From Roseicyclus marinus (GTDB taxonomy: Bacteria; Pseudomonadota; Alphaproteobacteria; Rhodobacterales; Rhodobacteraceae), in assembly GCF_030163795.1 (NCBI RefSeq), contig NZ_JASJOF010000003.1, positions 171,501-235,500 of the forward strand: a stretch of DNA of 64,000 nt, written 5' to 3'. The position numbers and the translations under genes are program-made. The notes under the pieces were generated by a model. That model saw only the letters and a list, made by a program, of their open reading frames with translations. It was not told the DNA's origin and searched no databases. Position 1 is the stretch's first letter. The number at the start of each line of letters is the position of its first letter. Shown here piece by piece: positions 1 to 64,000 of this stretch.

Positions 1-415
1 CGAGGTGACGTCGCCGAGGGATATCGACACGCGAATCGAGGTGATCCGGCGACGCGATGCCTATGACCGGGATCCGGTCGGGTTCGTCACGGAATGGCAT
101 GGGGCCGACATGGATTTGCGCGCCCGGATCGTGGCAGCGCGGTCTGCGCTGGGCCATGTCGAAGCGGGCGAGGATCGCTTGCGCGATTGTGCGGAATTGT
201 GCGTGGCACTGGGGTCGGACGGGCTGCGCGGGGAATTGACGCTGCTCAGGGCCGCGCGGGCGCTGGCGGCGTTTGACGGTGACACGCAGGTCACGCGGGA
301 CCATCTGCGGGCGGTCGCGCCCTCGGCGCTCAGGCACCGGTTGCGGCGCGATCCGCTGGACGAGGCGGGATCGACCACGCGCGTGAGCCGCGTGGTGGAG
401 GAGGTTCTGGGGTGA
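1..415 (+). CDS. bchI: Magnesium chelatase ATPase subunit BchI, C-terminal part
   Basis: Partial gene; the reading frame is open from base 2 and the start lies outside the window. About 138 residues are present, the last two fifths of a normal BchI of roughly 340 residues. BchI is the AAA+ ATPase that, with BchD and BchH, inserts Mg into protoporphyrin IX, the first committed step to bacteriochlorophyll. The P-loop part is missing. The visible part is the helical lid/sensor-2 region with GELTLLRAARALAA, then the short conserved tail. The stop overlaps the bchD start (GTGA, 412-415), so bchI, bchD and bchO are translationally coupled. Identity rests on this context plus the family-typical C-terminus. 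Confidence 0.93.
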   Translation, partial: EVTSPRDIDTRIEVIRRRDAYDRDPVGFVTEWHGADMDLRARIVAARSALGHVEAGEDRLRDCAELCVALGSDGLRGELTLLRAARALAAFDGDTQVTRDHLRAVAPSALRHRLRRDPLDEAGSTTRVSRVVEEVLG

Positions 416-2124
416 GCGCGGGCGAAGAGCGCTGGCAAAGGGTCAACCTGGCGCTGGCCTGCTTCGCGCTTGACCCCGCAGCGCTTGGCGGCATCTGGCT
501 GCGCGCCCGTGTCGGGCCGGTGCGGGACCGTGTGCAAGATGCACTCTACACGGCATTGCAGGGTCTGAATTTGCGGCGCATCCATCCCGGTATCGGGGAT
601 GACGCGCTGTTTGGTGGCGTCGATCTGTCGGCCACCTTGGCCGAGGGCCGGGTGGTGCGGACCACGGGTCTGTTGGGCGATCCCGCCGTTCTGGTGATGC
701 CGATGGCCGAACGGGTGAAACCGGGGCTGGCGGCACGGCTGGCCGCCGCGCTTGACGCGCGCAAGGGTCTGTCCCTGATCGCGCTCGACGAGGGAGCGGA
801 GCCGGAGGAACGGCTGCCTTCGGCGCTGGCGGATCGGTTGGCGATCCATTTCGATCTAGCGGAACAGGGTCTGACATTCTCGCCCGAACTGGCGCTGGAC
901 CGTGACGCGCTGGCGGAGGCGCGGGCGCTGTTGCCGCGCGTGACGCTGCCCGATGGCGCGATCGCGGAACTGGCCGAGGTTGCCGCGCGGTTGGGCATAG
1001 AATCATTACGTGCGCCCCTGCAGGCCTTGGCCGTGGCGCGGGCCAGCGCCGCCCTGTCGGGCGAGGATTGCGTGGAAAGCGCGGATCTGTTGCTGGCGGT
1101 GGAACTGGTTCTGGTCCCGCGCGCGACGCGGTTTCCCGAGATGCAGGACGACGCCCCGGAGCCGGAACCCGAACAAGACCAACCCGACCCGCCGCCCGAG
1201 GCCGAGGACAGGCCCGAGCCGGAAGAGGACGAGGACAGGATGGACCTGCCCCCGGCCGAGATGCTGCTGGAAGCGGCCAAGGCGATGCTGCCCCCAGATT
1301 TGCTGGCGCGGCTGGCCGCCGGGCGGGCCGTCAGGTCGAGCCCGTCGGCCAGTGGATCGGGGGCTGCGAAGAAGGGGAACCATCGCGGCCGCCCCCTGCC
1401 GTCGCGCGCGGGGCGTCCCGGTGGCGATGCGCGGGTGGATCTGGTGGCGACGTTGCGCGCGGCGGCGCCGTGGCAGCCGATGCGGCGCAAGCTGGCGGGT
1501 CAGCATGACCGGTTGCACATCCGCATGTCGGATATCCGCCTGCGCCAGTTCGAGGAAACATCGGACCGGGCGATCATTTTCGTCGTCGATGCCTCGGGTT
1601 CGGCCGCATTGGCGCGGTTGGGCGAGGCGAAGGGCGCGGTGGAATTGCTTTTGGGCGAGGCCTATGCGCGGCGCGATCACGTGGCGCTGGTGGCGTTTCG
1701 GGGTGACGGGGCAGAGGTTTTGTTGCCGCCCACCCGGTCGCTGGTGCAGACCAAGCGTCGGTTGTCGCAATTGCCGGGGGGTGGCGGCACGCCGCTGGCC
1801 GCCGGGCTGAAGGTGGCGCTGGAACTGGCGCTGTTAGCGCAGGGCAAGGGGATGACACCGTCCGTGGCGCTGCTGACCGATGGTCGGGCGAATGTCGACC
1901 TCGCGGGTCAGGCGAACCGGGCGCAGGCGGGCGAGGATGCGTCGGCCATGGCGCGCGCGATCCGGGCGCGCGGATGGCCCGCGATCGTCATCGATACGGG
2001 CATCAGGCCGACGCGCGGGTTGGACGCGCTGGCGCGCGACATGGGCGCACCCTACCTGCCGCTGCCGCGCGCGGATGCGCGCAGCCTGTCGGCGGCGGTG
2101 GACGCGTCGCTGACCCCGGCATGA
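412..2124 (+). CDS. bchD: Magnesium chelatase subunit BchD
   Basis: 570 residues, GTG start overlapping the bchI stop by four bases. BchD is the structural partner of BchI in the Mg-chelatase motor that acts on BchH. The order is family-typical: an N-terminal degenerate AAA-like domain, an acidic proline-rich linker at about residues 240-290 (many Glu, Asp and Pro), then a C-terminal von Willebrand/integrin-I domain. The metal-binding MIDAS motif D-A-S-G-S is at residues 393-397. bchO starts in the bchD stop codon (ATGA). Identification is firm. Confidence 0.96.
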   Translation: MSAGEERWQRVNLALACFALDPAALGGIWLRARVGPVRDRVQDALYTALQGLNLRRIHPGIGDDALFGGVDLSATLAEGRVVRTTGLLGDPAVLVMPMAERVKPGLAARLAAALDARKGLSLIALDEGAEPEERLPSALADRLAIHFDLAEQGLTFSPELALDRDALAEARALLPRVTLPDGAIAELAEVAARLGIESLRAPLQALAVARASAALSGEDCVESADLLLAVELVLVPRATRFPEMQDDAPEPEPEQDQPDPPPEAEDRPEPEEDEDRMDLPPAEMLLEAAKAMLPPDLLARLAAGRAVRSSPSASGSGAAKKGNHRGRPLPSRAGRPGGDARVDLVATLRAAAPWQPMRRKLAGQHDRLHIRMSDIRLRQFEETSDRAIIFVVDASGSAALARLGEAKGAVELLLGEAYARRDHVALVAFRGDGAEVLLPPTRSLVQTKRRLSQLPGGGGTPLAAGLKVALELALLAQGKGMTPSVALLTDGRANVDLAGQANRAQAGEDASAMARAIRARGWPAIVIDTGIRPTRGLDALARDMGAPYLPLPRADARSLSAAVDASLTPA

Positions 2125-2987
2125 GGCTCGATACCAGAGAAAACCTGCCGCCACCCGATTGGCCGGGGCGGTCGGCCAGCAAGATCGTGGCCGCCAAGCC
2201 GCATCGCTGGCATGTGCAGGTGACGGGCGAAGGGCCCGATATCCTGTTGCTGCATGGCGCGGGGGCGTCGACGCATTCCTGGGCCGGGTTGATCCCCTTT
2301 CTGGCGGACCGGCACCGGGTGATCGCGCTGGACCTGCCCGGACATGGCTGGACGCGGAGCCCGCGAGGGCGGGCGCGGCTGGGCGATGTGGCGGGCGATA
2401 TCGCGGCGCTGTGTGCGCAGGAGGGTTGGGCGCCCGAGCTGGTGGTCGGACATTCCGCGGGGGGTGCGATCAGTCTCGAACTGGCGCGTCAGGGTCTGTT
2501 GCGGCCCCGGCATCTGGTGATCGTGAATGGCGCGCTTGAGAATTTCCGTGGGGCGGCGGGTGTGTTGTTCCCGGTTCTGGCCAAGGTTCTGGCGTTGAAC
2601 CCGTTCACCGGTCTGTTGATCAGCCAAGGCGGGCGATCGGTGCAGCAGGTGCGGTCGATCCTGTCGAGCGCGGGAACCACGTTGGATGACGCGGGGTTGG
2701 CGCGCTATGCGCATCTGATCCAGCGCAAGGCGCATGTCGACGGAACGCTGGCGATGATGGCGCAATGGTCGTTGGACGATCTGAACCGGAGGCTGTCCGA
2801 TATCGCGGTGCCGACCCTGTTTGTGCATGGGGCAGAGGATGGCGCGGTGGATGTGTCCGTCGCGCGCCGCGCGGCATCGGTCATGCCGGCGGCGGAGTTG
2901 GTCACATTGCCCGGTGTCGGACATCTGGCGCAGGAAGAGGTTCCCGCGCGCGTGGCCGAGGAAATCCGGCGGTTCACCGACAGGTAA
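2121..2987 (+). CDS. bchO: BchO, alpha/beta-hydrolase linked to Mg chelatase
   Basis: 288 residues from ATG 2121, which overlaps the bchD stop; the frame is open further upstream inside bchD, but the overlap and the family N-terminus decide the start. It is an alpha/beta-hydrolase: LHGAGASTHSW gives the oxyanion loop, GHSAGG the nucleophile elbow, and a late Asp and His (VTLPGVGH) complete the triad. BchO always accompanies bchID in purple bacteria and is thought to assist Mg chelation, but its substrate is not established. It is the last gene of the operon; a strong hairpin follows at 3000-3022. Confidence 0.92.
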   Translation: MRLDTRENLPPPDWPGRSASKIVAAKPHRWHVQVTGEGPDILLLHGAGASTHSWAGLIPFLADRHRVIALDLPGHGWTRSPRGRARLGDVAGDIAALCAQEGWAPELVVGHSAGGAISLELARQGLLRPRHLVIVNGALENFRGAAGVLFPVLAKVLALNPFTGLLISQGGRSVQQVRSILSSAGTTLDDAGLARYAHLIQRKAHVDGTLAMMAQWSLDDLNRRLSDIAVPTLFVHGAEDGAVDVSVARRAASVMPAAELVTLPGVGHLAQEEVPARVAEEIRRFTDR

Positions 2988-2999
2988 TCTGGAAAAGGA

Positions 3000-3022
3000 A
3001 AGGGCGCCGCTTGGGCGCCCTT
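3000..3022. terminator. Hairpin between convergent bchO and cycA
   Basis: Perfect 9-bp stem AAGGGCGCC / GGCGCCCTT with a 5-base loop GCTTG. On the minus strand it is followed by a pyrimidine run (TTTCCTTTTCC), so it probably ends the cycA-side transcript and may also stop bchO transcription. Confidence 0.7.
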
Positions 3023-3053
3023 GTCCGATGTCATGCCGTCAGTTTGGGTTCGA

Positions 3054-3491
3054 TCACTCGGCCGCGAGCGACACGAGGTAGGCGTAGAGATTGATCGCCT
3101 CTTCCTCGGAACGGACGCGGAAGGCCATTGCGCCACGCGCGCTGTTGTCGCCGGTGGCCTCGCGGATGTAGCCGGTCGGATCCTGCACATAGGCGACGAA
3201 GCTTGCCTCGTCGATGATGACGCCGGCCTCGTTCAGGGCCTGCATGCCGGGCGACCAGCGGAAATCATCGCCGGTGCCCCAGGCTTCGCCTGCGATGCCA
3301 TAGAGGTTCGGGCCGGTACGGGCATTGCGGCCAGCCAGCGTGTCACCGGCCTCGTTCACGACGACGTGGCACGCCACGCACTGGCGGAATGCGGCTTCGC
3401 CAGCGGCGGCGTCGCCGGTTGCATCCTGCGCGAATGCCATCGGTGCGGAGAGGAGCGTTGCCGCCGCAGCGAGCACGAATTTGCGACTCAT
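3054..3491 (-). CDS. cycA: Cytochrome c2 (periplasmic electron carrier)
   Basis: 145 residues from ATG 3491, chosen over an upstream in-frame start because it begins a clean signal peptide (MSRKF..., cleavage after AFA near residue 21) and has GGGAG just upstream. One haem site, CVACH at residues 38-42; the distal Met ligand is probably M122 (ARGAMAF). The sequence around GRNARTGPNLYG is typical of class I cytochrome c2, which carries electrons between the bc1 complex and the reaction centre or oxidase. It is the last gene of the bchF...hemA-cycA run, 78 bp from hemA, an order usual in Roseobacter photosynthesis clusters. Confidence 0.9.
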   Translation of the reverse strand: MSRKFVLAAAATLLSAPMAFAQDATGDAAAGEAAFRQCVACHVVVNEAGDTLAGRNARTGPNLYGIAGEAWGTGDDFRWSPGMQALNEAGVIIDEASFVAYVQDPTGYIREATGDNSARGAMAFRVRSEEEAINLYAYLVSLAAE

Positions 3492-3569
3492 GGGGTAGTC
3501 TCCCTTCAGATTGGTCCCGGCGCACATAACTATGTCATTTCCACCGGGGTCCAGTGCTTTTTCGCGAAA

Positions 3570-4781
3570 TCACGCCACGGCGTGCGCGATTGCGCATTGT
3601 TTCCAAAGGGTCTTGAGCGCCAGCACGAGGTATTCGATGTCCTCGTCGGTGTGGAGCGGTCCGGGGGTGAAGCGCAGCCGCTCGGTTCCCTTGGGCACGG
3701 TGGGGTAGTTGATCGGCTGAACGTAGATGCCGAACTGGTCCATCAGGATATCGGCGAGCATCCGGCATTTCACCGGATCTTTCACCATCACCGGGATGAT
3801 GTGGGAGGGGTTGCGTTCATGCGGGATCCCCTCGGCGTCGAGGCGCGCGCGCAGGCGGGCGACCTGCCGCTTTTGCAGGTCACGCTCGTAGCTGCTTTCC
3901 TTGAGGTGCCGGATCGAGGCGGTGGCGGCGGCGGCCACGGCGGGCGGCAGGGCGGTGGTGAAGATGAAGCCGCTGGCGAAGCTGCGGATGAAGTCGACCA
4001 GGGCATGGCTGCCGGTGATGTAGCCGCCGACGACGCCGTAGGCCTTGCCCAGTGTCCCCTCGATCAGGGTGATGCGGTCCATCAGGCCTTCACGCTCGGC
4101 CACGCCGCCGCCGCGGGGGCCGTACATGCCGACGGCATGGACCTCGTCGATATAGGTCATGGCGCCGTGTTTCTCGGCCACTTCGACGATTTCGCGGATC
4201 GGCGCGATGTCGCCATCCATGGAATAGACAGATTCGAAGGCCACGATCTTGGTCGCGTTGGCGGGCAGGGCCGCCAGTTTGCGATCCAGATCCTCGGGGT
4301 CGTTGTGTTTCCAGATGACCTTTTGGCAGCGTGCGTGGCGGATGCCTTCGATCATGGAGGCGTGGTTGAGTTCATCGGACAGGATCACCGCATTGGGCAG
4401 GCGCGATCCAAGCGTCGAGAGCGCCGCCCAGTTGGAGACATAGCCGGAGGTGAAGAGAAGCGCGGCTTCCTTGCCGTGGAGATCGGCCAGTTCGGCCTCG
4501 AGCTGGCGGTGGTGCCACGCATTGCCGGAAATGTTGCGGGTGCCGCCCGCGCCGGTGCCGCATTCCTCGACCGTCTCGATCATCGCCTCCATCACCTTGG
4601 GGTGATGGCCCATGCCGAGGTAGTCATTGGAGCACCAGACGGTGACTTCGTCCTGGCCGTGGGAATGGTTCTTCACGCGGGGGAAATTCCCGCACTGGCG
4701 TTGCAGTTCGGCGAAGATGCGATAGTTCCCCTCCTGCTTCAGTTGATCGAGCTGGGCTTGGAACAGCTTGTCGAAGTTCAT
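3570..4781 (-). CDS. hemA: 5-aminolevulinate synthase (ALAS)
   Basis: 403 residues from ATG 4781 (MNFDKLF); the longer open frame upstream is puhE read out of phase. It is a PLP enzyme that condenses glycine and succinyl-CoA to 5-aminolevulinate, the C4-pathway entry to haem and bacteriochlorophyll in alphaproteobacteria. Visible family signatures are [14 protein letters not shown] near the N-terminus, SVYSMDGD, the [10 protein letters not shown] cofactor motif and TLGKAYG with the Schiff-base lysine. The start overlaps the puhE stop by four bases, tying precursor supply to the photosynthesis operon. A second ALAS gene may exist elsewhere. Confidence 0.96.
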
Positions 4782-5593
4782 CGGACATCCTCGCTTGTCT
4801 TCATGGCTTGGGTATTGGGCGCGGGCGGCTCGGGGAGCATCCAGCGCCAGAGTTTTTGGTCGGGAAGCGGGAGCACCATGAACCAGTGTTCCAGCAGGGC
4901 GAGCGCGGCAAGCGCGGCAAGCAGGGCGAAACCGACGACATCGGCCTGCGCCTCGGCGAACCACACCCTCTCCAGGAAACAGGCAACGGCAAAACTGAGG
5001 CCGGTGATAGAGAGGGGGAACAGCCAGTTCATCCGCGCGATGCGGAAATGGCTGGGCAGGTGGTTCAGGTGTTCGGGGATGAATTCCACGTTGATCTTAC
5101 GGACCCCGAGATAGAGGTTGAGCTTGGCCGAAATGCGGGCGGCGAAGAGGAGCGCGAAGGTCCACATGCCGAAGCGGTTATCGGCGCCGTAGCTGGCCAG
5201 GATCATCGCCAGAAGCGTGAAGGCCAAGAGCATCTCGTGATAGGCGATGGTGCCCCAGGCGCGGATGAAGCGTTCCCATTCCGGCACACCGTCCTTGAGG
5301 GGTTGGCGCACCGGGCCGGTGATCACACCGGTCAGGAACGCCAGTTCGATCCAGCCCCAGAGCGCCAGCGCCGAAAGAAAGGCGACATAGACACCCATGA
5401 TGGACCCGTTGCCGAGCGTGTCGAGAAAGCCGAAGCCCCCAAGGATCAGGAAGGGCAGGTTCCAAAGCACGGCCCAAAGCCGCGCCTTGGCCCCTTCGTG
5501 ATCGACACGGCGCACGGTCATCAGGATCGCCCCGGTGGAGAACCACCAGAGAAACAGGGCCACGAGGGCGGCGATCCAGGGCGAGGTGAGCAT
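4778..5593 (-). CDS. puhE: PuhE, photosynthetic complex assembly membrane protein
   Basis: 271 residues with about seven predicted membrane helices. It starts [18 protein letters not shown] and matches the PuhE family (DUF3623) always found downstream of puh genes. In Rhodobacter PuhE influences reaction-centre assembly and bacteriochlorophyll production; its biochemistry is unknown. The ATG shares one base with the acsF stop (TGATG) and the stop overlaps hemA (ATGA), so translation of acsF-puhE-hemA is coupled. Confidence 0.92.
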
Positions 5594-6705
5594 CAGTAGG
5601 CGGGCTCCAGCCGGGTGGAGGCGGGAACCTGATGCTTGACCGCCGGGATGGTGAAAAGACCGACGAAGGCGATCGCGGCCCGTGTGGAGGCCGACAGACG
5701 CTTGAAGACATTCCCGGTCTTTTTCGCGTCAGCCAGATCGACATTGGCGCGTTGCAGCGCCTCGAGCCCTTTTTGCCAGCGCGGGTGGTCGATATCGAGC
5801 GTGATCGGGAAGACCTGTTTCGAGATCGTCGAGGTCTTGGTGAAGACCTCGTGCGCGTACCAATCGGGATCGACGCCCAGCGCCTTGTGGAAGGCCGGGC
5901 GCTGATGGTCACGGACATACATCGTGGCATAGACCGCCGTCAGGAAGAACTTGATCCACAGCACGTTGACACCCGAGGTCAGCTTGGGGTCGGTCTTCAT
6001 CAGGAGCGCGAAGGCTTCGCCGTGGCTGAACTCGTCGTTGCACCATTCCCGGAACCACTTGAAGATCGGGTGGAACCGATGTTCGGGGTTCGCCTCGAGG
6101 TGGCGGTAGATGGTGATGTAGCGGGCGTAGCCGATCTTTTCCGACAGGTAGGTGGCGTAGTAGATGAACTTGGGCCGGAAATAGGTGTATTTCTTCTTTT
6201 GCGTCAGGAAGCCGAGGTTCACGGAGATCCCCGCCTCGCGCAGCGCGTCGTTGATGAAGCCCGCATGCCGCGCCTCGTCGCGCGCCATGAGCTGGAACAG
6301 CGTCACGATATCCTCGTTGTTGCCGCGCCGCTTCATCTCCTTGTAGAGGACGCAGCCCGAGAATTCGGCCGTGCAGGAGGAGACGAGGAAATCGATGAAT
6401 TCGGCCTTGAGCTTGGGCTCCATGCCGTCCCAGTCGATCTGGTCCCAGTCTTCGTTCTTTTTGAAGTGACCCTTGTTGGGATCGCTTTTCATCTGGTCGA
6501 TCAGCTTGTCCCAGTCTTCGCGCACGCCGGAGACGTCGATCGCGTCCATCTCGTCGAAATCGGTCGTGTAGAAGCGTGGGGTCAAAAGGGTGTTCTGCAT
6601 GGCAAGGGCGGTCGCGCCCTCGCTGTCGACCACGCCCTGATGATTGTCGGCTGCCAGCGCCTCTTCGACGGTGGCGGCATCGGCGGAATGAGTCAGATCC
6701 TTCAT
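5593..6705 (-). CDS. acsF: Aerobic Mg-protoporphyrin IX monomethyl ester cyclase AcsF
   Basis: 370 residues from ATG 6705, with AGAAGGA upstream. AcsF is the diiron, oxygen-dependent enzyme that forms the isocyclic E ring of bacteriochlorophyll. The diiron helices are visible: TAEF (E114), RDEARH (E144 and H147) and NDEFSHGE (E225 and H228). The gene lies directly after the BciE-like gene, whose stop overlaps this start. No oxygen-independent cyclase bchE is in the window, consistent with an aerobic phototroph. Confidence 0.96.
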   Translation of the reverse strand: MKDLTHSADAATVEEALAADNHQGVVDSEGATALAMQNTLLTPRFYTTDFDEMDAIDVSGVREDWDKLIDQMKSDPNKGHFKKNEDWDQIDWDGMEPKLKAEFIDFLVSSCTAEFSGCVLYKEMKRRGNNEDIVTLFQLMARDEARHAGFINDALREAGISVNLGFLTQKKKYTYFRPKFIYYATYLSEKIGYARYITIYRHLEANPEHRFHPIFKWFREWCNDEFSHGEAFALLMKTDPKLTSGVNVLWIKFFLTAVYATMYVRDHQRPAFHKALGVDPDWYAHEVFTKTSTISKQVFPITLDIDHPRWQKGLEALQRANVDLADAKKTGNVFKRLSASTRAAIAFVGLFTIPAVKHQVPASTRLEPAY

Positions 6706-7049
6706 GCCGGGAGTCCTTCTTTGTGCGTTGCCGGGGCGCGGCCGGGCACGGGTTCGGGCGTGATCTCGTCGGAGAAGGAGAATTCGCACAATTCCATGAA
6801 CTCGAAATCGCCGGTCATGCGCGTCCAGAGCTGTTCGAGCTTGCTGGCGCGGGAGATGCGGGCGATGCGCTGTTCGCGCACGACCTCGCCATAGGGGGCC
6901 ATCACCGGCGGCCCCTGAACCTGAACCTCGTCACCGGGGTTGATCACCGCCCCGTTCAGGAATTTCACATGCGCGTGTAAACTGTCGAAGCAGTGGCTGA
7001 CCTCCACTTCGCAGGGCGCGGTTTCAAAATCTTTCGTGAGCCATCCCAT
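6702..7049 (-). CDS. bciE: BciE-like auxiliary subunit of the AcsF cyclase
   Basis: 115-residue soluble protein (MGWLTKDFETAPCEVEVSHC...) with a strong GGAGGA ribosome site. It sits between puhC and acsF and overlaps the acsF start by four bases. In alphaproteobacteria a small protein encoded at this position, BciE, is required for AcsF activity, doing the job Ycf54 does in plants and cyanobacteria. Assignment rests on position, size and lineage; there is no motif I can use independently. The central segment NPGDEVQVQGPP looks like a beta-strand-rich fold. Confidence 0.72.
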   Translation of the reverse strand: MGWLTKDFETAPCEVEVSHCFDSLHAHVKFLNGAVINPGDEVQVQGPPVMAPYGEVVREQRIARISRASKLEQLWTRMTGDFEFMELCEFSFSDEITPEPVPGRAPATHKEGLPA

Positions 7050-7052
7050 GGG

Positions 7053-7544
7053 TCATTCCTCCAGCAGGCGGGCAAAGACCGCCTCGTTGCTTGCGCCGAA
7101 CCCGAACAATTCTGCCCGGAAGTCGGTCAGGTCATCCCGAAGCCCGATGCGTCCGTCTGAAAAACGCACCAACCGGATGGGCTCGGACGGGGACAGGCCG
7201 ACGGCCCCCCGTTCGCGTTCCAGCACGCGGTAGATCCCGGCGACAAAGCCGCCTTCGGTGGGGCCCAGATCGGCGATCAGGGACCCGTCGATATCCAGAA
7301 CGCGGGCGGACCCGTCCATCTGGCCGAAAATGCGGATGATCCGTTCGTGCACCACGGGCACCTCGGCCTCGCTGGGCGGCATTGCCTCGAGCGGGCGGTC
7401 GGTGAGGCGGGCATAGGCCACGATGATCAGGACCGAAATGCACAGGGCGAACATGGCGCGCACGAGGATCGTGGGGACCATTTCCTTGTCACGTTCGACA
7501 AGCTTCTGTTCGGCCTTGGTGTAGCTGCGGGTGAATGTGGGCAT
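7053..7544 (-). CDS. puhC: PuhC, reaction centre/LH1 assembly protein
   Basis: 163 residues from ATG 7544, five bases after the puhB stop, with GGAG in the puhB tail; the longer open frame is puhB out of phase. It has a short cytoplasmic N-terminus, one membrane helix at about residues 25-45 (ILVRAMFALCISVLIIVAYA), and a periplasmic domain with FGQMDGSARVLDIDGS. PuhC helps assemble the RC-LH1 core in purple bacteria. Order puhA-puhB-puhC is conserved. Confidence 0.9.
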   Translation of the reverse strand: MPTFTRSYTKAEQKLVERDKEMVPTILVRAMFALCISVLIIVAYARLTDRPLEAMPPSEAEVPVVHERIIRIFGQMDGSARVLDIDGSLIADLGPTEGGFVAGIYRVLERERGAVGLSPSEPIRLVRFSDGRIGLRDDLTDFRAELFGFGASNEAVFARLLEE

Positions 7545-7549
7545 GATGC

Positions 7550-8194
7550 TTACTCCGCCGCGACCGGCCGGGCGGCCGGAACGCGTTCGATGACAGGCTC
7601 GGAAACAGCGGTTTCGGCCGCCTCGGACAGGATCGCGGCGACCTTGCGCGCGTCGGGGATGCAGCGCAGCGCGGGCTGCGTGTGCTTCATCTTCCACGGG
7701 CGGACATGCGGCCATGTCATGATGTAGGAGAGCCGCGCGCCGTCATCTTCCATCAGGTCCAGCGCGATGGAGCCATGCCCATCCTTGCGCAGGCCCAGGG
7801 AGGCATTGGCGATCTTCCGGAAGGGCAGGTTGAGCGTCATCGTCAGCGCCGCCCCGATGCGCATGGCGACGCGGCGGTTGGTGATGGTGTAGACGGTCGA
7901 TTTCGCCTGCATCACGGCGACGACGAGCAAAAGCGCGCAAACGATCAGCCCCAGCACGAGGAAGAAGGAGGCGGCGGTTGCGGCATCGGCCCAGGTTTCG
8001 GTGGCGGCACCGGCGACGGTGCGCCAGGCGAAGAGGAAGGCGAAGTAGCCCGCCACCCACCAGAAGCTGAGGCTTTCGGTCAGAAGCGGCCACCAGGCCG
8101 GCTGGCCCTGCCAGAGAATATGTTCGCCTTCGGGCAACGCCTCGGGGAGGCCCCGGACGGGTTCCATGACGAAATCGTCGTGATCATGCGGCAT
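7550..8194 (-). CDS. puhB: PuhB, reaction centre assembly membrane protein
   Basis: 214 residues with AAGGAG upstream. The N-terminus (PEGEHILWQGQP) is the PH-like/photosynthetic complex assembly signature, followed by membrane helices at about residues 40-60 and 75-100 and a PH-type domain. In Rhodobacter PuhB is a dimeric assembly factor for the reaction centre. It lies downstream of puhA behind a very stable hairpin (8230-8256) and is followed at once by puhC. Confidence 0.92.
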   Translation of the reverse strand: MPHDHDDFVMEPVRGLPEALPEGEHILWQGQPAWWPLLTESLSFWWVAGYFAFLFAWRTVAGAATETWADAATAASFFLVLGLIVCALLLVVAVMQAKSTVYTITNRRVAMRIGAALTMTLNLPFRKIANASLGLRKDGHGSIALDLMEDDGARLSYIMTWPHVRPWKMKHTQPALRCIPDARKVAAILSEAAETAVSEPVIERVPAARPVAAE

Positions 8195-8229
8195 CGGTCG
8201 TTTCTCCTTCCTCGGTCTGTCGGTAGGAC

Positions 8230-8256
8230 CGGCGCGCGGGGTCTGGCCGCGCGCCG
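8230..8256 (-). promoter_or_regulatory. Intercistronic hairpin between puhA and puhB
   Basis: Perfect 10-bp stem CGGCGCGCGG / CCGCGCGCCG with a 7-base loop, immediately after the puhA stop. No U-run follows on the transcribed strand, so it is more likely a 3' stabiliser that raises puhA mRNA over downstream assembly genes than a terminator. Confidence 0.6.
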
Positions 8257-8266
8257 GGTCTTGGTG

Positions 8267-9052
8267 TCACAGGAGCGGGTCGATCCGGTCTTGCGACGCG
8301 TAGAGGATGCCGCCGCCGTAGTAGGCGGAGATCTTCTCTTCCTCGAGCAGGGTGATCTGCGTCGGGGATTTCGTGACGGGCACAGCGGCGAAATGCTTGC
8401 CGTAGATCGCGTTGATCTTCACCTTGCCGCCCCAGATCCGGCAGAAATGGATGGGCACAAGGCGCGTGCCGCCACCATGATCCGCATCAAGTTCGATCTC
8501 GAGGTAGCGGACCAGCTGTTCGGGTGCGTCGACCCACATGTCGCTGATCGTGCCGACCACCGCCCCGTCGCCCGCGACGGCGGGCATGCCGCGCGGATCG
8601 CTGCCGGCGGATACGCGGAAGCTTTCGGTCTGACCCATGGGCACGATCTTGGCGTGGCCATGGCCGTCAAGCTCGGGCACGTCGCGGCGCGGCGTCCATG
8701 CACCGGGTCCGACACCGGCCAGCATCGCATCGCCGGTGACGTCATAGGGGTAGCCGTTGCTGGCGTTATGCGCGGCCTTGGTCAGCGGCAGGTCGGCGCG
8801 GCGATGCGCGGCCTCGTTCTCGGGCGAGGGCACGGTGACCTCGCCGCGGCCATGCATCAGTTTGAAGGTCTTGGGATCGGGAACCGGGAAGGGGCCCTGG
8901 TTGGGGGCGACGGTCCCGTCCTCGTTCTCGAGCGGGTAACCTTCGCGCATGTTCTCGGTCTGCAGGTAGTAGATCAGCAGCGCGAAGAAGATCCAGAACA
9001 GCCAGATAGACAGGCTGGCGAGATCGAAGTTGCCGAAGAATGCGTTTTCCAT
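8267..9052 (-). CDS. puhA: Photosynthetic reaction centre H subunit
   Basis: 261 residues, the normal H-subunit length. A single membrane helix lies at about residues 12-30 (SLSIWLFWIFFALLIYYLQT), followed by the cytoplasmic PRC-barrel domain with the conserved segment TISDMWVDAPEQLVRYLEIE. The H subunit caps PufL and PufM and shapes proton delivery to quinone QB. It follows lhaA by 28 bases and starts the puh part of the operon. Confidence 0.97.
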   Translation of the reverse strand: MENAFFGNFDLASLSIWLFWIFFALLIYYLQTENMREGYPLENEDGTVAPNQGPFPVPDPKTFKLMHGRGEVTVPSPENEAAHRRADLPLTKAAHNASNGYPYDVTGDAMLAGVGPGAWTPRRDVPELDGHGHAKIVPMGQTESFRVSAGSDPRGMPAVAGDGAVVGTISDMWVDAPEQLVRYLEIELDADHGGGTRLVPIHFCRIWGGKVKINAIYGKHFAAVPVTKSPTQITLLEEEKISAYYGGGILYASQDRIDPLL

Positions 9053-9080
9053 TGGATTTATCCTCTTGGTCTCGGCGGTT

Positions 9081-10517
9081 TCAGGTGGGCAGGTCGGCGA
9101 GCCCGATCTTGCCGGCCCCCCCTTCCCTCATGTCGGTCGTTGCGGTGCGCACCAGCGGCCCGAGGGCCACCAGCGTGATGAACAGGAACAGGATCTCGAT
9201 GTGGTAGACGACCGAGTAGCCGGTCGCCGGATTGTCGAGCGCCGCGCCAAGGTGGCCTTGGGTCGCGGCGGAATTCACGAGGTCGCGGATGCCGCCGCCG
9301 ATGGCGGTGGACAGGCCCGCGGCGGTCGCCTGCGCGGCACCCCATGCGCCCAGCGCGAGGCCCCGGCCCGCCTTGCCCGCGGGCATGGTCATGGCCGCCG
9401 TCAGCGTGGCGACGGAGAACAGACCGCCGCCGAAGCCGATCAGCGCGGCGCCCGCGAAGAACAGCGGCGCGGAGCCCCAAGGGTTGGCGAAGATCACGGC
9501 GGAAAAGGCGACGAGACCGGCAAGGATGCCGCGCGCGCCCATGCGGTAGGGATTGATCCCGCCCGAAAGCCATTTGGCGGCAAGCGCGAAGCCGACCAGC
9601 GCCCCGGTCGCCCAGGTCGCCGTCAGCATGGTCGTGGCCGAAACCGACAGGCCCAGAATCTCGCCGCCGTAGGGTTCGAGCAGCACGTCTTGCATGTTGA
9701 AGGCGATGGTGCCGAGGAAGACGACGGCCAGAAGCCGCCCGGCGGTGCCGCCCGCGGCGTAATCGGCCCAGGCATCGGCGAAGCTGGGATCATCCTCGGC
9801 CGCCTCGCGCTGGGCGCGGGTCATGGGCTGCACGCGTTCCTGTTTCCACAACGCGATGACATTAAGAACGATGGTGACGACCGCGGTGGCCTGCACGACC
9901 TGGATCAGTTCGATGGGCGTGAATTCGCGCAGGAACCATCCGATCACGATGGAGGAGACTGCCATGCCGATGAGCAGCATCACGTACAGCAGCGCCACGA
10001 CGCGAGGGCGCGTTTCGTCGGTGGCGCGGTCGGCGGCGAGCGCCAAGCCTGCCGTCTGGGTCATGTGCATGCCGAGGCCGGTCATCAGGAAGGCGATGCC
10101 GGCCAGCGCCTCACCCGCGAAGGGGATATCGTAGCGCACCTGCGTGACATCGCCGCCCAGAACCAGAAGGGCGGCGGGCATGATGGCAAGGCCGCCGAAC
10201 TGCCACAGCGTACCGAACCAGAGATAGGGAATGCGTTTCCACCCTATGGCGGATTTGTAGGTGTCGGACTTGAACCCCAGAAGCGCGCGGAAGGGCGCGA
10301 TCAGAACGGGCAGCGCGACCATGGAGGCGACGAGGAAGGCGGGAACCTGAAGCTCGACGATCATCACGCGGTTGAGTGTGCCGAGCAGCAGGACGGCGGC
10401 CATGCCGACCGAGACCTGGAACAGTGACAAGCGCAGCAATTGCGACAGCGGGAAATCGTCCGACGCGGCATCGGCGAAGGGCATGTAGCGGATCGAGATG
10501 CGCTTGAGCAGGCTCAT
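9081..10517 (-). CDS. lhaA: LhaA, LH1 assembly / BChl delivery transporter (PucC family)
   Basis: 478 residues, about twelve membrane helices, major-facilitator fold of the BCD/PucC family (MPFADAASDDFPLSQLLRLSLFQ..., GTLNRVMIVEL). LhaA promotes LH1 assembly, probably by handing bacteriochlorophyll to the antenna polypeptides. The start overlaps the bchM stop and puhA follows, the standard bchM-lhaA-puhA order. A paralogue of the same family is encoded at 22708-24000. Confidence 0.93.
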   Translation of the reverse strand: MSLLKRISIRYMPFADAASDDFPLSQLLRLSLFQVSVGMAAVLLLGTLNRVMIVELQVPAFLVASMVALPVLIAPFRALLGFKSDTYKSAIGWKRIPYLWFGTLWQFGGLAIMPAALLVLGGDVTQVRYDIPFAGEALAGIAFLMTGLGMHMTQTAGLALAADRATDETRPRVVALLYVMLLIGMAVSSIVIGWFLREFTPIELIQVVQATAVVTIVLNVIALWKQERVQPMTRAQREAAEDDPSFADAWADYAAGGTAGRLLAVVFLGTIAFNMQDVLLEPYGGEILGLSVSATTMLTATWATGALVGFALAAKWLSGGINPYRMGARGILAGLVAFSAVIFANPWGSAPLFFAGAALIGFGGGLFSVATLTAAMTMPAGKAGRGLALGAWGAAQATAAGLSTAIGGGIRDLVNSAATQGHLGAALDNPATGYSVVYHIEILFLFITLVALGPLVRTATTDMREGGAGKIGLADLPT

Positions 10518-11205
10518 GCCCGATACTCCAGGCAGGTCGAGATGTAGAAGCCGCGGCTGACGCGCTCGATCTCGGAAATCGAGCCTGTCGCGCCGTTCCG
10601 GGTCGCCTCACGCGACAGGTGGCGGGGGTTGTGCGGGATCATCGTGGGCGAACGGTCCGAGCGCGGGAAAAGTTTGCCCAGACCCCAGAAAGCCATGAGG
10701 AACGCCGTGCGCGGCGCGACCGTGAAGATGACGCTTTCGCGGACGCGGGGGCACAGATGCGCCAGCGCGCGGCCCAGATCGGGGGCCTCGTAATAGATCA
10801 TCGAATCCATCGCCATCACATGGTCGAAGGCACCCAGATCCGACGCCAGCATGTCGCCGGAGGTGAAGGTCACCTGACGGGCGAGCGGTTCGGGCAGACG
10901 CTTGGCCGCGATCTCGACCAGCGCGGGCGAGATGTCGATGGCGACAACCTCGGCACCACGGCGGGCCAATTCCTCGGTCATGGCGCCGGTGCCGCACCCC
11001 GCATCCAGCACGCGGCGGCCGGTCAGGTCATTGGGCAGGCGGGACAGCATGATCGCCCTCATCCTGTCCCGCCCTTCACGCACGGTCTGGCGGATGCCGG
11101 ACACGGGCGCATCGGAGGTCAACCGCTCCCACGTTTTCGTGGCGGTGCGGTCGAAGTATTCTTCGACCCGGTCGCGCGTGGCGCCATATGTCGGCGTTGC
11201 GACCA

Positions 11206-11206
<1 letters not shown>
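10514..11206 (-). CDS. bchM: Mg-protoporphyrin IX O-methyltransferase
   Basis: About 230 residues from ATG 11206, which shares one base with the bchL stop (TGATG); a TTG one codon earlier is possible. It is a class I SAM methyltransferase: motif I VLDAGCGTGAMTEELARRG near residue 65, then VVAIDIS. It esterifies the ring C 13-propionate after Mg chelation and makes the AcsF substrate. Confidence 0.95.
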
Positions 11207-19080
<7,874 letters not shown>

Positions 19081-19111
19081 GCGAATGTCGATTCCTCTGG
19101 GCGATAGGGAA

Positions 19112-19141
19112 AAACTAGCCCCCAGAGCAGGAGAGTGTCAA
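19112..19141 (-). promoter_or_regulatory. Probable bchF operon promoter
   Basis: On the minus strand TTGACA (plus-strand 19136-19141) and TAGTTT (19112-19117) are 18 bp apart, upstream of bchF. The -35 hexamer lies in the PpsR site at 19136-19153, so PpsR binding would block RNA polymerase. The -10 match is only fair. Confidence 0.5.
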
Positions 19142-19153
19142 CTAAAACTTACA
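19136..19153. promoter_or_regulatory. PpsR/CrtJ binding site upstream of bchF
   Basis: TGTCAACTAAAACTTACA fits the PpsR/CrtJ consensus TGT-N12-ACA exactly. It lies 56 bp upstream of the bchF start and overlaps the -35 element. Confidence 0.8.
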
Positions 19154-19277
19154 CCTTAAATGGACATCGACAGAGACATTTCGGGTGCGGCAGGACCGGG
19201 GTGAGTATTGGATTTCCCAATAATTTTTGGGTTGCGCGCATTCGGAATTCGGTGACTGCCCCTTGAAGCTGGGGTGC

Positions 19278-19295
19278 TGTCAATTTACTTTGACA
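19278..19295. promoter_or_regulatory. PpsR/CrtJ binding site upstream of ppaA
   Basis: TGTCAATTTACTTTGACA is a perfect TGT-N12-ACA and contains TTGACA on both strands. It is 100 bp upstream of ppaA and 142 bp from the bchF-proximal site, which could allow looping between PpsR tetramers. Confidence 0.82.
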
Positions 19296-19394
19296 TATAG
19301 AACGGTTTGCGCGACAGTTGCGCAGGCCAATTGCTGCCCGACCGACGCATGGCCATAGAAAGACGTCGGAGGGGGGCGCAAGCGGTGGCATCAC

Positions 19395-20219
19395 ATGAAA
19401 GACGACTCGCATAACAAGGCGACGACGAGCCTCGCGACCGACGGTGCCGAGGTGCGGCTTTTGGCGCGGCGCGCGATTGCCGTGCTGGCCGCCAACGGCA
19501 ACGGCCGGAACGACGGAGTGACCCGGCGGCTGGAACAGCTGTTGGATGCTTTCGTCGCTGCCGACGAGGATCAGCGCCACGAGATGCTGCTGCGCCTGCG
19601 GCAGGACAGCGTGTCGGCCGATGACATCATCGACCATATCATTCCCGCGGTCGCGCGCCTGATGGGCGAGCGTTGGGCGGGCGACCAGATCAGTTTCGCG
19701 GATGTGACCATCGGCACCGCACGGCTGCAAGAAGCGGTGCGCGCGCTGGGCTGGCACGACAAGAGCCGCCAGAAGATCCCCGAGAGCGCGCCTGTGATCC
19801 TGCTGATCATCCCGCGGCCCGAACATCACACCCTTGGCGCCTTCGTTTTGGCGGACCAATGGCGGCGAATGGGATTCAGGGTCGATATCGCCATGGATCA
19901 ACATCCGCGCCAGATCGCGGAACGGCTGCGCAAACGGCGTTACGCCATGATCGGGATCACCGCGTCGGGGCGCAGAACCCTTGCGTCGGCAAGGGAATTG
20001 GTGGACATAATCCGGCTTACCGTTGCGCGGACGTCGCCCGTTTTCATTGGTGGTTCCATTCTGGACCGGGACGTCGATGTTCTCGCCATTACCGGAGCAG
20101 ACCACACCGCGCGCGATGCGGGCACGGCGTTGCGGAAATGCGGGCTTGTAGAAGCGGGGTGGGAGGCCCCGTCACTTGAAACGTCCGGGAATGTCGGCAC
20201 CCGACAGGAACGGCGGTAG
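19395..20219 (+). CDS. ppaA: PpaA/AerR, cobalamin-binding regulator of PpsR
   Basis: 274 residues. Central helices (ERWAGDQISFADVTIGTARLQ) resemble the four-helix cap of B12-binding photoreceptors. They are followed by a Rossmann-type B12 domain with RPEHHTLGAFVLADQWRRMGF, where the histidine next to TLGA is the likely cobalamin ligand. In Rhodobacter PpaA/AerR modulates PpsR/CrtJ in response to light and oxygen. ppsR follows five bases downstream, the typical arrangement. Confidence 0.92.
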   Translation: MKDDSHNKATTSLATDGAEVRLLARRAIAVLAANGNGRNDGVTRRLEQLLDAFVAADEDQRHEMLLRLRQDSVSADDIIDHIIPAVARLMGERWAGDQISFADVTIGTARLQEAVRALGWHDKSRQKIPESAPVILLIIPRPEHHTLGAFVLADQWRRMGFRVDIAMDQHPRQIAERLRKRRYAMIGITASGRRTLASARELVDIIRLTVARTSPVFIGGSILDRDVDVLAITGADHTARDAGTALRKCGLVEAGWEAPSLETSGNVGTRQERR

Positions 20220-20223
20220 GGGC

Positions 20224-21678
20224 ATGGATCGCATGAACACGCGCGGATCGGATTTTCTGGGTCAGCCGTCCGCTCCGGCCATCGGGCCGGAGCAGTTCAA
20301 CGAAATCGTCACCACCGCAGCGGATCTTGCCATCGTGCTCGATACGCGGGGCACCGTGAAATCGGTGATCGTGAACCCGCTGAACCCGACGCTGGGGCGT
20401 CTGGATCACTGGAAAGACCGCGACATCCGCGAATTCATGGCCGAGGACAGCCTGTCCAAGCTGGAAACGCAGCTCGAAGCCTATCGCGCCGGCAAGAAGG
20501 GCGCGGTGGATGCCATTGAGGTCAACCATTACGACAATGCGAATTGGGAATTCCCGATCCGCTACACGCTGCACAACACCGGCAATCCCGACATCATCTT
20601 GATGCTGGGCCGCGACTTGCGCCCGATCGCCGAGCTTCAGCACCGGCTGGTCAAGGCGCAGCTGGCGCTGGAGAAGGATTACGAGACTCATCGCGATTAC
20701 GAAACGCGCTACCGGGTCATCATGGAGGCGTCGCGCGATGCGCTGGTGCTGGTCGATGTCGCCTCGGGGCGGATCGTCGATCTGAACGCCGCCGCGGCGC
20801 AGGTTCTGGGCGCGGATGCCGATGCGCTGACCGGCAGCGCCTTTACCCAGGAATTCGACGGACGCCGCAGGGGCGAATTCATCGAGGGGCTGGTTCTGGC
20901 CGCCACCGACGATTCCAGCGGGCCGGTGCCGGTCAAGACGCGGCGCGGCAAGCTGGACGTGGCGATCCACCCGATCGTGTTCCGCGCGGCGGGCGACAAA
21001 TCGCTTCTGTGCCGGATCGAGACCGCGCAAAGCGCCGAGACGGTGGCCGCCGAATTGTCCAGCACGCTGGCGCAGCTGTTCCGTGAGGGACCGGACGCCA
21101 TCGTCATCACCGATGCCATCGGGACGATCCGGGCGGTCAACGACGCCTTCCTCAACCTGACCGAGGTGGGCAGTTCGAACGAGGTGAAGGGCAAGTCCCT
21201 GTCCGAGTTCCTGTCGCGCGGCAGTGTCGACCTGAAGGTCCTGACCGACAATGCCACGCGGGCGGGCAAGATGCGGATGTACGCGACCCGGCTTGAAGGG
21301 GCGTTCGGATCGCAGCTGTCGGTGGAAATGTCTGCGACGCACCTCAACAGCAACGGCATCACCGGCTTTGCCTTCGTCATTCGCGACACGTCGCGGATGG
21401 AGGTGGTGCGCGACCCCTCGGCCTCGGTCATACCCGGGCCGGGGCCTGTCTCTGACGACGCCATGCGCAACGTGATGGACCTTGTCGGGTCTGCCCCGTT
21501 GAAGGATATCGTCGCCGCGACCACCGACGTGGTCGAGAAGATGTGCATCGAGACGGCGGTGGAGCTGACGGATAACAACCGCGTCGCTGCCGCCGAAATG
21601 CTGGGCCTGTCGCGCCAGTCGCTCTACGTCAAGCTGCGCAAGTACGGCCTGTTGAACAAGAACGACCGCGGCGGCTGA
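20224..21678 (+). CDS. ppsR: PpsR/CrtJ, redox-responsive repressor of photosynthesis genes
   Basis: 484 residues from ATG 20224; GTAGGGG precedes it, and a start at 20233 (MNTRGSD) is possible. It has an N-terminal region, a Q-linker, two PAS domains (about residues 160-260 and 275-390) and a C-terminal Fis-type helix-turn-helix (NNRVAAAEMLGLSRQSLYVK). Two cysteines, C263 between PAS regions and C441 at the edge of the HTH, are placed like the redox-active pair of Rhodobacter PpsR. The protein should bind the TGT-N12-ACA sites found at five promoters in this window, including that in front of ppaA-ppsR. Confidence 0.95.
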   Translation: MDRMNTRGSDFLGQPSAPAIGPEQFNEIVTTAADLAIVLDTRGTVKSVIVNPLNPTLGRLDHWKDRDIREFMAEDSLSKLETQLEAYRAGKKGAVDAIEVNHYDNANWEFPIRYTLHNTGNPDIILMLGRDLRPIAELQHRLVKAQLALEKDYETHRDYETRYRVIMEASRDALVLVDVASGRIVDLNAAAAQVLGADADALTGSAFTQEFDGRRRGEFIEGLVLAATDDSSGPVPVKTRRGKLDVAIHPIVFRAAGDKSLLCRIETAQSAETVAAELSSTLAQLFREGPDAIVITDAIGTIRAVNDAFLNLTEVGSSNEVKGKSLSEFLSRGSVDLKVLTDNATRAGKMRMYATRLEGAFGSQLSVEMSATHLNSNGITGFAFVIRDTSRMEVVRDPSASVIPGPGPVSDDAMRNVMDLVGSAPLKDIVAATTDVVEKMCIETAVELTDNNRVAAAEMLGLSRQSLYVKLRKYGLLNKNDRGG

Positions 21679-21766
21679 TACGGCCCGCACCTTCCCGAAA
21701 AGCTGACTTGTGAACGACGCGCGTGGCGCGGCGTCCACCAGCCTTTACACTTGCCGACTCGTAGAC

Positions 21767-21784
21767 TGTCAGGCTATGTTTACA
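21767..21784. promoter_or_regulatory. PpsR/CrtJ binding site at the bchG start
   Basis: TGTCAGGCTATGTTTACA is a perfect TGT-N12-ACA ending three bases before the proposed bchG ATG (21788). A weak promoter, TTGCCG (21751-21756) and TATGTT (21775-21780), overlaps it, so binding would cover the -10 region. Confidence 0.72.
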
Positions 21785-21787
21785 CTT

Positions 21788-22711
21788 ATGAGTGTAACGA
21801 CCGACCTCACCAAGCCGACATCCAACCGCACTCTGCCCGAGCCGCGGGCGGTATTGACGCTGCTCAAACCCATCACGTGGTTCCCGCCGATGTGGGCCTA
21901 TCTGTGCGGCGCGGTTTCGGCCGGGGTTTCACCGTCAGGGCATTGGCTTGCGGTGATATTGGGCGTGGTTCTGGCCGGCCCCATCGTCTGCGGCATGAGC
22001 CAGGCCGCCAATGATTGGTGCGACCGGCATGTCGACGCCATCAACGAACCACATCGCCCGATCCCGTCAGGGCGCATTCCGGGCCGCTGGGGCCTGTGGA
22101 TCGCCATCGCCATGTCGGCGCTGGCCGCTGTCGTGGGTCTGGCGCTTGGCCCCTGGGGCTTCGGCGCGACGCTGGTCGCCATCGCCGCCGCCTGGGCCTA
22201 TTCGGTCGAACCGATCCGGCTGAAGCGGTCGGGCTGGTGGGGTCCGGGTCTGGTCGGCCTGTCCTATGAGAGCCTGCCGTGGTTCACGGGCGCCGCCGTC
22301 CTGTCGATGGGCGCGCCGGGTTGGCCGGTGGTCATCGTCGCCCTGCTCTATGGCATCGGCGCGCATGGCATCATGACGCTCAACGATTTCAAGGCGCTGG
22401 AAGGCGACCGGCAGATGGGGGTCAATTCCCTGCCCGTCACGCTGGGCCCCGAGCGCGCGGCAAAGCTGGCCTGTGTCGTGATGGCCGTGCCGCAAGTGAT
22501 CGTTTTCGCGCTCTTGTTCTTCGTCTGGGACCGCCCGGTTCATGGGCTGGTGATCGCGGTGTCGCTGATCGCGCAAGGCTACGCGATGCAGGTTCTGCTG
22601 CGCGATCCCAAGGGCAAGGCGCCGTGGTATAACGGGGTCGGCGTCACGCTTTACGTCTCGGGCATGATGGTCACGGCCTTTGCCGTTCGTACGCTGGAGG
22701 CGTGGCCGTGA
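21788..22711 (+). CDS. bchG: Bacteriochlorophyll synthase (prenyltransferase)
   Basis: 307 residues from ATG 21788 (MSVTTDL), chosen by similarity of length and N-terminus to known BchG; an in-frame GTG at 21710 would add 26 unlikely residues. It is a UbiA-type membrane enzyme with about eight helices that attaches geranylgeranyl or phytyl diphosphate to bacteriochlorophyllide a. Both Asp-rich motifs are present: NDWCDRHVDAINEPHRPIPSG and NDFKALEGDRQMG. There is no clear Shine-Dalgarno and the ATG sits next to a promoter-like -10 and a palindrome, suggesting a leaderless or controlled start. Confidence 0.95.
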   Translation: MSVTTDLTKPTSNRTLPEPRAVLTLLKPITWFPPMWAYLCGAVSAGVSPSGHWLAVILGVVLAGPIVCGMSQAANDWCDRHVDAINEPHRPIPSGRIPGRWGLWIAIAMSALAAVVGLALGPWGFGATLVAIAAAWAYSVEPIRLKRSGWWGPGLVGLSYESLPWFTGAAVLSMGAPGWPVVIVALLYGIGAHGIMTLNDFKALEGDRQMGVNSLPVTLGPERAAKLACVVMAVPQVIVFALLFFVWDRPVHGLVIAVSLIAQGYAMQVLLRDPKGKAPWYNGVGVTLYVSGMMVTAFAVRTLEAWP

Positions 22712-24000
22712 CGCTCAGCTGGCTCCAGATCATGCGCCTTGGCCTTGTCCAGATGGCGCTTGGGGCCATCGTGGTGCTGACGACCTCGACCCTGAACCGG
22801 CTGATGGTGGTGGAACTGGCCTTGCCTGCCGTTCTGCCCGGCGCGCTGGTCGCCTTGCATTACGGCATCCAGATCACGCGCCCGCAATGGGGCTACAAAT
22901 CCGACACCGGGGGCAAGCGCACGCGCTGGATCATCGGTGGTATGGCGATCCTTGCGCTTGGTGGCATGTCGGCGGCCTTGGGTGTCGTGCTGATGGAGAC
23001 GCAGGCGGCACTGGGTCTGATCGTTTCGATCTTGGCTTATGCGGCCATCGGGGTCGGCGTCGGGGCATCCGGCACCTCGCTTCTTGCGCTGCTTGCCACG
23101 GCGACAGCGCCCGAACGGCGACCGGCGGCGGCGACGATCACATGGCTGATGATGATTTTCGGCATCGCGATGACGGCGGGCGTGTCGGGCCAGTTCCTTG
23201 ACCCCTACACGCCGCTGCGCCTGATGGAGGTTGTGGGCGTCGTCATCTTGGGGGCCTTTGTCCTCACCTGTGTCGCGGTCCGGGGCATCGAACGCCGGGT
23301 CGTCGCGCGGCCGCAGGGCCCGAGCGCGCCTTTCTTCGAGGGGCTGCGCGAGGTCTGGGCCGAACCCAAGGCGCGGATGTTCACGCTTTTCGTATTCCTG
23401 AGCATGACCGCCTATTTCATGCAGGAACTGATCCTCGAGCCCTATTCCGGCCTCGTCTTCGGCTTCACGCCGGGGCAGTCGACCACGCTGTCGGGGGCGC
23501 AGAATGGCGGCGTCTTCCTTGGGATGGTCGTGGTCGGTGTGGCGGGCACGGCGCTGCGGCTGTTTACGCTCAAGACATGGGTGGTGGTGGGCTGCATCGG
23601 GTCGGCGGCGGCGCTGATCGGGGTGTCGATGCTGGGCCAGATCGGGCCGGGGGCGCCGCTGCTTCCCGCCGTGATCGGCTTGGGCTTTTTCAACGGCATG
23701 TTCGCGGTGGCGGCCATCGGCAGCATGATGGCGCTGGCCGGCGAAGGACGCGACGCGCGCGAAGGCACGCGGATGGGCCTGTGGGGGGCGGCACAAGCCA
23801 TCGCCGCGGGCTTTGGCGGGCTGACAGGGGCCGCGCTGGTCGATGTCGCGCGCCTGATGATGGATGATGCCGGTGCCTTTGGTGCCGTCTTTTCGATCGA
23901 AGCGCTTCTCTATCTCGCCTCGGCCCTGATGGCCCTGCGGGTGATGGAGGGCAGGATATCCATGTCGCCCGGGACCCGCGCGACCGTACCGGGGGAATGA
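22708..24000 (+). CDS. PucC/BCD-family membrane transporter (ORF428/Bch2 type)
   Basis: About 430 residues from GTG 22708, overlapping the bchG stop as GTGA; GTG 22702 is an alternative. Twelve predicted membrane helices, same family as LhaA (TSTLNRLMVVEL matches GTLNRVMIVEL there). Genes of this type lie between bchG and bchP in Rhodobacter (orf428). The likely role is pigment handling or delivery to antenna complexes; the substrate is not proven. It overlaps bchP by four bases, so bchG, this gene, bchP and idi are coupled. Confidence 0.88.
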   Translation: MTLSWLQIMRLGLVQMALGAIVVLTTSTLNRLMVVELALPAVLPGALVALHYGIQITRPQWGYKSDTGGKRTRWIIGGMAILALGGMSAALGVVLMETQAALGLIVSILAYAAIGVGVGASGTSLLALLATATAPERRPAAATITWLMMIFGIAMTAGVSGQFLDPYTPLRLMEVVGVVILGAFVLTCVAVRGIERRVVARPQGPSAPFFEGLREVWAEPKARMFTLFVFLSMTAYFMQELILEPYSGLVFGFTPGQSTTLSGAQNGGVFLGMVVVGVAGTALRLFTLKTWVVVGCIGSAAALIGVSMLGQIGPGAPLLPAVIGLGFFNGMFAVAAIGSMMALAGEGRDAREGTRMGLWGAAQAIAAGFGGLTGAALVDVARLMMDDAGAFGAVFSIEALLYLASALMALRVMEGRISMSPGTRATVPGE

Positions 24001-25184
24001 CCATGAAATACGATGTCGTCGTTGTGGGCGGTGGCCCTTCGGGTGCCACGGCGGCCGAGGATCTGGCGCGGTCGGGACACAAGGTGGCGCTGATCGACCG
24101 GGCGGGGCGGATCAAGCCCTGTGGCGGCGCGATCCCGCCGCGACTGATCCGCGATTTCCAGATCCCCGAGGATCAGCTTGTCGCCAAGATCACGACCGCG
24201 CGGATGATCTCGCCCACGGGCCGCCGCGTCGACATCCCGATCGAGAACGGCTTTGTCGGCATGGTGGACCGTGAGCATTTCGACGAATTCCTGCGGGTCC
24301 GTGCGCAGGAGGCGGGCGCGGAGCGCGTAACCGGCACATATACCAAGATCACGCGCGACAGCGACGGCACCCATGTCCATTACCGCGACAAGGCGACGGG
24401 CGAGGACCGGCAGCTGACCACGCAGCTTGTGATCGGGGCCGATGGCGCGCGGTCGAACGTCGCCCGGACCGAGATCAAGGACGGCGACAAGATCCCCTAT
24501 GTCATCGCCTATCACGAGATCGTCGAGGCCCCGGGGCCGCGCGGCGACTATCACCCCGATCGCTGCGACGTGGTTTATGATGGCCGCATCAGCCCGGATT
24601 TCTATGGCTGGGTCTTTCCGCATGGCAAATCGGCCAGCATCGGGATGGGGAGTTTCCTGAAAGAGGTGGATCTGAAAAAGGCCACCGCCGATCTGCGCGA
24701 GGCGAGCGGCCTGACAGATTGCAAGACGATCCGCAAAGAGGGCGCGCCGATCCCGCTCAGGCCGCTGGATCAATGGGACAACGGGCGCGACGTGGTGCTG
24801 GCAGGCGATGCCGCCGGTGTCGTGGCGCCGTCGAGTGGCGAGGGCATCTATTACGCCATGGTGGGCGGGCGCGTTGCGGCCATTGCTGCGGCAACCAAGC
24901 TGCAGACCGGCATGATCAAGGACCTGCAACTGGCGCGCAAGCTGTTCATGCGCGAGCACAAATCGGTCTTCAAGGTGCTGGGCGCGATGCAGAACGCCTA
25001 TTACAAGTCCGACGATCGCCGCGAACGGTTCGTGTCGCTCTGCCATGACATCGACGTGCAGCGCCTGACCTTCGAGGCCTATATGAACAAGGAACTGGTC
25101 AAGGCGCGGCCGCTCGCCCATATCAAGATCGGTATCAAGAACCTTGCCCATTTGACGGGCCTCGTGCCCGCGACACGCGTATGA
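23997..25184 (+). CDS. bchP: Geranylgeranyl reductase
   Basis: 395 residues; ATG 23997 overlaps the upstream stop, with a second ATG at 24003. FAD-dependent reductase that saturates three double bonds of the geranylgeranyl tail to phytyl. The N-terminal dinucleotide-binding motif is VVVVGGGPSGATAAEDLARSG, and a second FAD motif is VLAGDAAGVVAPSSGEGI. Its position after bchG matches the order of reactions. The stop overlaps the idi start. Confidence 0.96.
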   Translation: MTMKYDVVVVGGGPSGATAAEDLARSGHKVALIDRAGRIKPCGGAIPPRLIRDFQIPEDQLVAKITTARMISPTGRRVDIPIENGFVGMVDREHFDEFLRVRAQEAGAERVTGTYTKITRDSDGTHVHYRDKATGEDRQLTTQLVIGADGARSNVARTEIKDGDKIPYVIAYHEIVEAPGPRGDYHPDRCDVVYDGRISPDFYGWVFPHGKSASIGMGSFLKEVDLKKATADLREASGLTDCKTIRKEGAPIPLRPLDQWDNGRDVVLAGDAAGVVAPSSGEGIYYAMVGGRVAAIAAATKLQTGMIKDLQLARKLFMREHKSVFKVLGAMQNAYYKSDDRRERFVSLCHDIDVQRLTFEAYMNKELVKARPLAHIKIGIKNLAHLTGLVPATRV

Positions 25185-25702
25185 CCGAGATGATCCCGGC
25201 CTGGGTGAACGGCACATTGACCCCGGTGGAAAAGTTGGAAGCCCATCAAAAGGGCATCCGGCACAAGGCGATTTCGGTTTTCCTGATGCGCGGGGACCGG
25301 GTTCTGCTGCAAAGGCGAGCGATGGGAAAGTATCACACGCCAGGGTTGTGGGCGAATACGTGCTGTACCCATCCCCATTGGGGTGAACCTGCGCTGGACT
25401 GCGCCACGCGGCGGCTGGACCAGGAGCTGGGAATATCCGGAATTCCGCTGGTTTTCCGCGATACGGTCGAATATCGCGCCGATGTGGGCGGGGGTCTGAT
25501 CGAGCATGAAGTTGTGGATATCTTTGTGGGCGAAATGCCCGATGGGCAGGAACCCGCGCCCAATCCCGACGAGGTGATGGATACGATCTGGCAACCCCTG
25601 CCCGATCTCATGCGCGCGGTGATCGATACGCCGCGCAGCTTTACCCCGTGGTTGCAGATCTACCTGCGCGACCATGCCGGGGTCATTTTCCAGCACGCCT
25701 GA
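25181..25702 (+). CDS. idi: Isopentenyl-diphosphate isomerase, type 1
   Basis: 173 residues with Nudix fold. The active-site cysteine lies in ANTCCTHPHWGE, and the Nudix-like box includes ATRRLDQELG. It interconverts IPP and DMAPP, the precursors for carotenoids and the BChl tail. Position downstream of bchP matches orf176 of Rhodobacter clusters. It converges on dxs, the first enzyme of the same pathway, with a shared terminator between them. Confidence 0.94.
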   Translation: MTEMIPAWVNGTLTPVEKLEAHQKGIRHKAISVFLMRGDRVLLQRRAMGKYHTPGLWANTCCTHPHWGEPALDCATRRLDQELGISGIPLVFRDTVEYRADVGGGLIEHEVVDIFVGEMPDGQEPAPNPDEVMDTIWQPLPDLMRAVIDTPRSFTPWLQIYLRDHAGVIFQHA

Positions 25703-25725
25703 CTGTCCGGACTTTCGACGGTCAC

Positions 25726-25752
25726 GCCCGCGCCCCTCAGGCGCGGGCTTTT
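25726..25752. terminator. Terminator between idi and dxs, overlapping the dxs 3' end
   Basis: Perfect stem GCCCGCGCC / GGCGCGGGC with loop CCTCA, followed by TTTT on the plus strand, so an intrinsic terminator for the bchG-idi operon. The dxs stop codon (25737-25739) lies in the loop and the last dxs codons form one arm. Confidence 0.82.
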
Positions 25753-27656
25753 CCTTGCAGACTTGCCACGCCCAACGCCGACAAGGCGGCATCGGCGATC
25801 TGCTGTGCGGAAAGGCCCGCATCCTCATACATCTCGGCGGGGCTCGCCTGATCGATGAAGCGGTCGGGCAGGTGCAGGGTGCGGATGGCGACACCGCGAT
25901 CCAGCTGCCCGGTGGCGGCCAGATGGTGCAGCACGATGGCCCCGAACCCCAACATCGCGCCCTGTTCGACGGTGATCAGGGCGGCATGGCCCGCAACGAG
26001 GCGATCCACGAGGTCGGTATCCAGGGGCTTCGCGAACCGGGCATCCGCGATGGTGACGGACAGGCCCCGCGCCTCGAGCGCGCGGGCGGCATCGGTCGCT
26101 TCGGCCAGATGCGCGCCGAAGCTCAGGATCGCCACGTCGCGCCCCTGTTGCAGGATGCGGCCGCGACCGATCTCCAGCACTTCACCCTCCTCGGACATGG
26201 GAACGCCGGTGCCTTCGCCGCGCGGATAGCGCAGCGCGATGGGGCCGCTGTCATGGGCGGCGGCGGTGGCCATCATATGGACCATCTCGGCCTCGTCGGC
26301 GCAGGCCATGACGGTCATGTTGGGCAGGGCCGCCAGAAACCCGATGTCGAACGCCCCGGCATGGGTCGGCCCATCTGCCCCCACCAGCCCGGCGCGGTCG
26401 ATCATGAAGCGGACGGGCAGGTTTTGCAGCGCCACGTCATGGACGACCTGATCATAGCCGCGCTGCAAGAAGCTGGAATAGATCGCGCAGAACGGGCGCA
26501 TCCCGCCCGCCGCCATCCCGGCGGCAAAGGTCACGGCATGCTGTTCGGCGATGCCCACGTCGAACACGCGGCCCGGCATCGCCTTTTGCAAGATGTTGAG
26601 ACCCGTGCCGCCGGGCATGGCGGCGGTGATCCCGACGATCCGGCTGTCGGTTTCGGCATGGTGCCTCAGCCGCTCACCGAAGACGGTGGTATAGGCGGGG
26701 GCATTGGGTGTTGATTTCTTCTGCACACCGGTCGCGACATCGAACTTGTTCACGCCGTGATAGCAATCATCCGACAATTCGGCGGGGGCATAGCCCTTGC
26801 CCTTGACGGTGACGGCATGGATCAGAACCGGGCCGGTGGCCCGCGCCTTGGCGCTGCGCAACACGTTCAGAAGCTGGCCCATGTCATGCCCGTCAACCGG
26901 GCCGATATAGGTGAAGCCAAGATGCTCGAAAAGCGTGGCCGACCGCTGCTGACCCGTGACCAGCTCCCGCGCTCGTTCAGCGCCCTGGCGCAACGGCTCG
27001 GGGAGATGTGCCGCAACGCCGTCGGCGATATCCTTGAGGGCCGCCAGCGGAGAATTCTTCGACAGGTTGGCCAGATAACTCGACATCGCGCCCGTTGGCG
27101 GTGCGATGGACATGTCATTATCGTTGAGGATCACGAAAAGGCGGCGACCGAGGTGACCCGCGTTGTTCAGCGCCTCATAAGCCATGCCCGCGCTGATCGA
27201 CCCGTCGCCGATGACGGCGATGGCATCGCCGGTCGCCTGCCCCATCTCGCGCGCCATGGCAAAGCCGAGGGCCGCGGAAATGCTGGTCGAGGAATGCGCC
27301 GCGCCGAACGGGTCGTAATCGGATTCCGCCCGCTTGGTGAAGCCCGACAGGCCGCCCTTCTGCCGCAGGGTGCGGATGCGGTCGCGCCGCCCGGTGACGA
27401 TCTTGTGGGGATAGCATTGGTGGCCGACATCCCAGACAAGCTTGTCATAGGGGGTGTTGAACACGGCGTGGATCGCCACGGTCAATTCCACCACGCCGAG
27501 CGAAGATCCCAGGTGCCCGCCGGTTTCCGATACGGCCGAGATCGTTTCGGCGCGCAACTCGTAGGCGCATTGCTTCAGTTCGGCATCGGTCAGACGGCGC
27601 AGATCCGCCGGATGGGTGACACGGTCGAGAACGGGGGTGTGGGGTCTGTCGGTCAT
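25737..27656 (-). CDS. dxs: 1-deoxy-D-xylulose-5-phosphate synthase
   Basis: 639 residues, normal length. Thiamine-diphosphate enzyme joining pyruvate and glyceraldehyde-3-phosphate, the first step of the MEP isoprenoid pathway. Visible features: [14 protein letters not shown], the ThDP motif [15 protein letters not shown]...NDN, and the transketolase-like half with [14 protein letters not shown]. It is separated from pufC by an intrinsic terminator, so it probably has its own promoter in the 170-bp gap. It supplies precursors to crtE, bchP/bchG and idi. Confidence 0.97.
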
Positions 27657-27691
27657 TTGTGCTGGTCCTCCCGAACCGGCGGTGGGGATCG

Positions 27692-27726
27692 AAAAAACCG
27701 CGAGCAGGGTCTGAACCTGCCCGCGG
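27692..27726 (-). terminator. Intrinsic terminator of the puf operon
   Basis: Minus-strand hairpin CCGCG-gg-CAGG ... CCTG-ct-CGCGG (27698-27726, two mismatched bases) followed by six T (complement of A run 27692-27697). It ends transcripts coming from pufC before dxs. Confidence 0.85.
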
Positions 27727-27763
27727 CGGAGAGCCTCACGAAGGGACGTAAGGAAAGGTCGAG

Positions 27764-27794
27764 ACCGGGGGCGGGGCGAGGCCGCGCCCCCGGT
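27764..27794 (-). terminator. GC-rich hairpin downstream of pufC
   Basis: Perfect 10-bp stem ACCGGGGGCG / CGCCCCCGGT 33 bases after the pufC stop, with no clear U-run. Together with the terminator at 27692-27726 it forms a tandem 3' end; it may protect puf mRNA from 3' exonucleases. Confidence 0.6.
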
Positions 27795-27826
27795 CGCATG
27801 TCATATGGGCCGGGGCCCGCATCGCC

Positions 27827-28927
27827 CTACTCGAAGGCCGAGTAGTCGGGCATGTCATCCACCACGGCCAGTTCGGGCCAGTTGTGGATCACGTTCAACC
27901 CGTTGAGCGGTTGCTGTTCGCCCTGGTGGCAGGTGCGGCAGGCCAGTTTCGGCACATCCGCGTAAACCGGGCCAAGCCGTTCGGGCGGCAGGACGGTTTC
28001 CAGCGGCAGGATGTACTGCTCCAGCGTTTCCTGAACCATCAGGATGCCCAAGCTTGCCGTAGCCCACTGCGGGGTCACCTGCGCCGGATCGTAGAAAGCG
28101 CGGGTGTTGTGGCAGAAGGTACAGTTCACCCCCAGCGAGTTGGAGAAGTAATTCATCCAGGCATAGGTCATTTCGGCCTGCTGGATGAGGGGATCGCCAG
28201 GCTGCTGCTGAACGCGGCTTTCGAGGTCGTGGACCTGCGCGACGCCATACTGCCCGTTCTCGTCCAGAAGCAGGAAATGCTCCAGGTAGGTCGAGGGCAG
28301 CGAGGTGAAGTTCGAGGTCATCGTCACCCGGTTCTGTATCGCCGGCCATCCCGCCACGTTCGAATTCACGTTCCCGACGCGGAACCAGATGTTGTTCGGG
28401 ACAGGCTGTCCGCGGTGGCAGGTATAACAAGTTACCCCCACCTCGGCATTGGCCTGAACGTGACCCGCCCAGTTCTGGTTGATGTTCTGCGTCATCTCGA
28501 TCATCGAGTAGGCGAGCGCCGTCTGGTAGCTGTCATTGCCCGGTTCCAGAAGGTCGGGAATGCCGGTCCATGAGCGCATGGCCTCGCGCAGGCGTTCGTA
28601 GTTTTCCACGGTGACATTGGCCAACGCGGGCGGAACGCCTTCGAGAACGTCGATCGCAAGCTGCGAGTCGGCGGTGGGAACCACCGGCTCGGAGGTGACG
28701 AAGCCATCCACATCCGGGTAGACGGCGAGGTCCGACACGAATTCCTGCACATGCATGCCGGTGCCGCGCGGGCCTGTCTGCTGGCTGGCCGTGGCAAAGG
28801 GTTGCCCCCATGCCACGATCATGGCTGCAACAAAGATCGCCGATCCAGCGACACCCACCGCGATGGCGGGGCCGAAGATGTTGGTCGGGTTGTCCTTGTT
28901 CCAGTTGTCAAACCACTTGGGAAACAT
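27827..28927 (-). CDS. pufC: Reaction-centre cytochrome c subunit with three haem sites
   Basis: 366 residues. The N-terminal membrane anchor (about 17-40) lacks a lipobox cysteine, so it is probably kept as an uncleaved helix. Only three CXXCH sites are present: CYTCH 167-171, CTFCH 269-273 and CRTCH 330-334. The usual PufC is tetrahaem. The stretch before residue 150, where the first haem motif normally lies, has none (GIPDLLEPGNDS). Trihaem PufC is known from Rhodovulum. It donates electrons to the special pair. pufM is three bases upstream. Confidence 0.95.
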   Translation of the reverse strand: MFPKWFDNWNKDNPTNIFGPAIAVGVAGSAIFVAAMIVAWGQPFATASQQTGPRGTGMHVQEFVSDLAVYPDVDGFVTSEPVVPTADSQLAIDVLEGVPPALANVTVENYERLREAMRSWTGIPDLLEPGNDSYQTALAYSMIEMTQNINQNWAGHVQANAEVGVTCYTCHRGQPVPNNIWFRVGNVNSNVAGWPAIQNRVTMTSNFTSLPSTYLEHFLLLDENGQYGVAQVHDLESRVQQQPGDPLIQQAEMTYAWMNYFSNSLGVNCTFCHNTRAFYDPAQVTPQWATASLGILMVQETLEQYILPLETVLPPERLGPVYADVPKLACRTCHQGEQQPLNGLNVIHNWPELAVVDDMPDYSAFE

Positions 28928-28930
28928 GGC

Positions 28931-29938
28931 TCAGTTACCTCCCGCCGGAACGCCGCCGAAGTCCTGGTAGGTGCCGTAGGCTTCGTAGCCGTAAGCGCCC
29001 AGGTATTCAGGTGCGAAGTTGTGTTCGATGGCCCAGATGAACCAGTTGTCCACGACTGTGCCGGTCAGAAGGATGCCGATGCCGCCGGTGATCGGGGTCA
29101 GGACCGCGAACCACCATGCCCAGCGGTGAATGCCTTCCATCGTGGCGTTGAAACCCATGGTCCAGCGCCAGAAGAGACCGGCCCGCTCGGATGCCGTGCC
29201 ACGGTCGTAGATCTGTTCCAGTTCCCGGTCGCCGCCATAGCGGGAGACGGCAAGGATGGTCGCGCCATGCATCGCGAAGAGCAGGACGGAGCCGTAGAGG
29301 AACACGATCGAAAGCGCGTGGAACGGGTTGTAGTAGAGGTTCCCGTAGCGGATCGAGAAGGCCGTGGTCCAGTCGAGGTGCGGGAAGATGCCGTAGGGCA
29401 CCGCCTCGCTCCAGGATCCCATCAGGACGGGACGGAACAGGCCGAGGACGAGGAAGAGCCAGATCGCGGCCAGGAAGGCCCAGGCGATATGCTTGCCCAT
29501 CTTGTGCTGTGCGGCCAGGAGATAGGTCCTGAGCCACCAGCTCATCACCGAGATCAAGAGGAAGAAGCTGGAGATGATGTACCAGCCGCCATCATTGAGC
29601 GGCGGCATGGACAGCCCGTGTTCCGGCCCCGGAGGTTCGAGCGCCAGCCAGAACAGCTGCCGGACGAATTCGGGGATGGACCAGTCCACTTGGCTCAACA
29701 TGTTCAAGCCGACGATGTTGAACCAGAGCGTACCGGTGGCAAGGCTGATCAGACCGGCCCAGCCAAGGTAGATCGGGCCGATCTGGGCGTTGCCGATCCA
29801 ACCGATCAGGGTCGAAAAGGTCGCCTTTTTCGTGCGCTCGCCGCCCAGGATGTTTTCGCCGGTCTGGGCCATGCCCATCTCGGGCTCGCCCTGCACCTGC
29901 ACCTGGGTGAAGATGTTCTGATATTCGAAGTAAGCCAT
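28931..29938 (-). CDS. pufM: Photosynthetic reaction centre M subunit
   Basis: 335 residues with five membrane helices. It starts [10 protein letters not shown]. The C-terminus, FGGVPAGGN, is extended beyond the about 307 residues of cytochrome-less Rhodobacter RCs, as expected when PufC binds. Family segment [25 protein letters not shown] includes a special-pair/iron-site region. With PufL it binds the BChl special pair, bacteriopheophytins, quinones and non-haem iron. Confidence 0.97.
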
Positions 29939-29941
29939 GGC

Positions 29942-30841
29942 TCAGTTTCCTCCCACGACTGCGGGGGCGTTCGTGCCGTAGGTGGCAAGGCCCGTGCTGT
30001 CATAGACGACACCGGGGTCCGGCCAGATCGGCAGCGTCAGCCACCAGTTCCACCATTCGGGCCAGCCGGAGGTCCAGACCGGGCCGGAGATGATGATGCA
30101 GACCGCGCTCCAGAAGCCCGCGTTCAGCGCCAGAAGCAGACCGACGCGGTGGATGCCCAACGTGCCGATCGAATAGCCGATGAAATCGCGGAAGAACGTG
30201 TCTTCGTGATCCGGGGTCTTGGCTTCCTCGCCCTTTTCGGGATTGGCCGCCGACAAGATCAGGCCACCGTGCAACGCGAGCGCGAAGGTCGTCGCGAAGA
30301 AGAAGGTGACGGCGATCATGTGTGCCGGATTGTAGTGGAAGTGCAGGTAGGCATAGCCCACGTTCGAGACCCAATCGAGGTGGCTGAAGATCCCGTAGGG
30401 AAATCCATGACCCCAGGCGCCCATCAACAGCGGGCGGAACACCACCAGCGTCACATAGGCGAAGATCGCGAAACCGAAGGCGAAGGGCACGTGATAGCCC
30501 ATGCCCAGCTTGCGGCTGATCTCCACTTCGCGCAGCGCCCAGGACACGAAGGCCCCGACTGCGCAGAACGTGACGATCTGCCAAAGACCACCCTCCATGA
30601 GCGGTGCGAACCCGAGCCCGTAGCTCAGGTCAGGGGGCGCGATGTTGATCGTCCAGGGGTTGAAGTTGCCATCCATGGCAGCTCCCCAGAAGATCAGGAT
30701 CGTCCCCAAAAGGGCGAAAAACGCTGTCGTCACTCCGAAGAAGCCCACGTAGAAGGGCCCCACCCAGAAATCGAACAGATCGCCGCCAATCAGCGTCCCT
30801 CCGCGGACGCGATATTTTTTTTCGAAGCTTAGCAAAGCCAT
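29942..30841 (-). CDS. pufL: Photosynthetic reaction centre L subunit
   Basis: 299 residues with five membrane helices; starts [23 protein letters not shown] and ends APAVVGGN. The segment [25 protein letters not shown] carries the BChl and iron-ligand histidines. It forms the photochemically active branch of the reaction centre. pufM follows after three bases, and the pufA-pufL spacer holds two strong hairpins that should lower L/M relative to LH1 transcripts. Confidence 0.97.
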
Positions 30842-30910
30842 GCGTCTGTCTCCGCGTTCGGCGGCGTCAACGGGCAGCGCCGGTCAGCCGTCAGTCAAGT
30901 CATTCGGATC

Positions 30911-30945
30911 GCTGCGGGCGAAGCGGTCACGGCACCGCCCGCAGC
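30911..30945 (-). promoter_or_regulatory. pufA-pufL intercistronic hairpin, distal
   Basis: Perfect 10-bp stem GCTGCGGGCG / CGCCCGCAGC with a 15-base loop. In Rhodobacter similar hairpins here protect the 3' end of the pufBA mRNA and set the excess of LH1 over RC. That role is inferred for this organism. Confidence 0.75.
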
Positions 30946-30954
30946 AAGACTGTT

Positions 30955-30973
30955 CCGCGCCCGACAGGCGCGG
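30955..30973 (-). promoter_or_regulatory. pufA-pufL intercistronic hairpin, proximal
   Basis: Perfect 7-bp stem CCGCGCC / GGCGCGG with loop CGACA, starting eight bases after the pufA stop. It is the first of two tandem structures in the 139-bp pufA-pufL spacer. Confidence 0.72.
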
Positions 30974-30980
30974 ATGCAGG

Positions 30981-31145
30981 TCAGCCGCCGAAGCCGGCGG
31001 TTGCTGCTGCGGACTCGAACCAGTTCAGGCCCGACGACAGAACCACGAGGTGGATCATTGCCGCGAGGAGGAACAGGAAGACGCCCTGGGCCACGAACAC
31101 GCGGCGGGGGTCGAAAATGAGCCAGATCTTGTAGAACTTAGCCAT
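30981..31145 (-). CDS. pufA: Light-harvesting LH1 alpha polypeptide
   Basis: 54 residues, read from the sequence; it begins [21 protein letters not shown] single membrane helix carries the BChl-ligand His32 ([11 protein letters not shown]), and the tail ends in [15 protein letters not shown] strong AGAAGGAG ribosome site lies upstream. It pairs with PufB to form the LH1 ring. The gene is 14 bases after pufB. Confidence 0.97.
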
Positions 31146-31159
31146 GATTTAGCTCCTTC

Positions 31160-31309
31160 TCAGAACCAGGGTGCCCAGATGTACGTGGCAAGGTGAGCAA
31201 CAAGGGCGACGGCCGAAAACAGCCAGAGCCCGCTCATGTATACCGCGTGCAGCTCTTGCGCCTGCTCGTCGGTAAGACCCGTGAAGGACAGGTCGGAATT
31301 ATCAGCCAT
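31160..31309 (-). CDS. pufB: Light-harvesting LH1 beta polypeptide
   Basis: 49 residues starting [20 protein letters not shown], with His21 and the BChl ligand His39 ([15 protein letters not shown]). Strong GGAGGAAAG ribosome site. The order pufQ-pufB-pufA is standard. No LH2 (puc) genes are in the window. Confidence 0.97.
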
Positions 31310-31361
31310 TTAACTTTCCTCCGGAACGTTAGACCGATGCCGCGAACCCCGCGGCCGGGCC

Positions 31362-31387
31362 CCGACAAGGCCTCATTGCCCTGTCGG
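31362..31387 (-). promoter_or_regulatory. Hairpin in the pufQ-pufB leader
   Basis: Stem CCGACA / TGTCGG with an inner GGC / GCC pair. It lies about 50 bases upstream of pufB in a 215-bp untranslated spacer and may act in processing or stability of the puf transcript. Confidence 0.5.
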
Positions 31388-31479
31388 CCATCCACCCCAC
31401 CCCGCGTTGCCTTGGGATGTGGCGAATTTCGTATCGGCTCCGGTCGTCACGCCGAGTGTGTCTTGCGGCCCGGCTGCCC

Positions 31480-31500
31480 CCCTGTGGTCTGACGACAGGG
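31480..31500 (-). promoter_or_regulatory. Hairpin just downstream of pufQ
   Basis: Stem CCCTGT / ACAGGG with a 9-base loop, 24 bases after the pufQ stop. Together with 31362-31387 it makes the pufQ-pufB spacer structured. No U-run follows, so it is not a clear terminator. Confidence 0.45.
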
Positions 31501-31524
31501 TTGATGGGGCAGGCCGGAGCCTTG

Positions 31525-31743
31525 TCAGGCCGAAAAGATCATCGGTGTGATGATCCGCGCCTGGCTCCAGGCGCGCTTGATCGGTCCCTTGTCGGTCATG
31601 TTGCCCGCGCGGATCGCGGCGAGCGCCCATGTGATGGTCGCCAGCGGCAAAGTCGCGAGGAAGATGATCCCGAAATAGATCATGAACTCGGTCTTCGGCG
31701 GTTTGTGCCGGCTGACCGGATGGTCAGAGGTGAAGTCCGTCAT
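31525..31743 (-). CDS. pufQ: PufQ
   Basis: 72 residues with one membrane helix ([23 protein letters not shown] after a charged N-terminus). PufQ is a small protein required for normal bacteriochlorophyll formation in Rhodobacter, perhaps as a pigment carrier. The start overlaps the bchZ stop (ATGA) and pufB follows after 215 bp, the usual position. Confidence 0.92.
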
Positions 31744-33218
31744 CTTTCCTCTCCCTCATTGAGATCGAAACCCGTAGGGGCGAGTGCCCGCACGGTATCC
31801 TTGACGACCCGCTCGGCCCCATTCGCCAGCGCAGCCTTTTCGGCGGCGTCGCGCAGCGATTTGGCGGCGGAGATGCGGGTCAGAACCGGGTGTTCCTCGA
31901 CGATGCGGTCGAGCAGCGCCTGCGCATCCGCATCCCAGGGGAAATCGCGGCGCAGGGTGGTCGGCGTGGCCTCGGCGGCATCCATGACGCTGCCCAGGGG
32001 CAGGATGTGGAAGAGCGCGTCGAAAAGGCTGTTGCAGACTTCTTGTATCATGTAGGTCGCGCCCGCGTAGCCCATGAAGGGCGTACCCGTCGCGCGCCGG
32101 ATCGCGGCGCCCGGAAAGCTGGCGGGGATGAACGTGGGCTTGGGCCCATGCCCCCCGGCCATTTCGGCGAGATACATCTTTTCGTTGATCGACCCCATCA
32201 GGACGAGGGGGCGCTTGCCATGTACCATGGCGCGAACCTCGTCGTTGTTGGTCTTGCGCCCGGCGATCCGCGCCACGGCAAAGGCGCAAGGAAGGCCCAT
32301 GTCGGTCTCGAGAAACTGGCGCACGCCGCGGGCATAGGTCTCGTTCGCCACGATGCCAAAGCTCGCCGTGGCAAAGAAATCCTGCGTCACCGAGCGCCAA
32401 AGATCCCAGACCGGTTTGATCGTCGAGTGCTTTTCTCGCGCGATGAAGGGCTCCGGGTCGAGGCCCGTCAGCTCACCCAGCTTGCGCAGGAATTTGGTGG
32501 TCGATTCGATCCCGATGGGCGCCTGCAGGTAGGGTTTGCCCAGAACCTCGGCCAGACCGCGTCCGAATTCGCGGTACATCACGATGTTCACATCGGCATT
32601 CACGAGGTTGCGCATCTCGGCCAGATGGCTGCCCAAGGGCATGACCATGTTCACTTCGGCCCCGATGCCTTCGACCAGACGCCGGATCTCGGCGAGGTCG
32701 GAGGGCATGTTGAAGGTGCCGTACATGGGACCAAGGATGTTGACGCGGGGGGCGGCGCCCTCCTCGCGCTTTTTCTCCGGAGGCATCCGGCCTTTGGTCA
32801 TGCCGAATTCGGTGAAGATCCAGGTCATCGCGCGGTCGGCGCTTTCCCATTGATCCTCGTCGATGGTGCGCGGCAGGAAGCGCTGGATATTCGTGCCCAT
32901 GGGTGTCACGCCGCCGCCGATCATCTCGGCGATGGAACCCGTCACCACGACCGACGGCAAAGCGGGGTCGAGCACGTCCCAAGCGCGTTTCATCGCGCCC
33001 TCGGTGCCGTCGCGGCCCAATTCCTCTTCGCCCAGACCCGTGGTCACGATGGGCAATTCATGGGGCGGCAGCGCGTCGGTGTAGTGAAGCACGCTCGTTA
33101 CCGGCAGGTTTTCGCAGCCGACCGGACCATCGATGATGACCTGCAGGCCCTTCACCGCGGTGAAGGCATAGACCGACCCCCAGTAGCCGCCGGCGCGATC
33201 GTGATCCTGGATCAGCAT
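31740..33218 (-). CDS. bchZ: Chlorophyllide a reductase subunit BchZ
   Basis: 492 residues from ATG 33218 ([11 protein letters not shown]), sharing one base with the bchY stop; the frame upstream is bchY out of phase. NifK-like partner of BchY. A cluster cysteine appears in GPVGCENLP, and [11 protein letters not shown] and VPFMGYAGA-like segments are family-typical. With BchX it reduces the C7-C8 bond of chlorophyllide, converting a chlorin to a bacteriochlorin. The puf promoter may lie inside its 3' part, as in Rhodobacter. Confidence 0.95.
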
Positions 33219-34789
33219 CAGATCATCTCCTCGGCCTTGGCGGCGCGCGCCAATTTGTCGAGTTTCTTCTGATGCGCGGCGCGGAAATCGGGGCGCAGGT
33301 TCGGTTCGCCTTCCCAGATGCCGGCGGTGTCGCCCTCGCCCACTCCGGCGAAGAACTCGCGCATGTGCTCCATGCGGCCCTTGTTGGCCATGGCGGCGTT
33401 GACCACCTGCCCCAAGGACCCCGCGCCCGCAGGCCCCATCAGGGGACGGGCAGAGATCAGGTTGGTGAAATAGAGTGAGGGGATCCCCATCTCCTTGCCC
33501 TTCTGCACCACGGGCGTGGTGCCGATGGCGAGATCCGGCTTGATCGCCTCCATCGCGGCGCAATCATCCTCGAGGCTGGCGCGGAACTTCACCTTGACGC
33601 CGCGCGCCTCCAGCCATGCGACATCGGGCGCGGACCATTTCGTCTTGGGGCAAGCGGTGCCCACGTAAGGAACCTCAGCGCCGCTTTCGATCAGGAGGCG
33701 CGCGACCAGCAATTCCGAACCCTCGTAGCCGGACAGCGTGATCGTGCCCTTTACAGGGTTCGCCGCCAGCCCGGCCTTGATCGCGGGCAGGAACGCGTTT
33801 TGCGCTGCGGCCACCATCTCGGGCTTCACACCATAGGCGGACCCGATCGCGGCAAGCCAATCGGCGGTGCCGTCATGTCCCACGGGGGCAGAGCCCACGA
33901 TGGTGCGGCCCGCCGCCTCGAATTCGCGGATCGCAGCGGTGTAGAATGGGTGGATCGCCGCAACGACATGGCTATCCAGCGCAGAATAGAGCTCGCGCCA
34001 CTCACGGCAGGGAACGACCGGACCTGCCGCCAGACCGAGTGGCGCGAGCATCCCTCCAATACCCAAAGGGTCTGCAGGGAACATTTCGCCCAACAGGGTC
34101 ACTGTCGGACGATCGGATTTGCCCGAAACGGGGGCTTGCACTGGGCCAGCCTCCACTTCCTTGCGGGCATAGTTCAGCATCGCGCCGGCCAACACATCCT
34201 TGGCCTCGGCGTGGGTGGGGATCCCGAAACCGGGCACATCGATGCCGACGATCCGGACCCCGTTGATTTCGTTCGGCAACAGCCGCAGCGGAACACCCGA
34301 CGCGGTGGGCACGCAAAGATTCGTGACCACGATGGCGTCATACCGATCCGGATCGGCCATGTCGTGGACCGCCTCGCGGATATCCTCGAACAGCTTGCCC
34401 GTGACGAGCGTCTCGGAATTGAACGGCACGTAGCCGACCGAACGGCGCGCGCCGTAGAAATGCGAGACAAAGGTGAGGCCGTAGACGCAGCAAGCCGAGC
34501 CAGAGAGAACGGTCGCGGTGCGGCGCATCCGAAGGCCCACGCGGAGCGAGCCGAAGGCCGGGCACATCGACTGCGGCTTGTCATGCGGGCCTTGCGGATA
34601 ATCCTTGGCGTATTGATCGAGGATCTCGGACTTGCCCGCCATGCGGGCGGCCTTTTCCATCTCGCCGGCACCGGCATGGCAACCCATGCCGTCGCCACCT
34701 TTGGGCGCGGTGCCGGTGGGTTCGACACGCGCCTCGCCGCGGATCACCTCCACTTGGGCACTGTCGTCGTATCTGATTTCCTCGGTCAT
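33218..34789 (-). CDS. bchY: Chlorophyllide a reductase subunit BchY
   Basis: 523 residues from ATG 34789 (MTEEIRYDD); the upstream open frame is bchX out of phase. NifD-like subunit; cysteines for the bridging cluster lie in [24 protein letters not shown] and [10 protein letters not shown]. It follows bchX by four bases and is followed by bchZ in a TGATG overlap. Confidence 0.95.
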
Positions 34790-34793
34790 CCGC

Positions 34794-35795
34794 TCATGCC
34801 TCGTCGTAGATGACTTCGAGGGACGGCCTGATGACCGCATTCTTGCCGCGCATGTCGGCGTCGCTGGCGGGTTCGAGCGTGATACCGGCACCGGTTTCCG
34901 AGCCGTCGAACAGCTGCAACAGCTGATCCTGGTTCAGCGCGACGGGCTTCATCGGCGGCGCGACGGCGACATTGTCGCCCAATGCCGCAAAGAGGCTGCC
35001 CCATTCGCTCTCGGCCGTGCCGACGATCTGGTAGTTCGCCGATTTCTTGCGAAGGTCGTCGTTTTGCGGGATGGCGGCGAGGATCGGGATGCCTACAGCC
35101 TCGGCAAAAGCTTGCGCCTCGCCCGAGCCGTCATCCTTGTTGATCACCAGACCCGCGACACCGACATTGCCACCCAGCTTGCGGAAATATTCCACCGCCG
35201 AGCAGACGTTGTTGGCCACATAAAGCGATTGCAGGTCGTTGGACGCGACGAGGATCACCTTTTGCGCCATGTCGCGGGCAATCGGCAGGCCGAAGCCGCC
35301 GCAGACCACGTCACCCAGGAAATCGAGCAGCACGTAGTCGAAATCCCAATCGTGGAAGCCGAGTTTTTCCAGCAGTTCGAAACCGTGGATGATCCCGCGC
35401 CCGCCGCAACCGCGACCGACCTCGGGCCCGCCCAGTTCCATCGCAAAGACGCCGCCGCGTTTGAAGCACACGTCGCCGATCTTCACTTCCTCGCCCGCCA
35501 GTTTCTTTTGGGTCGAGGTTTCGATGATCGTCGGGCAAGCCTTGCCGCCGAAAAGCAGCGACGTCGTATCCGATTTCGGATCGCAACCGATCAGGAGCAC
35601 GCGCTTGCCCTGTTCGGCCATCATGTGGCTGAGGTTGGCGAGCGTGAAGGACTTGCCGATCCCGCCCTTGCCGTAGATCGCGATGATCTGCGTCTTTTTC
35701 GTGGGTTCGCCCTGCGGCACCTCGAGCGTCGGCTCGTTGGCTTCTTCGCGCAGCTTGGCGTCGTAATCACGCAGGTTCGGAACATCGAGGCTCAT
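34794..35795 (-). CDS. bchX: Chlorophyllide a reductase iron protein BchX
   Basis: 333 residues from ATG 35795, overlapping the bchC stop by four bases; a GTG-type extension of five residues is unlikely. NifH-like ATPase: P-loop [15 protein letters not shown], cluster cysteines in GRGCGGRG and DVVCGGFG. It donates electrons to BchYZ. Similar to BchL but in the branch specific to bacteriochlorophyll. Confidence 0.95.
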
Positions 35796-36733
35796 GCGGC
35801 GTTCTCCCAATCAAGTATCATCTTCAGGCAGGCGGGGTCTTCGAACGCGGTCTGATACGCACTCTCGGCCTGCTCGGCGGAAACAGTGTGGGTGATGAGA
35901 CCAGCAAGGCTCAGCGCCCCGTGGTCGATCAGGTCGCGGGTGGCGACCAAGTCTTCGCGCGTCCATTCGGCGGCGATGCGGAACCGCGCCTCGCGCAGAA
36001 AGGCGGGCGGGAAAGAGAATTGCAGCGGCTCGGGGTAGAAACCGGCGAGAACGATCTCGCCGCCCTTGGCCAAGCGGCCGACCATCGTGTCAAGCAGGGA
36101 TGACACGCCCGAGGCGTCATAGATGCAGCCGTAATCGCGGCGCGGATCGTCATCGGGGTGAAGGACGCTGTAGCCCGTCGCGCCGACCTGACGGTCGGCA
36201 TTGATTTCCCAGACGGTGGGGGCGGCCCCGCCTGCTGCGATGGTCAACCGGGCAAGCAGGCGCCCAAAGACGCCGTGGCCGATGATCAGTTCGGGCAGTT
36301 TGGTGTTCATGCCGGCAAGCGCATGACGCGCGGTGGCGGCAAGGGCGAGCAGCGCACCTTCGGCCCCAAGGGCCGGATCGATCCGGACGACGCGGTCGGC
36401 GCCCGTCACCAGACGACGCGACGCGCCGCCGAACAGGCCTTTGACGTCGCCATAGCAATTGGCGCCGGGAACAAAGACGCGATCACCAGGCTTGTAGCCT
36501 GTTCCCGCCGCCGCCTCGACCACCTCGCCAGCGGCCTCGTAGCCGGGGATGAGCGGATAGCCCATGCCCGGAAAGGGGGGCATCTGGCCGGACCAAAAGA
36601 GTTTCTCGGTACCCGTGGAAATCCCGGAATGACGAACCTCCACCACCAGATCGCCGGCGCCCGGATCATTCAGCGTCACCTCACCCAGTCCTAGGGTTTT
36701 GGGGCCTTGCAAGATGACGGCGGTGGTTCTCAA
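35792..36733 (-). CDS. bchC: Bacteriochlorophyllide a dehydrogenase BchC
   Basis: 313 residues of medium-chain dehydrogenase fold: GROES-like N-terminal half with [14 protein letters not shown] and [11 protein letters not shown], then a Rossmann domain near [16 protein letters not shown]. It oxidises the 3-hydroxyethyl group to acetyl. First gene after the internal promoter with two PpsR sites (36798-36841), in the conserved crtEF-bchCXYZ-puf superoperon. Confidence 0.95.
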
Positions 36734-36797
36734 GGTCGTGGGTCCCGGTGTTTGCAGAGGAGGGTGTAAAAGAATCCCACGTCTGCGGCATTGTGAG

Positions 36798-36815
36798 TGT
36801 CAGTTTAACCTGACA
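36798..36815. promoter_or_regulatory. PpsR/CrtJ site 1 upstream of bchC
   Basis: TGTCAGTTTAACCTGACA, perfect TGT-N12-ACA, overlapping the -10 region of the bchC promoter. Confidence 0.87.
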
Positions 36816-36829
36816 CTCTGCTATGTCAA
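36802..36829 (-). promoter_or_regulatory. bchC promoter
   Basis: Minus-strand TTGACA (36824-36829) and TAAACT (36802-36807) with a 16-bp spacer. Both hexamers lie inside PpsR sites, the arrangement known for the Rhodobacter bchC promoter, so the repressor would directly exclude polymerase. Confidence 0.72.
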
Positions 36830-36841
36830 TCTCAATAGACA
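36824..36841. promoter_or_regulatory. PpsR/CrtJ site 2 upstream of bchC
   Basis: TGTCAATCTCAATAGACA, perfect TGT-N12-ACA, covering the -35 hexamer. The gap to site 1 is 8 bp, the classical spacing for cooperative binding. Confidence 0.87.
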
Positions 36842-36858
36842 TAGCTGTCCGTTTTTCC

Positions 36859-37998
36859 TTACAGTTTCCGGCCCTCGACCACCGAGGTGATGAAGGGTCG
36901 GGCTGTCTTGCGGATACGGATGTCGGTGAAACCGGCGGCTTTGAGGTGATCGGCGATCTCCGCGGCGCTGCGCGCGCGGCCGGTGCCCATGGCAAGGCAA
37001 TAGAGGCCGAAATAGGCGTCGCCTGCGCGCGCCGGATGATCGCCGCCCGACATCGGCTCGCTCACGATGATGCGCCCGGCTTCGGGCAGGGCGGCGTGGG
37101 CCTTGGTCAGCAATTGCCGAACCGTGGCGTCGGTATGGTCATAAAGCACGCGGATCAGGCTGATCGCGTCGGCGCCTTGCGGAAGGGCGTCTGTGCGGAA
37201 ACTGCCCCCGGTGATCTGCGCGCGGTCGGTCAAACCAGCCTCGGCGAAACGCTGCGTCGCGGGTTCGATCACGACGGGCAGATCAAAGAGATGCAGGCTC
37301 AGACCCGGATAGGCTCGCCCCACAGCTGTCAGGAACGCGCCCGTTCCCCCGCCCACATCCAGAAGCGTTTTTATTCCCCTAAGGTCGAGGGCGCGCAGCG
37401 CCTCTTCGGCCACCAAGGTCTGGCTTTGCGCCATCAGCTCAGAATAGGTGGCGGCGGTCGCGGGATCGATCTGACCGCCGGCGCCGAAGACATAGGGCCA
37501 GAAGGCCGCCAGTTCGGTCGCGGGCGCATCGCGGAAGAAGGCGACCGGATCGGCCATGTCACGATAGAGCACGTCATGGTGCCGGATCATTTGCGCCAGC
37601 CCGGGAATACCCGGCAACGCGGCGCCCAAACGGCCCAGCGCATAGCGCCCGTCGCGTTGCCGTTGCATCAGGCCCAGCGCGGCGGCCGCCAGACACAAGA
37701 CGCGCATCCGGTCAGGATTGATCCCCGTCCTGAGCGCCAACCCCGCGATACTGCGCGGCTGCGTGGACAGGTGCTCGGCCAGGTCCAGCTGGACGAAGGC
37801 CATCAAGATCTGGCTGTGAAGAAACCCCGCCACGAGATCGAAGAGCGCCTCGCCGTCCTTGCGGGCGATCCGCGCCGCGACCGGCGTGCGGGCAGCCCAG
37901 GATTGGAACCGCCGCGAGCGGAGCAAACCCGTTTTCCAAGCATAAAGCCTGTCCCGGAGGCGCGGGCGGTCGGGGTCACTCTGATCGGCCAAGGCCAT
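36859..37998 (-). CDS. crtF: Hydroxyneurosporene O-methyltransferase CrtF
   Basis: 379 residues. SAM-dependent O-methyltransferase of the plant-type/ASMT family: an N-terminal dimerisation domain, motif I TLLDVGGGTGAFL, then a late acidic segment with VSEPMSGGDHPAR. It methylates the 1-hydroxy group of acyclic carotenoids to give methoxy carotenoids of the spheroidene series. It lies three bases downstream of crtE; after it comes the bchC promoter region. Confidence 0.93.
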   Translation of the reverse strand: MALADQSDPDRPRLRDRLYAWKTGLLRSRRFQSWAARTPVAARIARKDGEALFDLVAGFLHSQILMAFVQLDLAEHLSTQPRSIAGLALRTGINPDRMRVLCLAAAALGLMQRQRDGRYALGRLGAALPGIPGLAQMIRHHDVLYRDMADPVAFFRDAPATELAAFWPYVFGAGGQIDPATAATYSELMAQSQTLVAEEALRALDLRGIKTLLDVGGGTGAFLTAVGRAYPGLSLHLFDLPVVIEPATQRFAEAGLTDRAQITGGSFRTDALPQGADAISLIRVLYDHTDATVRQLLTKAHAALPEAGRIIVSEPMSGGDHPARAGDAYFGLYCLAMGTGRARSAAEIADHLKAAGFTDIRIRKTARPFITSVVEGRKL

Positions 37999-38001
37999 GG
38001 A

Positions 38002-38871
38002 TCACGCTGTATGATGAGCGGGAAGAACGGGGGTCAGGCGCTCGGCGGTCTTGCGAACCATGTCGCACAGCATCGCCTCACCGGGGCAGGACGGGATCGA
38101 GGCGATGGCCCCCGACAAGATATCCTCCAACCGGCGGATCGCGCCGCGCACACCCAGTTCGGAGACCGCGTTGGGCCGTCCGTTGATTTCGTCCTGATGC
38201 GCGGGCTTGCCCAGCGTCGCCTCGTCATAGAGCGCGTCGCGCAGATCGTCTGCGACCTGAAACGCTTCGCCGATGCGCGCGCCCAGTTCGGTCCATGCGT
38301 CCGGCTCCTCGCCGGCGGCGGCGGCGCCCATGCGCGTTGCCGCGGTGAATAGGGCGCCTGTCTTGGCGCGGTGATAGGCGCGCAGATCGATTTGTGTCTC
38401 GCTTTCCCAGCCCTGACCGGCACAGATGCCGCCGGGCATGCCGCTCGATTCTCCCAAGATGCGGATCAGGTCGATGGCACGGGCGGGATCCACAACGGCG
38501 GCGCGGGCCAGAACCTCGAAGGCCATGATGATCAGGCTGTCACCCGTCAAAAGCGCCAGCGGCTCGCCATAGGCGCGATGCACGGCAGGCTTGCCCCGGC
38601 GGATATCGGCATTGTCGAAACAGGGCATGTCGTCATGCACAAGGCTGGCGCAATGGATCAACTCGATCGCGCTTGCTGCGGCATCCGCAACGCCGGGCCG
38701 GTCATCGCCACAGGCCAGCGCGACCGACAGGCAGATGGTGGGGCGGATACGGGCGCCACCGGGGCTGACCGCGTAATCAAGCGCCGAGGCAAGGCGGGGC
38801 GGGGCCGATCCGGCCTGGCCCAGCCGGATGGCACCGGCGATGGCGGCTTCGATCCGGGGTTTCAAGGACAT
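38002..38871 (-). CDS. crtE: Geranylgeranyl diphosphate synthase CrtE
   Basis: 289 residues from ATG 38871 with GGAAAGG upstream; the longer frame crosses the promoter region and is rejected. Trans-prenyl synthase: first Asp-rich motif DDMPCFDNADIRRGKP (with the two-residue insert of bacterial type), second DDLRD. It makes GGPP for carotenoids and the BChl tail. Divergent from crtD across a region with two PpsR sites. Confidence 0.94.
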   Translation of the reverse strand: MSLKPRIEAAIAGAIRLGQAGSAPPRLASALDYAVSPGGARIRPTICLSVALACGDDRPGVADAAASAIELIHCASLVHDDMPCFDNADIRRGKPAVHRAYGEPLALLTGDSLIIMAFEVLARAAVVDPARAIDLIRILGESSGMPGGICAGQGWESETQIDLRAYHRAKTGALFTAATRMGAAAAGEEPDAWTELGARIGEAFQVADDLRDALYDEATLGKPAHQDEINGRPNAVSELGVRGAIRRLEDILSGAIASIPSCPGEAMLCDMVRKTAERLTPVLPAHHTA

Positions 38872-38920
38872 CGGCGCGCCTTTCCGCTGAGGAAGAATCT
38901 GGTCCAATGGACATGTCTGA

Positions 38921-38938
38921 TGTAAACTAGAGTGGACA
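38921..38938. promoter_or_regulatory. PpsR/CrtJ site, crtE-proximal
   Basis: TGTAAACTAGAGTGGACA, perfect TGT-N12-ACA. The TGGACA at its end could serve as a -35 for crtD, with TATAAA at 38958-38963 (19-bp spacer). Confidence 0.75.
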
Positions 38939-38951
38939 AATGCCTTTTGAC

Positions 38952-38969
38952 TGTCAATATAAACTGACA
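38952..38969. promoter_or_regulatory. PpsR/CrtJ site, crtD-proximal
   Basis: TGTCAATATAAACTGACA, perfect TGT-N12-ACA, 19 bp upstream of the crtD GTG and 13 bp from the other site. One region would thus repress both crtEF and crtDC. Confidence 0.85.
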
Positions 38970-38987
38970 CTTGTTCAGGAGAATGCC

Positions 38988-40565
38988 GTGACACATGCCC
39001 AGGTCCGGGCCCCCGCGCGGGCCGTCGTGATCGGCGCAGGCATCGGCGGCTTGTCGGCGGCATTGCGGCTGGCACATGCGGGGCTGGCGGTGACGGTCGT
39101 CGACATGGGCCAAGGCCCGGGCGGCAAGATGCGGACCCGCGACAGCGTGGCGGGCCCGATCGACATCGGCCCGACCGTCATGACCCTAAAGCGCGTGTTC
39201 GAAACGCTTTTTGCCGATGTCGGCGCGCGCCTGTCCGATCACGTGACGCTGACGCCCGACAGCATCCTGGCCCGACACCACTGGCGCGATGGCTCCACCC
39301 TCGACCTGTTCCACGACCCCGAGGAAAGCGCGCGCGCAGTCCATGCCTTTGCCGGGGCGGAGGCGGAAAAACAGTTCCGCCGGTTCTCCGGACGGGCAAG
39401 GAAACTATACGACGCTTTCGAAGGGCCGGTGATGGAAGCGGCCAAGCCCAGCCTTCCCGCGCTTACCGCGCATGTTCTGAAAAACCCGGGCCTGATCCCT
39501 GCCATGGCACCGGGCCGAAGCCTTGCCGCGACCCTAGCCGCGCAATTCACCGATCCCCGCCTGCGGCAGCTATTCGGGCGTTATGCCACCTATGTCGGTG
39601 GGTCCCCTTACCAAAGCCCCGCCGTTCTGAGCCTCATCTGGCATTCCGAGGCCGGTGGCGTCTGGCGCGTCGACGGGGGGATGAACCGATTGGCGCAAGC
39701 GATCTGCACATTGGCCAAGGACAGGGGCGCCACCTTTCGCTTCGGCACGAAGGCCGAGCGCATCGAGCAACAGGACGGGCGCGTCACAGCCGTACACCTG
39801 TCTGACGGTACGCGCCTGCCCGCAGACCTGATCTTGTTCAACGGTGACCCCAAGGCTTTGGTCGACGGCCAACTGGGCCACGGGCCTGCCACGGCCGTTC
39901 CGCGCAAATCGGTGGCCGACCGCAGCCTGTCCGCCTTCGTCTGGGGATTTGCCGCCGAACCCGCAGGCGTCGATCTGGCCCATCACAACGTTTTTTTCTG
40001 CGCCGATCCCAAGCGGGAATTCGACGATCTGGCCGCGGGCCGCATGCCCGAGGACGGCACGCTTTACCTCTGCGCGCAGGACCGGGGCGGCGTCTCCCCC
40101 ACCGGCCCCGAGCGTTTCGAGATCATCCTCAACGGCCCGCCCGGGCACCCCTCGACCCCGGAGGACGCATACACATGCCGAACACGTACATTCGAAACGC
40201 TGGCCCGGATGGGGCTGAGGTTCTCGCCGACGCCGGACATCACGGCCTTGACCATGCCAGGGGATTTCGACCGGGCCTTTCCCGCGTCGGACGGTTCCCT
40301 TTACGGGCTTTCCCCACATGGGATGATGGCGACATTCCAGCGGCCGACGGCGCGGACGAAACTGCGCGGCCTTTACCTGGCCGGGGGCGGGGCGCATCCG
40401 GGGGCGGGGATTCCGATGGCCTGCCTCTCCGGGCAGCACGCGGCCGCGGCGATCTTGAGCGACCTTGCTTCGACCTCGATGTTCCGGCCGATGGCTACGC
40501 CTGGTGGTATGTCGACGGGATCAGCGACGATGGCGAACGCGCGATCTCCATCATCGGCTTCATAG
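38988..40565 (+). CDS. crtD: Carotenoid 3,4-desaturase CrtD (methoxyneurosporene dehydrogenase)
   Basis: 525 residues from GTG 38988, preceded by CAGGAGAATGCC; the ATG at 38940 lies upstream of the PpsR site and is rejected. FAD amine-oxidase/phytoene-desaturase family: VVIGAGIGGLSAALRLAHAG at the N-terminus, GGGAHPGAGIPMACLSG near the end. It adds the C3,4 double bond in the spheroidene pathway. The last about 30 residues, low in complexity and rich in Ser/Thr, come from sequence that also encodes the CrtC N-terminus in another frame. Confidence 0.92.
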   Translation: MTHAQVRAPARAVVIGAGIGGLSAALRLAHAGLAVTVVDMGQGPGGKMRTRDSVAGPIDIGPTVMTLKRVFETLFADVGARLSDHVTLTPDSILARHHWRDGSTLDLFHDPEESARAVHAFAGAEAEKQFRRFSGRARKLYDAFEGPVMEAAKPSLPALTAHVLKNPGLIPAMAPGRSLAATLAAQFTDPRLRQLFGRYATYVGGSPYQSPAVLSLIWHSEAGGVWRVDGGMNRLAQAICTLAKDRGATFRFGTKAERIEQQDGRVTAVHLSDGTRLPADLILFNGDPKALVDGQLGHGPATAVPRKSVADRSLSAFVWGFAAEPAGVDLAHHNVFFCADPKREFDDLAAGRMPEDGTLYLCAQDRGGVSPTGPERFEIILNGPPGHPSTPEDAYTCRTRTFETLARMGLRFSPTPDITALTMPGDFDRAFPASDGSLYGLSPHGMMATFQRPTARTKLRGLYLAGGGAHPGAGIPMACLSGQHAAAAILSDLASTSMFRPMATPGGMSTGSATMANARSPSSAS

Positions 40566-41392
40566 GGTCGGTTTTCTCGCCTTGGTATCGCTGGTCGGGA
40601 CGCAAGAACCCCGCCGATCATTGCTGCCTGAACGTCGTGACCTACGGGCGCGGCGGGCGGTGGACGATGACGGATCGCGGTCAGGATGCACTTGGCCTGT
40701 CGCGCGACCGGCTCCAGATCGGGCCATCGGCGATGGTCTGGGCAGGCGATCACCTGCGCATCGAGATTGCCGAGATGTCGACGCCCCATGCCCAGATGCT
40801 GACAGGCGAGGTGATCGTGCGGCCCAGCGCCCTGACACAGGTGGAAATGGCCCTGACGCCCGACGGGGCACATGTCTGGCGACCCTTCGCGCCCAAGGCC
40901 GATATCGAAGTGCGATTGAACCGCCCGGGATGGAGCTGGACGGGGCATGGCTATTTCGACGCCAATTTCGGCACCCGCGCGCTAGAGGCCGATTTCCGGT
41001 ACTGGACATGGGGGCGGTTCCCGCTGAGGGACGGCGCGGCCTGTTTCTACGACGCCCAGCGCCGGGATGGCTCCGAACTGGCCGCCGCCATCGGCTTTGC
41101 CGAGGACGGGACGCCGCGCGCGATCGACATGCCGCCGAAGGCGCGGCTGAAACGGCCCGGCTGGATGGTGCGCCGCGAAACACGTGCCGATGCAGGCCAC
41201 CAGCCCCGGCAGGTCAAGGCGATGCTCGATGCGCCCTTCTACAACCGCGCCGCCGTGCAGACCCGCATCAATGGCGAGGATACCGTCGGCGTGTTCGAGG
41301 CGCTTGACCTCGACCGGTTCCGGGGCCCGTGGCTGATGCCGATGCTCGCGGTGCGGGTTCCACGTCGACCCGGCTGGCCGGGATGGTTTTGA
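40421..41392 (+). CDS. crtC: Acyclic carotenoid 1,2-hydratase CrtC, start uncertain
   Basis: Hydroxyneurosporene synthase, which hydrates the terminal double bond before CrtD and CrtF act. Conserved stretch GYAWWYVDGISDDG, then IIGFIGSVFSPWYRWSG, HVWRPFAPKADI, WSWTGHGYFDANFGTRALE, and the C-terminus to WPGWF. The family sequence begins near base 40460 inside crtD, but no ATG, GTG or TTG occurs in frame between 40175 and there. The coordinate given uses a CTG at 40421 (323 residues); an ATG at 40175 would add about 80 unrelated residues. The ATC codons near 40550 match the start annotated in some relatives. Confidence 0.82.
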   Translation: MPLRAARGRGDLERPCFDLDVPADGYAWWYVDGISDDGERAISIIGFIGSVFSPWYRWSGRKNPADHCCLNVVTYGRGGRWTMTDRGQDALGLSRDRLQIGPSAMVWAGDHLRIEIAEMSTPHAQMLTGEVIVRPSALTQVEMALTPDGAHVWRPFAPKADIEVRLNRPGWSWTGHGYFDANFGTRALEADFRYWTWGRFPLRDGAACFYDAQRRDGSELAAAIGFAEDGTPRAIDMPPKARLKRPGWMVRRETRADAGHQPRQVKAMLDAPFYNRAAVQTRINGEDTVGVFEALDLDRFRGPWLMPMLAVRVPRRPGWPGWF

Positions 41393-41437
41393 CCCTGCCA
41401 TGCTGAAACCCCGCCTGACGCGGTGAAGGGCAGGACG

Positions 41438-41468
41438 GTTGCGAGCGCCCACCCGGCCCGCCATATAA
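41438..41468 (+). promoter_or_regulatory. Possible heat-shock promoter of hslVU
   Basis: GTTG (41438-41441) and CCATATA (41461-41467) resemble the alphaproteobacterial RpoH pattern of a TTG box and a CCxTATA-like -10, 24 bases before the hslV start. hslVU is a classical RpoH target; the match is by eye. Confidence 0.4.
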
Positions 41469-41491
41469 GTCCCGACAAAGACGGAGGCCTC

Positions 41492-42049
41492 ATGGCAGAC
41501 AGTGATTTTCCCGGCTGGCACGGCACAACGATCATCGGCGTCCGCAAGGGCGGGCAGGTGGTCGTCGCGGGTGACGGGCAGGTCAGCCTTGGCCAGACCG
41601 TGATCAAGGGCAGCGCCCGCAAGGTTCGGCGCCTTTCGCCCGGCGGCTATGACGTGGTCGCGGGCTTCGCGGGGTCCACCGCGGATGCCTTCACCCTTCT
41701 GGAACGGCTGGAGAAAAAGCTGGAGGCGACGCCGGGCCAGTTGCAGCGCGCCAGTGTCGAATTGGCCAAGGATTGGCGCACCGACAAGTACCTGCAAAAG
41801 CTCGAGGCGATGCTGATCGTCACCGATGGGCGCGAGCTCTACATCATCACCGGTGCGGGCGACGTTTTGGAACCCGAACACAACGTCGCGGCCATCGGGT
41901 CGGGCGGCAATTACGCATTGGCTGCCGCCCGCGCGATGATGGAGACGGAGAAAGACGCCGAAACCATCGCACGGGATGCGATGGCGATTGCTGCCGATAT
42001 CTGCGTCTACACGAACGGCAACCTGACCGTGGAAAAGATCGGCGGATGA
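41492..42049 (+). CDS. hslV: ATP-dependent protease subunit HslV
   Basis: 185 residues from ATG 41492 with GGAGG upstream. Threonine protease of the HslVU complex; the mature enzyme begins at Thr12 (FPGWHG before [10 protein letters not shown]), so an 11-residue propeptide is removed, as in other alphaproteobacteria. The active-site region contains [15 protein letters not shown]. The stop overlaps the next gene by four bases (ATGA). Confidence 0.96.
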
Positions 42050-43125
42050 CCGGGATCACCCGCGACGACATCCGCGCCGCCGTCACGGCGGGCGTGATGA
42101 CCGAGGCGCAGGCGGCGGCCCTTGTCGTCCTGTCCGAACAGCGGTCGGGCGTGCGCAAACATGTCGATGGGCTCGACGAACCTTTTGAATTGTTCAAATG
42201 CTTCAACGAGATCTTCATCGTCGTCGGCCTGAGCATCCTGTACCTTGGCTTTGCCGGGGTCACGGGCATGACGATCCTTGGCACCACGCAGGGCTATATC
42301 CTCGGGATGGTCAATGCGGTGGTGGGCATGGCGGGCGTCATCGCGCTGGCGCGGTATTTCACGATCAAACGCCGGATGGTCGCGCCCTCCATCGCGCTGG
42401 CGGTCATCTTTGCGCTGATGGCCGCGCAATTCGGTTTCGCCTTTGCCGCCATGCTGGACATGACCACGCCCGGATCCCTGACCACGGCGGCGGCGCTGTC
42501 GGCCCTGTTCCTGTCGGTCTATTATGCCCTGTTCCGGGTGCCCTTCACCGTCGCCCTGATCGCGCTGTCGGTGTTCGCCACTAGCTTTGGGATGGCTACG
42601 CTGGGCGGAAACTTCCCCACGGATCCGCGCGACATCTTCCTGCTGAGCGCTGATGGCCCCTTTGCCGTCCTGACCGTGGTTTTGGGCCTTGTCGGTCTCA
42701 TCATCGCGCTGGGCTTTGACATGTCTGACCCGCACCGCGTGACGCGCCGGGCGTCCTCGGGGTTCTGGCTCCATGTGATCGCGGCCCCTGCCATCGTGAA
42801 CACCGTGGCGCTGACCTTGTTCGACGCGGGCACGCTGGCCGCCCAACTGACGCTGGCCGCCTTTCTCGCGCTGATGGCGCTTTTCGCCGTGGTGATCGAC
42901 CGGCGGTCCTTTCTTGTGGCGGGGGTGGGCTATGTCGTTGCGCTGGCCATCACCGTCGTCGAGGGGCAGGCGTTTTTCGTTATCCTAATGCTGGGTGCGG
43001 GCCTTGTCCTGCTTGGCGCGCAATGGGAGGCGCTGCGCCGCAAGATCATGCGCGCCCTGCCCGGCTTTCCCGGCAAGACCCGCTTGCCGCCCTACGAATC
43101 CCTGAAACAGGAGTCCGCATCGTGA
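42046..43125 (+). CDS. Polytopic membrane protein between hslV and hslU, function unknown
   Basis: 359 residues. A soluble N-terminus (about 1-45) has [22 protein letters not shown], a pattern like the N-terminal helix of DUF2157-type membrane proteins. About ten membrane helices follow, then a basic tail [23 protein letters not shown]. It starts inside the hslV stop and ends overlapping the hslU GTG (GTGA), so it is translated with both protease subunits. I recognise no catalytic motif. A role in envelope stress is only suggested by the context. Confidence 0.85.
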
Positions 43126-44429
43126 CCGACCTGACCCCCCGCGAAATCGTGTCCGAGCTTGACCGCTTCATCATCGGGCAAAAGGACGCGAAACGCGCCG
43201 TGGCCGTGGCGCTGCGCAACCGCTGGCGGCGCAAGCAGCTGGGCGACGACCTGCGCGAAGAGGTCTACCCGAAGAACATCCTGATGATCGGCCCCACCGG
43301 GGTGGGCAAGACCGAGATCAGCCGCCGCCTTGCGAAACTTGCCCGCGCGCCCTTCATCAAGGTCGAGGCGACGAAATACACCGAGGTCGGCTATGTCGGC
43401 CGCGATGTCGAGCAGATCATCCGCGATCTGGTCGATGCCGCGCAGGTCATGGTCCGCGACCTGATGCGCGAAGACGTGAAGGCCCGCGCCCATGACGCCG
43501 CCGAGAACCGCGTGATCGAGGCCGTCGCCGGCAAGGATGCCCGCGACCAGACGCGCGAGATGTTCCGCCGCAAGCTGCGCGCGGGCGAACTGGACGACAC
43601 GATCATCGAATTGGAGATCGCGGACACCTCCAACCCGATGCAGGGCCTCGAAATCCCGGGCCAGCCCGGCATGGGCGGGGGCATGATGAACCTTGGCGAC
43701 ATTTTCGGGAAAGCCTTTGGTCAGCGGATGGTGCGCAAGCGCCTCACCGTCGCGGCCAGCTACGAACTCCTGATCGCGGAAGAGGCCGACAAGCTTCTGG
43801 ATGACGAGAGCGTGAAAAAGGCCGCACTGGAAGCGGTCGAACAGAACGGCATCGTCTTCATCGACGAGATCGACAAAGTCGCGGCCCGGCAGGACGTGCG
43901 CGGCGGCGATGTCAGCCGCGAAGGCGTGCAGCGCGACCTGCTGCCTCTGATCGAGGGCACGACCGTTTCAACCAAGCTAGGGCCAGTGAAAACCGACCAT
44001 ATCCTGTTCATCGCATCGGGCGCCTTCCACATCGCCAAACCCTCGGACCTTTTGCCCGAACTTCAGGGGCGCCTGCCGATCCGGGTGAACCTGCGCCCCC
44101 TGACGGAAGAGGATTTCATCCGCATCCTCACCGAAACCGACAATGCCCTGACCCGGCAATACACCGCCCTCATGGCGACGGAAGAGGTCACCGTGACCTT
44201 CACCGAGGACGGGATCGCGGCGTTGGCCAAGATCGCCGCCGATGTGAACCAGTCGGTCGAAAACATCGGCGCGCGCAGGCTTTACACGGTGATGGAGCGT
44301 GTCTTCGAGGAACTCAGCTTTACCGCCCCCGACCGGTCGGGCGAGGCCGTGGTGGTGGATGCTGATTTCGTGGAAACCAATCTCGGCGAATTGACGCGCA
44401 GCGCTGACCTGAGCCGTTACGTTCTTTGA
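43122..44429 (+). CDS. hslU: ATP-dependent protease ATPase subunit HslU
   Basis: 435 residues from GTG 43122 ([10 protein letters not shown]), with AGGAG upstream and a GTGA overlap with the preceding gene. AAA+ unfoldase: Walker [10 protein letters not shown], pore motif GYVGRD, Walker [11 protein letters not shown], and the inserted I-domain with a [14 protein letters not shown]-like stretch. It unfolds substrates and feeds HslV. The C-terminal tail (SRYVL) fits the activating tail that docks into HslV. Confidence 0.96.
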
Positions 44430-44451
44430 CGGAAGGCTGTATCAGGCGGGC

Positions 44452-45573
44452 ATGATGTATCGTGCCAGTCGTCCCATTGTCGTTCTTGTCCTTGTCTTGG
44501 TTCTGGCCGGATGCGCCGGCCGCGCCATGGTCGCGCTTGTGCCCGGTGCACTGGGCATTGGCCAAAGCGAAACGGTGCTGGTCGCCAGCACCCGCGTCTT
44601 CGAAGATGGCGATTGGGGCACCGAGCGGCTCGAAGGGCTGAGTTTCGTCAGCTTCGACGTGAACATCCCGCCCGACCGGGAACCGGGGCAGGTGGAACCG
44701 GTGCGCGACCGACGCACGCCTGATCCGGCCACCAATTTCCTTGTCACACGGGCCGAAGCCTTGGACGGCGCTTCGACGTTCCGCGCCGCGCTCCAGCGCG
44801 AACTTGCCACCCGCCCGTCGGACCAGCGCGAGGTGATGGTGTTCGTCCACGGCTTCAACAACACCTTTGCCGACGGGCTCTACCGGACCGCGCAAATCCG
44901 CCACGATTTCCAGATACCGGGCGTCGCCGTCCACTACGCCTGGCCCAGCGCCGGGAATGCGCTGGGCTATGCCTATGACCGCGACAGCGCGCTCTTCGCC
45001 CGCGACGGGCTGGAAACGCTCCTGCGCGAGATCACGGCAAGCGGGTCGAACCGGATCGTGCTGGTCGCGCATTCGCTGGGATCCTCCGTCACGATGGAGG
45101 CTTTGCGCCAATTGCGGATCGCCGGGCGCGACGACGTGCTGAACCGGATTTCAGGCGTGATCCTGATGTCGCCCGACCTCGACGTGGACCTGTTCCGCAG
45201 TCAAGCGATGCGGATCGACCCCCTGCCGCAGCCCTTCGTGATCTTCACCTCGCAACGCGACCGGGCGCTGCGCATTTCCGCCGCGATCACCGGCCAACGG
45301 TCCCGCCTCGGCAATATCGGGACGGTGGATGACGTGGCGGATCTGAACGTCACACTGATCGACATTTCCGAATTCCGGGGTGGCGCGCGCGACGGGCTGA
45401 ACCATTTCGCCGCCGCGACCTCGCCCGCGATGATCCAGTTGTTGCAGCAGGTCGCCGCCGTTGACATCTCGCTTCAGCGCGACGCGACCCAGAACCTCGG
45501 GATCCTGCCCGGAACCGTGTTGACGGTGCGCAACGCGACGCAGATCTTCCTGCAGCCGCTGACGCAGCCTTAA
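44452..45573 (+). CDS. Lipoprotein of the alpha/beta-hydrolase superfamily (DUF900-like)
   Basis: 373 residues. Lipoprotein signal with lipobox LAGC (Cys21), so probably anchored to a membrane. The hydrolase core shows VMVFVHGFNNTFADGLYR (oxyanion and strand), VAHSLGSSVTMEAL with nucleophile serine, and a late Asp/His candidate near DGLNHFA. Related proteins are annotated as esterases or of unknown substrate. It starts 22 bases after hslU and may be cotranscribed. Its stop shares TTAA with the stop of smr on the other strand. Confidence 0.82.
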   Translation: MMYRASRPIVVLVLVLVLAGCAGRAMVALVPGALGIGQSETVLVASTRVFEDGDWGTERLEGLSFVSFDVNIPPDREPGQVEPVRDRRTPDPATNFLVTRAEALDGASTFRAALQRELATRPSDQREVMVFVHGFNNTFADGLYRTAQIRHDFQIPGVAVHYAWPSAGNALGYAYDRDSALFARDGLETLLREITASGSNRIVLVAHSLGSSVTMEALRQLRIAGRDDVLNRISGVILMSPDLDVDLFRSQAMRIDPLPQPFVIFTSQRDRALRISAAITGQRSRLGNIGTVDDVADLNVTLIDISEFRGGARDGLNHFAAATSPAMIQLLQQVAAVDISLQRDATQNLGILPGTVLTVRNATQIFLQPLTQP

Positions 45574-46175
45574 CGCGGCTTTTTCAGATAGACGTAATAG
45601 GCGCCGCCCCCGCCATGGCGCTGATGCGCCTCGCGGATATCCAGAACCACGGCACCCAATGGCGGCATGTGCAGCCACATCGGCACCTGGTGGCGCAACA
45701 CCCCCCGCCGGATCGGGATCGGGTCGGGCGTATCGCGGTCCTTGCCCTTGCCGGTGATGACCAGAACCAGACGTTTGCCCGCATCATGGGCATCGAGAAT
45801 GAAGCGCGTCAGCACCGGATGCGCCTGCGACAAGGTCATGCCGTGCAGGTCGATCCGCCCCTCGGGCTTCAGCTTGCCGCGCGTCATCTTGCGAAAGGCG
45901 GCATGATCCATCCGGATGGGCGCATGAGCCAGACGCTGCGACAGGTCGTGATCGGGGCGCGGTGGATGCGGCTTTGGCGCAGCCTTTTCCCCGATGCGGA
46001 ATGCGGACATGCGTTCGCGTGGCAAGACCGGATCGGGGATACGGGTCTGTGCCGGGCTTTCAGGCTGCACCGGCTGCGACCGGGTCGGGGGGACAAGCGG
46101 CGATGCGCTTTGCGCGACCCGGTCCCACAATGCCTTGTCATCGGCGCTCAGGCCGCGTTTGCCGCGCCGCCCCAT
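45570..46175 (-). CDS. Smr/MutS2-type domain protein
   Basis: 201 residues. A low-complexity, proline-rich N-terminal half is followed by a C-terminal Smr domain: IDLHGMTLSQAHPVLTRFI and VITGKGKDRDTPDPIPIRRG. Smr domains are nucleic-acid nicking or binding modules. It ends the minus-strand run tim44-mltA-smr (gaps of three bases), the same order as next to the origin in other alphaproteobacteria. The substrate of the stand-alone form is unknown. Confidence 0.88.
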   Translation of the reverse strand: MGRRGKRGLSADDKALWDRVAQSASPLVPPTRSQPVQPESPAQTRIPDPVLPRERMSAFRIGEKAAPKPHPPRPDHDLSQRLAHAPIRMDHAAFRKMTRGKLKPEGRIDLHGMTLSQAHPVLTRFILDAHDAGKRLVLVITGKGKDRDTPDPIPIRRGVLRHQVPMWLHMPPLGAVVLDIREAHQRHGGGGAYYVYLKKPR

Positions 46176-46178
46176 CGC

Positions 46179-47210
46179 TCAGGCGTCCGGAACGCGTTGA
46201 TGCGCCATCTCGATCGGCAAAAGCACGATCATCCGCCCCGGGTCGCGGATCGTCCCCGCGGCCTCGCCCGCCGCGTCGCCGAAGCCGAAAAAGATATCGG
46301 CGCGCTGCGCCCCGCGGATCGCCCCGCCGGTATCCTGCGCGATCATCAGGCGGTGCATCGGTTCGGCCCCGGCCTTTTCGATCCAGACCGGGGCGCCCAG
46401 CGGCGTATAGGCGGGATCGACGGCGATGGTCCGCAAGGGTGTCACCGACCGGTTCATGGCCCCCAAAGGCCCCAGCGCGGGATCCGCGATATCGACTTCA
46501 CGAAAGAAGATATAGGACGGGTTGTGGAACAATAACTCGCGCCCGTCCGCCGGATTGCGCCGCACCCAGTTGCGGATCACCTGCGCGGAAACCTGATGCG
46601 CATCGTAGATGCCGCGCCGGACCAGTTCCTGCCCAATCGACCGATAGGGATGACCATTGCGCCCACCATAGCCGACCCGGATCACCGACCCGTCGGTCAG
46701 GCGGATCCGCCCCGATCCTTGCACCTGTAGAAAAAACAGCTCGACCGGATCATCGACCCAGACGATTTCCAACCCGCGCCCCTCCAGCAACCCGCCTTCC
46801 TCGATCTCGCGGCGGCTGAGCCACACACCGTCTCGCGCTTCGGGCGGGGTACGGTAGATGGGATGGCGAAACCGGCTGGACGGGGTCCGCGATCCCTCCA
46901 ATTCAGGTTCGAAATATCCGGTGAACAGCGCTGGATCCTCACCCCCGATCAGGACGGGGCGAAAGAAAAGCTCGAAAAAGGTGCGGGCCTCGGGCGCGGC
47001 CTCGGCAAGGGCGCAGAGCGCCTGCCATTCCTCGCCGTCCATGTCCGCGCAGGTGTTGCGAAAAACGGACAGGGCCGCGGCGTGATCGTCTTCGGCCCAA
47101 CCGTGCAGGTCGTCAAACGACAACAGCGTGACGCTCTGTTCAGCCATGGCGGCGCAGGTCCATCCCATCAGGGCGAGCCATAGGCCCAATATCGCGCCGC
47201 GCCCGGCCAT
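46179..47210 (-). CDS. mltA: Membrane-bound lytic murein transglycosylase A
   Basis: 343 residues with an N-terminal signal peptide (cleavage near AAMA, no lipobox). MltA domain (FTGYFEPELEGSR ... FLQVQGSGRIRLTDG) plus a C-terminal 3D domain with the catalytic Asp in AQDTGGAIRGAQRADIFFG. It cleaves peptidoglycan between MurNAc and GlcNAc to form 1,6-anhydro ends. It stops three bases before smr. Confidence 0.95.
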   Translation of the reverse strand: MAGRGAILGLWLALMGWTCAAMAEQSVTLLSFDDLHGWAEDDHAAALSVFRNTCADMDGEEWQALCALAEAAPEARTFFELFFRPVLIGGEDPALFTGYFEPELEGSRTPSSRFRHPIYRTPPEARDGVWLSRREIEEGGLLEGRGLEIVWVDDPVELFFLQVQGSGRIRLTDGSVIRVGYGGRNGHPYRSIGQELVRRGIYDAHQVSAQVIRNWVRRNPADGRELLFHNPSYIFFREVDIADPALGPLGAMNRSVTPLRTIAVDPAYTPLGAPVWIEKAGAEPMHRLMIAQDTGGAIRGAQRADIFFGFGDAAGEAAGTIRDPGRMIVLLPIEMAHQRVPDA

Positions 47211-47213
47211 CGC

Positions 47214-47873
47214 TCATCCGTCGGTGGCCACCAGTTCCCAGTTCGGGTCCTTGGCACCCATGTTGCGGGCAAAGGTCCAGACATCGCGCTGGCGCTTGAT
47301 CTCGTTCGGATCGCCCTCGATCACCTCACCGGCGGCATTCTTTACCACCGAGGTCAATTCGCCGACGAACCGCACCGTGACCTCGCCAACGCAACTCGAC
47401 CGGTCGAACCGCGCGCTTTCCAGCGACAATTCCCGCACCCCGACGAAAGCGGCCTGAATTGTCAGCCCCTGTTCCTCGCGCTGGCGGATCACCGCCTCGA
47501 AAGTCTCGAGAACATCCGCTGCAAGGAAGGGACGCAATTCGTCCACATCGCCATTTTCGAAGGCCATGAGGATCATCTCGTAGGCGCCGCGCGCGCCTTG
47601 CAGGAATTCGGTCACGGTGAAGCCCGGCTCGGCCAGTTTCATGGCGGCCAACGCCTTGGCGCTGTCGCTGCCATCCTCGACGTGATCGGTGATGTCGCGG
47701 TCGGGCCCGCCCTCGATCACCTCGAAATCACGGCGCGGGTCGGGACGGCTCGGCGCGCGGGCCGCCGTCGGTTTTTCGAACCCCTCGCGGGTGCCCAGAA
47801 CGCTGCGCAGACGCAGGATCAGGAAAATCGCGATGCCGGCCAAGACCAGCAGGGACAGAAGGGACGAATTCAT
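47214..47873 (-). CDS. Tim44/TimA-domain inner-membrane protein
   Basis: 219 residues. N-terminal membrane anchor (LLSLLVLAGIAIFLILRL), a charged linker, then a Tim44-like domain (about 85-215) with FLQGARGAYEMILMAFENGD and VTVRFVGELTSVVK. Homologous to the mitochondrial import motor anchor; bacterial members (TimA) have an unclear role at the membrane. It starts the tim44-mltA-smr operon. Confidence 0.88.
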   Translation of the reverse strand: MNSSLLSLLVLAGIAIFLILRLRSVLGTREGFEKPTAARAPSRPDPRRDFEVIEGGPDRDITDHVEDGSDSAKALAAMKLAEPGFTVTEFLQGARGAYEMILMAFENGDVDELRPFLAADVLETFEAVIRQREEQGLTIQAAFVGVRELSLESARFDRSSCVGEVTVRFVGELTSVVKNAAGEVIEGDPNEIKRQRDVWTFARNMGAKDPNWELVATDG

Positions 47874-48002
47874 CGGAAATCCTCAGGCGGACGCGGACGG
47901 GGTTCTAACAAGGTCGCAGGGCACATATGTAAGGCAGGGGTAGGGTCAAGTCCATGACCGAGGGGGCGGCAATCCGCCCGTGCCCGGAAAGGAGCCGATG
48001 CG
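47874..48002. promoter_or_regulatory. Divergent promoter region of the Tim44-like gene and fxsA
   Basis: 129-bp spacer. It contains a hairpin GGGCGG-CAAT-CCGCCC at 47964-47979, in the fxsA leader, and the fxsA ribosome site AAAGGAG. No clear -10/-35 pair was identified. Confidence 0.45.
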
Positions 48003-48476
48003 ATGTGGTTGTTTCTAGCCTTTCTTATGGTGCCACTGATCGAGATTGCGCTGTTTATTCAGGTCGGGGGTCTGATCGGGCTTTGGCCGACACTGGCGAT
48101 CGTGGTGCTGACCGCCATCGCGGGCACGATGTTGGTCCGTTCGCAAGGTGCACAGGCCCTGATGCGCCTGCGGAGCAGCCTTGAAACGCTGAACGATCCC
48201 ACCGAACCTCTGGCGCATGGGGCGATGATCCTGTTTTCGGGCGCGCTCCTTCTGACGCCGGGTTTCTTCACCGATGCTTTGGGCTTTGCGCTTTTGGTAC
48301 CTGCCGTGCGCGCCCTCGTACTGCGCGAACTGCGCAAGCGTATCCGCGTCCAGAGCGTGGCACCCCGCGCCCCGTTCCGCGACCACGGCCATGCCGAAGA
48401 CGTGATCGACGGAACCTATACGGTTGAGGAGGATCTCCGCCGCCCGCCCGGTCCGTCCGGATGGACACAGCGCTGA
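48003..48476 (+). CDS. fxsA: FxsA family membrane protein
   Basis: 157 residues with AAAGGAG upstream. FxsA fold: LFLAFLMVPLIEIALFIQVG at the start, then GLWPTLAIVVLTAIAGTMLVRSQG and GALLLTPGFFTDALGF, three to four helices with a soluble tail. FxsA of E. coli alleviates phage exclusion when overproduced; the native role is unknown. It is followed by secB. Confidence 0.92.
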   Translation: MWLFLAFLMVPLIEIALFIQVGGLIGLWPTLAIVVLTAIAGTMLVRSQGAQALMRLRSSLETLNDPTEPLAHGAMILFSGALLLTPGFFTDALGFALLVPAVRALVLRELRKRIRVQSVAPRAPFRDHGHAEDVIDGTYTVEEDLRRPPGPSGWTQR

Positions 48477-48560
48477 ACCCCCCGCACCTCTTGGCATTGA
48501 GGCATGTCGCGCGGACTGCTAGACCGCGCGCAACATGACAGGATCAACCCGGAGAGACCG

Positions 48561-49073
48561 ATGACCGATACCCATGGCGGTTCCACCCCCGCGCAGCCCG
48601 AAGGACAGGCAACCCAGCCCGTCCTGCCCAAGATGCAAGTTCTCGGGCAATTCGTGCGCGACATGTCCTTCGAGAATATCGCCGCCCAGAAAGCGGTGAA
48701 TGCCTCGGTGCAGCCCGACATCCAGGTTCAGGTCGCCCTCGACGCCCGCAAGCGCGAGGCCGAGGATCAGTACGACGTCATCATGAAGCTCAAGATCGAA
48801 AGCCGCACGCGCGAGGAAACGCCTCAGCCGATCTTCCTGATGGAGATGGAATACGGCGGTATCTTCAAGGTCGAGAATGTGTCGAACGAACAGCTGCATC
48901 CCTTCCTGCTGATCGAATGCCCGCGAATGCTGTTCCCCTTCGTGCGTCGCATCGTGTCGGACGTGACGCGCGATGGCGGCTACCCGCCGCTGAACCTCGA
49001 CTCGATCGATTTCCTTGCGCTCTACCGCCAGCAGCTCGCCCAGCGCGCCGCGACCCGCAAAGCAGACGCCTGA
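48561..49073 (+). CDS. secB: Protein-export chaperone SecB
   Basis: 170 residues from ATG 48561 with CCGGAGAG upstream. The core (VLGQFVRDMSFENIAAQ ... PFLLIECPRMLFPFVRRI ... GGYPPLNLDSIDF) is characteristic of SecB, a tetramer that keeps preproteins unfolded and delivers them to SecA. Position near dnaQ-coaE-aroE-maf is typical of the alphaproteobacterial origin region. Confidence 0.97.
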   Translation: MTDTHGGSTPAQPEGQATQPVLPKMQVLGQFVRDMSFENIAAQKAVNASVQPDIQVQVALDARKREAEDQYDVIMKLKIESRTREETPQPIFLMEMEYGGIFKVENVSNEQLHPFLLIECPRMLFPFVRRIVSDVTRDGGYPPLNLDSIDFLALYRQQLAQRAATRKADA

Positions 49074-49080
49074 GCGTCCT

Positions 49081-49791
49081 TCAGTCGAACCGCGACCAGA
49101 TCGCGCCGTCCCCCAATTCCGCGACGAAAGCGGCATGGGCGGCGCGATCCTCTTCGCTGAAACGGGGTGGCAGGGGTGTGGCGCGCGGACGCGGACGCCA
49201 ATCGCCAGCTTCCTCCCGCGACTGCGCTGATCCGGCTTTGCCCTGACCCGACAGGGCGAAATCGGGCTGACGACCCCCCGTCAGTTCAAGATACACATCG
49301 GCAAGGATCTCGGAATCAAGCAGCGCGCCGTGCAAGGTGCGGTTGGAATTGTCGATCCCGAAGCGCCGGCACAACGCATCAAGCGATGCAGGCGAACCCG
49401 GAAACCGCCGCCGTGCGATCATCAGCGTATCGATGGCGCGGTCGCTGGGTATCGGGGAAAACCCGCACCAATCCAGTTCCGCGTTCAGGAACCGCATGTC
49501 GAAACTTGCGTTGTGGATGACCAGTTTGGCATCCCCAATGAAATCGACGAAAGCCTGTGCGATTTCGGCAAACCGCGGCTTGTCGGCCAAGAACTCCTCT
49601 CCGATCCCATGAACGGCAAAGGCTTCGGCAGGCATGTCGCGGTCGGGGTTGATATATTGATGATAGGTGTTTCCGGTTGGGACCTGGTTCCACAATTCTA
49701 CCGCCCCGATTTCCACGATCCGGTGCGCGGGCGTGTCGAATGGGTCAAGGCCCGTGGTCTCGGTATCCAATACGATCTCACGCATCGCCAT
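49081..49791 (-). CDS. dnaQ: DNA polymerase III epsilon subunit (3'-5' proofreading exonuclease)
   Basis: 236 residues. DEDDh exonuclease: Exo[11 protein letters not shown], Exo[13 protein letters not shown], Exo[20 protein letters not shown]. The C-terminal stretch (about 175-236) is poorly conserved and would bind the polymerase alpha subunit. It overlaps coaE by 14 bp. Confidence 0.95.
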
Positions 49792-50377
49792 GTCCTCCAG
49801 TCGTCAAACTTTGCACCAGACCTGCCACGCTTGCACGCGTCTGCTCCAGCGTCTTCGTCTCGATCACATGATCGCCGCGCGCCCGTTTCTCGCTATCGGG
49901 CACCTGCCGGGCGAGGATCTGAGCGAACAGCGCTTCGGTCATGCCGGGCCGCGCCATCACGCGGGCGCGCTGCGTCTCCGGGTCGGTCGTGACGACCAAA
50001 ACGGCATCTACACCGGCCTCGCCCCCCGTTTCATAGAGCAGGGGGATATCCAGAACCACTAGCGGTGCCGCCGCGTGGTCGCGGCAGAATTGCGCCCGAT
50101 CCGCCGCCACCAGCGGATGCACCACCGCTTCGAGCCTGCGCAGCAGATCCGGATCGGTTTTCATCGCCGCGCGCAGGGCATCCCTGTCCACGGCACCATC
50201 GCGAACGGCTTCGGGCAGGATCGCGGCCACAGGACCCACCGCCGCACCCCCCGGTGCATAGAGCCGATGCACGGTGTCATCGGCATCCCAGACCGGCACG
50301 CCCAACTCGCGGAACATCGCGGCAGTCGTCGATTTCCCCATCCCGATCGAGCCTGTCAGACCAAGCCGAAAGCTCAT
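49778..50377 (-). CDS. coaE: Dephospho-CoA kinase
   Basis: 199 residues. P-loop [14 protein letters not shown] at the N-terminus, then [12 protein letters not shown] and the lid region. Last step of coenzyme A synthesis (phosphorylation of the 3'-OH of dephospho-CoA). Start overlaps the aroE stop (ATGA) and the 3' end overlaps dnaQ. Confidence 0.95.
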
Positions 50378-51210
50378 TCCGCCAGAACCGCTTGCCGCAG
50401 ATCGTCATCCACCAGCGGTGTGTAGCCGAACCAGCGTTCGAACCCCGGCACCGCCTGATGCAGCAACATGCCCAAGCCATCCACCGTTTCGCAGCCCGCC
50501 GCCCGCGCCGCTTGCAACAGCCCGGTTTCCAGCGGGGCGTAAACGATATCGGTCACGACGGTCGGCGGGCTCAACCGCGACAGGTCGATGGTCAGCGGCG
50601 GCTGCCCAGTCATGCCAAGCGAGGTCGTGTTCACGATCAGGGCCGAGCGTTCGACCAGATCGGGAATTCGTGTCCAATCCTGCGGTTCGACCCGCGCCCC
50701 GAATTGTTCCTTCAACCCTTCGGCCCGCGCCCGCGTCCGGTTGGCGACGAAAACCTGAGGCGCACCATCCGAAATCAGCGCCGAAATGATCGCCTTGGCC
50801 GCGCCGCCCGACCCCAGAACCAGCGCCGGACCAACTGATGCGCTCCATCCCGGCAGCTTTTGCCGGATGTTCGACAAGAACCCCTGCCCATCCGTGTTGT
50901 CCGCCTGGATACGCCCGTCGCCCAGAAAGGTCAGCGTATTCGCCGCCCCGATCAGTGCGGCGCGGTCCGTCACGGTCGATGCGAGATCCAGAACGTATTC
51001 CTTGTGCGGAATCGTGATGTTGACGCCCACAAACCCCATCTCGGGCAAAATGCGCAGCGCCTCGGCAAGATTGGCGTGGGTGATGTGCAAGGGAACGTAA
51101 TGTCCCTTCAACCCGTAACGGCGCAACCAATGCCCATGCAGCCGGGGCGACAGCGAATGCGAGATCGGATCGCCGATAACCCCGGCGAGGGGGATGGCGG
51201 GACGGATCAT
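50374..51210 (-). CDS. aroE: Shikimate dehydrogenase
   Basis: 278 residues from ATG 51210 (MIRPAIPLAGVIG), with GGAGG upstream; the longer frame is maf out of phase. Substrate motif GDPISHSLSPRLHGHW, catalytic Lys/Asp in INITIPHKEY and ADNTDGQGF, NADP motif VLGSGGAAKAIISAL. It reduces 3-dehydroshikimate in the aromatic pathway. The start overlaps the maf stop. Confidence 0.95.
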   Translation of the reverse strand: MIRPAIPLAGVIGDPISHSLSPRLHGHWLRRYGLKGHYVPLHITHANLAEALRILPEMGFVGVNITIPHKEYVLDLASTVTDRAALIGAANTLTFLGDGRIQADNTDGQGFLSNIRQKLPGWSASVGPALVLGSGGAAKAIISALISDGAPQVFVANRTRARAEGLKEQFGARVEPQDWTRIPDLVERSALIVNTTSLGMTGQPPLTIDLSRLSPPTVVTDIVYAPLETGLLQAARAAGCETVDGLGMLLHQAVPGFERWFGYTPLVDDDLRQAVLAE

Positions 51211-51815
51211 GCAAACCTCCAGCCGCGCAAGCGCAGGTGTGAACATAGTTCCAACAAGGGAAGGCCCAGTACGCTGAACCAATCCCCCTCGATCCGGGCG
51301 AACAGGCGCGCACCCGATGCTTCGGCCTGATAGGCGCCGACGCAACCTTCGACCTCAGGCCATGCGCGATCGAGGTAATCGTCGATTTCCGCCGCGGTCA
51401 CTTTGTGCATCGTCATCCGCGCGACCCCGACATGCCGCCAGACGGGCTGGGTATCTTCATACAGAACCGCTGCCGAATAAAGGTGATGCGTCTGCCCCGA
51501 CAACCGCGCCAGATGCTCTGCCGCTTCTGCTCGATCCTCCGGTTTTGCGAAAATCTCGGATTTCAGCGACAGGATCTGGTCGCACCCCAGCGTCAGACCC
51601 TGTGCCGCAACCTTCCGCGCCTTCGCTTCAGCCAAGGCATCCGCCACATCCCGCGGGGTTGCCCCATCCGCCACAAGCGCCGCACGGATCGCGTCTTCGT
51701 CGACGCGGGCGATCTTCACATCATGCCCGATTCCCACGCGCGCCAGCATCTGGGCACGGATCGGCGATCCGGAGGCGAGCAAAAGGCGGTCGATCTGCGG
51801 TGAAAAGCTGTCCAT
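51207..51815 (-). CDS. maf: Maf-like nucleoside triphosphate pyrophosphatase
   Basis: 202 residues from ATG 51815 (MDSFSPQIDRLLLASG). Maf family: LLASGSPIRAQMLARVG replaces the usual SPRR by SPIR, then LGCDQILSLKSEIFAKPED and WPEVEGCVGAYQAEASG. These enzymes hydrolyse non-canonical or canonical NTPs. First gene of the leftward block next to the candidate origin. Confidence 0.93.
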   Translation of the reverse strand: MDSFSPQIDRLLLASGSPIRAQMLARVGIGHDVKIARVDEDAIRAALVADGATPRDVADALAEAKARKVAAQGLTLGCDQILSLKSEIFAKPEDRAEAAEHLARLSGQTHHLYSAAVLYEDTQPVWRHVGVARMTMHKVTAAEIDDYLDRAWPEVEGCVGAYQAEASGARLFARIEGDWFSVLGLPLLELCSHLRLRGWRFA

Positions 51816-52337
51816 GATCCTGTTGATAACGGAGGGGCAGAGGTAGGGACAATCCTGTTGACGGGTCCCCATCCCGCTTTTCTTGCCATGATCTACCGGA
51901 AAACACCGCTTTCATGCGGCACCCATGCACGGGGACAGGATATTCACCCTGCGCTGGGCATGGAACTAGCCACTCGCATCTATCCGCTTTTTTCCACAGG
52001 TTCGTCCTACCCTCATTATCGTATAAACTACTGATAAATATATATTTTTTTACATATTCGTAAAGTTGTGAGCATGTGCTGAACAGATTGATCCCTGTGC
52101 ATCCTTTGGGGGAGATATCCGGGACATCGGGTTTTCCCCACTTATCCACGGTCCTAAGCCTACAAACATCCTTTCTTATTTTTTTCTCTTTTTAAGAGAG
52201 ACCAGGCCCGGCCGGTCCTCGCTTGACAGGCGGGGTCTTGGCGCTTAGCTCTCGGCCAACCCCCGTCCGGGGGCTGTCTTCCTTTCTTGCACAGAAAACG
52301 CGACCGCCACTGCGCCGTCCGTTTCCGGGACATTTCC
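51816..52337. other. Candidate chromosomal replication origin (oriC)
   Basis: 522-bp gene-free gap between divergent maf and rho, with an A/T-rich tract at about 52012-52066 that stands out from the GC-rich window. DnaA-box-like 9-mers, each one mismatch from TTATCCACA: 51821-51829 (minus strand), 51990-51998 (TTTTCCACA) and 52142-52150 (TTATCCACG); a weaker one is at 52132-52140. The flanks (maf-aroE-coaE-dnaQ-secB and rho-mnmE-mnmG-rsmG-parAB) match the Caulobacter-type origin neighbourhood. hemE, which usually adjoins, is absent. Promoters of maf and rho must also lie here. Confidence 0.68.
52185..52273 (+). promoter_or_regulatory. Structured rho leader
   Basis: Palindrome TCTCTT-TTT-AAGAGA at 52185-52199 and hairpin CCCCC-GTCC-GGGGG at 52260-52273, upstream of rho. 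rho genes are commonly autoregulated by attenuation in their leader; that function is inferred here. Confidence 0.4.
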
Positions 52338-53609
52338 ATGACAAAGACGACGCTGACGCTGGCCGAACTGAAAGCCAAGTCGCCCAAAGACCTTCTGGCC
52401 ATGGCCGAAGAGCTGGAGATCGAAAACGCCTCGACCATGCGCAAGGGCGAGATGATGTACGAAATCCTCCGCGAACGCGCGGATGAGGGCTGGGACATCA
52501 TCGGCGACGGCGTACTCGAGGTTTTGCAAGACGGCTTTGGCTTCCTCCGCTCGCCCGAGGCAAATTACCTGCCCGGCCCGGATGACATCTACGTGTCGCC
52601 CGACATGATCCGCCAATATTCGTTGCGCACCGGCGATACTGTCGACGGCGTCATGGTCGCGCCCAAGGACAACGAACGCTATTTCGCTCTGGTCAAAGTC
52701 CAAAGCATCAATTTCGAAGATCCCGAACGCGCCCGTCACAAGGTCGCCTTCGATAACCTCACGCCGCTTTACCCCGATGAACGGCTCAAGATGGAAATCG
52801 AGGATCCGACGATCAAGGATCGCTCCGCCCGCATCATCGACCTCGTGTCGCCCATCGGCAAAGGCCAGCGCGCGCTGATCGTCGCGCCGCCGCGCACCGG
52901 TAAGACGGTTCTGCTGCAAAACATCGCGCATTCCATCGAAACCAACCACCCGGAATGCTACCTGATCGTTCTTCTGATCGATGAACGCCCAGAAGAAGTC
53001 ACCGACATGCAGCGCAGCGTGAAGGGGGAGGTGATTTCCTCCACCTTCGACGAACCCGCAACACGCCACGTTGCCGTTGCTGAGATGGTCATCGAAAAGG
53101 CCAAGCGGCTTGTCGAACACAAGCGTGACGTGGTGATCTTGCTCGACTCGATCACCCGCCTTGGCCGCGCCTTCAACACGGTCGTTCCGTCCTCGGGCAA
53201 GGTTCTGACCGGTGGCGTGGATGCCAACGCGCTCCAGCGCCCCAAGCGCTTTTTCGGTGCCGCCCGGAATATCGAGGAGGGCGGCTCGCTCACCATCATC
53301 GCGACTGCCCTGATCGACACCGGCAGCCGTATGGACGAGGTCATCTTCGAAGAATTCAAGGGCACCGGTAACTCGGAAATCGTGCTGGATCGCAAGGTTG
53401 CCGACAAACGCGTCTTCCCCGCGATGGACATCCTCAAATCGGGCACAAGGAAAGAGGAACTGTTGGTCGACAAGATCGATCTGCAGAAAACCTATGTCCT
53501 GCGCCGTATCCTGAATCCGATGGGGACGACGGATGCCATCGAATTCCTGATTTCCAAGCTCAAGCAGACCAAGACGAACTCGGAATTTTTCGAATCCATG
53601 AACTCCTAA
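52338..53609 (+). CDS. rho: Transcription termination factor Rho
   Basis: 423 residues from ATG 52338 ([20 protein letters not shown]). N-terminal RNA-binding domain with [18 protein letters not shown]-loop [12 protein letters not shown], Walker [15 protein letters not shown] and the R-loop segment. Hexameric RNA helicase that ends transcription. It starts the rightward block rho-mnmE-mnmG-rsmG-parA-parB. Confidence 0.97.
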
Positions 53610-53621
53610 GGGGCCACGGCG

Positions 53622-54896
53622 ATGCATACGATTTTCGCCCTGGCGACCGCTCGGGGCAAATCGGGCGTCGCCGTGATCCGTATCTCGGGGCCAGCGGCCC
53701 ATCAGGTCGGCGCTGCATTGGCACGCGATCTGCCGGCGGCCGGTCGCTTTGCCCTTCGCACGCTGCGTGACGCGGGGGGCGGCATTCTCGACCAGGCGCT
53801 GATCTTGCGTTTTGACGCGCCGCGCAGTTTCACCGGCGAAGACAGCGTGGAACTCCAACTTCACGGCAGCATCGCCGTGATCCGCGCCGTCGAACGCGCA
53901 ATTTCCGATACCGGGCTTGCCCGCATGGCCGAACCCGGCGAATTCACCCGGCGCGCGCTGATGAACGGCAATCTCGACCTCGCGCAGGTCGAAGGCCTGT
54001 CAGATCTGATCGCCGCAGAAACCGAGATGCAGCGCCAGCAAGCGCAATCGCTTTTCACAGGCGCGATGCGTGGTTTTGCCGATACCTGCCGCGCCGATCT
54101 TCTGCGCGCCGCTGCCTTGATCGAGGCAACCATCGATTTCGCGGATGAAGAGGTTCCGGTCGATGTCTCGCCCGAAGTGGGCCAGTTGATCGCGCGTGTG
54201 ATCGTCGCCATCGACGCTGAACTTGCAGGGTTTTCCGGCGCGGAACGCCTGCGCGCAGGGTTCGAGGTTGCGATCATCGGCCGCCCGAACGTCGGCAAGT
54301 CCACCTTGCTCAACCGCATCGCAGGACGCGATATCGCTATCACTTCCGAGATCGCGGGGACCACGCGTGATGTGCTCGAGGTGCGCGTCGACCTGGACGG
54401 CCTGCCCGTCACCTTCCTTGATACGGCAGGCCTGCGCGATAGCACCGATGCCATCGAGCGTATCGGCGTGGCTCGCGCCCGGCAGCGGGCCGAGGCTGCC
54501 GATCTACGTATCTTGCTTGATGATGGGCAAGAGGTCGCGCCGGATTTCGGCCTTGCCATCGACCTGCGCTACGCCACGAAATCGGACGTCACCGGCTTCG
54601 GCATCTCCGCCCTCACGGGGGAGGGGGTCGATCAACTTCTGGCCGATGTGTCCGCCGCGCTGTCGGACAAGCTTTCGGGGATGGGCGTCGCCTCGCATGA
54701 ACGCCATCGCCAGGCGCTCATGCGTGCGCGCGACGCGCTGAACCTTGCTCAAACGGCCTTTGCGTCCGGAACGGGCGCCGAGATCCTTGCCCTTCACTTG
54801 CGCGATGGGGCTGCGGCGCTTGACTCCCTCATCGGGCGCATGGATGTAGAGAGCGTCCTCGGCGAAATCTTTGCGCAATTCTGCATCGGCAAGTGA
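53622..54896 (+). CDS. mnmE: tRNA U34 modification GTPase MnmE
   Basis: 424 residues. N-terminal tetrahydrofolate-binding domain ([18 protein letters not shown]), a helical domain with the G-domain inserted (G1 [10 protein letters not shown]3 DTAGLRDS), and the invariant C-terminal CIGK. With MnmG it makes the carboxymethylaminomethyl group at tRNA wobble uridines. The G4 (NKxD) motif is not obvious at its usual place: TKSD occurs in RYATKSDVT. mnmG follows. Confidence 0.95.
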
Positions 54897-54901
54897 TGGA
54901 G

Positions 54902-54917
54902 TGTTTCACATGAAACA
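54902..54917. other. parS-like centromere site at the mnmG start
   Basis: TGTTTCACATGAAACA differs from the consensus parS TGTTTCACGTGAAACA at one base. It covers the mnmG ATG (54910). Confidence 0.78.
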
Positions 54918-56775
54918 TGCCCCTTTCGACGTTATCGTGATCGGCGGCGGCCATGCCGGGGCCGAGGCGGCGCATTCTGCCGCCCGCGCCGGTGCCCGCA
55001 CCGCGCTTGTCACCATGCGCCGCGATACGATTGGCGTGATGTCCTGCAACCCGGCCATCGGCGGCTTGGGCAAAGGCCATCTCGTGCGCGAGATCGACGC
55101 GATGGGCGGGATCATGGGCCTTGCCGCTGACCGCTCTGGCATCCAGTTCCGCTTGCTGAACCGCCGCAAGGGGCCTGCCGTTCGTGGCCCCCGCACGCAA
55201 TCCGACCGCGCGCTTTATCGCGCTGCGATCCAATCCCTGTTGGCTGAACAGCCCAACCTGACGATTTTGGAGGGGGAGGTTGCCGACCTCATCCTGACCG
55301 ATGGCCGCATCGTCGGTGTCGAACTGGCAGATGGCGCCCGGATGGGGGCGGGGGCTGTTGTCCTGACCACCGGCACCTTCTTGCGCGGTGTCATCCACAT
55401 CGGTGACCGCAAGATGGAAGGCGGGCGTATCGGTGATAAACCCTCCAACCGTCTTGCGCAGCGCCTGCGCGACCTTTCCCTGCCGCTTGGCCGCCTGAAA
55501 ACCGGTACGCCGCCGCGGCTGCGGTCCTCTTCCATCGATTGGGCGCGGCTGGAAATGCAGCCCGCCGATGATGATCCGATGCTGTTTTCGTTCCTGTCGA
55601 CGGCTCCGACCGTCCGTCAGATCGCGTGCGGTATCACGCATACGAACGAACGCACACACGATCTGATCACCGCCAACCTTTCGCGGTCCGCGATGTATGG
55701 TGGCCATATCGAGGGGGTCGGCCCCCGCTATTGCCCGTCCATCGAGGACAAGGTGGTCCGCTTCGCTGACAAGACCTCGCATCAGATTTTCCTCGAACCC
55801 GAGGGGCTGGACAGCGATGTTGTCTATCCCAACGGCATCTCCACCTCGCTGCCGGAGGATGTGCAGCACGATTACGTCCATTCCATCGTCGGTCTGGAGC
55901 AGGCAGAGATCCTGCAACCCGGCTACGCCATCGAATACGATTACGTCGATCCGCAAAGCCTGAATGCCGCGCTGGAATTGCCGATGCTGCCGGGCCTGTT
56001 CCTCGCCGGTCAGATCAATGGCACAACAGGCTACGAAGAGGCGGCGGCCCAAGGCTTGATGGCCGGCCTCAACGCAGCGCGGCAGGTGGCGGGGCAGGGG
56101 CCGGTCATTCTTGGCCGCGACCGCGCCTATATCGGTGTGTTGATCGACGATCTGGTGACGCGTGGGGTTACCGAACCCTATCGCATGTTCACCTCGCGCG
56201 CCGAATACCGCCTGTCACTTCGCGCCGACAACGCCGACCAACGCCTGACGCCGCTCGCCGCCGACCTTGGCCTGATCGATCAGACGCGCAGCGCCCTGTT
56301 CGAGGGAAAATTGAATGCGCTTGCGCAGGGTCGCGCCCTTTTGGAGGGTGAAACCTTCACCCCGCGCGAAATTGCGGCGCAAGGGATTCCCATCAATCAG
56401 GATGGTCAGCGCCGGACAGGGATGGATATCCTCGCGTTCCCCGACATCGCGCCGACTCAGATCGACCCACTCCTTCCGGCTTTTGCCGATTTGCCGGACG
56501 AGATTCGCACCCAACTCGCGATCGAGGCGCTCTATCGCACCTATGTCGATCGTCAGCAGCGTGATGCCGACGCCCTGCGCCGGGATGAGGCGCTGACCAT
56601 CCCCGAAACGCTCGACTATTCCGATATCGGCGGGCTCTCGAACGAATTGCGCGGGAAACTCACCCGCATTCGCCCGCAAACATTGGGGCAGGCGGGCCGG
56701 ATCGACGGCATGACGCCCGCGGCCCTTGCCCTCATCCTCACCCGCATCCGCCAGGACGAGCGCCTGCGCGCATGA
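54910..56775 (+). CDS. mnmG: tRNA U34 modification FAD enzyme MnmG (GidA)
   Basis: 621 residues from ATG 54910 ([17 protein letters not shown]); the upstream in-frame start at 54871 lies inside mnmE. FAD motif [19 protein letters not shown], then [19 protein letters not shown] and [11 protein letters not shown]-like segments. Partner of MnmE. The start codon lies in a parS-like palindrome; the stop overlaps rsmG (ATGA). Confidence 0.96.
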
Positions 56776-57398
56776 CCGAGGATGACGCAAAGGCCCGGAT
56801 CGCCGCGCGTGTTTCACGTGAAACACTGGAAAGGTTGGAGCTTTTCGTCGCGCTTCTGACCAAGTGGCAGAAAACCATCAACCTGATCTCGCCCGCCACC
56901 CTGCCGCAGATCTGGTCGCGCCATATCCTCGATTCGGCGCAAGTGCTGGATCATGCGCCTTTGGATGCCGGTTCTTGGGCTGATCTGGGCAGCGGCGGCG
57001 GCTTTCCTGGCCTTGTCTGTGCCGCTATCGCGCATGAGACGCGGCCCGATCTTCGTTTCAACATGGTGGAGGCCGATTTGCGCAAGGCCGCGTTTCTGCG
57101 CGAAACCGCGCGCCAAATGGGCCTGACCGTCGGTGTCTTCAGCCGCCGGATCGAGGATATGCCACCCCAATCCGCCGATATCGTGTCGGCCCGCGCGCTT
57201 GCCGCGCTCGATACGCTCTGCGGTTACGCCCATCTCCACCTGCGCCCCGGTGGTGTCGCCCTTTTTCAAAAGGGGGCGCGCCATGCCGAGGAACTTGAAA
57301 CCGCGCGCCAGCGCTGGCAGATGGACGTGACCACGGTTCCCAGCGTCACCGACGCCGACGCCGTCCTGTTCCGTATCGAGAACCTGACCCATGCCTGA
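56772..57398 (+). CDS. rsmG: 16S rRNA m7G527 methyltransferase RsmG (GidB)
   Basis: 208 residues. SAM motif [16 protein letters not shown], conserved [20 protein letters not shown]. It methylates G527 of 16S rRNA. Codons for VSRET near its N-terminus are a perfect parS site. It overlaps mnmG by four and parA by eight bases. Confidence 0.95.
56810..56825. other. Perfect parS centromere site inside rsmG
   Basis: TGTTTCACGTGAAACA, an exact match to the universal 16-bp parS palindrome. It lies within the rsmG coding region, 580 bp upstream of parA. It is the likely loading site for ParB (58191-59099). Confidence 0.95.
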
Positions 57399-58191
57399 CG
57401 CCAAACGCCCCCGCATCCTTGCCGTGACGAACCAGAAAGGGGGCGTGGGCAAGACCACCACCGCCATCAATCTCGGCGCGGCTTTGGCGGAACTTGGCGA
57501 ACGGGTGCTGATCGTCGATCTCGACCCGCAGGGCAACGCCTCCACCGGCCTCGGGGTCAGCCCCAAGGATCGCGACAACACCACGTATGAGCTGCTGCTG
57601 GAAGACGCGCCTTTGTCCGAGGTGATTCGTCCCACCGGTGTCGAACGCCTCCATATTGCACCCGCCACCACCGATCTCAGCTCCACGGATGTCGAACTTG
57701 GCACACAGGAAAACCGCGTCTTCCTGCTCAAGGATGCGCTGTCCTCCGATGCGGCGCTGGCCTTCGACTACGTCTTGATCGATTGCCCGCCGTCGCTCAG
57801 CCTTCTGACGGTGAACGCGCTTGTGGCCTGTGATGCCGTCCTCGTGCCGCTTCAGGCCGAGTTTTTCGCCCTCGAAGGTCTGTCACAGCTCATGCTGACC
57901 GTCCGCGACGTGCGCGAAACCGCCAATCCCGGCCTCCGCATCGAAGGCGTGGTCCTCACCATGTATGACCAGCGCAACAACCTCAGCCAACAGGTCGAGG
58001 CGGATGCCCGCGCCACCTTGGGCGATCTGGTCCTGAACACCCGTATCCCCCGTAATGTCCGGCTGAGCGAAGCGCCGTCTTTCGCCATGCCCGTGTTGGC
58101 CTATGATCCCCAGTCCAAGGGCAGCCAGGCCTATGTCGATCTCGCGGCCGAGATCCTGTCCCGCCACGCCAAACGCAAGGAACTCGCCTGA
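57391..58191 (+). CDS. parA: Chromosome partitioning ATPase ParA
   Basis: 266 residues. Deviant Walker A KGGVGKTTTAINLG, Walker B VLIDCPPSLSLLTVNAL. It forms gradients on the nucleoid and pulls ParB-parS complexes. It overlaps rsmG by eight bases and shares its last base with the parB ATG (TGATG). Confidence 0.96.
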   Translation: MPDAKRPRILAVTNQKGGVGKTTTAINLGAALAELGERVLIVDLDPQGNASTGLGVSPKDRDNTTYELLLEDAPLSEVIRPTGVERLHIAPATTDLSSTDVELGTQENRVFLLKDALSSDAALAFDYVLIDCPPSLSLLTVNALVACDAVLVPLQAEFFALEGLSQLMLTVRDVRETANPGLRIEGVVLTMYDQRNNLSQQVEADARATLGDLVLNTRIPRNVRLSEAPSFAMPVLAYDPQSKGSQAYVDLAAEILSRHAKRKELA

Positions 58192-59099
58192 TGGTCAAAA
58201 GACGCGAACGCAGCGGCCTTGGGCGCGGTCTTTCGGCGCTCATGGCCGATATCGAAACGCCCCAGACCACGGGTACTGATGCAACCCAGCGCGTGCCGCG
58301 TGACACGCGCCGCGTTCCCACCGACCGTATCCGCCCCAATCCGGACCAGCCCCGCCGCAGCTTTGCCGAAGGCGCCCTGCAGGAATTGGCGGCGTCGATC
58401 CGCGAAAAGGGTGTCATCCAGCCCCTGATCGTGCGTCCGGACCCCGTCGATGCCGACCGTTTCCAGATCGTTGCGGGCGAACGCCGCTGGCGCGCGGCGC
58501 AGCTGGCGCAACTTCACGATCTGCCGGTGATCATCCGCGATTTCGACGATACCGAGGTGCTCGAGGTTGCGATCATCGAGAATATCCAGCGCGCCGACCT
58601 GAACGCCCTGGAAGAAGCCCAAGGTTATCGCCAACTGATCGACCGCTTCGGCCATACGCAGGATCAACTGGCCCAAGCGATGGGCAAAAGCCGCAGCCAC
58701 ATCGCCAATCTGATGCGGCTTCTGGCCTTGCCAGACCCAATTCAGGATATGCTCCGCAACGGTGATCTGACCGCCGGTCACGCCCGCGCGCTACTGACGG
58801 CCGAGGATCCGCTGGCATTGGCGCGCAAGGCCGTGGCCGAGGGGTGGTCTGTACGAGACGTAGAAAAACACGCGAAATCAAAGACTTCGGGGGATACGGC
58901 GCGCCCCTCACGCGCGACGACTGGGCGTGGAACGGACAAGGATGCCGATACGCTCGCTCTTGAGGGTGATCTGAGCGCCACATTGGGAATGCCCGTCAGC
59001 ATCGACCATGACACCACCTCGGGCGAGGGGCGCGTGACGATCCGGTACCGCGATCTGACCGCGCTTGACGATCTCATCGCGCTTTTGTCGCGCGGTTAG
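58191..59099 (+). CDS. parB: Chromosome partitioning protein ParB
   Basis: 302 residues. CTP-binding N-terminal domain with AGERRWRAAQLAQL, helix-turn-helix region (DQLAQAMGKSRSHIANLMRLLALP) and a C-terminal dimerisation domain. It binds parS and spreads as a CTP-dependent clamp. It ends the rho-parB run; hemW converges five bases away. Confidence 0.96.
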   Translation: MVKRRERSGLGRGLSALMADIETPQTTGTDATQRVPRDTRRVPTDRIRPNPDQPRRSFAEGALQELAASIREKGVIQPLIVRPDPVDADRFQIVAGERRWRAAQLAQLHDLPVIIRDFDDTEVLEVAIIENIQRADLNALEEAQGYRQLIDRFGHTQDQLAQAMGKSRSHIANLMRLLALPDPIQDMLRNGDLTAGHARALLTAEDPLALARKAVAEGWSVRDVEKHAKSKTSGDTARPSRATTGRGTDKDADTLALEGDLSATLGMPVSIDHDTTSGEGRVTIRYRDLTALDDLIALLSRG

Positions 59100-59104
59100 G
59101 GCGG

Positions 59105-60271
59105 CTACCGCGCCTCTGCCAGCAGATCGCGCAGGACCGCGTTCAGCACCCGCCGCCCGTCCAGCGTCGTGGTGATCTTTTGCTCTGTGACCTCGATCAT
59201 CCCCAAGGATTCGAGCCTGTTCAGCACATCAGGGTCGAAATCCGCGCCGTTCATCGCCACGAACCGCGCCCTGTCCATGCCTTCGGACAGGCGCAGCGCC
59301 ATCATCGCGTATTCTTCCGCCTGTTCGCGCCCGCTTACCGTCTCGCGAAGCGTTTCGCCGCTTCCTTGCGTCTCCACGCGCCGCAACCAACCCAGGGGCG
59401 ATAAGTCCGTCTCGGTCGCCTGCCGCTGACCGTTCAGCGTGATCCGACCATGCGCACCCGGCCCGATCCCGGCGTAATCGCCACCGCGCCAATAGATCAG
59501 GTTATGCCGCGACTGCGCCATGTCCCCCGCGTGGTTCGACACTTCATAGGCCGGCAGACCCGCCGCCTCGCACATCTCTTGGGTCAGATCATACATCGCG
59601 GCGGCCGTATCATCCTCGACCAGCCCACCCAGACGCCCGATGGCGTACCGGTCGCCAAAGGCGGTGCCTTCTTCGATCGTCAGCTGGTAAAGCGACAGGT
59701 GATCGGCGGCCAGCGTCAGTGCCTCGGCCAGTTCCGCCCGCCAATCTTCCAGATCCTGATATTGCCGGGCATAGATCAGGTCGAAACTGACGCGCGGGAA
59801 CACATCTCGGGCGATTTCATAGGCATTTCGACCCTCCGCCGCTGAATGGAGCCTGCCAAGACGCTTCAGATCGGTATCGTTCAGCGCCTGCAACCCCATC
59901 GAAACGCGGTTCACCCCGGCATCGCGAAAGGCACGAAACCGCTCTGCCTCAACCGATGTGGGGTTGGCCTCCAACGTCACTTCCAGATCATTGGCCAGCG
60001 CCCATTTCCCCCGGATCGCGTCCAGCATGGCCGCGACCGTATTGGGCGCCATCAAGGACGGGGTGCCGCCGCCAAAATAGATGCTTGTCAGGCGTCGACC
60101 GGGCAACTCGGCCGAAACACGTTCAATTTCCGATAGATAGGCGGCTTTCCACCGCGCCTGGTCGATCTCGGACGCGACGTGGCTGTTGAAATCGCAATAG
60201 GGGCATTTGGCTTGGCAAAACGGCCAATGGATATAAAGGCCGAAACCACCGGCCTCCCAGGGCTCAGCCAC
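59105..60271 (-). CDS. hemW: HemW, radical SAM haem chaperone-type protein
   Basis: 388 residues. Radical SAM signature C19xxxC23xxC26 in [19 protein letters not shown], and the C-terminal HemN domain. Once called coproporphyrinogen oxidase, members of this group bind haem; a haem-insertion role is more likely than an oxidase role, since the extra N-terminal Cys of HemN is absent. It overlaps rdgB by eight bases. Confidence 0.9.
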
Positions 60272-60872
60272 CGAAGACCTGCTTCAATTTCTCCACCGCC
60301 TTGGCGCGATGGCTGATCTTGTTCTTCTCCCAGCGATCCATCTCGCCGAATGTCACGTCATAGCCTGCGGGCTGGAAAATCGGGTCATAGCCATGCCCTT
60401 GGTCCCCCCGCATCGGCCAAACGACCTGTCCCTCCATCACGCCGGGAAACACCTCGTCATGCCCATCGGGCCATGCCAGCACCAGCGTGCAACAAAACCG
60501 CGCGGTGCGGGGGTGGGCCGCGCCCTTGGCCTCCAGCAGATCATGGGTTTTCCGCATCGCCATGACGAAATCGCGGCCATTGGGGGTTTCCGCCCAATCG
60601 GCGGTATAGACACCGGGTGCGCCATCCAGCGCGTCGATCTCGATCCCGCTGTCGTCCGAAAGGGCGGGCAGCCCCGTAGCCTTGGCCGCCGCATGGGCCT
60701 TGATCCGGGCGTTCTCCACGAATGTCGTGCCGGTTTCCTCCGGCTCGGGCAGGCCATGATCGGCGGCAGAAGACACGGTGATCCCGTAAGGCGCGAGCAA
60801 CGCCTCCATCTCCTCCAGCTTGCCGCGATTATGCGTCGCGATCAGCAGACGGTCGCCCGTGAAGTGCCGCAT
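60264..60872 (-). CDS. rdgB: XTP/dITP pyrophosphatase RdgB (HAM1 family)
   Basis: 202 residues. Substrate motif [37 protein letters not shown] and a C-terminal [10 protein letters not shown]. It removes deaminated purine nucleotides from the pool. It shares one base with the rph stop region and precedes hemW in one operon with rph. Confidence 0.95.
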
Positions 60873-61585
60873 CAGCTGGTCGCCGCCTTCTGCGCCTTGA
60901 CCAGCGCCGCGATACCGCTTTCGGCCAGCCCGTACATTTCGTCGAACTGCCCGCGCGAAAACGCCGACCCTTCGGCGCTGGCCTGCACTTCGACCAAGGC
61001 GCCGCTTCCCGTCATGACGAAATTCGAATCCGTCCCGGCCTCGCTATCCTCAAGATAATCCAGATCCAGCACCGCTTGCCCCGCATAGATCCCGCAAGAC
61101 ACGGCGGCGATGTGATCCGTGATCGGGTCGCTGACGATATCGCCCGCTTTGATCAATTTGTTCACGGCCAGCCGCAACGCGACCCAACCCCCGGTGATCG
61201 ACGCGCAGCGCGTCCCGCCATCGGCCTGAATGACGTCGCAATCGATGGTGATCTGCCGCTCGCCCAATGCCGACCGGTCCACACCCGCGCGGAGCGCGCG
61301 CCCGATCAACCGCTGAATTTCCTGCGTCCGGCCCGATTGCTTGCCCGATGCCGCCTCGCGCCGCATCCGCGTATGGGTCGCGCGCGGCAACATCCCGTAT
61401 TCCGCCGTGACCCAGCCAAGGCCCGTATTTTTCAGGAACGGAGGCACCCGTTCCTCCAGCGTTGCTGTACACAGGACATGCGTGCCGCCACACCGGATCA
61501 GACACGACCCCTCGGCATGGCGCGTGACACCCGTCTCGATGGAAATCTCGCGCATTTCGTCTAGGTTTCGGCCGGAAGGACGCAT
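60872..61585 (-). CDS. rph: Ribonuclease PH
   Basis: 237 residues from ATG 61585 with AGGAG upstream; the longer frame runs into hrcA and is rejected. It starts [19 protein letters not shown]; RNase PH core with [20 protein letters not shown] and [17 protein letters not shown]. It trims tRNA 3' ends by phosphorolysis. It is divergent from hrcA, separated by 61 bp. Confidence 0.96.
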
Positions 61586-61646
61586 AAATATCTCCTGATC
61601 TACATCACGCGGGATAGTCCGCGCGCCGCCTCGGACGCAAGCCCGA

Positions 61647-62744
61647 ATGGATCGAATGACCATGACGACGACCGACCGCAAGACCAACAGCCAGAATGTG
61701 ATGGGCGATCTCAACGACCGCTCGCGCGAGGTGTTTCGCCGCGTGGTCGAGGGATATCTTGAAACCGGCGCGCCCGTGGGTTCCCGCACGCTCACGCGCA
61801 GCCTGTCGGAACAGGTGTCTGCGGCCACCATCCGCAATGTGATGCAGGATCTCGAATATCTCGGCCTGCTCGACAGCCCCCATATCTCCGCCGGGCGCGT
61901 ACCCACTCAGCTTGGCCTGCGCATGTTCGTCGATGGCTTCCTCGAGGTGGGCGAGCTTGCTGCCACCGACAAACGCAGCCTCGATGACACGCTCGGCGCC
62001 AATGTCGGCGACGTGGCCAGCGCGCTCGATCGCATCGGCGCCGCCCTGTCGCAGGCGACCCATGGCGCCAGCGTGGTTCTGGCCCCGAAACGCGAGGCGC
62101 CGATCAAGCACATCGATTTCGTCTCGCTTGCCGCCGACCGCGCCCTTGTCGTGCTGGTGTTTTCCGATGGCCATGTCGAAAACCGCCTGTTCCAACCGCC
62201 CCCCGGCCATACACCCAGCGCGATGCGCGAAGCGGCGAATTACCTCAACGCCCATCTGGCCGACCGGACGCTTGGGTCGCTGCGCGCCGAAATGCAGCGC
62301 GAGGTGGATCAACGCCGCGCCCAGATCGACGAGATTGCCAACCATCTGATCGAGGCCGGCCTCGCCGTCTGGGACAGCGACGGCAACGATCAGGGCCGCC
62401 TGATCGTGCGCGGCCGCGCGAATCTCCTCTCCGATACCGCCGAGGCGGAAGAGCTTGAGCGCATCCGCCATCTCTTCGACGATCTCGAACGCAAACGTGA
62501 CATCGCCGAATTCCTCGAACTGGCCGAAACCGGCGACGGGGTCCGCATTTTCATCGGTTCCGAGAACAAGCTTTTCTCACTTTCGGGTTCCGCTCTGGTG
62601 GTCTCTCCCTATATGAACGCGGATCGGAAGATCGTGGGCGCGGTGGGGGTCATCGGCCCGACCCGTCTGAATTACGGGCGCATCGTCCCGATCGTGGATT
62701 ACACGGCGCAACTGGTCGGCAAACTGATCGCCGACCGGGGATAA
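61647..62744 (+). CDS. hrcA: Heat-inducible transcription repressor HrcA
   Basis: 365 residues; ATG 61647, with other ATG at 61656 and 61662 and no strong ribosome site to decide. The N-terminal winged helix ([40 protein letters not shown]) precedes the GAF-like domain. It binds CIRCE elements of chaperone genes. No CIRCE sequence is visible in front of it here. grpE follows 29 bp later, as is common. Confidence 0.95.
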
Positions 62745-62773
62745 TCGCCGCAAGGAAGGGTGAAGAGGCACGT

Positions 62774-63331
62774 ATGTCCGACGCGAAACAAGATCATGTC
62801 GCTGAACAGGAACACGCCGAAGAGGCCGCAACCGCCGAGGTCGATCTGACCGACGATGTCCCGGTGGATGAGCAAGACGCGCTGCGCGCGGAAGTCGCCG
62901 AACTCAAGGACCGTCTCCTGCGCACGCTGGCCGAATCGGAAAACGTGCGCAAACGCGCCGAACGCGATCGGCGCGAGGCCGAGAAATTCGGCGGCTCCCG
63001 CATCGTGCGCGATCTTCTGCCGGTCTATGACAACCTGCGCCGCGCGCTGAACAGCTCCACCGATGCGGTGGGCGAGGCCGACAAGGCCCTGACCGAAGGC
63101 GTGGAACTGACGCTGCGTGAATTGCTCAAGGTGATGGACAAGCACGGCGTCACCCTGATCGCGCCCGAGGTCGGTGAAACCTTCGACCCCAACACCCACG
63201 AGGCGATGTTCGAAGCCCCCGTTCCCGGCACCAAGGCAGGCGATATCCTCCAAGTCATGACCGAAGGCTTCCTGCTGCACGACCGCCTGATCCGCCCCGC
63301 GCAGGTCGGCGTGTCCTCGAACCCCGGCTAG
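62774..63331 (+). CDS. grpE: Nucleotide exchange factor GrpE
   Basis: 185 residues. Acidic N-terminus, a long coiled-coil (about 35-80; [30 protein letters not shown]) and C-terminal beta domain with [12 protein letters not shown]. It exchanges ADP from DnaK. Its stop shares the tetramer CTAG with the stop of mutS on the other strand. Confidence 0.96.
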
Positions 63332-64000
63332 GATTTTTCTGCCAGATCCTTGAGATCATAAAGGATTTGCAGCGCTTCCCGCGCCGTCAATTCGTCGGGG
63401 TGTATCTCTTTCAGACGCGCCTCGACGGCCGATCCCTTCACCGCCTTCGGCGCGGGTGCGGGCATGGCGGCAAACAGCGGCAGATCGTCGATCACCGCCT
63501 TGCGGTCGCCGCCTTCCCGCTCACCCTTTTCCAGTGCTGTCAGCACCGTTTGCGCCCGCGCAATCACCCGGTCGGGCAGGCCGGCCAGCTTGGCGACTTG
63601 CACCCCATAAGACCGGTCGGCGGCACCTTCCCGCACCTCGTGCAGGAAAATCACCTCTCCCTCCCATTCGCGCACCGCAACCGTGGCATTGCGCAACCCC
63701 TCCAGCCGCGCGGCAAGATTGGTCATCTCGTGGTAATGCGTGGCGAACAGCGCTCGACAGCGGTTCACCTCGTGCAGATGTTCCAGCGTCGCCCAAGCGA
63801 TCGACAACCCGTCATAGGTGGCCGTGCCCCGCCCGATCTCGTCCAGGATCACCAGCGCGCGGTCATCCGCCTGGTTCAGGATTGTCGCCGTTTCCACCAT
63901 CTCGACCATGAAGGTCGACCGCCCCCGCGCCAGATCATCGGCCGCGCCGACCCGGCTGAACACCTGGCTTACCAACCCGATTTCGGCACGCTCTACAGGC
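63328..64000 (-). CDS. mutS: DNA mismatch repair protein MutS, C-terminal part
   Basis: Partial gene; the 5' end is outside the window and the frame is open to the right edge. It holds the Walker B region [20 protein letters not shown], the switch segment [10 protein letters not shown] and the ATHYHE motif, then a helix-turn-helix and a C-terminal tail. About 224 residues of a protein normally near 850-880. The Walker A part is not in the window. Confidence 0.96.

Follow-up and report, generated by a model that had tools for sequence, protein, structure and literature searches.

In Caulobacter and the rhizobia, the chromosomal replication origin adjoins hemE and is flanked by the same gene blocks as the locus described here. 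For the Rhodobacteraceae, an oriC beside maf is conserved according to DoriC, as stated in PMC4793288. Because of this statement, the origin that we propose here between maf and rho is a further case of a kind already known, sited where relatives keep their origins. A survey with Ori-Finder located 101 Rhodobacteraceae origins, used proximity to parAB as one criterion, and describes one strain with a GC-skew switch inside a replichore (PMC6699656). It has been suggested that parAB might act as an anchor in curating ori (PMC8116508). Marker frequency is reported for strains including Paracoccus and Cereibacter, together with a discussion of KOPS polarity (PMC13342612).

The window, the whole 64-kb stretch of DNA that was analysed, comprises positions 171501-235500 of contig C19 in a genome (G000) of 3.62 Mb and 25 contigs. 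The gap between maf and rho in this window is very probably the chromosomal replication origin. It is the best origin candidate because of its DnaA-box clustering, its conservation, its proximity to parS and parAB and the place of the equivalent gap in relatives opposite a terminus-like switch, and on this evidence we agree with the initial annotation, which had proposed the gap as a candidate oriC. The three 9-mers that it had reported, each differing from the DnaA box at one position, are found in the gap, and thus in the intergenic region that adjoins maf, as in the maf-adjacent origins of the Rhodobacteraceae. The first of them, 5 bp away from the start codon of maf, reads TTATGCACA in 11 of the 13 genus genomes. 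The A/T-rich tract reported for the gap is also present. The A/T-richest 100 bp of the window lie inside it (67 of 100 letters, with starts at 51981 and 51991 in steps of 10), and by its A/T content the tract adjoining the boxes would suit a DNA unwinding element. All coordinates are collected in Table 1.

Table 1. Features of the maf–rho gap and its surroundings. Positions refer to the window, except for the four slots, which are given as distances from codon 11 of Maf and were drawn from 33 gaps.
Feature	Position	Strand	Remark
secB	48504-49073	+	
maf, left boundary of the gap	51207..51815	-	
Candidate chromosomal oriC, whole maf–rho intergenic region, 522 bp	51816..52337	.	GC 0.52, against ~0.64 around
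DnaA-box-like TTATCAACA, slot 1	51821..51829	-	one mismatch from TTATCCACA
Possible leaderless maf promoter TTGTCC, 17 bp, TTATCA	TTGTCC at 51847-51852	-	predicted from the alignment; likewise missing from the consensus scan list
DnaA-box-like TTTTCCACA, slot 2	51990..51998	+	one mismatch from TTATCCACA
A/T-richest 80 bp of the gap, probable DNA unwinding element	52013..52092	.	74% A/T; putative function
Weaker DnaA-box-like TTTTCCCCA	52132..52140	+	two mismatches
DnaA-box-like TTATCCACG, slot 4	52142..52150	+	one mismatch from TTATCCACA
Probable rho promoter TTGACA, 16 bp, TTAGCT	52223..52250	+	predicted; not listed by the consensus scan
rho, right boundary of the gap	52338..53609	+	
parS-like TGTTTCACATGAAACA, at mnmG start	54902..54917	.	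one mismatch from the palindrome; C19:226402-226417
Exact parS TGTTTCACGTGAAACA, at rsmG start	56810..56825	.	C19:228310-228325
parA (ParA-type ATPase)	57391..58191	+	
parB	58191..59099	+	
Slot 1	0-60 from Maf codon 11	-	25 boxes
Slot 2	180-230 from Maf codon 11	+	14 boxes
Slot 3	260-320 from Maf codon 11	-	14 boxes
Slot 4	290-360 from Maf codon 11	+	11 boxes

The gap is flanked by maf, aroE, coaE and dnaQ on the minus strand and by rho, mnmE, mnmG, rsmG, parA and parB on the plus strand. The divergent blocks described in the initial annotation hold for all of these genes and fail for secB, which it had counted in the left block. In profile searches, Maf and ParA score below the curated NCBIfam cut-offs, the Pfam domains of Maf, MnmG and ParA-type ATPases exceed theirs, and a search of the genome contigs with Maf gives two loci. 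An Rfam search of positions 51000-53000 returned no match up to an E value of 1, and folding of 52225-52345 gives a z-score of 0.04. As had been noted, hemE is not in the gap; it is found at C19:427275-428294, on the same contig and ~203 kb to the right.

The clustering of the boxes is beyond chance, as expected of an oriC. The window holds 10 one-mismatch 9-mers, three of them inside the gap. Both strands of G000 together carry 188 such 9-mers (101 and 87), compared with 296 matches for a reversed control pattern, and this genome count gives a chance expectation of 0.027 boxes in 522 bp. When the gap was shuffled 300 times with its dinucleotides preserved, no shuffle contained three or more boxes. 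In scans run stretch by stretch, which could miss a cluster spanning a stretch border, three boxes starting within 514 bp are found only at the maf–rho gap on C19 (432 kb, 24 matches), the contig to which this uniqueness in G000 applies, with 100 of the 188 matches listed genome-wide. The maf–rho gap is again the sole three-box place in the 1.17 Mb sampled (49 matches) from G005, a one-contig relative of the same genus. Places with two boxes number two others on C19 and two others in the G005 sample. Scored with a matrix built from other genera, the gap is the top site of C19 when the cut is 8 and takes second place, behind C19:71426, when a lax cut of 6 or more is used. Exact DnaA boxes are absent from the gap, and 11 are found elsewhere in G000.

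maf and rho are divergent neighbours in all 13 genus genomes searched; 3 of these 13 gaps keep only one one-mismatch box. A comparison within the family covers 20 of the 24 other genomes (G020, G031, G033 and G034 are left out). At 2 of the 20 loci, maf and rho are separated by hemE as well as hemJ, at 14 by hemJ alone (among them G035, where Maf was not found) and at 4 by neither gene. Lack of hemE at this place is thus the family norm (18 of 20 loci), and the origin of the window should not be called rearranged on this ground, as had been suggested. In G000 itself the sole HemJ match is a weak, UPF0093/HemJ-like one of 72 bits, away from the origin at C11:216248-216658 (locus L156). Weak HemJ-like matches are likewise found in G005, G011 and G014 (74, 74 and 85 bits), and G016 has a strong match of 204 bits that adjoins rho.

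The 20 family gaps hold 57 boxes in 22.7 kb, compared with 41 in 263.6 kb of surrounding DNA. Wherever hemJ or hemE is present in the gap (16 of 16 loci), the boxes (48 of 48) are located on the maf side of those genes; in G013, G016 and G027 most of them are 0.85-1.16 kb from maf, adjoining hemJ or hemE. The 34 maf-proximal gaps (13 from the genus, HKCCE4037 and 20 from the family), whose right boundaries were set by hand, as was the maf boundary of G035 (L110), contain 87 boxes, compared with a mean of 3.9 and a maximum of 11 in shuffles. A motif-free count of 6-mers in the family set is headed by TCCACA, TATCCA, CCACAG and ATCCAC, and TCCACA is present in 20 of 20 gaps with 5.3 expected. 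The same count in the genus set, after removal of the promoter end on either side, is headed by CCACAG and TCCACA. Measured from codon 11 of Maf in 33 gaps, 64 of the 77 boxes fall into four single-strand stretches, the provisional slots of Table 1, which were picked from the histogram post hoc. Genus members, which are not independent of each other, supply 13 of the 25 slot-1 boxes. Slots 1, 2 and 4 are filled in the gap of the window. In other genera, the slot-1 sequences mostly retain the CCACA of the DnaA box.

parS and parAB lie near the gap, as they usually do near an oriC. The only parS palindromes in G000 with up to two mismatches are the two in Table 1, 2.6 and 4.5 kb from the gap. 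All 7 genomes searched have a parS pair, each site exact or with a single mismatch, at a distance of a few kb from the gap on its rho side. Beyond this pair, G000 and G005 have no parS, and G004, G009, G011, G015 and G025 have one further, weaker site each.

A cumulative GC-skew minimum, a usual though not a defining correlate of an oriC, is found at the site neither in G000 nor in G005. The initial annotation had predicted one at 51.8-52.3 kb. Instead, the window has negative skew both left and right of the gap, and its cumulative curve reaches a maximum near 42-44 kb and is descending where it passes the gap. Within 32000-64000, the sign of the skew changes from positive to negative at this maximum and stays so through the gap, the opposite of the prediction for an origin located at 52 kb; perhaps local inversions close to the origin are the cause. 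From the gap to the end of C19 the skew is mostly negative.

The skew also gives rise to a second proposal, that the origin is at or near dnaA, ~116 kb left of the gap, and that the gap is a relic or a mere DnaA-binding site. We consider this very unlikely. A local cumulative minimum is located beside dnaA both on C19 (near 110 kb, with dnaA at 107 kb) and in G005 (~3.55 Mb/0, ~150 kb from the gap), so that a skew switch beside dnaA, which the initial annotation had named as evidence against its candidate, does occur in these two genomes. We infer that these minima reflect local rearrangement of near-origin segments. The maf–rho gap is favoured by the skew of G009 and G015, by the parS sites and by the fact that dnaA changes place. 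dnaA is on the maf side in G011, at 81 kb, and on the rho side in G009, at 188 kb, and in G004 it is on a different contig from rho, while maf, rho and the parS pair remain together. In all 5 genus genomes compared, the dnaA locus contains no one-mismatch box (3.5 kb each, and 2.4 kb in G005, where the locus is cut at the record start). The further parS-like site of G025, with two mismatches, is ~1.3 kb from its dnaA match and would fit an origin there. On C1 of the same genome, weak Bac_DnaA matches of nearly equal strength are found at 14 places, in open frames of 269-286 aa that probably encode the helper ATPase of an insertion element present in many copies.

The skew of G009 stays negative up to ~108 kb and is positive for the most part between 175 and 378 kb, with +0.014 at 125 kb and -0.054 at 150 kb in the stretches between. 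It turns around the gap at 140 kb and not around dnaA at 328 kb. In G015, it changes from -0.043 at 3.34 Mb to +0.060 at 3.50 Mb with the gap at ~3.477 Mb, and the positive value lies between the gap and dnaA, as expected if replication starts at the gap. The fit of G025 is weak (-0.040 at 1.08, +0.012 at 1.296 and +0.057 at 1.512 Mb, gap at 1.18 Mb); its skew parts the gap from dnaA poorly because dnaA is at 1.397 Mb.

By terminus-side KOPS polarity, the gap is placed opposite the terminus in G005, G015 and G025, as is usual for an oriC. KOPS-like GGGNAGGG octamers in G005 switch strand very sharply near 1.682 Mb (L134). The antipode of this switch is 3.458 Mb, with the gap at 3.4045 Mb and dnaA at 0/3.5525 Mb; therefore the switch does not distinguish between the two, and dnaA is balanced against it about as well as the gap. 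At the gap of G005 there is no clear KOPS switch, the polarity being roughly balanced from 2.45 to 3.55 Mb. The KOPS switch of G015 is between 1.56 and 1.74 Mb with the antipode of the gap at 1.70 Mb, and the stretch just right of the gap has KOPS counts of 0/2. In G025, KOPS and skew both switch between 3.26 and 3.46 Mb, with the antipode of the gap at 3.35 Mb. A dif search with ATAANNTNNATTATGN found nothing in any of the 6 genus genomes searched and gave matches in 8 of 13 other family genomes. With a looser score, the best site in the G005 stretches within 1.62-1.91 Mb lies at 1684949, only 3 kb away from the KOPS switch, and agrees in 12 of 14 letters; we do not regard it as dif, as a site with two mismatches or fewer is found in only 1 of 4 other genus genomes (G004).

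The gap also appears to carry promoters. TTGACAG before rho is invariant in 12 aligned genus gaps (of 13), and the alignment suggests that the slot-1 box may double as the -10 element of a leaderless maf promoter. That the gap consists of only two divergent promoters, A/T-rich accordingly, with boxes present by chance or for DnaA-controlled transcription, would agree with both elements but is extremely improbable, since A/T-preserving shuffles yield so few boxes, CCACA is mostly kept in slot 1 in other genera, an intervening hemJ or hemE leaves the boxes away from rho, and promoters alone leave parS and the position relative to the terminus unexplained.

With the gap as oriC, DnaA would bind the boxes flanking the A/T-rich tract, melt this tract and load the helicase, and two forks would then depart, one to each side. 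Segregation of the new origins would fall to ParB bound at the two parS sites to the right. More tentatively, the family may keep one orisome plan at maf, with DnaA boxes in four slots, each kept to one strand (-, +, -, +), around the A/T-rich tract, the rho-side neighbours being removed stepwise (hemE, then hemJ) and the first box possibly serving as the maf -10 in this genus; we regard this whole scheme as a possibility that is rather doubtful at present. If true, the first box would tie maf transcription to the state of the origin. The maf–rho assignment places the origin for a genus whose GC skew misleads, and the related loci with hemE and hemJ, with hemJ or with neither form a series for asking which parts of an alphaproteobacterial origin are needed.

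Sites for regulators of other alphaproteobacterial origins were also compared. CtrA TTAACCAT is absent from the 14 genus-set and the 20 family gaps. The CtrA motif TTAA-N7-TTAA (2 and 6 sites, respectively) and IHF sites (3 and 5) are above their shuffle means; we dropped both as origin evidence because the counts are too small. GANTC is found 8 times with 32.7 expected in the genus set and 36 times with 50.7 expected in the family set. This depletion is not special to the gaps because the rest of C19 is strongly depleted as well (368 kb without the window, 257 compared with 1669 in one Markov-1 resample). In the same 368 kb, GATC is above expectation (3908 compared with 2595).

The locus thus differs from the Caulobacter-type origin in that hemE is far away and not adjacent, and from Caulobacter and rhizobial origins in having no such CtrA site in the genus-set and family gaps and in the rarity of GANTC, which is general on C19. 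It differs from the Rhodobacteraceae origins listed in DoriC in that neither hemJ nor hemE lies between origin and rho in this genus, in that the boxes of the window are each one mismatch off, and in that GC skew fails to mark the site in G000 or G005. With the Rhodobacteraceae origins of DoriC and Ori-Finder, for example that described for Ketogulonicigenium vulgare Hbe602 in PMC4793288, it shares the position adjoining maf, the intergenic cluster of DnaA boxes and the nearby parAB.
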